Shown: positions 1 to 64,000 of the stretch, one piece after another
Position numbering within the stretch: position 1 is the first letter of the stretch
Layout of the letters: each line of letters begins with the position of its first letter
Assembly: GCA_017983495.1 (NCBI GenBank)
Contig: JAGOBH010000002.1
Coordinates: forward strand, 434,001-498,000
Length of the DNA: 64,000 nucleotides
DNA from: Pyrinomonadaceae bacterium
GTDB taxonomy: Bacteria > Acidobacteriota > Blastocatellia > Pyrinomonadales > Pyrinomonadaceae
Direction of reading: 5' to 3'
Notes under the pieces: generated by a model
The model's input: the letters and a program-made list of their open reading frames with translations, nothing else
Database searches by the model: none
Told to the model about the DNA's origin: nothing
Made by a program: the position numbers and the translations under genes

Positions 1-2728
1 CTATTTCGATTTTGACCTTGCGATCGGATTTTTTAATGGAGCTGGTGGAACGGATGCGTTCAACGGAACTCAGATATTAAACAATCACATCCGTATAGCA
101 CGCGATCTAAACGCCGTCGCCGCTCCGGGCGAAACTTTTCAGAATATAGGTATCCACTATTCGTTTGGTTCTAACCAAATGATTTCAGGCAATACGATCG
201 ATTTCAGCGGCGACGACGTGAGCAACGGAGTAAATTACTCATCTCAGATCGGAATGCAGTCAAATACGAGTGGTGGTGCAGTTTACAATGGTCTGCAGAT
301 CACTAACAACATCCTTCGGGTGAATTTCGCTCAAGATGCGGTAAATCCACAGGTGATCCTGGGAATATGGGAAAACGCCCATGGCCATTCAAGTAATATT
401 TCTGTCAACGGGAATAGCTTTAGTAACCTGGCGGGCGGCAACAACCCGTCAACTAATTTGCAAAGGGCTTTTCGAGTGACTTCGCACTCGTCACCAACGA
501 CAGCGGTAACTTATGCCTATAACTCTGTTAGCGGCGCAAATATTGGTTTTCAATGGTATAGCTCCATAAGTGTGCCAGTCGGCGGACAGCCGATTCAATT
601 GATTAGCAATACGATTCGAAATGGAGCCACCGGTGTTCTCGTCCAAGGTCCGGGACTCGCAAATCTCAGCTTCAATCGAATCGTCGGAAATTCGCTCTTT
701 GGCGTTGATAGTTCCGCAGGCACAACGACCGCCAATGACAATTGGTGGGGATGCAACTATGGTCCGGGAGCTACGGGAACGGGTTGTAGCGGAACGGCGA
801 ATGGCACAACCGGAACTGTCACTGCGACTACGTGGCTAACGTTGACGACGTCCGCAAGTCCGAACTCGGTTGCAATTGGAAACAATTCGACTGTTACCTC
901 GTTGCTTACGATCAACTCTGCTAGCACAAACACTGTCGGATCAGGCTATGTACCAAACGGCACTCCGGCGACGTTTGTCGGTACCTTCGGAACCGTAACT
1001 CCGCCGAGCGGAACAACGACCTCCGGAAGCACCGGTACATTGTTCACAAGCACGGCGTATGGAGCGGGCGGTGTGGCAACAACGGTGGACGGGCAGACTG
1101 TAAGTGCTGCTATTAACGTAACACCGCTATGTGCAGACGTTTCCACGCCGGTCGTGTCGTCACAGACGACGTATCCTGCGTTGACAGGCGTGGCTGTTTC
1201 GATCCCTGTCAACACGACAGACCTGACGACACGCGGTGTGATCGCGGCTGATTTTACGTTCAACTATAACGATACCGTGTTGAGCGGCAATCCGGCTGAC
1301 ATTTCGGTGACACCGGGCACGCTTAGCCCGAGTGCGGTGATCCTGATCAACACACCGGCGAGTGGTTCGGTCGTCGTCTCGGTTTACGATACGGCTGGCT
1401 TTAGTGGTGCCGGTCCGCTTGTTTATCTGAACATGCGGGTGATCGGTGCCAATCTGACCTCGACACCGCTGACACTGACCAACTTCCGTTATAACAACAC
1501 GTTGGTTTGCTCGAACGTCACCAGCGGAACACTTAACGTAGTTTCGGGTACGACATCCGGTAAGGTGACGTTTGAAAATTCGATCACGCCAAATATTCCG
1601 GTGCCGAATGTAACGCTTACTGCTGCCGGTTCGCCGGTGATATCGGATGTGACGGATTCGAACGGTGACTATTCACTGACAGGATTCGGAGCAGGTCCGT
1701 ACACTGTTACGCCGACCCGGCCGAATCAGAACTATGCAACGCCGAACGGCATCTTTTCGTTTGATGCCGGATTGGTAGCTCAGCATGTGGTTGGCCTTAT
1801 TACGCTTACAGGTCCCAGACTTGAGGCGGCAAAGGTCAGCGGCCTTCCGACGGTATCGTCATTTGAAGCCGCTCTTATTGCTCAGTGGACAGTCAATATC
1901 AATCTGCCGATCAACCAGACCGGACGCTGGAAATTCACGCCTCCGACAACGTCGCCCAATGTCAACGTGAACGGAACGCAGGATTACCTCGCTCTTCTGA
2001 TGGGTGATGTTGACGGCGACTGGGTAACCGGCAACAATCGGCCGATTCCGACCAATAAGACTGGTTCCAAGGATGCCGTCCGGGCATCGGTTCCGACTAT
2101 GGAAGCGATATCCGGCTCTGAGGTGATAATACCGTTCAAGATCGACAATCTGCAGGGCAAGCAAGTGGGTTCGTATCAATTCGACGTCCAGTTTGATCCA
2201 ACCGTGCTTGAGCCCCAGGAGATCGTAGCCGATCTGGCCGGAACGATCAGCGAGAGTCTGAGTATGGCCGCCAACTCACCTCAGCCGGGACTGGTAAAGG
2301 TCACGGTATATGGTGCAATACCGGTCGGTGGCGACGGCGTGTACGTCAATCTGAGATTCGTGACGGTGGGTGCGGTCGGTACGACGACACCGCTCAGCGT
2401 TTCGGCATTCAGATTTAACAATGGCGAAAACGAGGTCATCACAGCAGACGGACAACTAACGGTCGCCGCGTCAAACAATACGACGATCCGCGGACGGCTC
2501 GTGACCGCACTGGGCCAGCCGGTGTCAAACGGCCGTGTAACACTGACGAGCAGTACGGGCGAGACCCGTTCGGCAATGTCGGGTTCGTTCGGATCATTTG
2601 AGTTCGGTGACCTCGTCATCGGCGAAACCTACACCGTTACCGTTCAGGCAAAACGATTCTCATTCACACCGAGAACCGTCAGCGTAAACGGAAATGTAAC
2701 GGAAATTGACATGATAGCTGATCAATAA
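1..2728 (+). CDS. Secreted beta-helix / cohesin / dockerin-like protein, 5' partial
   Basis: The reading frame is open from base 2, so the protein starts upstream of the window. Modules in order by base position: parallel beta-helix repeats to about 760, ending in an NWWG motif typical of such helices; an Ig-like Thr/Ser-rich domain (about 835-1130); a cohesin-like beta-sandwich (about 1135-1555); a B-type repeat (1555-1720); a dockerin-like pair of helical repeats (FDAGLVAQHVVG and FEAALIAQW, about 1741-1900) followed by a GDVDGDW motif; a second cohesin-like domain (about 2080-2465); and a carboxypeptidase-regulatory-like domain to the stop. No catalytic residues are recognised. It is a close paralogue of the next gene over the C-terminal half. 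Extracellular location and a binding or assembly role are inferred. The exact domain families need a profile search. Confidence 0.85.
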   Translation, partial: YFDFDLAIGFFNGAGGTDAFNGTQILNNHIRIARDLNAVAAPGETFQNIGIHYSFGSNQMISGNTIDFSGDDVSNGVNYSSQIGMQSNTSGGAVYNGLQITNNILRVNFAQDAVNPQVILGIWENAHGHSSNISVNGNSFSNLAGGNNPSTNLQRAFRVTSHSSPTTAVTYAYNSVSGANIGFQWYSSISVPVGGQPIQLISNTIRNGATGVLVQGPGLANLSFNRIVGNSLFGVDSSAGTTTANDNWWGCNYGPGATGTGCSGTANGTTGTVTATTWLTLTTSASPNSVAIGNNSTVTSLLTINSASTNTVGSGYVPNGTPATFVGTFGTVTPPSGTTTSGSTGTLFTSTAYGAGGVATTVDGQTVSAAINVTPLCADVSTPVVSSQTTYPALTGVAVSIPVNTTDLTTRGVIAADFTFNYNDTVLSGNPADISVTPGTLSPSAVILINTPASGSVVVSVYDTAGFSGAGPLVYLNMRVIGANLTSTPLTLTNFRYNNTLVCSNVTSGTLNVVSGTTSGKVTFENSITPNIPVPNVTLTAAGSPVISDVTDSNGDYSLTGFGAGPYTVTPTRPNQNYATPNGIFSFDAGLVAQHVVGLITLTGPRLEAAKVSGLPTVSSFEAALIAQWTVNINLPINQTGRWKFTPPTTSPNVNVNGTQDYLALLMGDVDGDWVTGNNRPIPTNKTGSKDAVRASVPTMEAISGSEVIIPFKIDNLQGKQVGSYQFDVQFDPTVLEPQEIVADLAGTISESLSMAANSPQPGLVKVTVYGAIPVGGDGVYVNLRFVTVGAVGTTTPLSVSAFRFNNGENEVITADGQLTVAASNNTTIRGRLVTALGQPVSNGRVTLTSSTGETRSAMSGSFGSFEFGDLVIGETYTVTVQAKRFSFTPRTVSVNGNVTEIDMIADQ

Positions 2729-2744
2729 GATCCGCTATCCCTTA

Positions 2745-2782
2745 GGCAGGCGGGGAACCATCCCCGCCTGCCATTTTCGCTT
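2745..2782 (+). terminator. Rho-independent terminator of the first gene
   Basis: A perfect 12-bp GC-rich stem (2745-2756 with 2761-2772) closes an ACCA loop and is followed by ATTTTCGCTTTT. It lies 17 bases after the stop codon. Confidence 0.9.
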
Positions 2783-2798
2783 TTCTCAGTTTGAAAGC

Positions 2799-2820
2799 GC
2801 TCCGATCCGTCGGAGCTTTT
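2799..2820 (+). terminator. Second, shorter terminator hairpin
   Basis: A 7-bp stem (GCTCCGA / TCGGAGC) with a TCCG loop is followed by TTTT. It sits just after the first terminator and would act as a back-up before the next promoter. Confidence 0.6.
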
Positions 2821-2950
2821 CATGATTGTATACCAGCTACGACTGGTGGAAAGACCGCGAATTAGTAGGGTGTATTATCAGCCCGGACCCGACCCAAAAA
2901 ACACTATCCAAAACTGGACTTGTTCATTTATCATATAAAGGAGAATTGGA

Positions 2951-5900
2951 ATGTTCACAACCCCGCCCAACCCGGCACAACAAAGCTCAACAAAAATGGT
3001 TTCAGCAGGATCAAAACTCATATCCATCAGAAAACTTGCGATCGGCATTGCGTTCGTCATGGTTGCATTCGCCGTTTTCACGCTAAACGTAGCCGCTCAG
3101 GCGATCGATTTCGAATCGCCCGGCTACACGCTGGGTAATATCAATGGGCAAAACGGTTGGATGAAGACCGGTCCATACGATGTCGCAGTCTCGCCGAGCG
3201 GCGGAACAGCCGGATTTGGTCTTCAGAGCTTTCGAATATCTAACGCTTCGACGTCGGGTTCCTTCGGTGATTGGGCCATTTCTCCATCTAACGCCAACGA
3301 AGCCGGTGAAGCGGGTGCTGCGAATGGAGGACTTTCAGGGGGGACTCGAAAAAACTACTTTGAGGCAAGTTTCAGCATCGCGTCGGCGGTTCCCGGTGCT
3401 CAGCAGCCGGGACTCCAGGCTCAATTTGCACCTGATCGAGGCGACGGTTCCCGCATGAGTTCGATCCGATTCGAAGATCAGCCGGACGGGATCCATGTAA
3501 TGTTTTTTGACTATCAGGATCTCGCACCGTTTGGAACATCGCTCGGCGACGCGGTAGGTTGTGGGACCGAGGACAATTTCTTTCAGTCGGATATTGCTAC
3601 GCTTGATCGGACGGTTCCGCACACGATCAAGATCGAAATGTATTTCGTTGACGGCCCGCGAAACGATGTCGTCAAGGTCTATATCGACGGAGTTTTGAAA
3701 AAGGTCGGCACCAGCTGGGAAGACTATTTTCGTTATTGTGAGGGAAATCCGACGCGTACCGTGGATTCACTGATATTTCTTGCTCGAAGTGGAGCAGGAA
3801 CAGCCCCGGCAACGCTTGGCTTTGGATTTCTGATCGACGGACTCTCGATGTCGTCAGGTGCGCAATCGGTGGCAAAGGTAACGTCACTGGACCTCGGCCT
3901 TTCAAATTGGTTCATGTTCAATGATGAGACAAATACGGTCGACAATTCGATGGTCTCATTTGTATCCGGGCCGTCTTCTCCGGTTTACGGTTCGGGCAGT
4001 GCCCAGGTTAGCGTAACGGGCACCCAACGACGGAATCTTTCGACGAGCCTGTTCGGCGGAACCAATCTTTCTGCGATCAACACGATGAAGTTCCGCACAT
4101 ACAACCCGTCAGCGGGAAATGGCGGGTCGGCAAGCCGTTCGGGTTATCTGAATTTCAATGTGGACTTTAACGCAAGTAATACCTACCAGAACCGGCTTGT
4201 TTTTGTTCCAAGCCAAAATGGGGCCGTTGCGCAAAACGCTTGGAAAGAATGGGATGCGATCAACGGTGGCAGTGCTCTGTGGAGTTTCTCGGGCACGACA
4301 TGGCCGGCCGGCATCGGCGGCGGTGGTGAGCCCGGAACTACTTTGAAGACCTGGACGCAGATCCTTAGTCAATATCCGAGTGCAAAGATGCTCGCGTTAT
4401 ATCCATTCACGGGAATACGTGTGGGCGAACCGTATCCCGACGGCTACACCGAAAATATCGATTCGTTTACATTCGGCACGTCGGCCGGAACGACAGTTTA
4501 TGATTTCGAACCGCTTTTGTTGCAGGTAGATGACGATTCGATCCAGTGTCCGGGTGCCGGTTACTCAACCATTCAGTCTGCTATAAACGCGGCAGGACCC
4601 GGAGCAACCGTTCAGGTATGCGCCGGGACTTATACCGAAGACATTAATGTGAATAAGGCTGGTCTCACCTTGATCGGCGCTGGCGTCGATGTTTCGACCA
4701 TTATTGGACCGCATCTCACCGGTGACGGAAACACTGTTCTCATCACCGCAAGTGGTGTCACCGTTGACGGGTTTACTATTACCAGGACCGGCAACACTGT
4801 CGGGGACTGGGTATCAAATCCTCAAAGCCAGGGTGTTAATGTTGCTGCCAGTTCCGGATTTACATTGCAGAACAGTAAGCTCACCGGAAATCGAAACGCG
4901 ATCTATGTCGGTCAGTCTTCGAACAACGTGACGATCCGGCGGAATATTATCGATTTTAACCGAACCGGAATTCATCTGGTGGACAACAACGGTGCGACGA
5001 TCGAGGAGAATTTCATCACCAATAACTGGACGATGGGAATTCTATATCGCACTGAGGGCGGAGCGGCTCCGACACAGATGACCGTCCGTGGTAATCATAT
5101 TTCGGGCAACTGGTTCAGCGATATTGAATTTCGTGAACCGGCCGGCGTTGCCGCACTCAATATGTCGGGTAACTATCTAGGAACGACTAATCCGACCCGA
5201 GTCGTGACGGAACTAATGGAACCGGGCTATACAGTTCAGATCCCGGTTGCCTATGGCGGTACCGCGATCGCACCCGCATCTCATCCGACAGTCTCAGGTT
5301 CGGAATCGGCGTTTGTTGACTACTCACCGTTCCTGAACAGCGGCATTGATACCCAGCCTGGAACACTCGGATTTCAGGGTGACCTGACCAACCTGACGGT
5401 AAACGCTGACAGCGCGCAGGCAAATGGTGCCGGCGGCAACATCCAGGAAGGCATCAATATGGTCAATTCCGGTGGAAATGTCACTGCTTTGGCCGGAACA
5501 TATTCAGGTAATGTGGACATCAACCGCGCAGTCACTCTGCTCGGAACACCGACCTTCACCGGTTCGCTTACTACAAGCGCGGCCGGGGCGGCAATAAGTC
5601 CCGGATTCAGCCCGGGAATTATAAACAGCGGCGATGTTTCGCTTTCGACCGGATCTAATTTGAACATGCAGCTGAACGGAACGGCTGTCGGAACGCAATA
5701 CGATCAATTGAACGTAACGGGGACCGTCAGTCTCGGCGGAGCGACCCTGAACGTATTGCCCGGCTATAGTCCAACGGTTGCTGATTCGTTCACTATCATC
5801 AACAACGATGGCGTTGACCCTGTGGTTGGCACATTCAATGGCCTGGCCCAAGGCTCGACTCTGATCGCCGGTGGAAATACATATCAGATCAGCTATATCG

Positions 5901-7537
5901 GTGGGTCCGGCAATGATGTCACGTTGACCGTTACGGTTGTTACCTGCAATGATGTTTCGACGCCTGTGATGACCTCGCAAACGGGCGTTCCGGTCACTAT
6001 TCCGATAAACACGACCGACCTGACCACGCGTGGTGTGATCTCGGCTGATTTTGTATTTACATACAATACGTCGGTGCTCGATTCGACCCCCGCGAATATC
6101 ACAGTAACGCCCGGAGCATTCCTGAACGGCACGGCCGTGATCACGATCAATAAGAATGTCGCCGGAACTATACGAGTTTCGGTTTACGACGCTTACGGTA
6201 TCAACGGTGCTGGAGCTTTGGTCAACATTAATATGAACGTGATCGGTCCGATCGGCTCAGTGTCGCCATTGACACTCAGTGGTTTTCTGTACAATGGCGG
6301 ACTACTCTGCTCAAGCTCTACTAGTGGGACACTGACGGTCATTTCAGGTACGGTAGCCGGCAAGGTGACATACGAGAACACACTTGTTCTTAACTACCCG
6401 GTGCCGAATACTAATCTGAATGCTCCCGGAACGCCGACCGTGTCGGATGTGTCAGACGCTAACGGTGATTATTCGTTATCGGGATTTGGTTTTGGCTCAT
6501 ATACTGTGACCCCGTCGCGGGCCGCGATGAGTTACCTCACGCCGAATGGGATCTTTAGTAACGATGCAGGGCTGATAGCTCAACATGTTGTCCAACTGAT
6601 CACACTCACACCAACGCAGGTCAATTCAGCACTGGTTGGCCCACTGCCGACGCTGACGTCGTTTGACGCCGCCCTGATCGCACAGTGGATAGTCGGGATC
6701 CCAAACCCGCTCAATTCTACCGGCACGTGGCGGTTTAATCCGGCAAATCGAAACTACGCAAATCTAAACGCGAGTTATACGTCGCAAGGCTATGCGGCGA
6801 GATTGATGGGTGACGTCAACGGCGACTGGGTTACGGGGAATAATCGGCCGATCGCCACCAGGCAGGAAGGTTCCAAGGACTCCGTCAGGGCGTCGCTGCC
6901 GGAGATACAGGCATCATCCGGAACTGAGGTGATCGTACCGTTCAGGATCGATAACCTTCAAGGCAAGCTGGTCGGATCGTATCAGTTCGACGTAGAGTAC
7001 GATCCCAATGTACTCGAACCCAGCGAGGTGGCGGCCGATCTGACGGACACGAACAGCAACGGCCTTGCTGTGGTCTCCAACGCTCCGATTCCCGGACTTC
7101 TGAAGGTAGCGGTTTACGGTGCGGTGCCGGTCGGGGGCGATGGAACATTCGTCCACCTGAAGTTCCGGACGATTGGAGCCACTGGCAGCACTTCGCCGCT
7201 TGCGGTCCGTGCCTTCAGGGTCAATGACGGAAACGATGAGGTTATTACCCGGGATGGTCAGGTTACGGTCAGGGCCGCCGCTAATAATTCTGTTATTCGC
7301 GGCCGTCTCGTGACAGCGATGGGCTTGACGGTAGCGAACGGCCGGGTAACTCTGACCAGTAGTGCTGGAGCGGTCAGAACGACGATCTCAAGTTCATTAG
7401 GTCAATTCGAATTTAGCGAACTCGTTGTTGGTGAAACTTACACTATCACCGTACAAGCCAAACGGTTCGCGTTCACACCAAGATCTGTAGTTGTCGATGG
7501 CGAGGCTGTCGAAATTCAGATGATAGCTGACCAATAG
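2951..7537 (+). CDS. Giant secreted protein: lectin-like, beta-helix, cohesin and dockerin-like modules
   Basis: 1528 residues. The ATG is preceded by AAAGGAG at 7 bases, which supports this start. An extended N-region leads into a signal peptide around residues 27-50 ending AAQA. Then come a concanavalin-like sandwich region (about 50-310), a second beta-rich region, a right-handed beta-helix (about 530-760), an autotransporter-like beta-strand repeat (about 810-990), a cohesin-like domain (about 998-1140), a B-type repeat, two dockerin-like repeats (NDAGLIAQHVV near 1200 and FDAALIAQW near 1237), a GDVNGDW motif near 1287, a second cohesin-like domain (about 1310-1440) and a carboxypeptidase-regulatory-like tail. 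The tail half repeats the upstream gene's architecture, pointing to tandem duplication. No enzyme active site is recognised. A role as surface adhesin or scaffold is inferred. Confidence 0.88.
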   Translation: MFTTPPNPAQQSSTKMVSAGSKLISIRKLAIGIAFVMVAFAVFTLNVAAQAIDFESPGYTLGNINGQNGWMKTGPYDVAVSPSGGTAGFGLQSFRISNASTSGSFGDWAISPSNANEAGEAGAANGGLSGGTRKNYFEASFSIASAVPGAQQPGLQAQFAPDRGDGSRMSSIRFEDQPDGIHVMFFDYQDLAPFGTSLGDAVGCGTEDNFFQSDIATLDRTVPHTIKIEMYFVDGPRNDVVKVYIDGVLKKVGTSWEDYFRYCEGNPTRTVDSLIFLARSGAGTAPATLGFGFLIDGLSMSSGAQSVAKVTSLDLGLSNWFMFNDETNTVDNSMVSFVSGPSSPVYGSGSAQVSVTGTQRRNLSTSLFGGTNLSAINTMKFRTYNPSAGNGGSASRSGYLNFNVDFNASNTYQNRLVFVPSQNGAVAQNAWKEWDAINGGSALWSFSGTTWPAGIGGGGEPGTTLKTWTQILSQYPSAKMLALYPFTGIRVGEPYPDGYTENIDSFTFGTSAGTTVYDFEPLLLQVDDDSIQCPGAGYSTIQSAINAAGPGATVQVCAGTYTEDINVNKAGLTLIGAGVDVSTIIGPHLTGDGNTVLITASGVTVDGFTITRTGNTVGDWVSNPQSQGVNVAASSGFTLQNSKLTGNRNAIYVGQSSNNVTIRRNIIDFNRTGIHLVDNNGATIEENFITNNWTMGILYRTEGGAAPTQMTVRGNHISGNWFSDIEFREPAGVAALNMSGNYLGTTNPTRVVTELMEPGYTVQIPVAYGGTAIAPASHPTVSGSESAFVDYSPFLNSGIDTQPGTLGFQGDLTNLTVNADSAQANGAGGNIQEGINMVNSGGNVTALAGTYSGNVDINRAVTLLGTPTFTGSLTTSAAGAAISPGFSPGIINSGDVSLSTGSNLNMQLNGTAVGTQYDQLNVTGTVSLGGATLNVLPGYSPTVADSFTIINNDGVDPVVGTFNGLAQGSTLIAGGNTYQISYIGGSGNDVTLTVTVVTCNDVSTPVMTSQTGVPVTIPINTTDLTTRGVISADFVFTYNTSVLDSTPANITVTPGAFLNGTAVITINKNVAGTIRVSVYDAYGINGAGALVNINMNVIGPIGSVSPLTLSGFLYNGGLLCSSSTSGTLTVISGTVAGKVTYENTLVLNYPVPNTNLNAPGTPTVSDVSDANGDYSLSGFGFGSYTVTPSRAAMSYLTPNGIFSNDAGLIAQHVVQLITLTPTQVNSALVGPLPTLTSFDAALIAQWIVGIPNPLNSTGTWRFNPANRNYANLNASYTSQGYAARLMGDVNGDWVTGNNRPIATRQEGSKDSVRASLPEIQASSGTEVIVPFRIDNLQGKLVGSYQFDVEYDPNVLEPSEVAADLTDTNSNGLAVVSNAPIPGLLKVAVYGAVPVGGDGTFVHLKFRTIGATGSTSPLAVRAFRVNDGNDEVITRDGQVTVRAAANNSVIRGRLVTAMGLTVANGRVTLTSSAGAVRTTISSSLGQFEFSELVVGETYTITVQAKRFAFTPRSVVVDGEAVEIQMIADQ

Positions 7538-7554
7538 TCAGCGGCGATTCCGGA

Positions 7555-7580
7555 GCGAGCGGGTACTAGTGTCCGCTCGC
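7555..7580 (+). other. Intercistronic hairpin without T-tract
   Basis: GCGAGCGG pairs with CCGCTCGC around a 10-base loop between two secreted-protein genes. No T-run follows, so it resembles an RNA-stability or processing hairpin rather than a terminator. It would allow the next gene to be co-transcribed. Confidence 0.45.
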
Positions 7581-7610
7581 CTCAGAACTTAATAAAGAGG
7601 TACCGATCTT

Positions 7611-8483
7611 ATGTTCATAAAGTTGATAAATGAGTTCGTCGCGGGCATATCTAGCGATTTCAGAAATCGGGGTGGAAATGTTCAAATAGGTCTTTTCACG
7701 ATTCTACTAACTGTTCTGCTTTCATCGGATGTTGCCGCAGGTGGACTCAACAATCCTCTGGCAAAAGTGGACCTGAAAGCACTAACGCCGCCGGTCGAAT
7801 ACACAGCACCGATCGAGAATAGACCTGTTGGGTTGCCTTTCACTGTGCCGATAACGGTTGATGATATTACCGGAGACGGAATATTCGCGTTTCAGTTCGT
7901 AATCACATACGACCCGGCGGTGATCGATCCTACCGGACCTAATTTTGGTTGCTCGACATTCGGGACAATTGCAGGGGCGGTCGGTATCGGAGCAACCTGC
8001 AATATTACGGTCAACGGCTCCTTAAATGAGCTACGTGTTTCGTCGTTTGGCGCGTTTCCTATGAATGGATCCGGGACCTTACTGAACATTAGCTTTGTCA
8101 CCGATCCGCTTGCGGTGGCCGGAGATGTTTCCCCGCTTACTTTTAGCTCTGGCTTTTTTTTCAATGGTTCCGGACTGGTTCCGAGCACGCCGCACAACGG
8201 ACAGATTACGCTAGTTGGTACGACGGCGGCTAACACGACCGTGGCGGGGCGGGTGCTGAATGCTAACGGGATTCCGATACCGAGGACGATCGTCACTCTG
8301 TCGAATGGTAATGGAGCTGCGTTTACATCTATCACCAACCCGTTTGGCTATTTTCGGATAGTCGGCGTCGATACAGGTCAGACATACGTTCTGCAGGCTC
8401 AGTCGAAACGTCATACGTTTGCGCCCCAGGTCATCACGGTCAATGAGGAGTTGACCGAGGTCGAGATAACAGCTTTGCCGTAA
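7611..8483 (+). CDS. Small secreted cohesin-like protein with regulatory-like tail
   Basis: 290 residues. A hydrophobic signal segment (about residues 25-44, ending DVAAG) is followed by one cohesin-like domain (about 55-205, with the FQFVITYDPAVI strand typical of the fold) and a carboxypeptidase-regulatory-like domain (about 208-290) that matches the ends of the two preceding proteins. No dockerin-like repeats are present. It lies 73 bases after the giant gene with only a hairpin between, so the two may be co-transcribed. It may be a binding partner for the dockerin-like segments encoded upstream; this is inference from gene order and domain content. The start is preceded by AAAGAGG about 12 bases away. 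Confidence 0.8.
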   Translation: MFIKLINEFVAGISSDFRNRGGNVQIGLFTILLTVLLSSDVAAGGLNNPLAKVDLKALTPPVEYTAPIENRPVGLPFTVPITVDDITGDGIFAFQFVITYDPAVIDPTGPNFGCSTFGTIAGAVGIGATCNITVNGSLNELRVSSFGAFPMNGSGTLLNISFVTDPLAVAGDVSPLTFSSGFFFNGSGLVPSTPHNGQITLVGTTAANTTVAGRVLNANGIPIPRTIVTLSNGNGAAFTSITNPFGYFRIVGVDTGQTYVLQAQSKRHTFAPQVITVNEELTEVEITALP

Positions 8484-8508
8484 GGCAAGTCAATCATTTC
8501 TCCCTTCG

Positions 8509-8554
8509 AATAGGTCGAGGCTGCGGTGACTCGCAGTCTTGGCCTATTGGTTTT
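8509..8554 (+). terminator. Terminator after the small cohesin-like gene
   Basis: A long stem of about 17 bp with G-U wobbles (AATAGGTC... with ...GGCCTATT) has a 6-base loop and is followed by GGTTTT. Confidence 0.8.
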
Positions 8555-9053
8555 CCCGAAAGCCGTTCGGATGTTTAAGGCGACAAACTACTCTGGGCGG
8601 GAGCTAATTAGTGACGCTCGAATTCATTGTTGTTTTGTGCGAAACAGGCACTTAATTAAATAAGATACCTGCTGAATTGCGCACGAATCTCTTTGTTTTG
8701 TGACAAGTAGTGACTGTTTTGAATCAAACAATTCTTGATTTGAATAAAACAGAGACTTTTTTGACCAAAGTAGAAGCGAAATTATCAAATTTAGGTCTAG
8801 TTTTATCTAAAACAAAAGGTTAATTAGACAATTCAGGTATCGATCCGTTCTGGAAATGCTTGTAGTTTCAGTACTTAGCTGATTCTGGTGGTTTTCGGAA
8901 CCTGCGATAACACTTGGGAATTATTTACTTAAAACGAAACTTTCTCCAGTCGATTGGGGATAAGGGGTTTTGGTAATTCTATCGGCCCATAGTGTGCCGG
9001 TGGCGAGCGTGGGATGATCGTAAGCAACACTCGGGTCTGATGCATATTTAAGA
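8555..9053. other. AT-rich stretch without a gene
   Basis: About 500 bases with no convincing coding frame. It is visibly richer in A and T than the flanks and holds several imperfect inverted repeats, for example GTTTT at 8716-8720 with AAAAC at 8746-8750 around an ATCAA/TTGAT pair. It ends at a strong plus-strand terminator, so it may encode an untranslated RNA. Confidence 0.5.
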
Positions 9054-9089
9054 GGCTGTCTGAGAACTTAATTCTCAGACAGCCTTTTT
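9054..9089 (+). terminator. Strong terminator with no upstream gene on its strand
   Basis: A perfect 13-bp stem (GGCTGTCTGAGAA / TTCTCAGACAGCC) with a 5-base loop is followed by TTTTT on the plus strand. The same hairpin could end the minus-strand peptidase gene, but the T-run on that side is poor. Confidence 0.88.
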
Positions 9090-9110
9090 CACACGCTTTC
9101 CCGTCGGATG

Positions 9111-11273
9111 CTATTTCTTGTTGACGGGAAATCCTCGTTTGATCATTAGGGCGTCGACGTTGGGGTCGCGGCCGCGGAAGTTGCGGTAGGCCTGGGCCGG
9201 GTCGATGGTGTTGCCGACTGAGAAGATGGTATCTTTCAGCCGCTTTGCGACCTTTTTGTCATACGGCCCGCCGGCTTCGGTAAACGCACCATACGCATCA
9301 GCGGTCAGTACGTCGGACCATAGATAGCTATAGTATCCCGCCGAATATCCGTCATTAGAGAACACATGGCCGAATTGCGGCGTGCGATGCCGCATGACGA
9401 GTTCGGACGGCATGCCGAGGGCGGCAAGCGTCTCTTTTTCAAAAGCGTCCGCATCGATCTTTTTGTCGCCGGCAAGATGAAGTTTCATGTCGACTAGTGC
9501 ACTTGCAAGGTACTCGGTCGTTGAAAAACCCTGATTGAATGTTCCGGCTTTCTTGATCTTGTCGACGAGAGCCTGCGGGATCGGTCTGCCGGTCTGATAA
9601 TGGACCGCAAAACGCTGGAGCACCTCAGGCGTGCCGAGCCAGTGCTCAAGCAGCTGAGAAGGGAACTCGACGTAATCCCGTGCGACATTGGTGCCGGCGA
9701 GTGTGGGATATGTGACATTGGACGAGAGGCCGTGAAGGGCGTGTCCAAATTCGTGCAACATGGTCGTCGCGTCGTCCCACGAGATCAGGATCGGCTCGCC
9801 GGGCTTGCCCTTGACGAAATTAGAGTTGTTCGAAACGATCGTGGTCGTATCGCCGTCGAGCCTGTCCTGGTTGCGATAGGCGTTCATCCAGGCTCCCGAA
9901 CGCTTGCCGTCGCGGGCGTACGGGTCGAAATACCACAGTCCGATGTGTTTGCCCGTGGATTTGCTCTTGACCTCATAGACGGTGACGTCCGGGTGGTACA
10001 CGGGAACGTTATTTATCGGCGTAAAGGTGAAATCAAACAATTCGCCTGCGACCCAGAACATGCCGTCTCGGATCTTGTCGAGTTGTAGATACGGCTTGAT
10101 CTGGTCCTCGTCCAGGTCGTATTTGGCCTTGCGTACCTTTTCGGAATAGAAGCGGTAGTCCCACGGTTCGATCTTGATCTTTGCACCTTCTTTGTCGGCA
10201 AGTGCCTGCATGTCGGCGACCTCTTCCTTTACACGGGCAACCGCGGCCGGCCAGACACCTTCCATCAGCTTCATCGCGTTCTCAGGATTTTTTGCCATCT
10301 GCGGCTCAAGACGCCAGTGGGCGTGGGTCGCATAACCGAGAAGTTTGGCGCGTTCGGCCCTGAGCTTGAGGATCTGGGGGATGATCGCGTTGTTGTCACG
10401 GGCGTCGCCGTTGTCACCGCGATTGACGAACATCTTCCATGCCTTTTCCCGCAGATCGCGTCGTTCTGAATAGGTCAGGAATGGGTCGATAGAAGATCTG
10501 GTGTTGCGGATGATCCACGCATTCGGGATCTTCTTTGCTGCAGCAGCGGCCGCTGCGGCGTCCTTGAGGTCGGCGGGCAGGCCTGCAAGGTCGGCTTCGC
10601 TGTTTAGCGTGAGGTAAAGCTGGCCCTCTTCTCCAAGTAAATTCTGGCTAAATTTGGTGAACAGACCGGCAAGTGCCTGATTGATCGCTCCCAAGCGGGC
10701 CTTCTGTTCCGGCCCAAGTTTCGCTCCGGCACGGATGAAATTGGTGTAATAGACCCATGCCAGGCGATAGCGTTCGCCGCGGGCCGCTTTATTTCTTTCC
10801 TCGGCATTATAGACTGCTTCGATCCGCTTAAACAGTTTCTCGTTTTGGGTGATCTTGTCCGAAATAGCGGCAAGTTTCGGGGCCATTTCACTTTGTACTT
10901 TCTCGATCTCCGGCGTGCTCAGATTACTCGACCATATGCCATAGATAGTGGAAACGCGGTCGAGCGTGTTTCCGCTTTTCTCCAGAGCGATAATTGTGTT
11001 TTCGAACGTCGGACTTGCCGGGTCGTTGGCAATTTTATCGATCTCTGCCAAATTTTCGGCCATCGCCGCCTCGAGTGCAGGCTTAAAATCGGACACTTTG
11101 ACCTTATCAAATGGCGGTACACCGCCGAACGGCCCGGCCCATTCGCTTAGAAGTGGGTTGTCGGCCGGCGTTTCCGCCTTTGCCTCGTTCAAATTGTTAT
11201 TTCCCATAAAGGTGAAGATCCCGATAGCCGTGGCCGCGATCGCCGCCACGATAATACGATTTTTATAAGACAT
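9111..11273 (-). CDS. dcp: Peptidyl-dipeptidase Dcp (M3 metallopeptidase), exported
   Basis: 720 residues from the ATG at 11273, chosen because AAGGGAGAA lies just upstream and because a signal peptide then begins at once (MSYKNR followed by about 20 hydrophobic residues). A longer frame to 11345 lacks these signs. M3 peptidases bind zinc through HExxH plus a downstream Glu; here H507-E-F-G-H511 and E536 are intact. The family removes C-terminal dipeptides or degrades oligopeptides; the signal peptide places this one in the periplasm, whereas many homologues are cytoplasmic. It is divergent from the oxidoreductase gene at 11466 and stands alone on its strand. Dcp versus oligopeptidase A is judged from overall resemblance. 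Confidence 0.92.
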   Translation of the reverse strand: MSYKNRIIVAAIAATAIGIFTFMGNNNLNEAKAETPADNPLLSEWAGPFGGVPPFDKVKVSDFKPALEAAMAENLAEIDKIANDPASPTFENTIIALEKSGNTLDRVSTIYGIWSSNLSTPEIEKVQSEMAPKLAAISDKITQNEKLFKRIEAVYNAEERNKAARGERYRLAWVYYTNFIRAGAKLGPEQKARLGAINQALAGLFTKFSQNLLGEEGQLYLTLNSEADLAGLPADLKDAAAAAAAAKKIPNAWIIRNTRSSIDPFLTYSERRDLREKAWKMFVNRGDNGDARDNNAIIPQILKLRAERAKLLGYATHAHWRLEPQMAKNPENAMKLMEGVWPAAVARVKEEVADMQALADKEGAKIKIEPWDYRFYSEKVRKAKYDLDEDQIKPYLQLDKIRDGMFWVAGELFDFTFTPINNVPVYHPDVTVYEVKSKSTGKHIGLWYFDPYARDGKRSGAWMNAYRNQDRLDGDTTTIVSNNSNFVKGKPGEPILISWDDATTMLHEFGHALHGLSSNVTYPTLAGTNVARDYVEFPSQLLEHWLGTPEVLQRFAVHYQTGRPIPQALVDKIKKAGTFNQGFSTTEYLASALVDMKLHLAGDKKIDADAFEKETLAALGMPSELVMRHRTPQFGHVFSNDGYSAGYYSYLWSDVLTADAYGAFTEAGGPYDKKVAKRLKDTIFSVGNTIDPAQAYRNFRGRDPNVDALMIKRGFPVNKK

Positions 11274-11465
11274 AGATAAATTCTCCCTTGCCGTTTTTCC
11301 AAGTCTATCGCTTAGCCAATCTGTTTCCAAACCGGCGGCGAGCATTGGTCGCTAACCTGCGGCTCGTGAGAATTTGATGCTATGTTTGACCCACTTTGTC
11401 GAAAAAAAATGTCGATTTGTGACATACGACCTAGTTTTGTTCTCAAAAAATTTTGATATTATATT

Positions 11466-13106
11466 ATGACCTTTCTTAAAACCGACCTTACAGCACACAC
11501 AGATCTTCACGAACACGGATCCGGTACGGGAGCGGTTCGCAGTAAGCGGCCGGCTTATGTCGACTTTCTACCGCCGTGCAATAACGCTTGCCCGGCGGGC
11601 GAGGACATCCAGGCATGGTTATCGCTTGCGCAAGCCGGACAGTATTTTGACGCATGGAAAAAGCTGACCGAGGACAACCCGATGGCGGCGATCCACGGCC
11701 GGGTCTGTTATCACCCCTGCGAAAGTTCTTGTAACCGCGGACACGTTGACACTTCAGTCAGCATTCATGCGATCGAGCGATTTCTCGGGGACATGGCAAT
11801 TAAGGAGGAGTGGAAATTCCCACTTGAAGCAAGATCGACCGGGAAACGCGTGCTGATCATCGGAGCAGGCCCGAGCGGTCTCTCGGCGGCCTACCACCTA
11901 AAGCGTCTGGGGCATTCTGTATCGATGTTCGAGGCAGGGCCGATGGCCGGCGGAATGATGAACTTCGGAATTCCGGCCTATCGTCTGCCGCGAAATGTGC
12001 TCAGAGCCGAGATCAAACGGATCGAGGACATGGGCGTGGAAATCAAACTGAATTACAAGGTCGATGATGTACTGGCAGAAAAAACGGCCGGGAACTTTGA
12101 CGCAGTCTTTATCGCGATCGGTGCTCACATTGGCAAAAAGACCGATATTCCCGCGAGAGATGCCGGAAAGATACTTGACGCTGTCAGTTTCCTGAAGGAT
12201 GTTGAGATGGGTCTGAATCCGCAGATCGGACGCCGAGTTGCTATTTATGGCGGCGGCAATACTGCGATGGACGCGGCGCGGACGGCAAAGCGTCTCGGAG
12301 CCGAAGAGGCGTTGATCATCTACCGACGTGACCGCGAACATATGCCGGCACACGATTTCGAAGCAGACGAGGCTCTTAGCGAAGGCATTAAGATCCACTG
12401 GCTGCGTAGTATCAAGAATCTAGATTCAACGTCGGTAACTGTCGAAAAGATGGACATCAAAGATGGCCGGCCGGTGCCGACCGGCGTTTTTGAAACGCTC
12501 GAGGCCGATTCGGTGATCCTGGCTCTTGGGCAGGCGACCGAGACCGATTTTCTTGAAGGAATTGAGGGCATACAGTTTGCGGAGGACGGAACTGTGGTCG
12601 TCGATAAGCAAATGATGACCGGACACGCCGGTATATTCGCCGGCGGCGACATGGTGCCGAGCGAGCGAACGGTGACGATCGCGACCGGTCATGGTAAGAA
12701 GGCAGCCCGAAACATCGACGCCTGGCTTAGCGGAGCCAACTATGAAAAGCAAGCTAGCAATCCCCTTGTTTCGGTCGAACAGCTTCACATCTGGTATCGA
12801 ACCAATGCGGACGCAAAACCGCAGGAGCACATCGAACCGCTGGTTGCGGCCAAAGGTTTTGACGAGATCGTCGCTGGATATTCCGAGGAAGAGGCCCGAT
12901 ACGAGGCACAACGCTGCTATTCGTGTGGTAACTGTTTCGAATGCGACGGTTGCTTTGGGGCCTGTCCGGAGAACGCAGTTATCAAGCTTGGCCCGGGCAA
13001 ACGATATAAATTTAATTACAAATTGTGCACCGGCTGCGGCGTTTGCTATGAACAATGCCCGTGTCACGCCATCGACATGATAGCCGAGCCGGAGGCCGGA
13101 AAATAA
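11466..13106 (+). CDS. GltD-like NAD(P)H/FAD oxidoreductase with 4Fe-4S ferredoxin domains
   Basis: 546 residues. An N-terminal Cys-rich iron-sulfur domain (about 38-90: CNNACPAGED, CYHPCESSC) resembles the one before the flavin domain in glutamate synthase small subunits. A Rossmann FAD site (IGAGPSG, about 130) and an NAD(P) site (GGGNTAMDAAR, about 261) follow. Two 4Fe-4S clusters sit at the C-terminus (CFECDGCFGACP, CTGCGVCYEQCP). The stop overlaps the nifJ start (TAATG), so the two are translationally coupled. The likely role is electron transfer between NAD(P)H and ferredoxin tied to pyruvate oxidation. It is not a plain GltD: no GltB is nearby and the ferredoxin tail is extra. No ribosome-binding site is visible; the start lies in a very AT-rich tract and has no good alternative. 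Confidence 0.85.
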   Translation: MTFLKTDLTAHTDLHEHGSGTGAVRSKRPAYVDFLPPCNNACPAGEDIQAWLSLAQAGQYFDAWKKLTEDNPMAAIHGRVCYHPCESSCNRGHVDTSVSIHAIERFLGDMAIKEEWKFPLEARSTGKRVLIIGAGPSGLSAAYHLKRLGHSVSMFEAGPMAGGMMNFGIPAYRLPRNVLRAEIKRIEDMGVEIKLNYKVDDVLAEKTAGNFDAVFIAIGAHIGKKTDIPARDAGKILDAVSFLKDVEMGLNPQIGRRVAIYGGGNTAMDAARTAKRLGAEEALIIYRRDREHMPAHDFEADEALSEGIKIHWLRSIKNLDSTSVTVEKMDIKDGRPVPTGVFETLEADSVILALGQATETDFLEGIEGIQFAEDGTVVVDKQMMTGHAGIFAGGDMVPSERTVTIATGHGKKAARNIDAWLSGANYEKQASNPLVSVEQLHIWYRTNADAKPQEHIEPLVAAKGFDEIVAGYSEEEARYEAQRCYSCGNCFECDGCFGACPENAVIKLGPGKRYKFNYKLCTGCGVCYEQCPCHAIDMIAEPEAGK

Positions 13107-16100
13107 TGAGATCAGATAAACAACAAGTAGTTACGCTCGATGGAAATGAGGCGGCGGTTTTTGTCGCCTATCGTGTAAACGAGGTCTGTGCGATCTACCC
13201 GATCACACCTTCGTCCGCTATGGCCGAATTTGCGGACGAATGGTCGGCAAAGGACATCAAGAACATCTGGGGCAACACGCCCGAGGTCATCGAGATGCAG
13301 AGCGAAGGCGGCGCGGCGGGAACGGTGCATGGTGCATTGCAGACCGGTTCGCTGACGACGACCTTTACGGCATCTCAAGGGCTGATGCTGATGCTGCCGA
13401 ACATGTACAAGATCGCCGGCGAATTGACGGCGGCCGTATTTCACGTCGCTGCGCGTTCACTGGCTGCACAGGGCCTGTCGATCTTTGGTGATCATCAGGA
13501 CGTGATGGCTGCCCGCACCACCGGATTTGCATTGCTCGCGGCCTCAAGCGTTCAGGAGGCCCACGATATGGCTCTGATCGCGCAGGCGACGACCCTGCGG
13601 GCACGCGTTCCGTTCATACACTTTTTCGACGGATTTAGAACCTCGCACGAGGTGAACAAGATCGACTTTCTGTCCGATGAGCAGATCCGGGCGATGATCG
13701 ATGACGATCTGGTGTTTGGCCATCGCCGCCGAGCACTGAACCCTGACAATCCGTTCATTCGCGGAACGGCCCAAAATCCGGATGTGTATTTTCAGGGCAG
13801 AGAAACCGTCAACCCGTATTACGATGCCGTACCGTCGATCCTGAAAGAGGAAATGCGTAAGTTTGCCGAGTTGACGGGCCGGGAGTATGCGCCGGTTACG
13901 TACTTCGGAGCCCCGGACGCTGAAAGGGTCATCGTTGTGATGGGGTCGGGCGTTGAGACCGCGGCCGAGACCGCTGCTTTTCTTGCGGAAAACGGCGAGA
14001 AGACCGGTGTTCTTCAGATCACGCTGTATCGGCCGTTTCCGGCAGAGGACTTTGTCTCGACATTGCCGGCGACAGTCAAGAGCATCGCGGTACTTGACCG
14101 CACAAAGGAACCCGGAGCTTCCGGAGAGCCGATGTATCAGGACGTGATGATCACACTGATGGAAGCGGTGTCTGGCGGCCGAATGGCGGCAATGCCGTTG
14201 ATCGTCGGGGGCCGCTACGGCCTTTCGTCCAAGGAATTCACACCGGCGATGGTCAAGGCCGTGTTCGACAATCTTGCTGCTGATTCGCCCAAAAATCACT
14301 TCACGGTCGGTATCATCGACGACGTTGGCAATACGAGCCTCGACGTCGACAGCAACTTTACACTGGATGAGTCGGACTGGACACAAGCCCTATTTTACGG
14401 CCTCGGGGCCGATGGCACGGTCGGTGCGAACAAGAACAGCATAAAGATCATCGGCGAGAACACCGAACTCTCTGCTCAGGGGTATTTCGTTTATGATTCG
14501 AAAAAGTCCGGAGCAAAGACCGTCTCGCACCTCAGATTCGGCAAAAAGCCGATCAAGGCTCCGTATCTCATCACCTCGGCAGATTTTATTGCGTGTCATC
14601 AGTTCAATTTTCTCGAAAGGGAAGAGATGCTGTCGCTCGCAAAACCCGGAGCAACGTTTCTGCTCAACAGTCCTTTTGGTCCGGATGATGTTTGGGACGA
14701 ATTGCCGCTGACAGTACAGCAGGCGATCATTGAAAAAGGGATCAAACTGCACGTGATCGACGCGGCGGACGTAGCCCAAAAGACCGGTATGGCCGGCCGC
14801 ATAAACACGATCATGCAAACGTGTTTCTTTGCACTTTCCGGGGTTCTGCCGCCGGATGAGGCGATAGCTCAGATCAAGAAAGCGATTGAGAAAACATATC
14901 TGAAGAAAGGCCGTTCGGTGGTAGAAAAAAACTATGTAGCGGTCGATCAAACACTTGAGAATCTGTTTTCGGTGTCGATCCCAGAGACTGCTACGGCTGC
15001 GGCCGCGGGGTATTCCGGAATATCATCTAAAGCTCCCGAATTTGTCCGCACGGTAACGCAAGCGATGATATCGGGACTTGGCGATTCGATCCCGGTCAGT
15101 GCTTTTCCGGCAGACGGGACCTATCCAAGCGGAACATCAAAATGGGAAAAGCGTAATGTTTCGAGCCGTGTAGCCGTTTGGGAGCCGGAGCTTTGCATCC
15201 AATGCGGTAATTGCAGTTTTGTATGCCCGCACAGTGTCATTCGATCCAAATTCTTCCACAAGGATCAACTGGAAAATGCGCCCGACGGGTTTAAGTCCGC
15301 ACCGATCAATGCGAGAGGATTCCCGGAAACTAAATATTCGCTTCAGGTCTATCTTGAGGACTGTACGGGGTGTAATCTCTGCTATGAAGTGTGTCCGGTA
15401 GATGACCGCGGTAACGGCGACCGTCGTGCTATAAATCTCGACGACAAGCCTGCGGCGTTAGATCCGGAACGCGACAAGATCGAATTCTTTGAGGGGCTTC
15501 CGCAAAACGAAAAGCCCGAGGTCGATTTTTCAACGGTCCATGGCGTCCAGTTTCTCGAACCTCTTTTTGAGTTCTCGGGGGCATGTGCCGGATGTGGGGA
15601 AACTCCGTACATCAAGGTGTTGACGCAGCTATATGGTGACCGACTGCTGGTGGCGAACGCTACGGGATGTTCGTCGATCTACGGCGGCAATCTGCCGACA
15701 ACACCTTGGACGTGCAATTCGGCCGGGCAGGGGCCGGCGTGGTCGAATTCACTTTTTGAGGATAATGCCGAGTTTGGTCTTGGTATGCGACTTACTACGG
15801 ACAAGCAGCTTGAAACAGCCCATCAGCTACTCGACCGCATGCGGCCGCAGCTTGGAGACGCACTTGTCGACGAACTGGTCAACGCTCCGCAGCATCTGGA
15901 GAGTCAGATAAAGGAACAACGCAGGCGCGTGGTTGAACTAAAATCGAAGCTCGAACAGATCGACAGTTCCGATGCCCGGCATTTGTCATCGGTCGTTGAT
16001 CAGCTTGTTCACCGCAGCGTCTGGCTGATCGGTGGTGATGGATGGGCTTACGATATCGGTGCCGGTGGTCTGGATCATGCTCTCGCGAGCGGTCGAAATG

Positions 16101-16681
16101 TAAACGTTTTGGTGCTCGACACCGAGGTATATTCGAATACCGGCGGCCAGATGTCGAAAGCAACTCCGACGGCCGCGTCTGCGAAATTCGCAGCTGCCGG
16201 AAAGCGCGTGGGCAAGAAGGACCTCGCTCTGCAGGCCATCTCGTACGGAAATATCTACGTGGCGCAGGTCGCAATGGGGGCAAATCCGCAGCAGACATTG
16301 CTTGCACTCCGCGAAGCCGAGGCATACGACGGCCCTTCGCTGGTCCTCGCATACAGCCACTGCATCGCCCATGGCATCGACATGGAAAAGGGGCTCAATC
16401 AACAGAAACTCGCGGTCGCCAGCGGTTATTGGCCGCTGATCCGTTATAACCCGGTATTGAGGAAAAAGGGACAGAATCCGTTCGTGCTTGATTCGCCAAA
16501 GCCAGTGATCTCGCTTAGGGATTATGCCTACAACGAACTCAGATATAAGGTTTTGACCCAGACTGCGCCGCAGGAGGCAGAACGGTTAATGGTACTAGCA
16601 CAGGAGATAGTTGATCTGCGCTGGAAGACCTACGAAGAAATGGCCGGGTTTGGAGCGAGTTCGTTCCAGCCGGTTTATTAA
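13106..16681 (+). CDS. nifJ: Pyruvate:ferredoxin (flavodoxin) oxidoreductase NifJ
   Basis: 1191 residues from the ATG overlapping the previous stop; GGAGG lies 11 bases upstream in the preceding coding end. This single-chain enzyme cleaves pyruvate with CoA to acetyl-CoA, CO2 and reduced ferredoxin. Visible features are the N-terminal pyruvate-binding domain (YPITPSS near residue 30), domain II, a gamma-type domain, two 4Fe-4S motifs (CIQCGNCSFVCP and CTGCNLCYEVCP), CAGCGE for the proximal cluster, and the thiamine-diphosphate site (GGDGWAYDIG, with SNTGGQMSK). Length is normal for the family. The coupled upstream oxidoreductase and downstream dehydrogenase-like protein suggest one redox unit. 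Confidence 0.96.
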   Translation: MRSDKQQVVTLDGNEAAVFVAYRVNEVCAIYPITPSSAMAEFADEWSAKDIKNIWGNTPEVIEMQSEGGAAGTVHGALQTGSLTTTFTASQGLMLMLPNMYKIAGELTAAVFHVAARSLAAQGLSIFGDHQDVMAARTTGFALLAASSVQEAHDMALIAQATTLRARVPFIHFFDGFRTSHEVNKIDFLSDEQIRAMIDDDLVFGHRRRALNPDNPFIRGTAQNPDVYFQGRETVNPYYDAVPSILKEEMRKFAELTGREYAPVTYFGAPDAERVIVVMGSGVETAAETAAFLAENGEKTGVLQITLYRPFPAEDFVSTLPATVKSIAVLDRTKEPGASGEPMYQDVMITLMEAVSGGRMAAMPLIVGGRYGLSSKEFTPAMVKAVFDNLAADSPKNHFTVGIIDDVGNTSLDVDSNFTLDESDWTQALFYGLGADGTVGANKNSIKIIGENTELSAQGYFVYDSKKSGAKTVSHLRFGKKPIKAPYLITSADFIACHQFNFLEREEMLSLAKPGATFLLNSPFGPDDVWDELPLTVQQAIIEKGIKLHVIDAADVAQKTGMAGRINTIMQTCFFALSGVLPPDEAIAQIKKAIEKTYLKKGRSVVEKNYVAVDQTLENLFSVSIPETATAAAAGYSGISSKAPEFVRTVTQAMISGLGDSIPVSAFPADGTYPSGTSKWEKRNVSSRVAVWEPELCIQCGNCSFVCPHSVIRSKFFHKDQLENAPDGFKSAPINARGFPETKYSLQVYLEDCTGCNLCYEVCPVDDRGNGDRRAINLDDKPAALDPERDKIEFFEGLPQNEKPEVDFSTVHGVQFLEPLFEFSGACAGCGETPYIKVLTQLYGDRLLVANATGCSSIYGGNLPTTPWTCNSAGQGPAWSNSLFEDNAEFGLGMRLTTDKQLETAHQLLDRMRPQLGDALVDELVNAPQHLESQIKEQRRRVVELKSKLEQIDSSDARHLSSVVDQLVHRSVWLIGGDGWAYDIGAGGLDHALASGRNVNVLVLDTEVYSNTGGQMSKATPTAASAKFAAAGKRVGKKDLALQAISYGNIYVAQVAMGANPQQTLLALREAEAYDGPSLVLAYSHCIAHGIDMEKGLNQQKLAVASGYWPLIRYNPVLRKKGQNPFVLDSPKPVISLRDYAYNELRYKVLTQTAPQEAERLMVLAQEIVDLRWKTYEEMAGFGASSFQPVY

Positions 16682-16711
16682 GATCGACAAGAAGAAGAGG
16701 GTGGACAAATT

Positions 16712-17728
16712 ATGCCTGATCTAAGCACAACTTACATGGGTCTGAAACTGAGGTCACCGCTTGTCGTGTCGGCCAACCCATTGTCACAAAAAATAGACAA
16801 TATTGCGGCGATGGAGGACGCCGGTGCAGGAGCCGTCGTTTTGTTTTCGCTGTTCGAAGAGCAGATACGCCGTGAGGCCGCAAAGGTTGACAAAGTCGTC
16901 CAGTCGACCACAAATGCTTTTGCCGAGGCGGCCGACTTCTTTCCGGACCTTGATGAATATGCTGTCGGAACAGGACAATATCTCGATATCATACGCGGGG
17001 CGAAAGACAGGGTCGATATTCCGATCATCGCCAGTCTGAACGGAACGACGCCCGAGGGATGGATCGAATATGCCCGCGAGATCGAACAGGCCGGTGCGGA
17101 TGGCCTCGAGATAAACGTGTATTTCATCCCGGCAGATATTTTGTTGACCTCTGAGGATGTTGAAAGACGCTATGTTGAGATAGTCGCTCTTGTTAGAGAC
17201 ACCATCAACATTCCGATCGCGGTAAAGCTGAATCCATATTTCTCGTCGATCGGAAACATGTCGCAGCGATTGTCCGACGCGGGCGCCGATGCATTGGTTT
17301 TCTTTAACCGATTCTACCAGCCCGATTTTGATATCGAGGAACTCAAAGTACTGCCAAATCTCGACCTAAGCATTCCGGCCGAGATCCGCTTGCCGCTACT
17401 GTGGATCGCAAACCTTTACGGCAAGGTCCCCGTTTCGTTTGCGGCGACGACCGGCGTTCACGGGGCCCGCGAACTGATCAAATACATACTCGCCGGTGCC
17501 GATATTGGCATGGTGGCCTCAGTTTTGCTTAAAAACGGAATTCCACATCTGCGTACGATCCTGAATGAGCTGGATCTGTATATGCGCGATATGCCTTTCG
17601 AGTCGGTCGAAGCGTTCAGAGGTTCAATGAGCTTGCAATATGTTTCTGATCCAACGGGTTATGAGCGAAGTAATTACATTCAGATCTTAGGCAATAATCG
17701 ATGGTCCAGGGAAGGACGCTATCGATAA
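16712..17728 (+). CDS. Dihydroorotate dehydrogenase-like flavoprotein
   Basis: 338 residues; AGAGGG sits about 10 bases before the ATG. It is a TIM-barrel flavoprotein of the dihydroorotate/dihydropyrimidine dehydrogenase type: MGLKLRSPLVVSANP at the start, VKLNPYFSS in mid-protein and a C-terminal phosphate-binding region (GADIGMVAS). The gene follows nifJ by 30 bases. A dihydroorotate-dehydrogenase-like gene next to nifJ is a pairing I recall from other bacteria, so it is more likely an accessory redox enzyme than the pyrimidine-pathway PyrD. Its substrate is unknown. Confidence 0.82.
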   Translation: MPDLSTTYMGLKLRSPLVVSANPLSQKIDNIAAMEDAGAGAVVLFSLFEEQIRREAAKVDKVVQSTTNAFAEAADFFPDLDEYAVGTGQYLDIIRGAKDRVDIPIIASLNGTTPEGWIEYAREIEQAGADGLEINVYFIPADILLTSEDVERRYVEIVALVRDTINIPIAVKLNPYFSSIGNMSQRLSDAGADALVFFNRFYQPDFDIEELKVLPNLDLSIPAEIRLPLLWIANLYGKVPVSFAATTGVHGARELIKYILAGADIGMVASVLLKNGIPHLRTILNELDLYMRDMPFESVEAFRGSMSLQYVSDPTGYERSNYIQILGNNRWSREGRYR

Positions 17729-17751
17729 CTTAGGCCGATATACATGAAAAA

Positions 17752-17781
17752 GCGGTCTCGAAATTTCGAGACCGCTTTTTT
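17752..17781 (+). terminator. Terminator of the nifJ unit
   Basis: The palindrome GCGGTCTCGA / TCGAGACCGC with a short loop is followed by six T. A-rich bases precede the stem, so it may work in both directions. Confidence 0.92.
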
Positions 17782-17792
17782 CTTTGAGAATG

Positions 17793-17869
17793 TGGTACAC
17801 CCGGCATGATTCGAACATGCGACCCCTTGATTCGTAGTCAAGTACTCTATCCAGCTGAGCTACGGGTGC
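17793..17869 (-). tRNA. tRNA-Arg (anticodon ACG)
   Basis: The minus strand folds as a 77-nt cloverleaf with encoded CCA. The anticodon stem CTTGA/TCAAG holds loop CTACGAA, giving anticodon ACG (arginine, read as inosine after TadA editing). The T arm GCATG/CATGC has loop TTCGAAT. The acceptor stem GCACCCG/CGGGTGT is complete but its first pair is G-U. Confidence 0.96.
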
Positions 17870-17920
17870 ACAAAAGGCAAGTAGATAGACTACAAAGCAT
17901 TAGCCAAGGTGTCAAGTAAG

Positions 17921-18910
17921 CTATTTTGCAAAATATCCAGTTCGGGTACGGGAGATCAGTTCCGGGTTAGTTGTTTCTATCTTGATCGCTCGCCAGTTGC
18001 CATCGCGGCGTTCGTTCGCGGGTTGATATTCGATCGTGTACAACGTGCGTAGGTCCGCTGCTACCTTAGCGTATAACGTTCCCATTTCCTCTAAACGATT
18101 GATATTGTTAACGATACCGCCGGTTCGGTCAGCTACGATCTGCAGGCGGGCACGTGCGGCCTTGTACATCGCGACCTGACGCGGCGTAGGGTCGGCAAGC
18201 TTGGCCGGGTCGCCGGTCGGCAATGCCAACGGATAAATAGTCACACCTTGTCGATCAGCCCGGCCGAGAACACGAACCAATATGTCGCTCGCCTCAGGCT
18301 TGATCGCCGTCGGAATGGCATCGTCCGTTAGATTTGCAAGAAACTCACGATCCTTGTCGCGGATTGCGGTGTCTACACCGTCCGAAAGCACGATGATCGC
18401 CTTGCGGCGGCTTTTTTCACCGGCCAACTTTTCCAAAGCAAAGTCGATGGCTTTGTACAGTTGAGTCTTGCCTCGGCCATTTGAAAGATCGATCGACGTA
18501 CCGATAGTTTTTCGATCGTTGGTAAAGTCATTTCTAAGATTCACCTTGTCGTAAAACTCGATGACGGCTACTCGGTCCTCTGGAGTAAGAGCGTCGATAA
18601 ATCGAAACGCCGACTGCTTCATCACCTGGCGAAAACCAAGCGTCGAACCGCTCATGTCAAGGATCATCACGACGCTAAATGGGGCGGTCGACGGTTCAAA
18701 ACTCGTGATCTGCTGTTTGATGCCGTCCTCGTAGATCGTAAAATTTGACCGGTCAAGCGATGTGATCGGTCGCCCACGCGTATCAACGACACCGACATTC
18801 AGCCGGACGATCGACGAATCCACACGTATCGGATCATCGTCCTGTGCGACGGCGTCGATCCAGGCCAGTAAAATGATCGGTAATAAAATTGCTGCCCGTA
18901 AAAAACGCAT
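17921..18910 (-). CDS. VWFA-domain protein of the acidobacterial type, secreted
   Basis: 329 residues. A signal peptide (about 1-22, ending AVAQ) is followed by a short N-terminal beta domain (RLNVGVVDTRGRPI, IYEDGIKQQI) and a von Willebrand A domain with an intact metal-binding MIDAS start, D85-M-S87-G-S89. This layout matches the VWFA-related family that is expanded in Acidobacteria, a useful lineage hint. Function is unknown; VWA domains generally bind proteins through a metal ion. It is transcribed alone, divergent from the zinc-ribbon/kinase operon, and follows no operon partner. Confidence 0.85.
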   Translation of the reverse strand: MRFLRAAILLPIILLAWIDAVAQDDDPIRVDSSIVRLNVGVVDTRGRPITSLDRSNFTIYEDGIKQQITSFEPSTAPFSVVMILDMSGSTLGFRQVMKQSAFRFIDALTPEDRVAVIEFYDKVNLRNDFTNDRKTIGTSIDLSNGRGKTQLYKAIDFALEKLAGEKSRRKAIIVLSDGVDTAIRDKDREFLANLTDDAIPTAIKPEASDILVRVLGRADRQGVTIYPLALPTGDPAKLADPTPRQVAMYKAARARLQIVADRTGGIVNNINRLEEMGTLYAKVAADLRTLYTIEYQPANERRDGNWRAIKIETTNPELISRTRTGYFAK

Positions 18911-19094
18911 AACGAAATCTTAACAATCAGACGCGATTTCCGGAAGTCTGGTTGCATGCTGCGTAGTTGACGGTAAGGTCTTAACAGAATTGCATTTTTG
19001 GTTTATAATCGTTGAGAAATCGAAAGGTCTGAACCGGGTTAGGCTCTGGAATGCAAAATTTCAACCCGGGCCACGTCTCTCCAAGGTGATTCGA

Positions 19095-19610
19095 ATGCTG
19101 TTTCGTCCCAGTTTTTGCGCGAATTGCGGTGATAAGGTAGAGCGTGCCGAATGGCATATGTGGACGAGTCGGCGGTTCTGCCTGGTTTGCGAGACGGAGT
19201 TTAAGGGCCAGGATATGATCCCGCGGGTGTTGGTGATCGGTGGGTTGATCTTAGGCCTTGCCGGTGTAGGCCGCATGATCTCAGGTGATGTAAGTGAACT
19301 CGGTTCTAAACAGCCTCGTCGGACCGTCGAGCAATCGGTACCCGCGAAACTGACATCGGTGAACGTGCCGGTGCCGCAACCGCCGGTTTCGCTTTCGGCT
19401 CCGCTCGCAGAGACGATACGCGAACCGAGTGCCGACCAGAAGATCGCGAAATTGAAGGCCGTCGAGCCGCCCGCTGAGCCCGTGTACTATTGCGGGGCGG
19501 CGACCAAGAAAGGTACTCCCTGTACACGCCGTGTAAAGGGCAATGTGCGATGTTATCAGCACGTAGGCATGCCGGCGATGGTGTCCGGCGATAAATTGAG
19601 GGCCGGCTAA
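19095..19610 (+). CDS. Zinc-ribbon membrane protein with C-terminal Cys/His tail
   Basis: 171 residues from the ATG at 19095, chosen because AAGGTG lies 6 bases upstream; the frame is open further 5' without a ribosome site. An N-terminal zinc ribbon (CANCGDK and CLVCE) precedes one hydrophobic segment (VLVIGGLILGLAGVG), a Pro-rich linker, and a tail with C-G-A-A-T-x-K-G-T-P-C and later C-Y-Q-H. The Cys/His spacing suggests a second small metal site. It is first in an operon with a Ser/Thr kinase and a TPR protein. Function is unknown; it may report on or present substrates to the kinase, which is speculation. Confidence 0.7.
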   Translation: MLFRPSFCANCGDKVERAEWHMWTSRRFCLVCETEFKGQDMIPRVLVIGGLILGLAGVGRMISGDVSELGSKQPRRTVEQSVPAKLTSVNVPVPQPPVSLSAPLAETIREPSADQKIAKLKAVEPPAEPVYYCGAATKKGTPCTRRVKGNVRCYQHVGMPAMVSGDKLRAG

Positions 19611-19653
19611 GCCCAGATTGTTTGCAGAATGAAAGAGAAAGTAAGAGAAGCTA

Positions 19654-21486
19654 ATGAAACCACTTGCTCCTAATACGATGATCCAGGGACGTTACCTGGT
19701 TGTTCACTTGATCGGCAAAGGCGGAATGGGCGAGGTCTATCTTGCCGTTGATCAACGATTGGGAAGCGCGGTCGCTCTAAAGCGGACTAGCTTTGCAGAC
19801 GACGCTCAACTTGCGGCGGCATTTGAACGCGAGGCAAAAATACTGGCACGCTTACGACATCCGGTGTTGCCAAAGGTGAGTGACCATTTTGCCGAGAACG
19901 GCGAACAGTATTTGGTAATGGAGCATATTTCGGGCGATGACCTGTCAAAACGCCTTGAGAATGCTAATAAACCATTTCCGGTAAGCTGGGTGATGTTTTG
20001 GGCGGATCAGCTGCTAGATGCACTTTCATATCTGCATTCGCACGAACCGCCGATCATTCATCGTGACATCAAGCCGCAGAATCTAAAGCTGACGGATGAA
20101 AATCACATAGTCCTGCTCGATTTTGGCTTGTCGAAGGATACGGCAAACAAATCTGTAGTTTCGAAACCAGGTACGTCCGGGAGCGTAGTGGGCTATACAC
20201 CGCATTTTGCACCGATGGAGCAGATTCGTGGAACGGGAACCAATCCGAGGAGCGATATTTATTCGCTATCGGCGACGCTCTATCAGTTAATGACAGATAC
20301 GGTTCCACCCGACGCACTTTCGAGGGCGGATTCGATGCTCAATTCCAAAGGCGACCCGATAGAGCCGATCTCCAACTTAAATCCAGAGGTCTCTCCGGCT
20401 GTGTCGAACGTCATACTCAAAGGACTTGAAGTAAGTCAGGATAAACGATTTTCGACCGCGAGCGAGATGCAAAAGGCGTTGCGTGGAGCCTACGCTCAGA
20501 TCCAAACGGACATGTCGGCGGCAACTGTAATTTTCAACGCCTCCGACAATGTCGTCGGCGACGTCCACATGACATCGCCTCCGATCAACACTCATGCGCC
20601 GGTTGCTCCGTCGGAAATGGCTACAAGGATCGATTCGGTGCCATCGCTTGGGCGTGCCGACGAAGGCTCGTCCGCTCCTATTACGGCCGCCGAACAAGCT
20701 GCGATGGAAGCGACGATCCAGATGGATGCAGCCGAGTTGCAGCCGGAGATCCGTCAGGCGGATGTCATGACGGAGGTATTTCTTGGTGCGGATTCACCCG
20801 TTGCCGCAGCAATACCGCCGTCCCCGTTCATGGATAATGTTGCACAGTCCACCGAACCTGAGCCGGTTCCGACTTTTGAGCCCGCTGCGACAGTTCCATT
20901 GGCTAATATAAATGAGGATTTTGGAAGATCCCCTGAAGAGCCAACTACGCCGGAGTTTTTTGAAACGGCCGCTTCTGTGACTGTACCGGAACCAGTTCGA
21001 AGCGAACCGATTGCACCTGCACCGGTCACCGCACCTGCGGCGGCCAAGGCGTCCGTAGCAGGTGCCTCAAAAGGTAAATCGAAGACGGGTCTGATCGTCG
21101 GTGGATTGATAGCAGTTGTGTTGCTAGGCGTAATTGCGGCAGTCGGCGGTTATTTTGTTTACACAAATTATCTTGGCGGAGCCAAGCCGACGCCTTCACC
21201 CACGCCGACGGTGGCTGCATCGCCGTCGCCTTCGGCATCACCGAGCCCGACGCCGACGCCGGAGGAGACCCCGACACCCATGTCGAATACTAACACCGAT
21301 GTGAATTCGTCAGTAACGGTGGAACCGACCCCGGTGCCTACCCAGGGTACGAGTATTCCGGGCACACGTCCGACGCCGCAGGTGCAGACCCAAAGGACGC
21401 CAGGCACGAAACCGCCGGCAACGCCTGGCACGAAAGTTACTCCGAAGCCAAAACCAAATAACGATCGTACCGTGATCGAGCAGTAA
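19654..21486 (+). CDS. Membrane Ser/Thr protein kinase with Pro/Thr-rich outer tail
   Basis: 610 residues. The Hanks-type kinase domain (about 14-275) has the glycine loop GKGGMGEVY, lysine K43 (VALKR), catalytic HRDIKPQN near 137 and DFG near 155, so it should be active. A long Ala/Pro/Glu-rich linker runs to a transmembrane helix at about 478-502. The outer part (505-610) is almost only Pro, Thr and Ser with TPTP-like repeats and carries no PASTA or other sensor fold. It lies 43 bases after the zinc-ribbon gene and just before the TPR gene, so the three form an operon. Targets are unknown. Confidence 0.92.
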   Translation: MKPLAPNTMIQGRYLVVHLIGKGGMGEVYLAVDQRLGSAVALKRTSFADDAQLAAAFEREAKILARLRHPVLPKVSDHFAENGEQYLVMEHISGDDLSKRLENANKPFPVSWVMFWADQLLDALSYLHSHEPPIIHRDIKPQNLKLTDENHIVLLDFGLSKDTANKSVVSKPGTSGSVVGYTPHFAPMEQIRGTGTNPRSDIYSLSATLYQLMTDTVPPDALSRADSMLNSKGDPIEPISNLNPEVSPAVSNVILKGLEVSQDKRFSTASEMQKALRGAYAQIQTDMSAATVIFNASDNVVGDVHMTSPPINTHAPVAPSEMATRIDSVPSLGRADEGSSAPITAAEQAAMEATIQMDAAELQPEIRQADVMTEVFLGADSPVAAAIPPSPFMDNVAQSTEPEPVPTFEPAATVPLANINEDFGRSPEEPTTPEFFETAASVTVPEPVRSEPIAPAPVTAPAAAKASVAGASKGKSKTGLIVGGLIAVVLLGVIAAVGGYFVYTNYLGGAKPTPSPTPTVAASPSPSASPSPTPTPEETPTPMSNTNTDVNSSVTVEPTPVPTQGTSIPGTRPTPQVQTQRTPGTKPPATPGTKVTPKPKPNNDRTVIEQ

Positions 21487-21504
21487 TAAGAGGATATTGT
21501 GGTA

Positions 21505-22896
21505 ATGAGCAGTAAATATAGTTTTAGATCAAAGTGGTTAGTTGTACTGATCTTTGTCTTTATCGTCAGTGCTGTTGGCGTGAATGCCCAAAACAAAAAG
21601 GAACGGCAGCGAGCACAGGCATTAGTTACGCAGGCTGACAAGTTTTTCAACCAAAAGGACTATAGGGCTGCGGCAGATGCCTACGGCCAGTCTATTCTGA
21701 TCGTGCCCAACAATAGTTACGCTCACTTTTGGAAAGGCTACGCTCACTACAATCTAAAAGAAAGTGAAGCCGCACTTCAAGAACTGGCGATAGCATTGAC
21801 ACAAGGTTACAAACCCGTTCAGATCTACACGGTTCGTTGGTACATCTACTACGAGCAGCAGAACTATGATGATGCCCTCGCTGACATTCGACGTGGGTTG
21901 GCCCTTGAACCTAAGAATCTGATGTTCCTGAAGGCTCAAGGCGAAATACTTTTTGCCAAAAATCAGTTTAATGAGGCTCTTGCAGCGTTCCAACAGGCGG
22001 TCTTGGTAGCGCCGAAGGATGGTGATAACTATTACAATATTGCCCGAATCCAATTGGGTCTTGGCAACACGGCGGCCCAGGTGTCGGCTGCGGAAGAGGC
22101 GATCAAAAAGAATACACAAATGCTTGGAGATGCCTATTATTTGCTTGGTGACGCACAGCAAAAACAAAAGAATAATGCCGGTGCTCTGGATTCTTATCAG
22201 CGAGCGATCGCTGCGAAGCCGCTAAGTTATCAGGCATACCGCAACAGCGCCGATATTTACCGGAGCGAGAGCAGATTTACCGAGGCAATCGAGATATCAA
22301 AGCGGGCGTTGCTTCTATATCCAACTGACGGATCGATCTACACGGATCTGAGCTGGTATTACAGCCTTGCCGACCGGCATGACGAAGCGGTCCAGGCGGC
22401 CTTGTCAGGCATCAAGTACCTGCCCCAGCAGTATATGGCCTTTACGAATCTTTGTCGGGCATACAACGATACGAAGCAATACCCGGGAGCGATCGTCGCT
22501 TGCAACAATGCTCTAAGGTTGAATCCGACCGACGGCGAAACATATTTTTATCTCGCTCGTGCGTATGACCTTTCGGGCCGGACAGCAGACGCTACAAAAG
22601 CTTATGCAAAGGCCGTCACGGGTATGGTCGAATTTACGAGGAACAATCCTGACTACTCGGACGGTTTTTATCTGCTCGGGAATGCCTATTTCTCGGATAA
22701 TCAGGTTGACAAGGCAATCGAGGCATACAGTAAGTGCTTAGACCTGAATCCGCGATTTGCAAAGGCAAGACTTAATCTGGGAAGGGCATACATCCGTAAT
22801 AAGAACAAGGCCGGAGCGACCAATCAAATGAACGAACTTTTAAAGATCGATCCGAAACGGGGTGCACAACTGAAGGCAGATATTGATAAGATGTAA
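21505..22896 (+). CDS. Secreted tetratricopeptide-repeat protein
   Basis: About 463 residues. A signal peptide (SKWLVVLIFVFIVSAVGVNA) is followed by roughly ten TPR units from residue 35 to the end, such as AHFWKGYAHYNLKESEAALQ and the final ARLNLGRAYIRNKNK. The ATG at 21505 is given; a GTG at 21499, five bases from AAGAGG, is an equally good start and adds two residues. Third gene of the kinase operon, closed by the terminator at 22911. TPR domains hold protein partners together; a periplasmic adaptor role is inferred. Confidence 0.85.
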   Translation: MSSKYSFRSKWLVVLIFVFIVSAVGVNAQNKKERQRAQALVTQADKFFNQKDYRAAADAYGQSILIVPNNSYAHFWKGYAHYNLKESEAALQELAIALTQGYKPVQIYTVRWYIYYEQQNYDDALADIRRGLALEPKNLMFLKAQGEILFAKNQFNEALAAFQQAVLVAPKDGDNYYNIARIQLGLGNTAAQVSAAEEAIKKNTQMLGDAYYLLGDAQQKQKNNAGALDSYQRAIAAKPLSYQAYRNSADIYRSESRFTEAIEISKRALLLYPTDGSIYTDLSWYYSLADRHDEAVQAALSGIKYLPQQYMAFTNLCRAYNDTKQYPGAIVACNNALRLNPTDGETYFYLARAYDLSGRTADATKAYAKAVTGMVEFTRNNPDYSDGFYLLGNAYFSDNQVDKAIEAYSKCLDLNPRFAKARLNLGRAYIRNKNKAGATNQMNELLKIDPKRGAQLKADIDKM

Positions 22897-22910
22897 TTCG
22901 CATAGGAAAT

Positions 22911-22956
22911 AACAATAAAGGCGGCACGTCATGATCGACGAGCCGCCTTTATTGTT
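22911..22956. terminator. Two-way terminator between convergent genes
   Basis: A perfect 15-bp stem (AACAATAAAGGCGGC / GCCGCCTTTATTGTT) with a 16-base loop carries A-rich and T-rich arms. It fits both the kinase operon and the anti-sigma gene on the other strand. Confidence 0.85.
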
Positions 22957-22969
22957 AAATTGCTAATGT

Positions 22970-23770
22970 CTAACGTTTGTTTTTAGTTGAGCTTGTGTTC
23001 ACGTCCACCGTCTGGAATTTAAGGACGACCCGAACATTTTCTGATCGATTGTCGAGGACCGCTGGAACGAATGGAGCGTTCTCAGGATCTGATACCAGGG
23101 CTTTCTCAAGCTCATCTATTGCTTGTCCGTCTCGCGAAGGCTCGACCACCTCGGTGATCTGGGCGAGGCCGTTAGAAAACACGTTAGCAACTACCACGAC
23201 TTCGTCATTGCCCATCTTTCCGTTCATCAGTGAGTGGGTTAGAGCGATCAGTGCACCTTGAGGGTTTATGCTTGGGGACTCGCCGGCGACCGCAACGCGA
23301 GTCCGCGCGTATTCGGTGGCGGAAATGCTATCTACATCGCCTGAACCACCGGGAGCGATCATGATCCGGGTATCTCGTCCGCGGTCGCTGGCGATGACCT
23401 CGCCGGCCGACTGAGCACCGAGAAACATCATGTTAAGGAAAGAAAGCCCGATGACCAATGTCGCGACCACTCCGACCCCGAGCGGCAAGAATCGCATTCG
23501 TAACCAGTCGCCGGTCGCTCCCGGAAGAAATGTCGGACCGCCGGCACTTAGCTCATCCCTGACGGCGAGACGTATTCGATTTGAAACACCCACCGGAATT
23601 CCGGGCCGTCCCAACCGACGCAGATCCGCTGTCAGGCGACGAATATCATCGACCTGCTCACGGCAAAGCGGGCATGCGGATAAATGGTCGGCCGCCTCGA
23701 CTGCTTCCAGGGAATCGAGTGTTTCGTCCGCGTATAGCGAGAGCTTAGATTGTATTTCGCTGCATCTCAT
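22970..23770 (-). CDS. Zinc-finger anti-sigma factor
   Basis: 266 residues. The N-terminus is a zf-HC2 anti-sigma domain with H29-x3-C33-x2-C36. One transmembrane helix (about 95-118) separates it from a periplasmic C-terminal domain of about 145 residues. Such proteins hold an ECF sigma factor at the membrane until a signal releases it. The ECF sigma gene lies upstream on the same strand, 286 bases away, so the pair is probably cognate, although this gap is longer than usual for sigma/anti-sigma operons and could hold a second promoter. Confidence 0.85.
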   Translation of the reverse strand: MRCSEIQSKLSLYADETLDSLEAVEAADHLSACPLCREQVDDIRRLTADLRRLGRPGIPVGVSNRIRLAVRDELSAGGPTFLPGATGDWLRMRFLPLGVGVVATLVIGLSFLNMMFLGAQSAGEVIASDRGRDTRIMIAPGGSGDVDSISATEYARTRVAVAGESPSINPQGALIALTHSLMNGKMGNDEVVVVANVFSNGLAQITEVVEPSRDGQAIDELEKALVSDPENAPFVPAVLDNRSENVRVVLKFQTVDVNTSSTKNKR

Positions 23771-24056
23771 TGCTCACATCACTTGCGGCAGCCTTGCTGC
23801 CGCGCTGAATGAATGGCTGACTGACCCCGGCTGTTTTCAAAAAGAAAACAACGCTATGCTGCGGCTCAGGTTTGCGTGAACAGATTCTTTGGAGCCTTTG
23901 CTTCGACTTGTTGCTGGTCTATTCAAATAAATTCCTTGAACCCATTTTCGTTTGGCCTTTGTCCCCAACTCTCGCTCTCTTTTGACCTATCGTTTGGCAC
24001 CGATTGTTTATTGTCTGCAAAGTGAGACCGGGGCGAGTCAACCATTCATTCAATTT

Positions 24057-24710
24057 TCAAAAATCTTTCAATTTCCGCCGCAACTCTTCGCGGCCGCGGG
24101 AAATCCGCGATTTAACCGTCCCGATGCCGACATCTAACGCCAGAGCGGTTTCTTCATAACTCAATCCTTCGATATCGCAAAGGATCACGGCCTCGCGAAA
24201 AACTACTGGCAGATCGAGCAACGCCATATTTAGAGCAGTCTGGCGTTCTCTGCGGAGAACCTCGTCTTCGGGGCTAAGTCCCTGATCAGCAAGCGTGTCG
24301 GAAACGTGCATTTCCGTGTCGCCGATGGTCGCATCAAGCGATATCGTCTTTTCACGTTTTCGCCGTTTCCACCATCGGAACCGATTTCGCGATTCGTTGA
24401 TCGCAATGCGAAATAGCCACGTTTTGAGGCCGGCCTCTCCGCGAAACTTTGACATTGACCTAAGAGCGTTCAGAAACGTCTCCTGTGTCAGTTCAGCGGC
24501 ATCATCGGCGTTCTCTGTCAAACGATATAGCAGAGCAAAGACATCGCCTGAATACTGGCCGATCAACCGATCAAAAGCGTCTGCGTCGCGGGCCTTTAAT
24601 TTTTCAATCAACTCAGATTCGAGAGACGGGCGGACAGAGAGCGGGTGTACCGCGACGGCGGCGCTGGGGAAATCTTCGTGGTCAAGTGTCATTGACTTAG
24701 TGAAGTCCAT
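24057..24710 (-). CDS. ECF RNA polymerase sigma factor
   Basis: 217 residues from the ATG at 24710, which follows AAAGG-CAGGAA; the frame extends to 24791 but has no ribosome site there. Sigma region 2 is at about 40-105 (FLNALRSMSKFRGEAGLKTWLFRI-like) and region 4 at about 155-212, with the helix-turn-helix LSYEETALALDVGIGTVKSR. A charged WWKRRKRE stretch lies between. It directs RNA polymerase to stress or envelope promoters and is presumably held by the anti-sigma factor downstream. It is divergent from the TPR gene at 24986. Confidence 0.93.
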   Translation of the reverse strand: MDFTKSMTLDHEDFPSAAVAVHPLSVRPSLESELIEKLKARDADAFDRLIGQYSGDVFALLYRLTENADDAAELTQETFLNALRSMSKFRGEAGLKTWLFRIAINESRNRFRWWKRRKREKTISLDATIGDTEMHVSDTLADQGLSPEDEVLRRERQTALNMALLDLPVVFREAVILCDIEGLSYEETALALDVGIGTVKSRISRGREELRRKLKDF

Positions 24711-24985
24711 TTCCTGCCTTTTTGGTCCCCAGCAAGGGAAACCGTCAAACTGTCCGTTCGCCCATTTTCGCGAACTGATATGTTTAGACACCGTTTAAGC
24801 AACTTTGTTCCCTAAAATGAACAAAAATCTTTTGTCTAAACCCAAACAGCCTTGGCCGGATCGCCTTTCGATTTCCCGTTATTTGCTCTAAACGCCTTTT
24901 TAAGCTACATTAACTCTTTTGGAAATCGTCCGGTCAGGGCAATTATACAACGATTGTAAAGACAGGAATTGCAGTTTTTTTTATC

Positions 24986-25828
24986 ATGGCAAGAAAGCAA
25001 AAGAGGTTTGAACAGGTAGCCGCGGCTGCCGACAACAAGGAAGCGGTCCGATATCAGGACCCGATTCAGAGTCAGGTCAACAAAAAGCTCGAAGACGTCG
25101 GTAAGAAGTTTGAAGGCAAGGGCCGAACACTACTTTACGGCCTCGGAGCTTTCGTGGTCGTTCTGATACTTGTCGGCATATTTTATTCGTATAATCGCCG
25201 ATCGACGGGAGCCGCGCAGACGGCTCTCGGTAAAGCGATCGAGACCTCGCAGGCGAGGGTCACCGATCAACCGGTCCCGGCCGGGTCGACCGACAAGACA
25301 TTCAAGACCGAAAAAGAACGTGCTGATGCGGCGATAGTGGAGTTTCAGGCCGTGATCGATAAGTTTGGCGGTGCCGCGGGTGAGAAAGCTCTCTATTTTA
25401 TCGCGGTAACTAAGCTGATGTCGGATCGCGGAGCGGGAATCGCTGAGATCGAATCAATCGCGAAGGGAAGTTCGGATACTGCTAAGCTTGCGAAATTTGC
25501 ACTTGCCCAGACCAGGGCTGATGACGGCAAGTTTGACGAGGCGGCCGCGATCTATCAGGAACTAGCGGCAATGCCGGATGCCGTCGTAGCAAAGGATACG
25601 ATCAATTTTAATTTAGCCAAGGTCTACGAAAAGCAGGGCAAGAAACAAGAAGCGATCGATCTCTACTTTAATATCGCAAAGTCCGCGGCCGAAGCCAAAG
25701 ATGCCGATGGGAAGGCATTGCCGCTGACGGAAACGGCACGGGACGCCAAGGACAAGGTAACAGAGCTTGCGCCTGACAAGGCGAAAGAGATACCGGAGTC
25801 GACGCCGGAATCGCCGTTTGGCAACTAG
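24986..25828 (+). CDS. Membrane-anchored TPR protein (YfgM-like)
   Basis: 280 residues. A cytoplasmic N-terminus of about 45 charged residues, one transmembrane helix (about 47-69, LLYGLGAFVVVLILVGIFY) and a periplasmic TPR region (about 100-250) match the layout of YfgM, a protein linked to SecYEG and periplasmic chaperones in enterobacteria. Homology is suggested by layout only. Single gene closed by a terminator. No strong ribosome site is visible before the ATG (AGGAA is 17 bases away). Confidence 0.75.
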   Translation: MARKQKRFEQVAAAADNKEAVRYQDPIQSQVNKKLEDVGKKFEGKGRTLLYGLGAFVVVLILVGIFYSYNRRSTGAAQTALGKAIETSQARVTDQPVPAGSTDKTFKTEKERADAAIVEFQAVIDKFGGAAGEKALYFIAVTKLMSDRGAGIAEIESIAKGSSDTAKLAKFALAQTRADDGKFDEAAAIYQELAAMPDAVVAKDTINFNLAKVYEKQGKKQEAIDLYFNIAKSAAEAKDADGKALPLTETARDAKDKVTELAPDKAKEIPESTPESPFGN

Positions 25829-25860
25829 ACAGCCGGATAGAATAAGAAAAATCTAAGCTA

Positions 25861-25900
25861 GCGTCCCGCCGGATCGAGAGAACTCAGGCGGGACGCTTTT
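25861..25900 (+). terminator. Terminator of the YfgM-like gene
   Basis: GCGTCCCGCC pairs perfectly with GGCGGGACGC across a 16-base loop, followed by TTTT and, after GTG, TTTTTT. Confidence 0.9.
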
Positions 25901-25994
25901 GTGTTTTTTCTGAACGGGCAAATAAATCTGCCGCCGATTTGAAATAACGGGTGCAATTGGTTATTTCTTGAACTACGAAGTTGGCATAAATGAA

Positions 25995-27413
25995 ATGAGC
26001 GATAAGACCCATATAATCACGGAAAAGCAGGTTAATGCCCGGAATTCGGCTGCATTTACGCTTGAGGGTGACCCGGTGTCGATCCGCGTCTCGCCTGACC
26101 CTTATCTCATCGCTCTTCTGCTTGGAACCTTTTTTTCCGCCCTATTCTTCTATTTGGAGCTCGATCTTCCAGGTATTTTGTTGTTTATTGTTTCCTGGAT
26201 ATTCGTGCCGTTCTTTGCCTTGAACGACCATGTAGTTTTCGATGGCAAGAGGTTGACCCGTTCGGGCGTTGTGCCGTCGGTTTGGTCTTGGTTTTACGGA
26301 AGTCGACGAAGGCTGAAGCTGACAGAGATCGAGCAGATAGAGACCGAAGCCATTCGTACGTTGAAACGAGGTGGCAATATTTACTATCGTTATCGCACGG
26401 CAGTTCGCGGACGCGACATTCAGATCGCTTTTGCCTCGGGTAGCGAGAATTATCGTCAGATGATCAAGAGCCTTCTACCGAGAGTTTCTGAGAACGTACT
26501 GGACAATCGCTCTATCGAACTGCGTGACCATCTCGAAGATCCGAAGGAGACTCTCATGAAAGCGGAATTTGAACATATACCGACGGCTGAGTTTCTTCGT
26601 TCGGAATCCGTCAAGCCATTAACCAGATACTCAGTACCCGCGGAGGCAGAGACCTGTGACACCGAGCGCGTTGAATATCTCCGAGTGCTGGGAAACGAAT
26701 TGCGTTTGAATGGATTTTTGCATCAGTCGGTCGAGGCATTTCGACGGGCTCTTGTCATTCGACCGCGGGATGCGAGGCTGCTGTTCGAATTTGGCCGATG
26801 CCTGCATTCGCTTGCGGGAACCGAGCGTCAGCACAAGCTTGAACGACGGGCAATAGCAGCATTTCGCCTCGCAGGACGCCGTGCAGGAGAGGACGGCGAT
26901 CTGCTTTCACGTCTCGGCGAAGCCCTCTTCCACGCAGGCGAGTGGGAACTGGCATCTAAGTCATTCCAGAAGGCACTCGACACCGTTGGCGAGAGTTTCA
27001 GGACTGCACACGGACTGGCAGAGATCGCTCTTCGCGAAGGAAAGATCGCTCATGTCATTCATCATTTTTCAACCGCGAACCGCCTTGCCGAGACACCCAG
27101 CTTAAGGCGGTGGACGCGTTCCGAGGCCGAATATTTCTCAAATCTCAATAGTGATGACGAGTATATGGAGCTTGAGGTAAATCGGGTACAGTTGCTTGAG
27201 ACGTTAGATAGATCGAAGCGTACCGCCTTGCGGGTCACATTATTCGGAGTTCCAGCGATCTTTGCCGGTATTCTGCTGGAAGATAGCCTGGTGGCAAATG
27301 TCGGCTGGGCGATATCGGCCATTGCTCTTTTGATTTGGACCGGGATGAATGTCAGTATTCGGCTGCTATCCACCCGCATTCCGTACGAGCTTGTTGAATC
27401 GGATGATGAATGA
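25995..27413 (+). CDS. Membrane protein with PH-like domain and TPR region
   Basis: About 472 residues from the ATG at 25995; a TTG at 25968 would add nine. Two N-terminal membrane helices (about 30-75) are followed by a PH-like segment (about 82-150) with the pattern seen in bacterial PH domains (RLTRSGVVPS, RLKLTEIEQIE). TPR repeats run from about 215 to 370 and two more helices close the protein (about 415-465). Function unknown. Its last codons overlap the start region of the cytochrome frame, and the cytochrome gene follows within about 115 bases, so co-transcription is likely. Confidence 0.7.
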   Translation: MSDKTHIITEKQVNARNSAAFTLEGDPVSIRVSPDPYLIALLLGTFFSALFFYLELDLPGILLFIVSWIFVPFFALNDHVVFDGKRLTRSGVVPSVWSWFYGSRRRLKLTEIEQIETEAIRTLKRGGNIYYRYRTAVRGRDIQIAFASGSENYRQMIKSLLPRVSENVLDNRSIELRDHLEDPKETLMKAEFEHIPTAEFLRSESVKPLTRYSVPAEAETCDTERVEYLRVLGNELRLNGFLHQSVEAFRRALVIRPRDARLLFEFGRCLHSLAGTERQHKLERRAIAAFRLAGRRAGEDGDLLSRLGEALFHAGEWELASKSFQKALDTVGESFRTAHGLAEIALREGKIAHVIHHFSTANRLAETPSLRRWTRSEAEYFSNLNSDDEYMELEVNRVQLLETLDRSKRTALRVTLFGVPAIFAGILLEDSLVANVGWAISAIALLIWTGMNVSIRLLSTRIPYELVESDDE

Positions 27414-27526
27414 TCATCTGCGTGCCGGAATCAGGTGGGACGACTCCGCTTAACTGCGTGATCAAGTCGATGACCTGCTTTCAAAATGAATTGGGCTGTA
27501 TTCGTGGGCGCAAGTGGGTTGAAATT

Positions 27527-28126
27527 ATGAAAAAAGTTATCGTTCCGATTTTTGGGCTCCTATTAGCGGCTACGGCTTTTTTGTCGCTAAACGGATCACG
27601 GCCTGCGGCACAGAGCTTATCGAAACCAACTCCTGAAAAGAAGATCACAATGCCGGACGTGATCGTTCTCGCAGACAGATCGAAGGTAGGGAAGGTAAAG
27701 TTTAACCACTCCCGGCATAACGGCGGGGAGTATAATGCAGGTGGCCCGATCCTGTGTATCGAATGTCACCACACCGCACAGCCGGAGGCTGATCTCTACC
27801 AGGTGCCTCCTCATAAGACTGTCTGGCCTGCAGGACGGACTACGACACTGACGGCAGAACTTTATTCGGCTGATCCGATCAAAGCTGGAGTTGCGGCATG
27901 CCGCGATTGTCATGCTCCGAAGGGGACGAAACCAAAACTACTTGATGCGGTCCCGGCCCTCATCGATCCGGAAACGAAAGCTGAAACATTAGTTACCAAT
28001 CAGATCGCCTTTCACCAAGCGTGCGATGTCTGTCATTTTGAGATCGGGTTCCGATCACGCGGCACTAAGGCTCCAAAAGCGACAAATTGTACTTCTTGTC
28101 ATGTACCAAGCACCAAGAAACGCTAA
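27527..28126 (+). CDS. Periplasmic tetraheme c-type cytochrome
   Basis: 199 residues from the ATG at 27527, chosen because a signal peptide (MKKVIVPIFGLLL...) starts there. Four CxxCH heme-binding motifs are present: CIECH (C77), CRDCH (C125), CDVCH (C166) and CTSCH (C188). Extra histidines (NHSRH, CHH, PPHK, FHQAC) can serve as second axial ligands, as in class III cytochromes c3/c7. It probably carries electrons in the periplasm; the donor and acceptor are not nearby. Confidence 0.88.
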   Translation: MKKVIVPIFGLLLAATAFLSLNGSRPAAQSLSKPTPEKKITMPDVIVLADRSKVGKVKFNHSRHNGGEYNAGGPILCIECHHTAQPEADLYQVPPHKTVWPAGRTTTLTAELYSADPIKAGVAACRDCHAPKGTKPKLLDAVPALIDPETKAETLVTNQIAFHQACDVCHFEIGFRSRGTKAPKATNCTSCHVPSTKKR

Positions 28127-28159
28127 ACATCCTGATAGTTAGGTAGCCGAGATTCTATC

Positions 28160-28218
28160 GAAAAAAGATGGCACAAACCGAGACATAGTCCAGGAGCGTG
28201 CCATCTATTTCGTTTTTA
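28160..28218. terminator. Two-way terminator between cytochrome and ATP-grasp genes
   Basis: AGATGGCAC (28166-28174) pairs with GTGCCATCT (28198-28206). On the minus strand a run of T follows directly; on the plus strand TTTTT comes six bases later. It suits the convergent genes on both sides. Confidence 0.8.
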
Positions 28219-28226
28219 TTCGATTG

Positions 28227-29192
28227 CTAGGCCTTTTCCGCTTTCACCGAGTCATTCGGAAGGTTGAGCATCGCTGTCCAGCGATATTCGGGCATATCCC
28301 AACCCTCCTTGAGCTTTCGCAAGATGAATTCGGTCATATTGTCGACGATCCAGCGATGGTTCTTCTGGCCAACCGAAGCGAGCTCGGCGTCAGGAGCCGG
28401 GTTCATGAAATCGATGGCGTACGGAATGCCATCCTTGATGGCGAATTCGACTGTGTTGAGGTCGTAGCCAAGGGCGGTACAAATTGTTTTCACATCCTGT
28501 TCTACGCGGGTGTGAAGCTCGGGCGAGAGGTATTCGTCGACATCAACATACTGCATTCCACTGAGGTACGGTTTCGATGGGTCGTATGGCATGATCAGAA
28601 CCTTTTCCTTGCCGACGCAGTAGCAGCGGACGAAATGGTCGTATTCGATGCCTTCCTGAAGCGTCATACAGAGTGTTCCGGATGCGTTATATTCTTCCCA
28701 CAGTTCTTCAATCGAGTTAACTTTAGAGACATTCTTCCAGCCTCCGCCGTCAAACGGCTTCAAGAACGAGGGAAAACCCACGTGCTCGACCACGCCTTGC
28801 CAATCGATAGGGAATTCGAGGTTTCGCAGGCTTTCAGAAGTTATGTCCTTGATGTAGCTGTGCTGCGGCAGAAGGACTGTCTTCGGGATCGCGACGCCGA
28901 GCTTGGTTGCTAGAGCGAAGTTGAAGAACTTATCGTCCGCCGACCACCAAAATGGGTTGTTGATGATGTATGTACCCTCGAGAGCAAAACGCTTGAGGGC
29001 GGCACGGTAATAGGGAACTTCATGTGAAATTCGATCGATGATCACGTCATACCGTTTAGTTTCATCGAGGGTGATGCCGCCAATATTTATCAATTCGGCG
29101 GATACCTCGCCGCCGCTTTGCTCGTCAATACTCTTTATTATCGATTCGGGAAACGTCTGTTCGCGTCCCACTAAAATACCAACTTTCTTCAT
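28227..29192 (-). CDS. ATP-grasp ligase of unknown substrate
   Basis: 321 residues; AGGAAA lies 9 bases before the ATG. The fold is ATP-grasp of the RimK / D-Ala-D-Ala ligase type: an N-terminal Rossmann-like domain (MKKVGILVGREQ), a central nucleotide-binding part (PSFLKPFDGGGWKNV near 160) and a C-terminal metal site (EFAIKDGIPYAIDFMNPAPD near 270, giving the Glu and Asn-x-P ligands). These enzymes join a carboxylate to an amine or thiol through an acyl phosphate. No partner enzyme adjoins it, so the substrate cannot be told. A second, differently folded ATP-grasp gene lies at 34106. Confidence 0.82.
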   Translation of the reverse strand: MKKVGILVGREQTFPESIIKSIDEQSGGEVSAELINIGGITLDETKRYDVIIDRISHEVPYYRAALKRFALEGTYIINNPFWWSADDKFFNFALATKLGVAIPKTVLLPQHSYIKDITSESLRNLEFPIDWQGVVEHVGFPSFLKPFDGGGWKNVSKVNSIEELWEEYNASGTLCMTLQEGIEYDHFVRCYCVGKEKVLIMPYDPSKPYLSGMQYVDVDEYLSPELHTRVEQDVKTICTALGYDLNTVEFAIKDGIPYAIDFMNPAPDAELASVGQKNHRWIVDNMTEFILRKLKEGWDMPEYRWTAMLNLPNDSVKAEKA

Positions 29193-29381
29193 TAATTAAT
29201 TTTCCTAAAAATTCGCGAAATTGCTAAAACCAGTAGTTTAAGACAGAACATTGGCCAAAACAAGTCCGATTTGCGGAGTGAGGCTAACAAATAGTTGAAC
29301 GTATTTGAGAGAGGTGAATTCCGATCGGGAACAAGAGGAGATCGACATCTGGCCGTCGAACCCTGATATCGTTTCTCGTGA

Positions 29382-32234
29382 TCACCTGACGAACATGCTT
29401 TGGACAGGGATGTCACCGGTCAGACCGAATACCGAAGCTCTAAATGAGCCATTTGAACTATTTAGGGCATACCAGGTCCGGTCCGACTGGCGAAATACTG
29501 CAATGTCGTTCTTTCCGTCTCCGTCAAAATCGCCCGCAAGCGGGATATCGCCCTCAAGGCCAAACCGTACAATCGTGTAACTCAGGTCTGAGCTGTTTCG
29601 AATGTACCAATTGCCTGTAGACGGCCTCCAAACCGCAATGTCCGAAACCGTGTCACCGTCAAAATCACCAGTAAGTTGCCGGTCACTGGAAAATCCGAAC
29701 TGGGTTGCAAAGACGCCGCCACTAGACAATTTGACATACCACACTCCATTCGACGGTCGAAAAACAACGAGATCATAGTAAGTATCGCCGTCGAAATCGC
29801 CCACAAGAGGCCGGTCGCCATTCGTTCCCCATCCTGTTGTGATCGTTGTCTGATAGTAGCTCTGCAGGTAATACCAGACTCCAGATGAAGGCCGAAAAAC
29901 GCAAAAGTCGGACTTGCCGTCGCGATCAAGGTCAGCGGGAATTGGAATGTCTTCTTCCGTTCCGAATCGAACTACCTGGAATGTGCCCGTCGCTGAATTC
30001 ATGACGTACCAATTGCCTTCCGATGGCCGGAAAACCGCAATATCCGCCTTTTGATCGCCGTCAAAATCTGCAGCGGCGGGGATGTCGCTTGGCAGGCCGA
30101 AATTAAGTGCCGTAAATCCGGTGTCGCTTGATCGCTGAACATACCATGTGCCGGATGATGGACGCCAGACGGCAAGGTCGCTCTTGCCGTCATCGTCAAA
30201 ATCGCCTGCAGGTTTGAGACTTATGCGCGTTTCAACTTCGGTGTTCGCGGTAATATATGCAACTGTCGGCGTGATCGGGTCGTGTCGGTAACTGGATACC
30301 GTCCGAAGAAGCGAATGGTCGAAACCCGCAAGCAGGTTGTCTATTGAACCCCGTCCATCACTATCCGTTTCAAAAAAACGAACCGGATATCCGTTCTGAG
30401 GCAACAAGTAGAATCGAACACCGCTTCGAGGCAGTCCATTCGGCATGGTTAAGTGAACACCCAATGAATATGAATTCCGCCCGGCATAGAAATTTCGAAA
30501 TACGTCCGATCCAAGCCCACGAATTGCATATATCGGTGTAATCCCATGCCAAATCGGGTCTGGTTCAAATATGATCTGGTAGATCTGGTTCCCAGAGATC
30601 GGAAGGACGCCGTTGAATAGATACTGGCCGTTCGAATTCGTGCGAACGCTCATATCTATCTGCGGCGAAGTCAGGTCACGCTCGCCCGATAATGCGAAGA
30701 ACGGCCCGATCAATTTCATTGGCACATTCGCAGCAGGAACCTGACCATTGCAACAATAATCCGAGACCGTTCCGGATACACGAAATTTCTTTATTGACGA
30801 CGCAAAAGTTATGTTGCTGTTTGCCGTCAGCGGCGAAACGGTAATAGATGTTGGATAAAAAGTAAAAAGCGGATGTGTCGGAGTGATAGTATATGTGCCG
30901 TTTGCCGGCAGATCGGCAAATGAAAACGACTGCTGAGTGCCGCCAGTAGTGTTCATCACACCGATTTGGATCGATTCAAGATCCAAGCGTACTCCGTTAA
31001 TTGAGTAGCCTGCGTCATTTGTGATCGAACCGCTGATCAAATAAGTCGGTCTGCTATCGCCGCATTTATTAATGAGCGTATAGGCCGAATGCATGTTGTA
31101 GCCTACGAACGTAATATCCTGATTACCATCATTATTCAGATCGGCTATGTGAAGATCATAAGCCTGATCGGGCAGCACGATCGATAAGGTGTCCTGAAAG
31201 CTGGAGAGCGAAAGCCCCTTGAAAATATGCAGCTCGCCGCTTCCGGTGAGTACGGCAACATCTAGAATTCCGTCGCCATCAAAATCAGCCCCCTTACCGC
31301 TGAAGACGTTAGTTCCTGCGGGTATAGCTAACGGTACATGGATCAGCGGTCCGAAACCACCAGCCTGATTGTTGTATCGTATGAAGACGTTGTAGGATGC
31401 CGAGAAGATATCCTTGTAACCATCGTTGTTCAGGTCGATCAACTGGACGTCCCAGCCCGGAACCATATTAAGCGACGACGCCGAACCGAAAGTTCCGCTT
31501 GGCTGGCCAAGAAAGATGTTTGACAAATGGTCAATATCGCCGGACGCGAGCAGGTCTATACGGCTGTCATTATTCAGATCGTCGGCATAGATCCATTCCC
31601 ATGTGTTTGTAAGCGTTTGTGTCTCGTTGAATGTGGCGTTGCCATTGCCGAATCTGATATAGATGCTGTCCTCGCGGTTATCCGAGACCATCAGATCGAG
31701 GTTTCCGTCGCCATTTAAGTCCCGTGCGATCGTTCTATAAAAGTAATTGTTAGCGGTCGGGGCCGGGTCGTAATAAAGCTGCGTCCATGCATTGCCGGTT
31801 CCGTTCCCGAGAAAGATCTCGAGGTGGCCCATTTGCGTATTTATGATATCGACAAAACCATCGTTATTCAGGTCGCCGGTTGTTATTGCTCGAGGATAGC
31901 CGCCCACGGATACGTTTGTTTCTTGCAGATATCCGCCGAATGTACCGGTGCCGAGCATCACAGTCATCGTCGTACCACCACCCGTGGTCGGTTGGCCGGT
32001 CATGATGTCAGGCAGTTGGTCGCCGTTCAGATCGGCCACATCCATAAAACCGGGCGACGGCGTTTCCTCAAAGTAGTAATTTCTAAGCGGATAGAACGTA
32101 GGAGTTGAACAAACGGTCGCTTTCACTCTGTCGGATCCCGAAATGTCTGGAGATTGTGAAAAGCTGTTAGCGGCACATAATGCGACTAAGAAGGCGGTTA
32201 TTATCGACAGTTGTTTTAACTTATAGTTAAACAC
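29382..32234 (-). CDS. Secreted FG-GAP/VCBS-repeat protein
   Basis: 950 residues with a GTG start and signal peptide (about 8-26). The first half (about 50-390) has irregular FG-GAP repeats carrying calcium-type DLNGDG/DLNNDG loops, consistent with a seven-bladed propeller. A middle region (about 395-640) has carboxypeptidase-regulatory-like and beta-sandwich domains. The last third is six repeats of about 47 residues, each starting DFDGDxxxD and continuing VFRPSxGxWYV. No enzyme motif is seen. Such proteins bind ligands or surfaces outside the cell. It stands between the ATP-grasp and PspA genes without clear functional ties. Confidence 0.88.
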   Translation of the reverse strand: MFNYKLKQLSIITAFLVALCAANSFSQSPDISGSDRVKATVCSTPTFYPLRNYYFEETPSPGFMDVADLNGDQLPDIMTGQPTTGGGTTMTVMLGTGTFGGYLQETNVSVGGYPRAITTGDLNNDGFVDIINTQMGHLEIFLGNGTGNAWTQLYYDPAPTANNYFYRTIARDLNGDGNLDLMVSDNREDSIYIRFGNGNATFNETQTLTNTWEWIYADDLNNDSRIDLLASGDIDHLSNIFLGQPSGTFGSASSLNMVPGWDVQLIDLNNDGYKDIFSASYNVFIRYNNQAGGFGPLIHVPLAIPAGTNVFSGKGADFDGDGILDVAVLTGSGELHIFKGLSLSSFQDTLSIVLPDQAYDLHIADLNNDGNQDITFVGYNMHSAYTLINKCGDSRPTYLISGSITNDAGYSINGVRLDLESIQIGVMNTTGGTQQSFSFADLPANGTYTITPTHPLFTFYPTSITVSPLTANSNITFASSIKKFRVSGTVSDYCCNGQVPAANVPMKLIGPFFALSGERDLTSPQIDMSVRTNSNGQYLFNGVLPISGNQIYQIIFEPDPIWHGITPIYAIRGLGSDVFRNFYAGRNSYSLGVHLTMPNGLPRSGVRFYLLPQNGYPVRFFETDSDGRGSIDNLLAGFDHSLLRTVSSYRHDPITPTVAYITANTEVETRISLKPAGDFDDDGKSDLAVWRPSSGTWYVQRSSDTGFTALNFGLPSDIPAAADFDGDQKADIAVFRPSEGNWYVMNSATGTFQVVRFGTEEDIPIPADLDRDGKSDFCVFRPSSGVWYYLQSYYQTTITTGWGTNGDRPLVGDFDGDTYYDLVVFRPSNGVWYVKLSSGGVFATQFGFSSDRQLTGDFDGDTVSDIAVWRPSTGNWYIRNSSDLSYTIVRFGLEGDIPLAGDFDGDGKNDIAVFRQSDRTWYALNSSNGSFRASVFGLTGDIPVQSMFVR

Positions 32235-32329
32235 GAGATTTGAGAACTTTCACCCGCTGCCGAACCAACGTCAGGAGGCAACGGATCGAATAGACTCAAT
32301 CGTATCACGTATTGAATGATACCCGAATC

Positions 32330-33238
32330 CTATTTTACTCCGGGAAGAAGCTCGTAGTTGCCCATCTGTCGATTGTATGAATCCAGGGCTCCCACCTCAT
32401 CTGCGGTCGCATCAAGCATTTGTTTGGTCATCGCTATCGAATCGGATAGTTGCTCGAAATCGAGGAGCGAGAATTTCTCGGGCGTCGAGATAGTGACGAT
32501 CTCGTCATTGAGGTAGCTGAAAAAGTTCTCGATCGACTGCAGCTGACCCTCAACAAGCTTGACGCTTTTCTCGATCTCGTCAAACGAAGCAATGCGGCGT
32601 TTGAGGATCTCTACGTTTGTCTGCTGGATGCGTTTGGTCTTCTCGTCCGTTGAGCTTTCCATTGCACGAAATGCTTGAGAAAGCTGATTGTGGACCGCCT
32701 GGCGATTGATAGATTTTAAGTGCTGTTTGCGGCGTCGATAAACATCGAGCAGATCCACAAAATCTTCCCAACGCTGGTCAAGAGCTCTAAGATTCGATGG
32801 CAATTCGCCCGCACCAGTAAATTTCCGATAATTTTCCTGGATCTTTTCCTTTAACCAGCGGAGATACTCGACGGCTTCGCGTTCGCGGGGCGTGAACGCC
32901 TTGATCATGTTTTCGCGGCCGGCGATGTGGAGCTTTTGGCGCCGATCATTCTCGCGACGCTGCACCAGCTGGCGATATGCCGGAAGGTTGGGCACAACGA
33001 GAATGTAGATCGCTTCGCAAAGCAAAGCGATCAGTAGTGGTATTACGCTCCCGGTGAATGCCGCAGCTGCCAAAAAGCCTGCAAGCCCCCAGAAATTTAC
33101 CGGTTCCTTTGCCGCTTCTTTCGCGTAGCTTGTCTGAAATCGGTCAAGGTCTTGCCGGTATTTAGCTATTTCAGCCATATCATCGATAACTTCTGGAAAA
33201 TTAATTCGAACGTCCCGTTTCGCCGGCTTCGTTGACAA
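32330..33238 (-). CDS. Membrane coiled-coil protein paired with PspA
   Basis: 302 residues if the TTG at 33238 is used (overlapping the pspA end by 38 bases), or 282 from the ATG at 33178 just after it; neither has a strong ribosome site. Two adjacent membrane helices (about 48-82, FWGLAGFLAAAAFTGSV then IPLLIALLCEAIYILVV) are followed by a long, charged, helical coiled coil to the end. No known enzyme motif. Because it directly follows pspA it likely anchors or regulates PspA at the membrane, in the manner of PspB/C but without their sequence. That role is inferred. Confidence 0.75.
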   Translation of the reverse strand: MSTKPAKRDVRINFPEVIDDMAEIAKYRQDLDRFQTSYAKEAAKEPVNFWGLAGFLAAAAFTGSVIPLLIALLCEAIYILVVPNLPAYRQLVQRRENDRRQKLHIAGRENMIKAFTPREREAVEYLRWLKEKIQENYRKFTGAGELPSNLRALDQRWEDFVDLLDVYRRRKQHLKSINRQAVHNQLSQAFRAMESSTDEKTKRIQQTNVEILKRRIASFDEIEKSVKLVEGQLQSIENFFSYLNDEIVTISTPEKFSLLDFEQLSDSIAMTKQMLDATADEVGALDSYNRQMGNYELLPGVK

Positions 33239-33989
33239 TCACCTGGTCCAGTACATCCTGATTGTCTGCGGCGGATGAGCCCGAGGCGATCTGTTTGCTC
33301 TCAGGCGGTGTGCCGGCTCCAAGCATTCCCATTGACTGCTTGTATTCAAGCAACTTGTCCTGAAGTTGGATGTCCATGGCTTCGCGCTCGATGTCCTGCA
33401 TCTGTGCGTCAACGGAACTGGAACCAAGCTGAAGTTTTGCTTCGGCCGCTGCTACACGTCGGTCGATCTTTTCGCGCATTTCACTAAATGTCGAGGAATC
33501 GTCACCAATATTGAACGTGTCCATGGTCTGGGCAAGTTGCTCCTGCAGCTTTGCCTGTTTTGCGGCACTGATCAGTTGCATCGCCTCGGCGGTGCGTTTT
33601 TTCATATTCAGGACGTAATTATCGCGTGCCTTGAGAGCCTGTTTCGACGCAACCTGAGCGTGGTCAGCTTGGACGGCGGTTCGCTCAAGATCCATCTGAG
33701 CCTGTTGCAATTGACCAATGTAAGCCGTCGCAATATCGTCCCGGCCCATTTTAACCGAAGCTTTGATCTTGGAATCCAGATCGACAACCTGTGTCGACAG
33801 ATTCTCTTTTTGCTTAAGAAGCAGTCGCTCAGTCGCCATCACCTGAGCAACAGAATTGTTAAGTTCCGGCACCCGATCACGCATGTCCCGGATCGTCTGC
33901 TGAAGTACCAATTCCGGGTTTTCTATCTTGTCGAGAGCGGCTCCGGTACTTGCCCTAAAGACTCTAGTTATTCTTGCCCACAATCCCAT
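33201..33989 (-). CDS. pspA: Phage-shock protein A / IM30 family protein
   Basis: 262 residues; ATG with AGGAG 12 bases upstream. The N-terminus MGLWARITRVFRAS is the amphipathic helix used for membrane binding, followed by the family pattern IENPELVLQQTIRDMRD and continuous helical coiled coil to about 220. PspA/IM30 proteins form ESCRT-III-like assemblies that protect or remodel damaged inner membrane. No pspF-type regulator is nearby. The gene is divergent from the circularly permuted ATP-grasp gene, sharing a 116-base promoter region. Confidence 0.93.
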   Translation of the reverse strand: MGLWARITRVFRASTGAALDKIENPELVLQQTIRDMRDRVPELNNSVAQVMATERLLLKQKENLSTQVVDLDSKIKASVKMGRDDIATAYIGQLQQAQMDLERTAVQADHAQVASKQALKARDNYVLNMKKRTAEAMQLISAAKQAKLQEQLAQTMDTFNIGDDSSTFSEMREKIDRRVAAAEAKLQLGSSSVDAQMQDIEREAMDIQLQDKLLEYKQSMGMLGAGTPPESKQIASGSSAADNQDVLDQVIVNEAGETGRSN

Positions 33990-34105
33990 GTTATCTATCT
34001 GCTCCTACAAAAATATCCCGATAAACCACATCGTCAAATCCCTTACGACCGACAGTTTACCAAAGTTGCAAAATCTGCACTCAGTATATCAGGAAAATAA
34101 CTTGC

Positions 34106-35551
34106 GTGAATAGAATATTACGACTTTTGCATCTGACAAAATTGGGTTTTATGGTGAAGTGGTTTACAGTTATCACGAATCGACTACAGACTATCAAAAT
34201 GACCGGAAATCTAATCTCAACTTTATCAATGCTTGATCGAGAACTGATCGAAGAATATGGGTCGGACGTACGGCTTTTCGATGAGCTTGTCGAACTCCAA
34301 CGTTCGTCGGGCATTTTGCATGGCGACCGTCCGATCTGTCCGTTCTTGCGGCCATATTTTCTTGAGTCTTCACGGTATCGAGATATCTGTTTCGCCGCTC
34401 AGGCTCTAAGTGGGGCGTTCGATGCGCTGACCATAGCCGCTCTTGAATATGAGGAGGTCGCTGACGTTCTTGGTATGTCAGAGCGTGAACTCGCGTTCGC
34501 GAGATTCGATCCAGGATACAGATCCGTTTCTATTACGAGCCGATTGGATACATTTCTGCACGCTGACGGGTTTAAGTTTCTTGAATACAATGCCGAAAAT
34601 CCGGCAGGCGTTGGCGATCAACGATCGCTCGAACAATTATTTACTCACATTCCCGCTGTGCGGCGATTTCTCGGAGCTACACCTCACTTTTTTCCGCAAC
34701 CACACCAGAAGCTTCTCGAAGTTCTTGATCGAGCTTATCGTGAATACGGTGGAAAACGTGAAAGACCGAATATCGCAATTGTCGATTGGGACGGGGTCGA
34801 CACCAGTGCGGAATTTCGCATCCTCGCCGATCACTTTGAATCCAGCGGTTATCCAACATTGATCTGTGACCCGAATTCGCTCGAATATGACGGCAAGGTA
34901 TTGAGAAACGGCGAATTTATAGTTGATATCTTTTATAAACGGGTGATCATTCATGAGTTTCTTGAGCGGTTTGATCATACGCACCCGATCTCACGGGCAA
35001 TGTCGGACAGAGCGGTCTGTATGGCCAATTCGTTCCGCTCCAAGATCCCTCACAAAAAAGCAAGCCTGGCGATATTAAGTGACCCGAAATACCACCGACT
35101 CTTCGATGCCGGGCAAGCAGACGCTATCTCAAAACATATTCCGTGGACCCGAAATGTGCTGTTTGGCGAAACGAGCTATGGCTCCGACACGATAGACCTT
35201 GTTGATTTCATCAGACAGGAACGATTCAGGTTTGTGCTGAAGCCCAATGACGATTATGGCGGCAAGGGTATTTCTTTTGGGTGGGAGTGTACGGAGAGTG
35301 AGTGGGATGACGCGATCGAGTCGGCGATAGCGTCTAAGTACGTAGTTCAGGAAAGGGCCGACGTAGCACGAACCGATATCCCAATGTTTTTGGAAGGCGA
35401 GGCGGTAATGGCAAGTCTAACGGTCGATTTTGATCCTTTCTTGTTTATGGGCGAGGTCGAAGGCGGAATGGTCAGGTTAGCACCGGGGTCGCTCGTAAAC
35501 ATCACGTCCGGAGGCGGTGAAACGGCATTAGCAATAATTGAGGGCATCTGA
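34106..35551 (+). CDS. Circularly permuted ATP-grasp protein (glutathionylspermidine-synthase-like)
   Basis: Up to 481 residues from a GTG at 34106; ATGs at 34151 and 34199 are possible starts and the last fits the first structured segment better. The protein resembles the permuted ATP-grasp group: FLEYNAENPAGVGDQ near 155 in the substrate region, FRFVLKPNDDYGGKGI near 375 for ATP, and a C-terminal SLVNITSGGGET. No amidase domain is present. In E. coli the yjf locus also joins a PspA homologue (YjfJ) to such a ligase (YjfC), which supports a functional tie to the divergent pspA gene. Substrate unknown. Confidence 0.78.
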   Translation: MNRILRLLHLTKLGFMVKWFTVITNRLQTIKMTGNLISTLSMLDRELIEEYGSDVRLFDELVELQRSSGILHGDRPICPFLRPYFLESSRYRDICFAAQALSGAFDALTIAALEYEEVADVLGMSERELAFARFDPGYRSVSITSRLDTFLHADGFKFLEYNAENPAGVGDQRSLEQLFTHIPAVRRFLGATPHFFPQPHQKLLEVLDRAYREYGGKRERPNIAIVDWDGVDTSAEFRILADHFESSGYPTLICDPNSLEYDGKVLRNGEFIVDIFYKRVIIHEFLERFDHTHPISRAMSDRAVCMANSFRSKIPHKKASLAILSDPKYHRLFDAGQADAISKHIPWTRNVLFGETSYGSDTIDLVDFIRQERFRFVLKPNDDYGGKGISFGWECTESEWDDAIESAIASKYVVQERADVARTDIPMFLEGEAVMASLTVDFDPFLFMGEVEGGMVRLAPGSLVNITSGGGETALAIIEGI

Positions 35552-35639
35552 CGCAAGATTGACGATCACGGCGCGTTCAATCGACAAGGAGCCGTGGATC
35601 GGTGCGGCCGCAGAATCTGATTATTAGGGTGAAATTTTA

Positions 35640-38600
35640 ATGAAAAAGATAATTTCGTGGGTGCTACTTATTGCCGTCTACCTCGGATACATCGCTCCGG
35701 TGAGCCTCGTGGCAAACGGCCAGGTCCTTGGAAAAGCCATGGAACAGAGAATGAAAGACACTCCTGAAGGGTTGAAGTTTCGACTCAGCGAAGGCGTTGA
35801 AGGGGCCGAAACGCGGGAAAAGCAGCAGTTGCCCCCGACCGACCCATTGTCTGAGGCCGATGCCAACGGCCTGTTGAAGCGCATTCCTGAGATAAAACCC
35901 GTTTCAGACGACAAGACGGATTTTGCAAAGCGGATCGGTACACTGCCGGCGCCAAAGACAGGCAACAGGATCAACGTAAAGTTTCCGTCAGGTGAACAGC
36001 GGACGCCGCCAAACGTCGACCCGGCGAAGCAGGCACTTGAAGTGCTACGCTTTTCACCCGAAGGCGAGATACCGCTTGCACCGGATCTTAGCGTGACGTT
36101 TTCGCAGCCGATGGTCGCCGTTACATCACAGGAGGATGCAGCGAAATTTGCTCCCGTTGAACTTTCGCCGCAGGTCGAGGGTCGCTGGCGCTGGCTCGGC
36201 ACCAAGACGCTGATGTTCGATACGACAAAGCGCTTTCCGATGGCAACGAAGTTCACTGCCCGTGTTCCTGCCGGAACGAAATCGGCGACGGGGCAGACAT
36301 TGGAAAAGGAAGTTGTCTGGACCTTTACCACACCACCGCCCAAAGTCGAAACAATGATCCCGAATGGCGGCGTAACGCGTCGAGACGCGTTGATGTTTGT
36401 TTCGTTCGATCAAGAGATCAATCCCGAGGCGGTTTTGCGAACGATATCGGTCACCGGTGGCGGAAAGAAACTGTTGATCCGTCTTGCTACACAGGAAGAA
36501 GTTGACCGAGACGGCAGTATCAGTTACCAGTCGAAACAGGCTCAGCCAAAGCGTTGGCTGGCGTTTCGAGCGATAAACTCGGACGGTTTGACGGAAAATG
36601 CATTGCCGTCAGCCGCAACTATTTCGGTCACGGTTGACATAGGGACGCCCTCCGCCGAAGGCCCGTTGACAACGGTCAAGTCACAGAGCTTCAGCTTCCA
36701 GACGTATAGCCCAATGAAGTTCAACGGCGGCTGGTGCGGATGGCGTGACAACAAAAACTGCTCACCTTTCGAGACATGGTACATGGAGTTTAACAACTCC
36801 ATCGATGCCTCGAAGTTTGCAAAAGAGATGGTCAAGGTTGAGCCGGCGGTGGAGGGCCTGAATATTTATCCTTCCGGAAATTACATATATCTGCAGGGCT
36901 ATAAAAAGGGCCGGACGAGCTACAAGGTCACGGTTGACGGCACATTGTCAGACATTTATGGACAGTCTTTGGGGCAATCTGTATCGGCAACGATAAAGGT
37001 TGGCTCAGCAGATCAGAACCTCTATGCTCAGGGCGGTTATATGGCCGTGCTCGATCCGAATGCGGCACCATCGTTTTCGATCTATTCGACAAATTACAGT
37101 TCCGTTAAGGTACGACTCTATGATGTCGGTCCCGAGCATTGGGCGCAGTTTCAAGAATATGTCCGACGGATGAACTTTGACGACGGCAAACGGCCGACAA
37201 TTCCGGGACGTCTCGTTTCGGACGAAGTCGTCCAGATCGCGAACAAGCCAGATGAGATGGTCGAGACGAGGGTCGACGTCAGTAAGGCTCTCAGCGGCGG
37301 ATTTGGCAATGTTATCGTCGATATTGAACCGACGGTTCGAAAGGACAAATACGATCGCGTCAGAATATTTACCTGGCTGCAGGCTACCCAGATCGGGCTC
37401 GACGCATTTGTCGACAACACTGAACTGGTCGGCTTTGCGACGGATCTGAAGACCGGTAAACCGCTTTCAGGTGTTGATCTTTCGATCGAACCTAACGGAA
37501 AGCAGGTGACCGGGGGAAAAATGGCGGTCATCGAGCCGGGATATCTCGAACGGGCTTGGAATTGGCTAACGAACTGGGGCAGTAGCCAGGCGGACGAGAT
37601 CCAATCGGTTGAGGCAGACGGAACCGCAGTAACGACTGAAACGGTCGCTGAAGCTCAAACTGACCGAACTGGAGAGAACGGCATTCTGAGATTGCAGCTC
37701 CCGAATACCGCCTCAACAAAAGGCCAGAACCTTCTGGTTGCTAAACGTGGAAAGGACGTTGCGTTCCTTCCCGAGAATACCGATTACTATTGGCAGGAAA
37801 GCGGTAACTGGTACAAAAAGGCTGATTCCGATTCGCTGCGTTGGTTCGTATTTGATGACCGCAAACTCTACAAACCGAAAGAAGAGGTGGTCGTTAAAGG
37901 CTACCTTCGTAAGATCACGGCCGGAAAGCTCGGCGATGTCGAGGGGCTTGGTGACGCTGCCAGCGGTATTACTTATTCGGTAAAAGATCCGCGGAATAAT
38001 GAGATCGCAAAGGGTACGGCGAATTTGAACGCGTTTGGTGCGTTCGATCTAAAATTCACATTGCCGGACAATGCGAATCTTGGGTATGCGCGGATCGATC
38101 TATCGACAAACAGTTCGCTTTCTGGTTCAGGACATTCTCACCAGTTCCAGATCCAGGAATTTCGCCGTCCGGAATTCGAAGTAACATCCAAGGTCGAGAC
38201 CGAAGCTCCACATTTCGTCGGCGGCAAGGCTTTGCTCTCGGTCGAAGCCAAATATTACGCCGGCGGCGGTCTTGCAAATGCCGAAGCCAACTGGACGGTG
38301 ACCTCTAATGCTACCAATTACACTCCGCCGAATCGCGGCGAGTTCACATTTGGGACATGGACTCCGTGGTGGAGAGTTTACGATTACGGTGAATTTGGCG
38401 GCGGCCGCGGATACGGCGGCGGATCGTCACAGTCATTCAAAGGCGTAACTGATGCGAGCGGAAAGCACCTGTTGAAGATCGACTTCGAGTCGGTTAAGCC
38501 GCCGCGTCCTTACACGATCACCGCGGCGTCGTCTGTACAAGACGTCAATCGACAAACGTGGTCGAGTTCGACTTCGCTGCTGGTCCATCCTTCTTCGCTC

Positions 38601-41600
38601 TATGTGGGCATCAAGACAGCTCGGACGTTTGTTCAGAAGGGCGAGGAGATCGAGATCGAATCGATCGTTTCCGACATTGATGGTAATCTCGTGACCGGAA
38701 AGGACACAGAGATCAAAGCCGTATTGAAAGATTGGACGTTTGAAAAGGGAAGTTGGGTCGAAAAAACGATCGACGAACAGTCCTGTACGGTCAAATCAGG
38801 TGAGACTGCACAGAAATGCGGTTTTGTCGCGAAGCAAGGCGGTCGCTACACGATTACGGCGACCGTGATGGATGATCGTGAACGGTTTAACGAAAGCGTG
38901 ATGACGATCTGGGTACCGGGCGGCAAGACGCCTCCGAAACGCAATGTCGAACAGGAAGAGGTGCAGATCATACCGAGCAAGAAAGACTTTGCTCCTGGTG
39001 ATGTGGCCGAGCTTCTAGTGATCGCTCCGTTCACACCGGCCGAAGGCGTTCTGACACTCCGTCGAGACGGCATCGTCAAGACCGAGAGGTTTTCGATGAA
39101 AGACTCATCGATCACGCTCAAAATACCGCTTGAAGAGAAATACCTGCCAAATATCTATGCTCAGGTAGATCTAGTGGGGGCCGCAACCCGGACTAACGAC
39201 AAGGGCGAAGTAGACACAAAGCTTGCGAAACGTCCGGCATACGCCAGCGGTAATATAAATCTCGCGATCTCGACCGCGTCGCGTCAACTCACCGTCAAGG
39301 CCGATCCGGTGGAAAAGACACTGGCTCCCGGCGGTGAAACAAAGGTAAATGTTCAGGTCAGCGATAACCGCGGCGAACCGGTTGCAAACAGTGAAGTCGC
39401 CATTATGGTTGTTGATGAGAGCGTACTTGCGCTGACACGTTATTCGGTCGGCGACCCGATGGGTGTATTTTACACTTTGCGTGGAGACGGTGTCAGTGAT
39501 TTTCATCTTCGCAAGGATGTTCTGCTCGGAAATCCGGCAGATGTGAAGAATCAGCCTCCGCCGCCGCCGACATCAGATATGGCGTCGAATAAGGCTATGC
39601 CTGTGCCGATATCCGGCGGACTTCGCCCGATGGCTGCCGCGAAAATGAAGGCCGAGGGGCGAATGGCGGACGCCGTCGCTTCGGAAGCAATCGATGACGG
39701 CGGTGCCCAGGCAACGGACACGCCGATCAACCTTCGGCAGAATTTCAATGCGCTGGCACTGTTTTCACCGACCGTTAGGACGGACAGTAATGGCCGAGCG
39801 GTCGTCGATATCAAATTGCCGGACAATCTGACTCGTTACCGGATCACGGCGGTCTCGGTCGACACGGGTAAAAGATTTGGCAAGAGCGAATCGACGATCA
39901 CGGCAAAACAGCCACTGATGGTCAGGCCTTCGGCTCCGAGATTTATGAATTTCGGCGATAAGATCGAGCTACCCGTAGTCGTGCAAAACCAGACCGACAA
40001 GGATATGGCGGTCGATGTTGCGGTTCGTACGACCAATGCGGACCTCACCGGCGGAAACGGCAAACGCGTGTTGGTCAAAGCTAATGACCGTGCAGAAGTA
40101 AGGTTCCCGGTCTCGGCAATGAAAGCCGGTATCGCGAGGTTCCAGATTGCGGTTACTTCGGGTAACTTCAGCGACGCCGCTGAGATCAGTCTCCCTGTTT
40201 GGACGCCGGCAACGACCGAGGCGTTTGCGACGTACGGTACGACTGACCAGAACGGAGCGGTGATCCAACCTGTTCAGACGCCGGGAGATGTTTTTCCGCA
40301 GTTTGGCGGTCTTGAGGTGACGACCAGCTCGACGCAGCTTCAAGAGCTGACGGATGCTTTCCTTTACTTGACAAACTATCCTTACGCCTGCTCAGAACAG
40401 ATCTCATCGCGAATGATCTCGATCGCCGCGATGCGTGACGTGCTGTCGGCGTTCAAAGCGAAGGATATGCCGACGGCGGCTCAGCTCGAAAGCTACTACA
40501 AACGCGACATCGAGATACTCCAGTCGCGACAGCGAAGTGACGGCAGCTTTGGCCTTTGGAAACGCGACAAGGAGCGGTATGAATACCCGTTCCTCACAGT
40601 TCATGTCGCCCATGCGTTGGCTCTCGCTAAGTCGAAAGGCTATAAGGTGCCGGAAGAGATGATCACAAAGGTCAAGCCGTATCTAAAGGACGTGGAGAAG
40701 CATTACGACGAGTGGTACAAGACATCGCCTGAGGTACGCTGGACGATATCGGCATACGCCCTCTACATCCGCGACATGATGGGTGACAAGGACGTAGCAA
40801 AGACCAAGAAGCTGCTTACGGAGGCAACAATCGAGAAGATGCCTTTTGAGGCATTGGGGTGGATTCTCTCGGTGCTTGCAAACGATCCCGGCTCGAAGGT
40901 CGAGGTTGATGCGATCATCAGACATCTGATGAACCGCACGACCGAGACGGCGGCATCTGCCAACTTTGTCACCAACTATGGCGACGGAGCCTGGTTGATC
41001 ATGTATTCCAACCGACGTGCCGACGGCGTGCTGCTCGAAGCCATGATCAAAGCCGATCCGAAAAATGACCTTATTCCCAAGCTCGTCCGCGGATTGCTTG
41101 ATCACCGAACCAAAGGTGCATGGTCAAATACGCAGGAGAACGTCTTCATCCTGTTGGCCCTCGATAAGTACTTCAACACCTTCGAAAAGGTCACGCCGGA
41201 TTTCGTTACGCGGATATGGTTGGGTAATACGTACGCAGGCGAAGAGGTGTTCAAGGGGCGCACGGTTGACTCAAACCAGTTGAATATCCCGATGTCGTTC
41301 CTTACCGATCAAGGCGGCACGTCGAACCTGATAATCGATAGACAGGGTGTTGGTCGGCTCTACTACCGGATCGGTATGAAGTATGCCCCGAAAAATCTGA
41401 AGCTCGAACCGGCCGATTACGGCTTTACGGTGCTCAGAAAATACGAGGCTGTCGACGATAAAGATGACGTAAAGCAGAACGCTGACGGAAGTTGGACGAT
41501 CAAGTCGGGCGCACGTGTCCGAGTTCGACTGACGATGGTCGCTCAGGCGAGACGTTATCACGTTGCACTGGTCGACAACCTGCCTGCGGGGCTAGAGATA

Positions 41601-41915
41601 TTAAATCCGGGCCTCGCGGTGACCGAATCGATCCCGAGCGACACTGGTGGAAATACAAGTGTTGTCGAATACGGTTCGCGGTCATTCGGTCGCGGGTATT
41701 GGTGGTATCGGCAGAACTGGTTCGAACATCAAAACTTCCGCGACGAGCGAGCCGAGGCGTTTACCGCCCTGCTGTGGGAAGGCGTGTACAACTATAACTA
41801 TGTAGCGCGTGCCACTACCCCGGGCCAATTCGTTGTCCCGCCGGCAAAGGCCGAAGAGATGTATCATCCGGAGACGTTCGGACGCACTGGTACGGACTTT
41901 GTCCGGGTCGAGTAG
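35640..41915 (+). CDS. Alpha-2-macroglobulin family protein with intact thioester
   Basis: 2091 residues; AGGGTG lies 9 bases before the ATG. A signal peptide (about 1-26) has no lipobox cysteine, so the protein is free or bound otherwise in the periplasm. A Big_5-like Ig domain lies at about 130-230, followed by repeated MG-type beta domains, a disordered Pro/Met/Ala-rich stretch (about 1300-1350, a possible bait region), the A2M domain, and the thioester C1584-S-E-Q1587 in a helical TED domain (about 1560-1830). Bacterial A2M traps proteases that enter the periplasm. No penicillin-binding protein 1C gene, its usual neighbour in proteobacteria, is present here. Confidence 0.93.
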   Translation: MKKIISWVLLIAVYLGYIAPVSLVANGQVLGKAMEQRMKDTPEGLKFRLSEGVEGAETREKQQLPPTDPLSEADANGLLKRIPEIKPVSDDKTDFAKRIGTLPAPKTGNRINVKFPSGEQRTPPNVDPAKQALEVLRFSPEGEIPLAPDLSVTFSQPMVAVTSQEDAAKFAPVELSPQVEGRWRWLGTKTLMFDTTKRFPMATKFTARVPAGTKSATGQTLEKEVVWTFTTPPPKVETMIPNGGVTRRDALMFVSFDQEINPEAVLRTISVTGGGKKLLIRLATQEEVDRDGSISYQSKQAQPKRWLAFRAINSDGLTENALPSAATISVTVDIGTPSAEGPLTTVKSQSFSFQTYSPMKFNGGWCGWRDNKNCSPFETWYMEFNNSIDASKFAKEMVKVEPAVEGLNIYPSGNYIYLQGYKKGRTSYKVTVDGTLSDIYGQSLGQSVSATIKVGSADQNLYAQGGYMAVLDPNAAPSFSIYSTNYSSVKVRLYDVGPEHWAQFQEYVRRMNFDDGKRPTIPGRLVSDEVVQIANKPDEMVETRVDVSKALSGGFGNVIVDIEPTVRKDKYDRVRIFTWLQATQIGLDAFVDNTELVGFATDLKTGKPLSGVDLSIEPNGKQVTGGKMAVIEPGYLERAWNWLTNWGSSQADEIQSVEADGTAVTTETVAEAQTDRTGENGILRLQLPNTASTKGQNLLVAKRGKDVAFLPENTDYYWQESGNWYKKADSDSLRWFVFDDRKLYKPKEEVVVKGYLRKITAGKLGDVEGLGDAASGITYSVKDPRNNEIAKGTANLNAFGAFDLKFTLPDNANLGYARIDLSTNSSLSGSGHSHQFQIQEFRRPEFEVTSKVETEAPHFVGGKALLSVEAKYYAGGGLANAEANWTVTSNATNYTPPNRGEFTFGTWTPWWRVYDYGEFGGGRGYGGGSSQSFKGVTDASGKHLLKIDFESVKPPRPYTITAASSVQDVNRQTWSSSTSLLVHPSSLYVGIKTARTFVQKGEEIEIESIVSDIDGNLVTGKDTEIKAVLKDWTFEKGSWVEKTIDEQSCTVKSGETAQKCGFVAKQGGRYTITATVMDDRERFNESVMTIWVPGGKTPPKRNVEQEEVQIIPSKKDFAPGDVAELLVIAPFTPAEGVLTLRRDGIVKTERFSMKDSSITLKIPLEEKYLPNIYAQVDLVGAATRTNDKGEVDTKLAKRPAYASGNINLAISTASRQLTVKADPVEKTLAPGGETKVNVQVSDNRGEPVANSEVAIMVVDESVLALTRYSVGDPMGVFYTLRGDGVSDFHLRKDVLLGNPADVKNQPPPPPTSDMASNKAMPVPISGGLRPMAAAKMKAEGRMADAVASEAIDDGGAQATDTPINLRQNFNALALFSPTVRTDSNGRAVVDIKLPDNLTRYRITAVSVDTGKRFGKSESTITAKQPLMVRPSAPRFMNFGDKIELPVVVQNQTDKDMAVDVAVRTTNADLTGGNGKRVLVKANDRAEVRFPVSAMKAGIARFQIAVTSGNFSDAAEISLPVWTPATTEAFATYGTTDQNGAVIQPVQTPGDVFPQFGGLEVTTSSTQLQELTDAFLYLTNYPYACSEQISSRMISIAAMRDVLSAFKAKDMPTAAQLESYYKRDIEILQSRQRSDGSFGLWKRDKERYEYPFLTVHVAHALALAKSKGYKVPEEMITKVKPYLKDVEKHYDEWYKTSPEVRWTISAYALYIRDMMGDKDVAKTKKLLTEATIEKMPFEALGWILSVLANDPGSKVEVDAIIRHLMNRTTETAASANFVTNYGDGAWLIMYSNRRADGVLLEAMIKADPKNDLIPKLVRGLLDHRTKGAWSNTQENVFILLALDKYFNTFEKVTPDFVTRIWLGNTYAGEEVFKGRTVDSNQLNIPMSFLTDQGGTSNLIIDRQGVGRLYYRIGMKYAPKNLKLEPADYGFTVLRKYEAVDDKDDVKQNADGSWTIKSGARVRVRLTMVAQARRYHVALVDNLPAGLEILNPGLAVTESIPSDTGGNTSVVEYGSRSFGRGYWWYRQNWFEHQNFRDERAEAFTALLWEGVYNYNYVARATTPGQFVVPPAKAEEMYHPETFGRTGTDFVRVE

Positions 41916-41936
41916 TCCGAGAAACATCGAAATTGT

Positions 41937-41963
41937 GGGATAGGCTCCGCGCTTGTCCCTTTT
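41937..41963 (+). terminator. Terminator of the alpha-2-macroglobulin gene
   Basis: GGGATAGGC pairs with GCTTGTCCC (two wobbles) around TCCGC, followed by TTTT, 21 bases after the stop. Confidence 0.75.
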
Positions 41964-42052
41964 GTTTGCTTTCAGTGCTTAATAATGTCCGTCGATTCGT
42001 GTACTCTCTTGTGTGGCCGGCGATGATTTAAATTTCGAGCTCGAACAAATCT

Positions 42053-42685
42053 ATGAAATTCACTTTTTTAACTGTTCTTTTGTCACTAACTTTGTTTGCA
42101 AGTGGATGTTTCAAGGCAAGTACCGGCGATGCTTCGAATGGAGCACAGGCTGGAGCCGGAAACGCTAATACGGCCAGTCAAAATAAGCCTGTTAACGCTG
42201 CTCCGGCGAATGCGGTGGTGGCAAAGCCCGCGGGCGATAAATGCAACAATCTGAAGCTGTCGGGCAAGAACTTCATTGCAAAACAGTCGTTCCCGATAGA
42301 CTTTGAACCCTTTCCTGGTGGCTGTTTCGCCACATTCGGTAGTAAGGAAGACATGCTTGATGAAAAGGATGTGCCGCGAGGGTCGACGTTTCATATTTTT
42401 AAGGGCGGCAAGAGCGTGCTTGAGTTGCCGGACGCATTTGACGGCCAGGCGGCATGCTGGGTTGAGGCAGTTTCGTTCAAAGATCTTAACGGCGACGGCA
42501 AAACAGACATAATAATGGCCGGTAGTTGCTTGGCGGCTAAGGACTCATATCCTTCGAATGCCGTCTACGTTAACAACGGCTCGCGATTTACCACCGATGC
42601 CGAAGCAAATTCGAAACTTAATGAACTAAAGTCCGCAAAGGCAATTGAGGATTACGTCTCATCGCACATGAAGTCCTTTTTTTGA
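42053..42685 (+). CDS. Lipoprotein of unknown function
   Basis: 210 residues. The lipobox F-A-S-G-C19 marks it as a lipoprotein. A low-complexity Asn/Ala linker (about 25-60) leads to a small domain containing DLNGDGKTDI, an FG-GAP-type calcium loop, near residue 145. It has its own terminator and follows the alpha-2-macroglobulin terminator, so it is probably transcribed separately. No function can be assigned. Confidence 0.75.
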   Translation: MKFTFLTVLLSLTLFASGCFKASTGDASNGAQAGAGNANTASQNKPVNAAPANAVVAKPAGDKCNNLKLSGKNFIAKQSFPIDFEPFPGGCFATFGSKEDMLDEKDVPRGSTFHIFKGGKSVLELPDAFDGQAACWVEAVSFKDLNGDGKTDIIMAGSCLAAKDSYPSNAVYVNNGSRFTTDAEANSKLNELKSAKAIEDYVSSHMKSFF

Positions 42686-42709
42686 TAATCCCATCAATTA
42701 GGAGATTCT

Positions 42710-42743
42710 GGACGGGGCTTTAGGGTCCTGTCCTTTTGTTTTT
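42710..42743 (+). terminator. Terminator of the lipoprotein gene
   Basis: GGACGGGGC pairs with GTCCTGTCC (two wobbles) around a six-base loop, then TTTTGTTTTT. Confidence 0.75.
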
Positions 42744-42800
42744 CGAGGCCGCTGTTGTGGTAACATGACTTTCGATCAGGCTCTTTGTTGACGAATAAAA

Positions 42801-43772
42801 ATGGCTAAAACCACCTACGAACGAGTTGCGGAAATTCTTATGATCGAATCCGAAGCGATCGCTCGTGTTTCAAAAAATCTATCGGAGGATACGGTTGACC
42901 GCGCAATCGCGATCCTTAGTTCCGCCGGTGGAAAAGTGATCGTAACAGGTGTCGGAAAATCGGGTGTGATCGCGGAAAAAATCTCGCAGACGATGACCAG
43001 CACGGGGACGATCGCGGTTTTTGTTCATCCGACGGATGCTCTTCACGGCGGTTTAGGCGTGGTGGCCGAAGATGACGTAGTTATCGCTCTCAGCAACTCG
43101 GGCGAAACAGATGAACTGCTGGCGATAATGCCGACGCTCAAACAGCGCGGAGTCGCGGTGATATCCATCGTTGGAAATGTCGATTCGTCGCTCGCACGCC
43201 AGTCGGATGTCGTACTTGACGGTTCGGTCGATAAGGAAGCTTGTCCTCTAAATTTAGCTCCAACAGCTTCGACCACCGTGGCGTTGGCGATAGGCGATGC
43301 CATCGCTATGACGTTGATGGAGGCGAAAGGACTAACGGCAAAAGACTTTGCGGCAAATCATCCGGCCGGTCGTTTAGGTAAACGCCTAACATTGACCGTC
43401 GAGAGTATGATGCACCCGAGCCCGAACATTGCCCCAAACTCAGGATGGCTCGATGTTGTGAAGGCCATTTCGACCTTCGCTCTCGGCGCGGTAAATGTGG
43501 TCGACGAAGATGGCCGGCTGGTTGGAATCGTGACCGATGGCGATCTCCGCCGCACCATCGAACGCACGCCTCCGATGGAACTGTCCGCGCTCACGGCCGG
43601 GGCTATGATGACCGGTTCACCGATCTCTGCAACGCCGGAAATGCTCGCCTTTGATGCTTTAAGATTGATGGAAGATCGGCCGTCACAGATTTCTGTGCTG
43701 CCCGTAGCTTCGTCTGACGGGACGTGTGTGGGACTGTTACGACTTCACGATGTTGTGAAAAGCGGGTTGTAA
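42801..43772 (+). CDS. kdsD: Arabinose-5-phosphate isomerase, KdsD/KpsF type
   Basis: 323 residues. A SIS sugar-isomerase domain (about 35-175; TGVGKSGVIAEKISQT, SNSGETDEL) is followed by two CBS domains (about 205-320). The enzyme turns ribulose 5-phosphate into arabinose 5-phosphate, the first step to Kdo of lipopolysaccharide. Histidine in HPTDALHGG and the APTASTT loop match the family. No kdsA, kdsB or kdsC is adjacent. No ribosome site is obvious. Supports a cell with LPS-type outer membrane. Confidence 0.93.
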   Translation: MAKTTYERVAEILMIESEAIARVSKNLSEDTVDRAIAILSSAGGKVIVTGVGKSGVIAEKISQTMTSTGTIAVFVHPTDALHGGLGVVAEDDVVIALSNSGETDELLAIMPTLKQRGVAVISIVGNVDSSLARQSDVVLDGSVDKEACPLNLAPTASTTVALAIGDAIAMTLMEAKGLTAKDFAANHPAGRLGKRLTLTVESMMHPSPNIAPNSGWLDVVKAISTFALGAVNVVDEDGRLVGIVTDGDLRRTIERTPPMELSALTAGAMMTGSPISATPEMLAFDALRLMEDRPSQISVLPVASSDGTCVGLLRLHDVVKSGL

Positions 43773-43880
43773 CCGGCGAGAAGTGGAAACAACATGCCTG
43801 GTTATTTAAGCATCAGACCGATTGTTTACTATTGAATATCTTGGCATGATTGGTTCGATTTACGTTTGAGGTGCCTGGCG

Positions 43881-44615
43881 ATGAAACTACTAAGGCTATT
43901 TACCGCAATAATATTTGCATTCACATTCGTGACAATTGCGTCAGCTCAACGGGCAGACGTGAGCATAAATCTCAGTGAACCTTTTTTTGACGCATTACTC
44001 GATTCTATTTACCAGAACTTCGATCCGCCGCAATTTTCAATTGCTGCGTCTGAATCGAAGATCGATGAAATTAGGTATAACGCTATTTCACGATTTGATG
44101 TGTTCGAGCCAGACACCGCTTTTGGATCCGGGCCCCAGGCTGGTGCGACAATTAGCGACCGCCAGATATGCGACGAGTCGGTCAAGATAGTGCGTGAGAT
44201 GAACGGCATTAGGACGTCCGTTCGATTTCGCGAAGGCAAGGTCTATGTACCGCTGGCGTTTTCCGGCAGCTATGCACCGCCGTTTGTCGGATGTGTAGAT
44301 TTTGCCGGGTGGGCCGAGACCAACATTGACCTTGAGTTCGATCAGGCGGGTCAGCGACTTGTTGGGCGTGTCCGTGTGCTGAATGTGAATCTAAACGGAA
44401 CCAATGGTATCGGCGGTACGTTGATCGCCAAAATGCTTCAGGGGTCTATCGATCGAAAGCTAAACCCGATCGAGATCGTACGGCTCGATAAGGTCTCGTT
44501 TGGATTTGCTGTTCAAAATTCCGGTAATATTCGAATGAAAGCCGTTGCTGTCCGACCTGAGGTTTCAGCGGGGTCTCTGCAGATATTTGTTACTTACGAT
44601 TTCGTGAAAGGATAG
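43881..44615 (+). CDS. Secreted protein of unknown function
   Basis: 244 residues from the ATG at 43881, chosen because GAGGTG lies 7 bases upstream. A signal peptide (about 1-23, ending ASAQ) is followed by a compact domain with two Cys (one in QICDESV, one in FVGCVDFAG) and alternating beta-type strands such as TNIDLEFDQAGQRLVGRVRV. The pattern recalls a lipid-binding or BPI-like tubular sheet only vaguely. Not recognised; no operon partner. Confidence 0.65.
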   Translation: MKLLRLFTAIIFAFTFVTIASAQRADVSINLSEPFFDALLDSIYQNFDPPQFSIAASESKIDEIRYNAISRFDVFEPDTAFGSGPQAGATISDRQICDESVKIVREMNGIRTSVRFREGKVYVPLAFSGSYAPPFVGCVDFAGWAETNIDLEFDQAGQRLVGRVRVLNVNLNGTNGIGGTLIAKMLQGSIDRKLNPIEIVRLDKVSFGFAVQNSGNIRMKAVAVRPEVSAGSLQIFVTYDFVKG

Positions 44616-44750
44616 CGACCTTTTTCACCGATAGCCGATATCGTATTTTTGGTTCACCAATTCGTACGCGAAACAGCACGGTTTTTACTCAAATACAATA
44701 AAACACAGTCATTTTGCCCTTTGGTACGGCAATTGCCGATAGCCGTATGA

Positions 44751-44769
44751 GGACGAATATTTTTCGTCC
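44751..44769 (+). other. Hairpin in the leader of the Gln/Arg-rich gene
   Basis: GGACGAA pairs with TTCGTCC 27 bases before the start codon. No T-run follows. It leaves the AGGGGG ribosome site free and may stabilise the transcript. Confidence 0.35.
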
Positions 44770-44795
44770 CGCAGCAACACGACAGGGGGTCTGAC

Positions 44796-46043
44796 ATGAC
44801 AAGCAAATTTAGGAGACAATTAGGTATTTCGCTGGTAACAGCCGGTGTATTCGGTTTGCTTTTCGCGACCGATGCGGTTGCCCAGCGTAATCGTGGCCGG
44901 GACGTCCAAAACGAAGAGCAACGAACTGAAAAGCGTGACGATTCGCGCGGCGAGCGAGATACACCTCGCACACAGCCTGGCCAGAATCAGGATAAGCGTC
45001 CAATTCAGGACAACAGCGCAAGACAACAGAACGAACAGCGGCAGCGCGATGAGCAAGCTCGACAGCAGCAGCAACGCCAGCGGGACGATCAGGCCCGTCA
45101 ACAACAGCAACGCCAACGTGATGAACAAGCCCGGCAACAGCGTGATGATACCGTACGTCAGCAGCGTCGTCAGATCGAGGATAATTCGGTTCGCCAACAG
45201 AACGATCAGCGTCAACGTGACGAACAGATGAGGCAGGCCCGAGAACGTCGGCAGATACAGGACAATTCGGTTCGCCAACAGAACGACCGCCGTCAGATCC
45301 AGGATCAAACGAATAGTGAAGAGCAGCGAAGAATCGAAGAGCGTCGTCGTCAACAGGAGAGTGCCCGTCAGCAGAATAATCGTGGTTCTGTCTGGCAGCA
45401 GCAAAATGGCCGCACGATCGAGGATCGCCGCGTCAGTGATGCTCGCGACAACACCCAGCGGCAGTATCAGCAGGTCGACAAGCGGCAGCAAGAGCAACTC
45501 CAGCAGCAGCGTTGGAGTCAGTACAATCAGCAGTGGGGAAATTGGCAGACAATCGAAAAGCAACGATACCGCCAACTTCAGCAGCAGCGACGAAACGCTT
45601 ATTTGAGATATCAACAGCGCTATTGGGAACGGATCCGCCGTGACCAACAGCGATTGCAGCAAATGAGATATTACGATAATTACTACAACAATTATCGCTA
45701 CAATCGCGGCGGCAACTATTACTATACAAGTCAGTATGGTGCACAGATGCTGCAGAATGCAGTTGAGAACGGATACGAAGAGGGCTTTTACGCCGGCCAG
45801 GCTGATCGGCAGGACGGATGGGGTTTCGACTACAGCAATTCGTATGCTTATCGGGACGGAACATTCGGATACGACGGCTATTATGTATCGATGAATGAGT
45901 ATAACTACTATTTCCGCGAGGGATTTAGACGCGGATACGAGGACGGTTACTACAGCCAGAATCGTTACGGTAACTACTCGAATGGAAAGTACTCGATACT
46001 TGGCACTATCATCGGGACCATCCTCGAGATAGTCACTGACTGA
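44796..46043 (+). CDS. Exported Gln/Arg-rich low-complexity protein
   Basis: 415 residues; AGGGGG lies 6-7 bases before the ATG. A signal peptide (about 1-30, ending AVAQ) is followed by about 200 residues dominated by Gln, Arg, Asp and Glu, then a Tyr/Asn-rich part and a C-terminal domain with two similar motifs (YEEGFYAGQADR and REGFRRGYEDGYY). The middle is expected to be disordered or a charged single helix. A 24-residue motif with core IxDNSxRQQN occurs three times. Not recognised; possibly an envelope or polyanion-binding protein. Confidence 0.75.
   Translation: MTSKFRRQLGISLVTAGVFGLLFATDAVAQRNRGRDVQNEEQRTEKRDDSRGERDTPRTQPGQNQDKRPIQDNSARQQNEQRQRDEQARQQQQRQRDDQARQQQQRQRDEQARQQRDDTVRQQRRQIEDNSVRQQNDQRQRDEQMRQARERRQIQDNSVRQQNDRRQIQDQTNSEEQRRIEERRRQQESARQQNNRGSVWQQQNGRTIEDRRVSDARDNTQRQYQQVDKRQQEQLQQQRWSQYNQQWGNWQTIEKQRYRQLQQQRRNAYLRYQQRYWERIRRDQQRLQQMRYYDNYYNNYRYNRGGNYYYTSQYGAQMLQNAVENGYEEGFYAGQADRQDGWGFDYSNSYAYRDGTFGYDGYYVSMNEYNYYFREGFRRGYEDGYYSQNRYGNYSNGKYSILGTIIGTILEIVTD
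45000..45320 (+). repeat. Imperfect CAG/CGN-rich coding repeats
   Basis: Two adjacent 36-base units encode Gln-Gln-Arg-Gln-Arg-Asp-(Asp/Glu)-Gln-Ala-Arg-Gln-Gln, and a longer unit with DNSxRQQN recurs near 45010, 45180 and 45260. The units are diverged at third codon positions, so the protein sequence rather than the DNA seems to be kept. Confidence 0.7.
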
Positions 46044-46066
46044 TCAACCTTAAACCAGTAGATTGC

Positions 46067-46100
46067 TGGCCCTGCCGGATCATTTCGGCAGGGCCATTTT
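46067..46100 (+). terminator. Terminator before der
   Basis: TGGCCCTGCCG pairs perfectly with CGGCAGGGCCA around an 8-base loop, then TTTT. Confidence 0.9.
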
Positions 46101-46146
46101 GTATTCGAGGTGCAAGTTTGTCCAATATCTACTATCCTTAAAGACA

Positions 46147-47502
46147 ATGAAAGCTCCGCTAGTTGCCATCATCGGCCGGCCGAATGTCGGAAAATCTACT
46201 TTGTTCAATCGCCTGACTGGCAGCCGCAAGGCGATCGTTGGGGACGAACCAGGCATCACGCGTGACCGCATGTTTGGCGAGGTCGAATGGAAGGCGAAGG
46301 TGTTTCGACTGGTTGACACAGGCGGGATCGTGCCCGATGACGACGCGATCATCCCTGCTAATATTTTTAAGCAAGCTTCCCACGCGATCGAGGAATCGGT
46401 CGCGATAATATGGGTTCTCGATTCAAGAGCGGGCGTGACACCACTCGACGAAGAGCTTGGTGTTTTGCTTCGCAACACAAATAAGCCGGTAATTATCGCA
46501 GCCAATAAGGTCGAGTCAAAAACCGTCGAAAACGAGGCGGGCGAATTTTACCAGTTTGGTTTCGAAATGTCGCCGATCTCGGCCGAGCACGGCACCGGTA
46601 TCGGCGACCTGCTTGACATGGTGTTTGAGCACCTCGTCTTTGAAGAAGAGGTCGAAGAGGAAGAAAAGGAACGCGAGATCAGACTGGCGATCATCGGCAG
46701 ACCCAATGTTGGTAAATCATCGCTTCTGAATAAAATACTTGGCGAGGACCGCGTTATCGTGTCGCCGATCGCCGGTACGACCCGTGACGCGATCGACACA
46801 CACCTAACAGTCGACGGCCAGGATTATCTTTTGATCGACACTGCCGGTATCCGGCGAAAGGGAAAAACGACCGAAATGGCAGAAAAGCTTTCGGTCATTA
46901 TGGCTCGAAAGGCTCTTGAGCGGGCCGATGTAGCTGTCATCGTCATTGATGCCGTCGAGGGCGTTACTAATCTCGATGCTAATATCGCCGGCTATGCAGT
47001 TGACTCGGGCTGTTCGGTTATCATTGTCGTTAACAAGTGGGACGCTGTTGAAGAGAAGGAAACCAACACGATCTACGAATTTGAGCGCACTCTACGGATG
47101 GCGATGAAGTTCCTGGATTGGGCTCCCATCGTTACGATCTCCGCATTGTCAGGACAGCGTGTTACAAAGATACTACCGCTCGTAGCTCAGGCTCATAAGG
47201 CGAGGAATACCAGGATCCAAACATCGCGGCTTAATAAGTTCTTTGAGGAAAAGATCTCCCAACCCAAAGGCGGGTCGGCACCAGCTCCCGTGAAAGGTGG
47301 TTTTTCGCGTCTCAAGGTGCAATTTATCACTCAGGCCGGCATGCGGCCGCCGCTGTTCATACTTTTCACCTCAGGTGGCAATAAATCCGGCCTCCATTTT
47401 TCATACTTGCGATATATTGAAAATCAGCTGCGCGAAGAATTTGAGTTTTTCGGAACGCCGCTCCGTCTTGTTGAGCGGCATAAGACGCGGGAAAAAAAGT
47501 GA
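46147..47502 (+). CDS. der: Ribosome assembly GTPase Der (EngA)
   Basis: 451 residues from the ATG at 46147; the frame is open upstream through the preceding terminator and cannot be coding there. Two tandem G domains each carry a P-loop (GRPNVGKSTLFN near 10, GRPNVGKSSLLN near 185), with DTAG and NKWD motifs in the second, and a KH-like C-terminal domain (about 355-445). Der is an essential factor for 50S subunit maturation. First gene of a run that continues with the MauE fusion and tgt. Confidence 0.97.
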   Translation: MKAPLVAIIGRPNVGKSTLFNRLTGSRKAIVGDEPGITRDRMFGEVEWKAKVFRLVDTGGIVPDDDAIIPANIFKQASHAIEESVAIIWVLDSRAGVTPLDEELGVLLRNTNKPVIIAANKVESKTVENEAGEFYQFGFEMSPISAEHGTGIGDLLDMVFEHLVFEEEVEEEEKEREIRLAIIGRPNVGKSSLLNKILGEDRVIVSPIAGTTRDAIDTHLTVDGQDYLLIDTAGIRRKGKTTEMAEKLSVIMARKALERADVAVIVIDAVEGVTNLDANIAGYAVDSGCSVIIVVNKWDAVEEKETNTIYEFERTLRMAMKFLDWAPIVTISALSGQRVTKILPLVAQAHKARNTRIQTSRLNKFFEEKISQPKGGSAPAPVKGGFSRLKVQFITQAGMRPPLFILFTSGGNKSGLHFSYLRYIENQLREEFEFFGTPLRLVERHKTREKK

Positions 47503-47551
47503 ACTGTGAGGATTTTCGAACCGTAGGAAAAAGTTCTATATTCTTTTGTCG

Positions 47552-49045
47552 ATGGAATCTGCTCTACTGATTATAAGGCTGGTACTTGCTGGCGTGTTTG
47601 GGGTTGCCGGAATCGCGAAGTTATTTGATCGCGATGGGTCAAGGCGTTCCGCCGTAGATTTTGGGGTACCGGTTGCCGCCGCCGTAGTTTTTGCTATAGC
47701 CCTGCCAATCCTCGAGATATTGATCGCGTTATCTCTCGTGTTTGTCCAAGTGTCCTGGTTCGGAGCATTAGGTTCCGCCGCACTTTTAGCTTGTTTTTCG
47801 ATCGGGATGCTTGTCCGAATGGCAAAAGGTGAGGCTCCTGACTGTCATTGCTTCGGCCAACTCCATGGTGAACCTGTTAGCGTAAAGAGCCTCGTCAGAA
47901 ATGTCGTACTTTTTATTCTTACGTTGATATTGGTCGTTTTTGGACGGGCGGAACAGGGCATCGATCTTACTCAAATGGACTCAGGATTATTTCAAACACT
48001 AACCGCACTCATCGGATTTGGATTTTTGACCGCGATCATCGTGTTTTTAGCGAAGCTGTCAGCCCAACAGCGCGAGGTACTCACCCGGTTAGAAATGCTT
48101 GAGGTGTTAGGCCGGGACGGCGGCACCGTCAAACGTGACGAAGCTGGCAGCCCGCATGATGGCCTTCCGATTGGAGCATTTTTGCCAAGTTTTGCACTCC
48201 GCAATGATGGCGACGAACTTGTTATGACCGACACGATCGGGATCGGCCGACCGGCATTGCTCTTTTTTGTTAGCCCATCGTGTACGCCATGTAAGGCAGT
48301 GGTCCCAAAGATCAACGAGTGGGCCGACGAATTGAGGGAAATACTCGACGTCATTTATGTAAGCTCGGGTTCGGTTGAGGACAACAAAGCGGTATTTGGT
48401 GAGAGCGGACAGCGAACATTTCTCAGACAGAATACCCGTGAGTTTGCCGACGCAATGAATGCTAAATGGACGCCGTCGGCTGTATTCGTGGATAGGAATG
48501 GAAAGATCGCAAGTCATGTCGCCGCCGGTGACAACGCCATCGCGGAGCTAGTCGAAATGGTCCGCTCGGCCGATGTTGAGGAACCTTTCGTGCACTTCAC
48601 CCTTGTAAACGGCCCGAACGCACATAGTCATTTCGAAGTGGGATCCGAAGTACCCGACTTTGAAATAAAGTCGATCGACGGTGAAACCGTTTCAAAGTCG
48701 GGCCTGGGTGGCCAGAATGCGCTTATTACATTTTGGAGTCCAACATGCCCTCATTGTAAGCATATAGCCGAAGAGCTTCGTTCTTGGGACAGCAGTAAGG
48801 GAGATGATGAACCAAGACTTGTTTTGTTCTCAGACGGCGAGGTCGAAGTTCATAGGGAATTGGGTATTAAGTCGCCGATCGTGATCGATAAGGATTACAC
48901 GATCGCCGGAAAGATCGGCATGCATGGAACGCCATCAGCGATCTTGATCGACGAGCACGGCAGATATGCATCCGAGATCGCGATCGGTGCCCCAAATATT
49001 TGGGCCCTACTGGGACGAAAAGTGGAACGCAACTCAGCGAAATAG
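47552..49045 (+). CDS. MauE-like membrane domain fused to two thioredoxin-like domains
   Basis: 497 residues from the ATG at 47552 (a TTG two codons earlier is less likely). Residues 1-165 form four or five membrane helices of the MauE/DoxX type with the C98-H-C100-F-G loop motif of MauE. Two TlpA/redoxin domains follow: the first with C244-T-P-C247 in VSPSCTPCK and the second with C399-P-H-C402 in WSPTCPHCK. MauE is needed for disulfide formation in methylamine dehydrogenase; here the fusion suggests a self-contained membrane thiol-redox relay. It sits between der and tgt, whose ATG directly follows this stop. Function is inferred. Confidence 0.85.
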   Translation: MESALLIIRLVLAGVFGVAGIAKLFDRDGSRRSAVDFGVPVAAAVVFAIALPILEILIALSLVFVQVSWFGALGSAALLACFSIGMLVRMAKGEAPDCHCFGQLHGEPVSVKSLVRNVVLFILTLILVVFGRAEQGIDLTQMDSGLFQTLTALIGFGFLTAIIVFLAKLSAQQREVLTRLEMLEVLGRDGGTVKRDEAGSPHDGLPIGAFLPSFALRNDGDELVMTDTIGIGRPALLFFVSPSCTPCKAVVPKINEWADELREILDVIYVSSGSVEDNKAVFGESGQRTFLRQNTREFADAMNAKWTPSAVFVDRNGKIASHVAAGDNAIAELVEMVRSADVEEPFVHFTLVNGPNAHSHFEVGSEVPDFEIKSIDGETVSKSGLGGQNALITFWSPTCPHCKHIAEELRSWDSSKGDDEPRLVLFSDGEVEVHRELGIKSPIVIDKDYTIAGKIGMHGTPSAILIDEHGRYASEIAIGAPNIWALLGRKVERNSAK

Positions 49046-50227
49046 ATGTTGAAACCGATAGATTGGCAAGTAACCTCGACCGATGGTGAGGCTCGAACGG
49101 GAATTTTGCGAACAAGGCGTTCAGAAATTGAAACGCCTGTTTTTATGCCCGTTGGCACACAAGGAGCCGTCAAGGGCGTGCGTTTCGAATGGCTTGAGGA
49201 TGAGATGGATGCTCGGATCATCCTCGGAAACACTTACCATCTTTTTCTTCGTCCGGGAATGGAGACGATGAAAGACATGGGAGGGCTGCACAAATTCTCA
49301 TCTTGGAATCGGTCGTTGCTCACAGATTCCGGTGGGTTTCAGGTATTCTCACTTTCCGATCTTAGGAAGTTGACTGAGGATGGTGTGGAATTTCGTTCGC
49401 ATCTTGACGGCAGCAAACATTTTCTTTCGCCCGAGGTCTCGATGGAGATCCAGGCGACGCTTGGCTCGGAGATCGTTATGGTCTTCGACGAATGTCCGCC
49501 CGGTGATGCCGGACACGAAGCTACAAGAAGCAGTCTTGAAATGACTGCAAGGTGGGCACTTCGATCAAAGGATCGGTTTGAAGAGTTACAAGACAAAGGG
49601 GCGGATCTAGGACACAGATCGTCTGACGGATTGAGCGGTGATCAGGCCCTTTTTGGCATTGTGCAAGGAGCGGGACACCTTGATCTTCGAAGCGAAAGCT
49701 TGGATCGTACGGTTAATATAGGTTTTGACGGTTACGCCATTGGCGGGCTGAGTGTGGGCGAAGAAAAGTCGGTAATGTATAGCGTGCTCGACCATCTAGC
49801 ACCAAAAATGCCAAAAGATGCCCCACGTTATCTGATGGGCGTGGGTACGCCCGAGGACCTGCTCGAAGCGGTCAGTTGCGGCGTCGATATGTTTGATTGC
49901 GTTATTCCGACACGAAACGGACGCACTGGCAGCGCGTTTACCTCCCGTGGAAAATTGAATATACGAAATGCAAAGTTTGCCCGCGATGATCGTCCTCTTG
50001 ATCCCGAGTGCAGTTGTTCCGTGTGTCGCCGATACTCATTGGGATATCTGCGGCATTTGTATCAGGTTGGCGAGATGAACGCACCGATATTGATCTCACA
50101 TCACAACCTTGCGTTCTTTCTCGAAACCATGAAAAAGGCGCGCGTGGCGATCAAAGCGGGCGAGTTTGATCGATTTCGGCGTGAGTTTTTGACCCAGTTG
50201 GCAGAAAACGAACCCGAGTGCGTTTGA
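49046..50227 (+). CDS. tgt: tRNA-guanine transglycosylase
   Basis: 393 residues, starting at the base after the previous stop. Tgt exchanges G34 for preQ1 in tRNAs with GUN anticodons on the way to queuosine. Family motifs are present: DSGGFQVFSL near 96, GYAIGGLSVGE near 235, the catalytic region DMFDCVIPTRNGRTG near 285, and the zinc site C-x-C-x2-C with a downstream His in ISHHN. Slightly longer than usual at the C-terminus. Next to yajC-secD-secF, a gene order common in bacteria. Confidence 0.97.
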   Translation: MLKPIDWQVTSTDGEARTGILRTRRSEIETPVFMPVGTQGAVKGVRFEWLEDEMDARIILGNTYHLFLRPGMETMKDMGGLHKFSSWNRSLLTDSGGFQVFSLSDLRKLTEDGVEFRSHLDGSKHFLSPEVSMEIQATLGSEIVMVFDECPPGDAGHEATRSSLEMTARWALRSKDRFEELQDKGADLGHRSSDGLSGDQALFGIVQGAGHLDLRSESLDRTVNIGFDGYAIGGLSVGEEKSVMYSVLDHLAPKMPKDAPRYLMGVGTPEDLLEAVSCGVDMFDCVIPTRNGRTGSAFTSRGKLNIRNAKFARDDRPLDPECSCSVCRRYSLGYLRHLYQVGEMNAPILISHHNLAFFLETMKKARVAIKAGEFDRFRREFLTQLAENEPECV

Positions 50228-50281
50228 TAATGTCTCGTCAAATGTATATCATTGCATTTTTGTCTTTAGGCAGTATAAACA

Positions 50282-50584
50282 ATGAACAATCTAGCGCTCT
50301 TTTTTCAAGATGCCGGCGGTGGTGGTAGTATCCTTTGGACGCTCCTCCCGTTCGTCTTTATCTTTGGTATCTTTTACTTTCTCGTGATCTTGCCGCAGAA
50401 AAAGCAGAAGCAGCAGCTGCAGGACATGGTCGCTCAATTAAAGATCAACGATGAGGTCGTCACGAACGGCGGAATCATCGGCAAGGTCAAGGAGATCAAG
50501 GAAACGAGTTTTATCATCCAAAGTGCTGAGAAATCGTTTTTAGAAGTTGGCAAGAGTGCGGTTGTCGGCAAAAAAGCCGAATAA
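50282..50584 (+). CDS. yajC: Sec translocon accessory protein YajC
   Basis: 100 residues. One membrane helix (about 19-37, LPFVFIFGIFYFLVILP) is followed by a small cytoplasmic domain with QKKQKQQLQDMVAQL and the family motif GDEVVTNGGI-like (NDEVVTNGGIIGKV). YajC joins SecD and SecF in the holo-translocon. It is 25 bases before secD. Confidence 0.95.
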   Translation: MNNLALFFQDAGGGGSILWTLLPFVFIFGIFYFLVILPQKKQKQQLQDMVAQLKINDEVVTNGGIIGKVKEIKETSFIIQSAEKSFLEVGKSAVVGKKAE

Positions 50585-50609
50585 AATCCAGCAGTATCCG
50601 AATTTTGTA

Positions 50610-52301
50610 ATGAAGAACAAAGGTTTGTTGATTAGAACAATCATCATCGTCGCGATCACGATCGCGGGATTTTACCTCGTATTTGGGCCCCGCCGGACAC
50701 CGACGCAGGCTGACTTTACCTGGACCGGGATAAAAGCCAATCTTGCCGAGAACATTAATCTCGGACTCGATCTGAAGGGCGGATCTCATCTCGTGATGCG
50801 GGTCAAGACTGACGATTACCTCAAGACCCTTACTGAAAATAACGCTCAGGCTGCTCTTACTACCGCACAGGACGCCAAGCTTCCGGTTACCGGTAACGCC
50901 ATAAAGGCCGAGAACGGTAATTACTCGGTGACTCTGAATGTTTCGGATGGAACACAAAGTCAGGCTATTCTCGAAGAGGTAAAAAAGAAAGTTGATTTTT
51001 CAGCCTGGAACCAAAGTACCAGCGGGAACGATATCGTTTGGTCACTGCCGGCTCAGGCTCAAGAATTGTTGAAGCGTCAGGCCGTGGAACAGGCTCTGAA
51101 GATCATCGAAAGCCGTATTAACGCTTTTGGTGTCAAAGAACCTACTCTTCAAAGGCACGGAGCTGAGTCATCAGGCCAGATACTGCTGCAGATGCCCGGT
51201 GTCGATGACCCGGAACGTGTCAAAAAACTGATCGGAGCCGAATCTAATCTTTCGCTGGCCAAACTGGTCAGCCCGCCAAACCCTTCGCCAGTACAAACGT
51301 ACCCGACGAAAGAGGCAGCTTTGCAGACGATCGGTGGCCAGGAAACGGCGACACGCAAAGTTTATCCGTATGCTGAACGGGACGAACCCTCCGGAGCAGC
51401 ATCGAATACAGCGGACCCTGCAAAGGCACCGACGCGTTTTGTAGTGGTCGAGTATCCTTCGGTCGTTGACGGCAGCGAACTCCGTGAGGCGAACGCCGTT
51501 TCCCGAACGGGCAGCGAAGGCGACTATCAGATCTCGTTTTCATTTAAGCCCGCCGGAGCTCAGAAATTTGGCGAATGGACCGGAAAGAACATCAACAATT
51601 ACATGGCCGTTGTGCTCAACGGCGAGGTCAAATCGGCCGCGTTTATCAAATCTCAGATCTTTGATTCCGGCGAGATCTCAGGAAAATTTACCAAGACCTC
51701 AGCTGAAGATCTTGCCTTGACACTGAAATCGGGTGCGTTACCTGCAAAAATTGAGTATCAGGAAGAGCGAACTGTCGGACCGAGCCTCGGTGCTGATTCG
51801 ATCAAATCAGGCGTTGAGGCGTCGTTGGGCGGCGTTATTTTCGTGATCATCTTCATGCTCGTCTATTACCGGGGATCTGGTGTCAACGCTGTAGTCGCGC
51901 TTTTGATGAATCTGTTGCTGACAATGGCTGCATTGATCACGATCAAGTCGACACTAACTCTTCCTGGTATAGCCGGACTTATTCTCGGCATCGGTATGGC
52001 GGTCGACTCCAATGTTCTAATTTTCGAACGCATTCGAGAAGAACTTCGTGAAGGCAAGTCAGTACCTGATGCGATCTCAATGGGATTTGATCGTGCATTT
52101 ATCACCATCATCGACACGCACGTCACTACTATTATCTCATCGGTGATCTTGTATCTCTATGGTTCCGGCCCTATCCGCGGATTTGCCGTTACGCTCGTCC
52201 TTGGTCTTCTGATCAACTTATTCTCGGCGGTGTTTGTTTCGAGGACCATTTTTATGTGGATCCTGGCTCGCAACCCCAAAATGGAGAAGCTTAGTATTTA
52301 A
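50610..52301 (+). CDS. secD: Protein translocase subunit SecD
   Basis: 563 residues from the ATG at 50610; the frame extends into yajC but no earlier start fits. One N-terminal helix (about 6-24) is followed by the motif NLGLDLKGGSHLVMRV, a large periplasmic P1 domain with Pro/Ala-rich insertion (about 215-280), and five C-terminal helices with the RND-type motif GMAVDSNVLIFERIREE. SecD uses the proton gradient to pull proteins through the Sec channel. secF follows after 36 bases. Confidence 0.97.
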   Translation: MKNKGLLIRTIIIVAITIAGFYLVFGPRRTPTQADFTWTGIKANLAENINLGLDLKGGSHLVMRVKTDDYLKTLTENNAQAALTTAQDAKLPVTGNAIKAENGNYSVTLNVSDGTQSQAILEEVKKKVDFSAWNQSTSGNDIVWSLPAQAQELLKRQAVEQALKIIESRINAFGVKEPTLQRHGAESSGQILLQMPGVDDPERVKKLIGAESNLSLAKLVSPPNPSPVQTYPTKEAALQTIGGQETATRKVYPYAERDEPSGAASNTADPAKAPTRFVVVEYPSVVDGSELREANAVSRTGSEGDYQISFSFKPAGAQKFGEWTGKNINNYMAVVLNGEVKSAAFIKSQIFDSGEISGKFTKTSAEDLALTLKSGALPAKIEYQEERTVGPSLGADSIKSGVEASLGGVIFVIIFMLVYYRGSGVNAVVALLMNLLLTMAALITIKSTLTLPGIAGLILGIGMAVDSNVLIFERIREELREGKSVPDAISMGFDRAFITIIDTHVTTIISSVILYLYGSGPIRGFAVTLVLGLLINLFSAVFVSRTIFMWILARNPKMEKLSI

Positions 52302-52337
52302 TCGAATGCCGGTAGTTAAAACCCCGGCAAATTAAAG

Positions 52338-53441
52338 ATGTTAGAAATTTTCAAGAATATCAATGTGGATTGGATGGGCTTACGTAAGCCGCTGATCTTT
52401 GTGTCGATTCTAATTTTGCTTGCCGGACTTTTGTCGGCGATCGGCCGTCAGATAACCCCGGGCGGAACCGATGCTTTTAACCTGGGCGTCGACTTTCAGG
52501 GCGGCACGGTAATTACTGCAAAGTTTCGTAATAAGCCGACAGAAGACGAGATCCGCAACGCACTGCAAGGTCAGGGTGTGAACGACGCCGTGATCCAGTC
52601 TTCAATAGACAAGCAGGATGAAGTTTTGATCAAAGTGCCGCTCTTTGAGTCGAGCACTGAGAATAAGCCCGCCGTCGAGGCCGACCCGAATGCTCAGGAT
52701 CAAAACTCGCAGGTGAATGTAGGTCGTGCGACCGTCAAGAAGGCTCTGGATACCTTTGGAAAGGAGACAGAGGGTGGAAAACGTCTTGCCGACGACGAGT
52801 CTTCTGTTTATCAAATCGTAGGAACGGACTCGGTCGGACCGGTCGCCGGTGCTCAGCTTCGCAATCAGGCTGTCATCGCGACATTGCTCGGTCTGCTCGG
52901 TATATTGCTGTTCATCGCGTTCCGATACGACTGGACTTACGCTGCGGGCGCTGTTATCGCAGTTTTTCACGACGTGTTGATCACGTTAGCGTTCTTTTCG
53001 GTTTTCCAGTGGGAAGTCAGTCTGACGGTGTTAGCCGCACTTCTGACACTGGTGGGATTCTCGGTAAACGACTCGATCGTAATCTTCGACCGTATTCGCG
53101 AGAATATTACTCTTCACCGCAATAAATCCATCTATATTTTGACCAATGATTCGATCAACCAGACAATGTCGCGGACGATCGTGACAAACGGGCTGGTGTT
53201 CTTGTCAATTCTCGCACTTGTGCTCTTTGGAGGTGAGGTCCTGCGTGGTTTCTCATTAGCCCTTTTCGTAGGTTCTATAACAGGTACGTATTCGACTATC
53301 GCCATCGCCAGCCCGATCGCCATCTGGTGGCAGGGCAAGATCGGATCGGCAAAGGTGAAAGAAGTGCTTGTGCCGCAGATGGGCGAAAAAATGGCTTCAG
53401 CGTCGCGACGTTCGGTCACGCGCCGGCCTGTCACTAAGTAA
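52338..53441 (+). CDS. secF: Protein translocase subunit SecF
   Basis: 367 residues. N-terminal helix (about 16-36), NLGVDFQGGTVITAKF, a periplasmic domain, then five helices with VGFSVNDSIVIFDRIREN and SINQTMSRTIVTNG. A polar insertion with Asn/Gln near 105-125 is longer than in many homologues. Ends the der-secF run, followed by a terminator. Confidence 0.97.
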   Translation: MLEIFKNINVDWMGLRKPLIFVSILILLAGLLSAIGRQITPGGTDAFNLGVDFQGGTVITAKFRNKPTEDEIRNALQGQGVNDAVIQSSIDKQDEVLIKVPLFESSTENKPAVEADPNAQDQNSQVNVGRATVKKALDTFGKETEGGKRLADDESSVYQIVGTDSVGPVAGAQLRNQAVIATLLGLLGILLFIAFRYDWTYAAGAVIAVFHDVLITLAFFSVFQWEVSLTVLAALLTLVGFSVNDSIVIFDRIRENITLHRNKSIYILTNDSINQTMSRTIVTNGLVFLSILALVLFGGEVLRGFSLALFVGSITGTYSTIAIASPIAIWWQGKIGSAKVKEVLVPQMGEKMASASRRSVTRRPVTK

Positions 53442-53452
53442 AGTTTTGTAAA

Positions 53453-53520
53453 GTCCGGCCGTCTCCCGCGGTGCAAAATGCTGATACGTTTCGGCAGTTG
53501 AGAGATGGCCGGATTTTCTT
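53453..53520 (+). terminator. Terminator after secF
   Basis: GTCCGGCCGTCTC pairs with GAGATGGCCGGAT (wobbles allowed) across a 36-base loop that may fold further, then TTTTCTTTT. Confidence 0.8.
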
Positions 53521-53522
53521 TT

Positions 53523-53868
53523 GAAAAAAGATCGTTTTTGACCGCAAAGTCGTTGGTTATTCTTGACTTTCAATGTCTAAACTTTTAGACTTCATTTCGT
53601 TGCTGGTCAATTTAATGTTCGTGTCTGCATTTTTCCGTATTCGTTTATCGAATTAGGAGCGGAAGTGGTAGAACTTTTGCACGTTTGACCCGCAAAAGTC
53701 ACAGTGTCCCTCACTTGATGAAACGAATCAGAATCCACGGAAATTGTAGAGTCCCTTGTTGGTATCGTTCTCGAACTGTAACGGTTACAACTTGGGTATC
53801 GGTATATAACATCTAAGGTAATTGTAAGGTTTCGTAACCCTTGACCTAACATTTGGCACCGGAAAAAG
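53523..53868. other. Upstream region of the TonB operon
   Basis: About 350 bases with no convincing gene. It holds the 13-base palindrome at 53777 and a second short inverted repeat (GGTT/AACC near 53830) before the ribosome site GGGAGG. No known riboswitch fold was recognised. Confidence 0.5.
53777..53789. promoter_or_regulatory. Candidate operator upstream of tonB
   Basis: TGTAAC-G-GTTACA is a perfect odd-centred palindrome about 90 bases before the tonB start, followed by TATAAC, a possible -10 element. The binding protein is unknown, and chance cannot be excluded. Confidence 0.35.
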
Positions 53869-53880
53869 GGAGGAAGTAAA

Positions 53881-54690
53881 ATGCTTGATCAATTAGTTGA
53901 ATCTAAAAGCAATTCGCAGGAAAACAAGAGACGCAGCGAGTTTCTGCTGGTAACTCTTTTCGTTGCGATAACGGTACTGCTTAGTGCCTGGACGTATAGT
54001 CTTTTCGCAAAAGACTACGGTATGGGGTCTGGTGACCTTGAGCTCTCAACGCTCGTCGCGCCGCCGCCGCCTGCCGAAGAGCCCGAGCCCGAGCCGGAGA
54101 AGCAGCCGGAAAAGAAACAGCAAGAGCCTGATGTGGACGTTCGTAAAGAGCTGATCCAAAACATCAATGCTACCCCGAAGATCCCGGACCAGATCAGCAC
54201 TCAGAAGAGTAACATTCCGCAGATGCGTGAAGACCGTCTGACGAAGATCGGCACCACCAACTCGGATACCGGTGCTCGTGTCGATCCGGGCAGTGCACGC
54301 GTGGTTGACACTGGCGGCACACAGGGAATTTCGACCGGTACCGGTACCGCTCCGAGCGGAGACGACGAAGACGCCCCACCGCCGCCTAAGGCGACGCCAA
54401 AGCCTGCTCCGAAAACAGTTTCGGGTGGTGTTTTGAACGGAAAGGCGACTAGCCTGCCGAAACCGGCGTATCCGCCGGCAGCAAAGGCGGTTCGTGCCAG
54501 TGGTGCTGTCAGCGTACAGGTTTTGATCGATGAGTCAGGACGAGTAGTCTCGGCAAGTGCTGTCAGCGGGCATCCGTTGCTTCGTAGTGCTGCTGAGGGT
54601 GCCGCCCGTGGTGCTCGTTTCAGTCCGACCCTCCTTTCCGGCCAGGCCGTTAAGGTTTCGGGTGTGATCACATATAACTTTGTTCCGTAA
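53881..54690 (+). CDS. tonB: Energy transducer TonB
   Basis: 269 residues; strong ribosome site GGGAGG. A cytoplasmic stub, one membrane helix (about 22-43), a Pro/Glu/Lys-rich spacer (about 60-85), a second Pro-rich stretch near 163-178 and a C-terminal TonB domain (about 188-269; YPPAAKAVRASGAVSVQV, ITYNFVP). TonB spans the periplasm and passes inner-membrane energy to outer-membrane receptors. First gene of tonB-exbB-exbD-exbD-lipoprotein. Confidence 0.93.
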   Translation: MLDQLVESKSNSQENKRRSEFLLVTLFVAITVLLSAWTYSLFAKDYGMGSGDLELSTLVAPPPPAEEPEPEPEKQPEKKQQEPDVDVRKELIQNINATPKIPDQISTQKSNIPQMREDRLTKIGTTNSDTGARVDPGSARVVDTGGTQGISTGTGTAPSGDDEDAPPPPKATPKPAPKTVSGGVLNGKATSLPKPAYPPAAKAVRASGAVSVQVLIDESGRVVSASAVSGHPLLRSAAEGAARGARFSPTLLSGQAVKVSGVITYNFVP

Positions 54691-54798
54691 TTGGACGTAT
54701 TAGATCCGCAGGGCGGCAACTGCGAAGGAGCCGCCCCGCAAATGACCAAATTAATTGCAATCAATTAAATTCTTTTTGATTTCTTTGGAGGAAAAATC

Positions 54799-55548
54799 AT
54801 GACATTTCTTGGCAGCCTGGTCGCAACCGACTTTTCGGGCTTTTTCTTACTCTTTACCGGCGAGGGCGTCTCGTTTGGTATCTACGATATCGCAAAGAGC
54901 CTGACGATTCCGGGTTGGGGCGTTATCATCACGCTTCTTATCCAGTCGGTCTACATGATCGCGGTCGGCATCGAACGCTGGTTGACCTATAACAAGGCAA
55001 AACAGCAGTCACGCCAGTATGCTCCGAAAGTTGCTCAGGCACTTAAGAACAGCAATATTGACGAAGCGATCAACATCAGCGACAAGCACAAAGATTCGCA
55101 CCTCGCGATGGTTGTTTCGTCCGGCTTGAAGGAATTTGCCGCACACCAGGGTAATACCGACATCTCGGCTGACGAAATGGAAGCTTCGAAGCGTGCTCTC
55201 GAGCGTGCAATTGCCGTTAAGACCGCCGAACTCAAGCGTGGACTATCCGGTCTTGCTACTGTCGGTTCGACCGCTCCGTTCGTCGGACTGTTCGGAACCG
55301 TCGTTGGTATCATCGGTGCTTTCCAGGCCCTGAAGACAAACGAGTCGGCCGGTATCGGAGCCGTCGGTGGTGCTATCGCTGAAGCTCTCGTTGCTACCGC
55401 TTTCGGTATTCTCGTAGCTATTCCGGCTGTGTGGCTGTTCAACTATTTCACCAACAAAGTTACAAGCTTTAGCGTGGAAATGGAGAACTCAGCTTCGGAG
55501 TTGGTTGATTACTTTATCAAACAGCGTGCAAAGAGCCTCCGCGGCTAA
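54799..55548 (+). CDS. exbB: ExbB/TolQ/MotA-family proton channel subunit
   Basis: 249 residues; GGAGG 9 bases before the ATG. Three membrane helices (about 33-55, 155-180, 195-220) and the family pattern GLSGLATVGSTAPFVGLFGTVVGI. Forms the pentameric channel around ExbD that powers TonB. 108 bases follow tonB without a terminator, so it is in the same unit. Confidence 0.95.
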   Translation: MTFLGSLVATDFSGFFLLFTGEGVSFGIYDIAKSLTIPGWGVIITLLIQSVYMIAVGIERWLTYNKAKQQSRQYAPKVAQALKNSNIDEAINISDKHKDSHLAMVVSSGLKEFAAHQGNTDISADEMEASKRALERAIAVKTAELKRGLSGLATVGSTAPFVGLFGTVVGIIGAFQALKTNESAGIGAVGGAIAEALVATAFGILVAIPAVWLFNYFTNKVTSFSVEMENSASELVDYFIKQRAKSLRG

Positions 55549-55589
55549 TGGCAGTCATTTGGTTTTAACCGTTTAGGAGAATTACTGCT

Positions 55590-56030
55590 ATGGGTGCACA
55601 AGTGGGCGGAGCCCAGGAATACAACTCAGATATCAACGTCACACCGATGGTTGATGTCATGTTGGTGCTCTTGATCATCTTTATGATCGTTACGCCGCTG
55701 CTTCAACAGGGTGTGTCGGTCAACTTGCCTCGCGATATGATCAGTCCGGATACGGACGCTGATATCGCAAAGGATACGTCGGTCATTATTGCGATTCCCG
55801 ATAATAATAACTTTTATATCGGAAAGGAGCAGTACCCGATCGATGCCCTTGGTGACGTGATCAAAAAGCGTATGGAAGGCAAAACGCCTGAAAAACGCAT
55901 TGTCTATATCAAGAGTGGTGTCGATGTCGAATATGGCCGTGTAGTACAGGCTATCGACACGATCCGCAAACAGGACATTGATAAGATCGGACTGGTCGCT
56001 GACAAGAAAAAGGACCAGAAGAAACAGTAA
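55590..56030 (+). CDS. exbD: ExbD/TolR-family protein, first copy
   Basis: 146 residues; TTTAGGAG before the ATG. N-terminal NSDINVTPMVDVMLVLLIIF holds the membrane helix with the proton-carrying Asp, followed by a periplasmic domain ending in Lys/Gln-rich residues. Partner of ExbB. Confidence 0.94.
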   Translation: MGAQVGGAQEYNSDINVTPMVDVMLVLLIIFMIVTPLLQQGVSVNLPRDMISPDTDADIAKDTSVIIAIPDNNNFYIGKEQYPIDALGDVIKKRMEGKTPEKRIVYIKSGVDVEYGRVVQAIDTIRKQDIDKIGLVADKKKDQKKQ

Positions 56031-56078
56031 GCTCTTGATCACCCCTAACAGGGGACGTATCGGAGGGATGATAAAGAT

Positions 56079-56552
56079 ATGGGAATGTCAACTGGCGGCT
56101 CTGGTGAAGCAACGCCGCAAATTAACGTAACGCCTTTGATCGACGTTTTGTTGGTTCTTTTGATCATCTTTATGGTGATCACCCCGCTGAAGCCGGCCCG
56201 TTTTGAGGCTAAGGTTCCGGCGGAGCCAAAAAATGAACCGCAAGCCAATGTTAAGCCTAACCCGCTGACGCTGGTGGTCGCTATCAACAAGGACACGAAA
56301 GCTGTGACCCTCAATAACGACACGTTTGGTGATGTCTCGGATACCGAAAAACTCGGTGACAAGCTCCGGGAGATATTCAAACAGCGTGAGGATAACGGTG
56401 TGCTTCGCGAAGGCACGAATGAGGTCGAAAAGACCCTGTTTATAAAATCGCCGAAGACCGTGCGTTATGGCGACGTGGTCAAGGTCATCGATGCTGCGAA
56501 AGCGGCCGGTGCCTCGCCGATCGGGCTGCAGATCGATGATTTAACGGATTAA
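56079..56552 (+). CDS. exbD: ExbD/TolR-family protein, second copy
   Basis: 157 residues; GGAGGG about 12 bases before the ATG. PQINVTPLIDVLLVLLIIF again contains the essential Asp in the membrane helix. The periplasmic part differs clearly from the first copy, with a long acidic/basic stretch near 85-110. Two different ExbD proteins may form a mixed dimer in one ExbB channel or two channel types; this is inference. Confidence 0.93.
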   Translation: MGMSTGGSGEATPQINVTPLIDVLLVLLIIFMVITPLKPARFEAKVPAEPKNEPQANVKPNPLTLVVAINKDTKAVTLNNDTFGDVSDTEKLGDKLREIFKQREDNGVLREGTNEVEKTLFIKSPKTVRYGDVVKVIDAAKAAGASPIGLQIDDLTD

Positions 56553-56630
56553 TTTTGTTTGATGATTTGTCGGGGGTGGCGGCGAAAGCCCACTCCCCGG
56601 CAGTTGTCAGACGGTGAATGGAGTCAAAAG

Positions 56631-57686
56631 ATGAGATTCTCTCGTTTAGGGTTATTAGTTTTTGTAACGGTAACCGTACTTATCGGGGCAAATTGCTCTT
56701 ATTACAATCGGGTCATTGCCCGCAAAAATCTGGTTGATGGTGCTAAGGCATACAAAGACCGTAAGTTTGGGGAAGCAGAGCAGTTGTTTCGCTATGCTGC
56801 CTCGAAAGATCCGAATGGAGATACCGTCGAGGGACGTACGGCTCAGCTTTCGCTAGCCAGAACGCTCCACTCGATCTACATCGGGAACCGTTCTGACAAG
56901 AGCAAAGCCGAACAGGCACTTACGGAATACAAGAAGAGCCTTCCTCTTTCGTTGAAAGAGCTTAAAGAAACCTCAGCCGCATACGACAAGAATAAGGCAG
57001 GTACGGACGAGCAGAGAAGGTACCTCGCGGCTCTTTCGTCGGTGAATAGTACGACGAGTGCAATTGCGAGTCTGTACGAAAACCTTACTCAGCCGGATAA
57101 AGCTAAGGAATGGCAGGCTGAGGTTGCGAACAGTGCTGATTACCCGGTAACCGCGCGAGCTCGTGCTCTAAGTTCATTGACGGCGAAAATGAACACTTGT
57201 GCCAACGACATTACCGATACTGAGGCGACCAAAAAGACTATCAAGAAAGACGGCAAGGACGTTTATCAGTTCGTTAAGCCGGCTGCTCCTGAGGATCTAA
57301 CGAGACTTCAGCAGTGCATCGCTGACGGTACGAAACTGATCGATCAAGCGGTTGCTCTTGAGCCGGACGAGGTAAAGAATGCCGCAAGCTTGAACGTTAC
57401 CACGTTAACTGACACTCAGTTGGCGCTTTACGGAGAGATCTTTAAGGTTTTTGAATCAACCCGTTCTTACAAAGCAAGCTTGCTTGTACAGGCAGGGCGC
57501 CTTGCTGAAATGGAAGGCCGTACGGCTGACCATGATCGGCTTAAGCTCGAAGCTGACGCTGCTAAAGCAAAGTTTCAAGAACTGAGCGATATCGTCAAGA
57601 AAATGCAGGCCGAGGTGGATGCTCGTGCAGTAGCCAAGGAAGAGGCGGAAAAGAAAAACGCCAACAGTAACGCAAACAAGAAGTAA
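56631..57686 (+). CDS. Probable lipoprotein with TPR-like helices
   Basis: 351 residues from the ATG at 56631, which has GGAG 7 bases upstream; an upstream ATG at 56559 lacks one. The signal segment ends L-I-G-A-N-C, a lipobox with an unusual Asn before the Cys, so lipid attachment is uncertain. The rest is helical, with a TPR-like start (AKAYKDRKFGEAEQLF) and a Lys/Asn-rich end. Last gene of the TonB operon; perhaps an adaptor for the ExbB/ExbD/TonB complex. Confidence 0.78.
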   Translation: MRFSRLGLLVFVTVTVLIGANCSYYNRVIARKNLVDGAKAYKDRKFGEAEQLFRYAASKDPNGDTVEGRTAQLSLARTLHSIYIGNRSDKSKAEQALTEYKKSLPLSLKELKETSAAYDKNKAGTDEQRRYLAALSSVNSTTSAIASLYENLTQPDKAKEWQAEVANSADYPVTARARALSSLTAKMNTCANDITDTEATKKTIKKDGKDVYQFVKPAAPEDLTRLQQCIADGTKLIDQAVALEPDEVKNAASLNVTTLTDTQLALYGEIFKVFESTRSYKASLLVQAGRLAEMEGRTADHDRLKLEADAAKAKFQELSDIVKKMQAEVDARAVAKEEAEKKNANSNANKK

Positions 57687-57707
57687 AGTTATTTTTCTTT
57701 CCAACTT

Positions 57708-57748
57708 TGGCGGTGCTCATTTACAATTAATTGGGCATCGCCATTTTT
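57708..57748 (+). terminator. Terminator of the TonB operon
   Basis: TGGCGGTGCTC pairs with GGGCATCGCCA (two wobbles) across a 14-base loop, then TTTTT. Confidence 0.88.
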
Positions 57749-57796
57749 CCGTTTAATTGAACTGTCGTACGTGACTTTTAGAGCTGTCTAGCAAAT

Positions 57797-60004
57797 ATGA
57801 TCAGGATCGAGGACGTCATCAAGAAAGTGACCGATAATCGGCCCGGAGCCGATATCGACCTGATCCGTCGTGCCTATCTTTTTTCCGCACTTCATCATCG
57901 GGGTCAAACCCGAGCCTCGGGCGAGCCCTACCTCGTCCACCCGCTTGAGGTTGCCGAGATCTTGGCTGACATGCGGCTCGACGAAGTTAGCGTCTCAACC
58001 GGCTTGCTGCATGATGTAGTTGAGGACACTCTGGTCGACCTGGACACGATCCGATCGTATTTTGGGGACGAGATCACGCTTCTCGTCGACGGCCTCACAA
58101 AAATTGCCCACATCAGCAATCTTTCCAAAGAAAAGCAACAGGCCGAAAACGTTCGCAAGATGGTACTGGCGATGATCACGGACGTTCGCGTCGTGCTGAT
58201 CAAGCTTGCCGATCGTCTGCACAACATGCGGACCATGCAGTTTCTTAAGCCCGAAAAGCGTGCACGCATTTCCCAGGAAACGCTCGATATTTATGCCCCG
58301 ATCGCCCATCGGCTTGGTATGGGTAAGATCCGGAGTGAACTTGAAGACCTGTCGTTCCAAAACCTTTACCCTGACGAATACAAAAGGCTCGCAAAGGAAG
58401 TTGACGCGAGGCGACCGGAACTCGAGGCCGCTCTCAGCAAGATCAAGGAGACCATCGCCGTCAAATTGAACGAGAACGATGTTCCGTTCGTCGAGATCGA
58501 GGGCCGCGTCAAACGTCTTTATTCTCTTTGGAAGAAACTCAAGAAGCAGAAAGTTCGCATTGAGCAGGTTTATGACCTAATTGCCGCCCGGATCATCACT
58601 CCAAACGACCGAAAGTACTGTTATCTGACGCTAAGCGTCATACATGACGTCTGGACGCCCGTACCCGAGCGATTCAAGGACTGGATAGCCATACCACGCG
58701 ATAATCTCTACCAGTCGCTCCACACGTCCGTGATCGGCGATGGCGGCGTACCGTTCGAGGTGCAGATCCGTACCGAGGAAATGCACCAGGTGGCAGAAGA
58801 GGGTGTTGCCGCCCATTGGAAGTACAAAGAAAGTAGTCTCGGGGCTCACGAAGACGACGATACGCTCGATGAATTGCGTAAGACAGTCGAAAAGCTTCTG
58901 CTGCCGCTCGTGGAAACGAATGAGCAGAACGAAGATTCTGAAGACTTCATAGAATCGCTCAAGCTTGATCTTTTCCCCAAGGATGTTTACGCGTTTACGC
59001 CGATGGGCAAGGTCATTCAACTTCCGCGAGGTGCGACGCCGCTGGATTTTGCGTATGCGATCCATTCGGGCGTCGGCGATAAATGCACGGGCGCCAAGAT
59101 AAACAGCCGTATCGTTCCGCTTCGTACAGAACTGCAGAACGGCGACGTTGTTGAGATCCTGACGACCCAAAACGCGAGGCCGACACGCGACTGGCTCAAT
59201 TATGTCGTCACGTCCCGAGCACGCAGCCGGATCAGGCATTGGATCACTCAGCAGCAGCGAGAAGAGTCCATAGATATTGGCCGAAAGCTACTCGAAAAAG
59301 AGGCTGAGCGGTTCCGAGTCGCACCGAAGAAATTCCTCTCCAATGACACCGAACTTACACGGATCGCACACGACTACGGCCTCAGCCGTCCAGATGATCT
59401 GATGGCGTCTGTCGGTTACGGTAAGGTGTTGCCCCGAAACGTCTTAGCTAAGTTCCTGGGTGCCGAGAAATTCGAAGAACTCGATCCTGAAAAGAAGAAG
59501 GAGACTCGAATTTCGACTGGCATGAAAGCGGTCAAAAAGTTCATTGGCATGAGCGAGGACGCCATTGTGGTCAAGGGCGTCGACAATCTGCTGACGAGCC
59601 GTGCCCGATGCTGTAACCCGCTTCGCGGCGAGGAGATCGTCGGGTATATCTCACTCGGCAAAGGCATCGTCGTTCATAATAAACGCTGTAAGAATATGGG
59701 CCATCTGATGGTCAATAAAGACCGTATTGTCGAGGTCGAATGGGCCCGCAGCGAAAAGAGCGAGATCCAGTCCGTCCAATTGCTGGCGACGACGGAGAAC
59801 CGCACCGGTATGCTCGCCGGTATTACTAATGCCATCGCCGACATCAAGACCGGTATCCGGGACGCCCGGGCCAATGTTTCAAAGGACGATATTGGTATGA
59901 TCGAGGTGACGGTCGAGGTCTTTGACAAGAAGCATCTCGACAAGGTCGTCGGAGCTATCGAGCACGTGCCCGGAGTCATTGCCGTTGAGCGTGTAAATGC
60001 TTGA
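57797..60004 (+). CDS. rsh: Bifunctional (p)ppGpp synthetase/hydrolase, Rsh type
   Basis: 735 residues. HD hydrolase domain (about 25-180) with intact LLHDVVEDT near 70-77; synthetase domain (about 240-350) with R-F-K-D near 291-294, the pattern of two-function enzymes, and NLYQSLHT where most relatives have NGYQSLHT; TGS domain (about 393-455), helical and zinc-finger region with CCNPL near 605, and ACT domain (about 660-733). It makes and breaks the alarmone in response to starvation. Transcribed alone or with ridA. Confidence 0.96.
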   Translation: MIRIEDVIKKVTDNRPGADIDLIRRAYLFSALHHRGQTRASGEPYLVHPLEVAEILADMRLDEVSVSTGLLHDVVEDTLVDLDTIRSYFGDEITLLVDGLTKIAHISNLSKEKQQAENVRKMVLAMITDVRVVLIKLADRLHNMRTMQFLKPEKRARISQETLDIYAPIAHRLGMGKIRSELEDLSFQNLYPDEYKRLAKEVDARRPELEAALSKIKETIAVKLNENDVPFVEIEGRVKRLYSLWKKLKKQKVRIEQVYDLIAARIITPNDRKYCYLTLSVIHDVWTPVPERFKDWIAIPRDNLYQSLHTSVIGDGGVPFEVQIRTEEMHQVAEEGVAAHWKYKESSLGAHEDDDTLDELRKTVEKLLLPLVETNEQNEDSEDFIESLKLDLFPKDVYAFTPMGKVIQLPRGATPLDFAYAIHSGVGDKCTGAKINSRIVPLRTELQNGDVVEILTTQNARPTRDWLNYVVTSRARSRIRHWITQQQREESIDIGRKLLEKEAERFRVAPKKFLSNDTELTRIAHDYGLSRPDDLMASVGYGKVLPRNVLAKFLGAEKFEELDPEKKKETRISTGMKAVKKFIGMSEDAIVVKGVDNLLTSRARCCNPLRGEEIVGYISLGKGIVVHNKRCKNMGHLMVNKDRIVEVEWARSEKSEIQSVQLLATTENRTGMLAGITNAIADIKTGIRDARANVSKDDIGMIEVTVEVFDKKHLDKVVGAIEHVPGVIAVERVNA

Positions 60005-60105
60005 AACCATACCTTTTCCGCACTTCATACTTTCTTTTTGTTCGGTAATTTGCTAGAATTCGCCTTTTGCTTAAGGAATCATTCAGCAAGGAATTCGCAA
60101 CCGAA

Positions 60106-60486
60106 ATGAAAGAGACGATCTCAACAGACAAAGCACCGGGGGCAATCGGCCCATACTCGCAGGCGGTAAAAACCGGCAACATGGTATTTTGTTCGGGCCA
60201 GATCCCGATCGATCCGGCGACGGGCAATTTTGTGTCTGAGAATATTGGTGAGCAGACCGTGCAGGTCTTGAAGAATCTCGCGGCGGTGCTTGAGGCTGCG
60301 GGCTCGAGCCTTGAGAACGTGGTCAAGACGACCGTGTTCCTGGCGGATATGAATGATTTTGCTGAAATGAATGAAGTTTACGGCAGGTATTTCGATACGA
60401 ATAAACCTGCACGTGCGACCATACAGGCAGCCAGGCTGCCCCGGGACGCCCGCGTCGAGATCGACTGCATTGCGTTAATTGGGTAA
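60106..60486 (+). CDS. ridA: RidA family enamine/imine deaminase
   Basis: 126 residues from the ATG at 60106, the usual family length; a TTG at 60067 would add an atypical stretch. Motifs [20 protein letters not shown] and [18 protein letters not shown], which carries the substrate-binding Arg. RidA hydrolyses reactive 2-aminoacrylate-type enamines released by PLP enzymes. Follows rsh by 101 bases. Confidence 0.95.
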
Positions 60487-60487
60487 C

Positions 60488-60524
60488 AGAAAAGCCAGAC
60501 GCCGAATTTTCTTCGTCGTCTGGC
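60488..60524 (-). terminator. Terminator of rpmB
   Basis: On the minus strand GCCAGACGACGAA pairs with TTCGGCGTCTGGC (one mismatch) and is followed by TTTTCTG. It may also stop ridA transcripts coming the other way. Confidence 0.78.
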
Positions 60525-60553
60525 AACCTAAAGAGAGATCACAAACTCAAATA

Positions 60554-60748
60554 CTACGCAGCCTTAATGATCTTTCCCGATTTAATGCATCGGGTACAAA
60601 CCTTAGCCCGGCCGTTTCCGCCCGTAGGGAGCTGGATGCGAACAGGTTGCAGATTTGGGTTAAATCGGCGTCGAGTCTTGTTATTAGCGTGTGATACGTT
60701 GTTTCCAAATTGCGGACCTTTTCCGCATACGTCGCAGCGTTTAGCCAT
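60554..60748 (-). CDS. rpmB: 50S ribosomal protein L28
   Basis: 64 residues; GGAGG 11 bases before the ATG. Starts [20 protein letters not shown], with a second pair CTRC, so it is the zinc-binding (four-Cys) form of L28. [14 protein letters not shown] is the RNA-binding core. Stands alone on the minus strand between ridA and the PpiC gene. Confidence 0.98.
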
Positions 60749-60889
60749 AATATTATTGCCTCCGGTATTTAATACGAGGTATTAAGTAATGAGTTTTTCG
60801 AAAACTCAAAAATAGATTTTATATCAAATCACAACGGGTATAGTCAAGTTATGCAACAGATCGATAAGTTGAAAGGAGCAAGAGCCACA

Positions 60890-62149
60890 GTGCAAAACAA
60901 ATTGTCTAAGTTTTCGACCGCAGCCTTTATTGCTGCATTTGCTGCGTTTTTCGCAGCATGCGGCGGTCCGGCGGCTAACACAGGTGTCGGCGGGGTCGAC
61001 CCGAATGAAACTGCCGCTACGGTTAACGGCAAGGTCATTAAGATGGAAGAAGTTGACCGCGGTATTAAACAGCAGGCTCAGGGACAGGAAAGCAAAATGT
61101 CGCCCCTCGAGCTTGCAGGTGCACGGCTTCAGGTCCTGCAGAGCCTGGTGGAACAGGAAGTGATGTTCCAAAAGGCTGAGAAGGAAGGAACGGTCCCGAC
61201 GGATGAGGAAGTCACGACCGAAGTGAACAAGCAGAAAGTCGAAAGCCGCATGTCGGCCGAAGAGTTCGACAAGCAGATGGCACAGGCCGGCTTGAACGAA
61301 GCCGCCTTCCGCGAAAGCATCAAAAAGGGCCTTGCGATCAAAAAGCTTGTTGACAAGATCACCGGCCGTATCGAAGCTCCTAAGGACAAGGAGATCACCG
61401 ATTTCTTTGCCGGGAACGCGGACCTTTTTGTTAAAAAGCGTGGTGTCCGTCTCGCGGCGATCGTGATCGACCCGGCGAATAGCGGCCAGGGCGACACGAC
61501 GACCAACGATGCCGAGGCAAACGTCAAGATCAAAGAGATCCTCACCAAGCTTTCGCAGCCGGGCAGCGATTTCGCATCACTTGCACGTGAATACAGCGAA
61601 GACCCGAGCAAACTGCAAGGCGGCGATCTCGGCTACATCAGCGAAGAGGACCTCAAGACCAATTTTGGTGTGCAGAATGCAGCCGGATTTATGAACGCAC
61701 AGTTCAGCATTGGCGGCGTGACCAACGTCATTCCTCTGAACGGCAAGGGCTATATCTTCAAGCTTCAGGATCGCATCGAGAAAGAAGAGTCGCAGACCCT
61801 CGAGAGCCCGGGCGTTCGTCAGCAGATCACTGATCTTCTGGTAAACAACCGCAAGCAGCTGCTCGCAGCGTCGTATCAGGCTATCGCGATGAACGAAGCC
61901 AAGATCGACAATCTGCTGGCTAAGAAGGTCGTTGCTAATCCGAATGAACTGAGCGGAGCACGTCCGGCAGGCTCGTCGACACCGGCAAATACCAACGCCA
62001 ACGCAGCGGCTCCGGCCAACGCTAACACGGTGGCGAATACGAACGCAGCGGCGAACACCAATGCCAATGCAAAGCCGACGGCAAACGCTCCGGCAAAGCC
62101 CGAGACAAAACCGGCCGCTAACGCAGCGGCAAAACCGGCGAACAAATAG
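60890..62149 (+). CDS. PpiC-type peptidyl-prolyl isomerase lipoprotein
   Basis: 419 residues from a GTG at 60890, preceded by AAAGGAG; an ATG at 60851 would add 13 residues before the signal peptide. Lipobox F-F-A-A-C about 22 residues in. A SurA/PrsA-like N-terminal chaperone domain (about 40-175) and a parvulin domain (about 180-310; DFASLAREYSEDPSK, GGDLGYI) follow, then a tail of about 60 residues made almost only of Ala, Asn, Pro, Thr and Lys. Likely folds exported proteins at a membrane surface. Confidence 0.88.
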   Translation: MQNKLSKFSTAAFIAAFAAFFAACGGPAANTGVGGVDPNETAATVNGKVIKMEEVDRGIKQQAQGQESKMSPLELAGARLQVLQSLVEQEVMFQKAEKEGTVPTDEEVTTEVNKQKVESRMSAEEFDKQMAQAGLNEAAFRESIKKGLAIKKLVDKITGRIEAPKDKEITDFFAGNADLFVKKRGVRLAAIVIDPANSGQGDTTTNDAEANVKIKEILTKLSQPGSDFASLAREYSEDPSKLQGGDLGYISEEDLKTNFGVQNAAGFMNAQFSIGGVTNVIPLNGKGYIFKLQDRIEKEESQTLESPGVRQQITDLLVNNRKQLLAASYQAIAMNEAKIDNLLAKKVVANPNELSGARPAGSSTPANTNANAAAPANANTVANTNAAANTNANAKPTANAPAKPETKPAANAAAKPANK

Positions 62150-62172
62150 TTCGGTTCTCGTTTCAACAGATT

Positions 62173-62213
62173 AAGGTGAAAGGCAATGTCTTTACTTTGC
62201 CTTTTACCTTTTT
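62173..62213 (+). terminator. Terminator of the PpiC gene
   Basis: A 14-bp stem, AAGGTGAAAGGCAA with TTGCCTTTTACCTT (one wobble), and a 10-base loop, then TTT. Confidence 0.85.
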
Positions 62214-62231
62214 CCATTTCTCATTAGTTTT

Positions 62232-64000
62232 ATGCTTTTCAGACTTTCAGACGTGTGGAAATCCTACGGTGGTACCGAGATCCTCAAAGGAGTTTCGTTT
62301 CAGGTAAATCCGTCGGAAAAGGTCGGTCTCGTCGGACGAAACGGCGCCGGCAAGACGACCGTTTTTCGCATTATCACTGGCCAGGAAGCCGCGGATGAGG
62401 GCGATGTCATTAAGATGAACGGGCTCAAACTCGGCCTGCTCGACCAGCACGTAGATTTTGGCGAGGCCGAAACGGTGCACACGGCGGCACTGTCGGCTTT
62501 CAAGGAGATCCACGACATCGAAGCCGAGATGCGGAGCCTTGAGACGCTTATGGCGACCGATCATTCGGACGCGGTGCTCGAACGCTATGCCGATCTGCAG
62601 ACCGCGTTCGAACACGCAGACGGTTTTTCGTACGCGGCAAAGGCCGAGTCGGTTTTGCTCGGTATGGGATTTCCGCCCGAGTCCTGGGGCGAAGACGTGC
62701 GGACGCTGTCGGGCGGGCAGAAGAACCGCCTCGGCATGGTACGCCTGCTGCTTTCTAATTCGGACGTGATGCTGCTCGACGAACCGACCAATCACCTCGA
62801 CGTCGAAGCGGTCGAGTGGCTCGAGGAATTCCTAAAAACGTACGACCGGACATACGTTGTGATCAGCCACGACCGTTATTTTCTCGACCGCACGACGAAT
62901 CGCGTGATCGAGATAGACCGCGGCCAGGCCGTGACCTACAAGGGCAATTATTCGAAATACCTTGAGGAACGCGAACTGCGTCGTGAACAGCAGATCCGCG
63001 AATACGAGAATCAGCAGGCTCTGATCAACAAGACGCAGGAATTTATTCGGAAAAATCTTGAGGGCCAGAAGACCAAACAGGCCAAATCACGCCGAACGCT
63101 GCTCGCACGTATGGAGCGGATCGAGGCGGTTACGAGCGAGAAATCAGGTGGTAACTTTGGCCTTCGTCAGGTCGAACGAACGGGTAACAATGTTTTGACG
63201 GCCGAAGACCTTGCCATCGGTTACGATACGAAGGTGCTCGCAAAAGGGCTCAATTTCTCGCTGTTTCGCGGTGATGCTCTCGGCATCATCGGCGGTAACG
63301 GTACCGGCAAGACGACGCTGATCAAGACGCTGCTCGGCAATATTCGTGAACTTGGCGGCAAACTTCACTGGGGCACCAAGACCAACATCGGTTATTACTC
63401 GCAAAACCTTGAGGGCCTCGAGCCGCGAAACGAGGTCGTTCAGGAACTCCGCCGTGTCGCTCCGATGGCGGATAACGGAACGCTGCGTGGTTTTTTGGCA
63501 AAGTTCCTGTTCGTCGGCGAAGATGTGTTCAAGCCGGTTTCGGCTCTCTCTGGCGGTGAAAAGGGAAGACTTGCTCTCGCCAAGCTGATCTATTCGCAAA
63601 AGAACGTGCTTGTGCTGGACGAGCCTACTAATCACCTCGACATCCCTTCACGCGAATCGCTCGAAAATGCGCTGGACGAATACGACGGCACACTCATCGT
63701 GGTCAGCCACGACCGTTTCTTCCTCGATAAGATCGCGAACCAGATGCTCTCGTTCGAGAACGACGGCCGCGTGCTCAGCTTTGACGGCAACTATACCGAG
63801 TTTCACGATTGGAAGATCGAGAATGCAGTGAGCGGTGTACAGTCGCCAAGGGTACAGGCGTCGCAGCCTGCGGCCGCTCCGGCAGCGGAAAAGACGTCAC
63901 GCCCCGCATCTGCGCTTTCCAAAAATCAGATCAACCAGCTTGAAAAGCGTATCAAGCAGATCGAGGCTGAAATTCCCGCACTCGAAGCCGAGGCCGCTGG
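62232..64000 (+). CDS. ABC-F family ATPase, 3' partial
   Basis: 589 codons to the window end with no stop. Two ABC domains are in tandem without membrane segments: Walker A GRNGAGKTT near 37 and GGNGTGKTT near 357; signature LSGGQKNR and LSGGEKGR; Walker B LLDEPTNHLD and LVLDEPTNHLD. A linker helix pair lies between, and after about 535 comes a Pro/Ala linker and the start of a coiled coil, as in Uup-type members. ABC-F proteins act on ribosomes, some giving antibiotic protection. No ribosome site is clear. Confidence 0.94.
   Translation, partial: MLFRLSDVWKSYGGTEILKGVSFQVNPSEKVGLVGRNGAGKTTVFRIITGQEAADEGDVIKMNGLKLGLLDQHVDFGEAETVHTAALSAFKEIHDIEAEMRSLETLMATDHSDAVLERYADLQTAFEHADGFSYAAKAESVLLGMGFPPESWGEDVRTLSGGQKNRLGMVRLLLSNSDVMLLDEPTNHLDVEAVEWLEEFLKTYDRTYVVISHDRYFLDRTTNRVIEIDRGQAVTYKGNYSKYLEERELRREQQIREYENQQALINKTQEFIRKNLEGQKTKQAKSRRTLLARMERIEAVTSEKSGGNFGLRQVERTGNNVLTAEDLAIGYDTKVLAKGLNFSLFRGDALGIIGGNGTGKTTLIKTLLGNIRELGGKLHWGTKTNIGYYSQNLEGLEPRNEVVQELRRVAPMADNGTLRGFLAKFLFVGEDVFKPVSALSGGEKGRLALAKLIYSQKNVLVLDEPTNHLDIPSRESLENALDEYDGTLIVVSHDRFFLDKIANQMLSFENDGRVLSFDGNYTEFHDWKIENAVSGVQSPRVQASQPAAAPAAEKTSRPASALSKNQINQLEKRIKQIEAEIPALEAEAA

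What the first reader, a model, noticed from the sequence alone, without database searches (positions are those of the whole stretch)
1..7537. Tandem giant proteins carrying both cohesin-like and dockerin-like modules
Each of two adjacent secreted proteins carries two cohesin-like domains and a dockerin-like repeat pair (FDAGLVAQHVVG ... FEAALIAQW; NDAGLIAQHVV ... FDAALIAQW), plus beta-helices, but no visible carbohydrate-active enzyme. In cellulosomes the two partners sit on different proteins. Having both on one chain would allow self-assembly into extracellular chains or a matrix. The dockerin calcium loops look degenerate, so binding may differ from the classic type.
Basis: partly seen in the sequence, partly recalled or inferred. 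Interest (0 to 1): 0.65.

Follow-up and report, generated by a model that had tools for sequence, protein, structure and literature searches.

The report
Non-cellulosomal scaffoldin-like proteins with cohesin and dockerin
Two neighbouring secreted bacterial proteins each carry both halves of the molecular 'plug and socket' known from cellulose-degrading complexes but no recognisable enzyme, so they may link to each other into a surface layer or matrix; such two-in-one proteins are known, but here plug and socket are always fused and the plug's calcium site is damaged.

Summary
Both proteins have two real cohesin domains (Pfam PF00963 over cut-off) flanking a dockerin-type helical pair, preceded by an X-like beta-sandwich. 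Pfam does not score the window's helices as Dockerin_1. Relatives in the same slot do pass, a family profile matches solved dockerins, and AlphaFold2 gives a dockerin helix pattern. The best structural match of the Coh-X-Doc-Coh unit is the Coh-X-DocII end of C. thermocellum scaffoldin CipA. What is distinctive: (1) all of this genome's detectable cohesins and X-Docs sit in one five-gene locus, with no dockerin-bearing enzyme found; (2) in the class, each of 41 assessable X-Docs is followed by a cohesin on the same chain; (3) the second calcium loop is ruined in one supported clade that includes all three copies here, although the helices are conserved. Most likely these are non-cellulosomal, scaffoldin-like surface proteins that assemble with each other. 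Binding was not testable here; a clasp within one chain, or no binding at all, remain open. New variant of a known kind.

The parts
1..2728 (+). gene C, 3' part (last 908 of 1293 aa); its start is at contig C7:432847, outside the window
1154..1543 (+). protein C cohesin 1 (aa 770-899), directly N-terminal of the X module; keeps Asp at the position equivalent to Asp39 of type I cohesins
1547..1744 (+). protein C X-like module (transthyretin / CarboxypepD_reg-type beta-sandwich) and link to the dockerin-like part
1745..1900 (+). protein C dockerin-like module, two loop-helix repeats (helices about 1757-1789 and 1859-1891); calcium loop 2 degenerate
1901..2035 (+). strands after the dockerin, ending in GDVDGDW; part of the X-Doc unit
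2081..2467 (+). protein C cohesin 2 (aa 1079-1207), SYQFD type
2483..2725 (+). protein C C-terminal CarboxypepD_reg-like domain, shared by 24 strong matches in the genome
2951..7537 (+). gene D, 1528 aa
4709..5176 (+). protein D right-handed beta-helix (NosD / Beta_helix), aa 587-742
5951..6343 (+). protein D cohesin 1 (aa 1001-1131)
6347..6544 (+). protein D X-like module
6545..6706 (+). protein D dockerin-like module; calcium loop 2 degenerate
6707..6841 (+). strands after the dockerin, ending in GDVNGDW
6887..7273 (+). protein D cohesin 2 (aa 1313-1441), SYQFD type
7292..7534 (+). protein D C-terminal CarboxypepD_reg-like domain
7611..8483 (+). gene E, 290 aa: signal-like N-terminus, one cohesin (7797-8216), same C-terminal domain (8238-8480); 73 bases after D

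Best explanation
These are scaffoldin-like secreted proteins outside any cellulosome. N-terminal cargo (beta-helices, a beta-propeller, Ig-type folds) is joined to a conserved tail: cohesin, X module, dockerin, cohesin, C-terminal beta-sandwich. SHOWN: cohesin homology; dockerin homology through relatives, profile and predicted fold; X-Doc followed by a cohesin in every assessable class member; all detected cohesins and X-Docs of the genome in one five-gene locus; no enzyme domain in the relatives scanned. INFERRED: the dockerin of one molecule binds a cohesin of another copy or paralogue (A-E), giving head-to-tail chains or a network that displays the cargo at the cell surface or in the matrix, with the shared C-terminal domain involved in export or surface retention. 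In this genome the dockerin must fold with little or no calcium at its second loop.
For: Cohesin. Dockerin: (4uyq_B ScaB dockerin over 57 columns, rmsd 2.3). Same module order as the CipA Coh-X-DocII end: ranks 1-4 (4fl4_C E 8.5e-15; 3kcp_A). Closed set. X-Doc genomes all have cohesin: 20 of 20 against 56 of 142 of the others (partly trivial, since both sit on one chain). X-Doc followed by a cohesin 4-45 residues on in 40 of 43; two exceptions run off their contig and the third is followed by a cohesin-like stretch judged by eye. Cargo without hydrolases. Published proposals of cohesin/dockerin adhesion or self-aggregation: PMC5814915, PMC9012536, PMC10553843.
Against: Window dockerin loop 2 lacks the calcium residues that classic dockerins need. 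X-Doc and cohesin are tethered by only about 10-20 residues in most members, so a clasp within the chain is possible. The Asp39-type cohesin is not found next to the seven X-Docs of G115, which have no upstream cohesin, so that position does not explain pairing. Dockerins too diverged for the profiles would be missed.
Confidence: 0.5

Rival explanations
1. Clasp within the chain: the dockerin docks onto the neighbouring cohesin of its own chain and makes a rigid, closed tail; no polymer forms.
For: The X-Doc/cohesin order and short gap are nearly constant, unlike cellulosomal dockerins that travel on separate proteins; the AF2 model of the whole unit is fairly confident (mean pLDDT 89, pTM 0.66).
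Confidence: 0.22
2. Structural leftovers: X-Doc and cohesins are used only as stable beta-sandwich and helical spacers and no longer bind each other.
For: Loop 2 of the window dockerins has lost Asp1, Asn5 and Gly6; cohesin 2 has Gln where classic type I cohesins have Asp39.
Against: Most relatives keep a canonical loop 2 (Asp1 in 36 of 43) and loop residue 12 is acidic in all 43 in both repeats; the degenerate clade is one supported group with conserved helices, not random decay.
Confidence: 0.18
3. A true enzyme scaffold whose dockerin-bearing clients were not recognised (highly diverged dockerins, or proteins of neighbouring species).
For: Gene A carries another helical repeat pair with one relative elsewhere in the genome (C17) that Pfam does not recognise; cohesins outnumber X-Docs in the locus.
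Against: No Dockerin_1 match in the genome, only three X-Docs; no hydrolase fused to the units in the relatives scanned.
Confidence: 0.1

Closest known systems
C-terminal Coh9-X-DocII of the scaffoldin CipA (C. thermocellum; 3kcp, 4fl4)
   Same: Order cohesin, X module, dockerin; best fold match of the unit; the X part aligns to scaffoldin X-modules
   Different: A second cohesin and a CarboxypepD_reg tail follow the dockerin; no CBM, no row of cohesins, no detected dockerin enzymes; dockerin sequence is nearer type I; X-Doc orientation differs (rmsd about 11 over the whole X-Doc)
Non-cellulosomal cohesin/dockerin proteins (Peer et al. 2009, not readable here; ANME archaea PMC9012536; seep sulfate reducers PMC10553843; Ca. 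Stygibacter PMC8542988)
   Same: Secreted proteins with cohesins and dockerins in organisms without a cellulosome; ANME proteins with one dockerin and several cohesins
   Different: In ANME and Stygibacter dockerins also occur on separate client proteins; here every assessable class X-Doc is fused to a cohesin
Amy4 of the R. bromii amylosome (PMC5814915)
   Same: Cohesin and dockerin on one chain; proposed to self-aggregate
   Different: Amy4 is an amylase within a multi-enzyme complex and its dockerin needs calcium; no enzyme domain here

Membership tests
Cohesin (PF00963) | Match over the curated cut-off | tested here: met
   Seven matches over cut-off in the genome, all at C7:423886-442210
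Cohesin (PF00963) | Binds a dockerin | not testable with these tools
   No complex prediction or assay available
Dockerin type I (PF00404) | Match over the curated cut-off | tested here: not met
   None in the genome; same-slot relatives do pass, and 16 of 22 aligned units match at E up to 1
Dockerin type I (PF00404) | Two loop-helix repeats with the dockerin fold | tested here: met
   AF2 helices at pLDDT about 95; 4uyq_B rmsd 2.3 over 57 columns; profile hits to 1ohz_B and others
Dockerin type I (PF00404) | Two intact calcium loops (D-x-N/D/S-x-D/N-G-x5-D) | tested here: not met
   Loop 1 is short or irregular across the family; loop 2 is canonical in most relatives but K/L at 1, L at 5, P at 6 in B, C and D
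X-dockerin dyad of scaffoldins | X module directly before the dockerin | tested here: met
   Profile matches to 4wi0_B and 4u3s_B X-modules (E about 0.01); Foldseek best matches 4wi0_B, 2b59_B (E 2.6e-3 to 3.3e-3, so modest)
Cellulosomal scaffoldin system | Dockerin-bearing carbohydrate-active client enzymes | tested here: not met
   No dockerin or X-Doc outside the locus
Cellulosomal scaffoldin system | Carbohydrate-binding module on the scaffold | tested here: not met
   No CBM family in Pfam scans of A (C-terminal two thirds), B, C, D, E

The most novel reading that the evidence does not exclude
A homotypic cohesin-dockerin polymer: surface proteins whose dockerin and cohesins serve only to link copies of themselves, with no enzyme clients, and whose window lineage has evolved pairing that does not depend on the second calcium site.
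Probability: 0.25. Interest if true: 0.7.

Novelty: new variant of a known kind. Interest (0 to 1): 0.45.

Why it matters
Non-cellulosomal cohesins and dockerins have been noted across bacteria and archaea for years with little idea of what they join. Here the set is small and closed: five genes, eight cohesins, three dockerin units, no detected outside clients. The question 'do they bind each other?' can be settled with a handful of recombinant domains. A calcium-independent pair would also be of interest as a protein-linking tool.

Tried and rejected
Direct Pfam, NCBIfam and PDB profile searches with only the window's helical segments: nothing, or chance hits; homology shows only through relatives. 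Profile-profile comparison of the three local dockerins alone with certain dockerins: weak (81%, E 1.2e-5), strong with the family (96.5%, E 7e-10). Idea that the Asp39-type upstream cohesin is the receptor: Asp is enriched in upstream against downstream cohesins (24 of 28 against 6 of 40), but X-Docs without an upstream cohesin do not have it in their downstream cohesin; not supported. Sigma-54 sites before A-E, suggested by an adjacent sigma-54 activator gene: no better than background. Link between lost loop 2 and an Asp-rich terminal GDVDGDW: 3 of 6 against 2 of 37, but the sequences are related, so not used. Broad contig search with the unit: one unrelated locus with X-like repeats. Adjacent same-frame cohesin ORFs in other families looked like stop readthrough but are ordinary neighbouring genes with signal-like starts.

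Full report
WHAT IS THERE. The window is contig C7:434001-498000 of a 4.01-Mb, 19-contig genome. The two genes of the finding belong to a run of five genes on one strand, A-E, at C7:417610-442483. A is 2312 aa, B 2224, C 1293, D 1528 and E 290; intergenic gaps are 799, 824, 222 and 73 bases. C is cut by the window edge. All five end in the same roughly 80-residue CarboxypepD_reg-like domain, which has 24 strong matches in the genome and so is not specific to this system. Start codons of A and B are uncertain.

COHESINS. Pfam Cohesin finds seven domains over its cut-off in the whole genome, all in A-E. An eighth, weaker one in B (aa 1540-1673) is found by a local profile. Solved cohesins of A. 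cellulolyticus, A. fulgidus, C. cellulolyticum and CipA match the profile.

DOCKERIN. In B, C and D a unit 'X-Doc' follows a beta-sandwich: X part, two helical repeats, then strands ending in GDVDGDW or similar. Pfam sees only the X part and finds no Dockerin_1 in the genome. In relatives the same slot between two cohesins passes the Dockerin_1 cut-off, for example G007, G034, G031 and, in another family of the class, G049. Of 22 aligned units 16 match Dockerin_1 at E up to 1. The profile hits solved dockerins (1ohz_B, 2ccl_B, 4uyq_B, R. bromii Amy16) over columns 65-113 and scaffoldin X-modules over columns 14-65, the latter weakly. AF2 of the X-Doc of C gives pLDDT 93.6 and pTM 0.86 with helices at 71-81, 89-95 and 105-115; note that the alignment was made of relatives. 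Its best PDB matches are X-Doc chains of type II complexes, through the X part (E about 3e-3, modest), and the ScaB dockerin aligns over 57 columns at 2.3 A. AF2 of the unit Coh-X-Doc-Coh plus tail gives pLDDT 89 and pTM 0.66; its first four PDB matches are the CipA Coh-X-DocII fragment.

FIXED FUSION. In 162 genomes of the class, 20 have X-Doc at E 1e-20 or better, and all 20 also have Pfam cohesin, against 56 of the other 142 (Fisher p 6e-8; inflated by the shared chain and by relatedness). In 43 full X-Docs examined, 40 have a cohesin 4-45 residues downstream. Two exceptions end with their contig; the third has a stretch that looks like a diverged cohesin by eye. An upstream cohesin abuts the X module in 28 of 43. 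In other families of the phylum the cohesin is on the same chain or in the next gene. This differs from cellulosomes, ANME and Ca. Stygibacter, where dockerins also occur on separate proteins (PMC9012536, PMC8542988).

CALCIUM LOOPS. Across 43 X-Docs, position 12 of the loop is Asp in all 43 (repeat 1) and Asp/Glu in all 43 (repeat 2). Loop 2 has Asp1 in 36, Asn/Asp5 in 30 and Gly6 in 30. In B, C and D loop 2 lacks all three of Asp1, Asn/Asp5 and Gly6. On a tree the copies with a damaged loop (B, C, D, one in G011, two in G034; one of these, L009, was included because of an insertion although its Asp1 remains) form one group with support 99/97. G011 and G034 also carry canonical copies. So the loss is an inherited trait of one sub-clade whose helices remain conserved, which argues against simple decay, though it does not show binding.

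CARGO AND SETTING. N-terminal parts are beta-helix (D), FG-GAP propeller and InlB-type repeats (A). Ten relatives scanned carry beta-helices, DUF5122 or NHL propellers, BACON or Ig domains and no hydrolase (own proteins). A sensor kinase and sigma-54 activator lie upstream of A, without recognisable sigma-54 sites before A-E.

HOW IT PROBABLY WORKS. Because the genome's only detected X-Docs and cohesins are on these proteins, the simplest reading is that they link to each other, between copies or paralogues, as proposed for Amy4 (PMC5814915), building a surface layer or matrix that displays the cargo. This is inference: no interaction was computed or measured, and coordinates of the models were not available. 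A clasp within the chain and loss of binding are the main rivals.

NOVELTY. Cohesin and dockerin on one chain is known (CipA, adaptor scaffoldins in PMC11557425, Amy4, ANME). The new points are the obligate fusion across a class, the absence of detected clients, and the retained clade with a broken calcium loop. The organism was not identified by name; G handles carry none.

Noticed in passing
L002:3562-3804 (gene A, C7:423562-423804): A second kind of helical repeat pair (ITDYVKTGLFAVG ... GDGLITAADYVQAGRYAVG) just before the cohesin of gene A; dockerin-like by eye, not recognised by Pfam; one relative at C17:173323.
   Followed up: partly
window 2483-2725, 7292-7534, 8238-8480: The C-terminal CarboxypepD_reg-like domain has 24 strong matches in the genome, mostly in large open frames: a candidate general export or surface-retention tail.
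   Followed up: partly
window 2015-2035 and 6821-6841 (approx.): Terminal motif G-[DE]-V-x-G-[ND]-W of the X-Doc unit (Gly in 43 of 43, Asp/Glu next in 43 of 43) looks like a partial calcium loop; in this genome it is Asp-rich (GDVDGDW).
   Followed up: partly
relatives, e.g. G014:C1:28466, G018:C3:163870, G023:C4:209593: Many relatives have a single cohesin match in an open frame of about 815-880 aa, possibly a conserved protein of other function; not examined.
   Followed up: no
L001:8716-10899 and 11706-13130: Sensor histidine kinase and sigma-54-type response regulator directly upstream of the five-gene run.
   Followed up: partly
L094:4946-4948: In-frame TAG inside an X-Doc unit plus a frame change upstream in genome G355: broken gene or sequencing error.
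   Followed up: no
L003:5697-10841: A 1715-aa frame in an Acidimicrobiales MAG made of about twelve tandem X/CarboxypepD_reg-like repeats.
   Followed up: no
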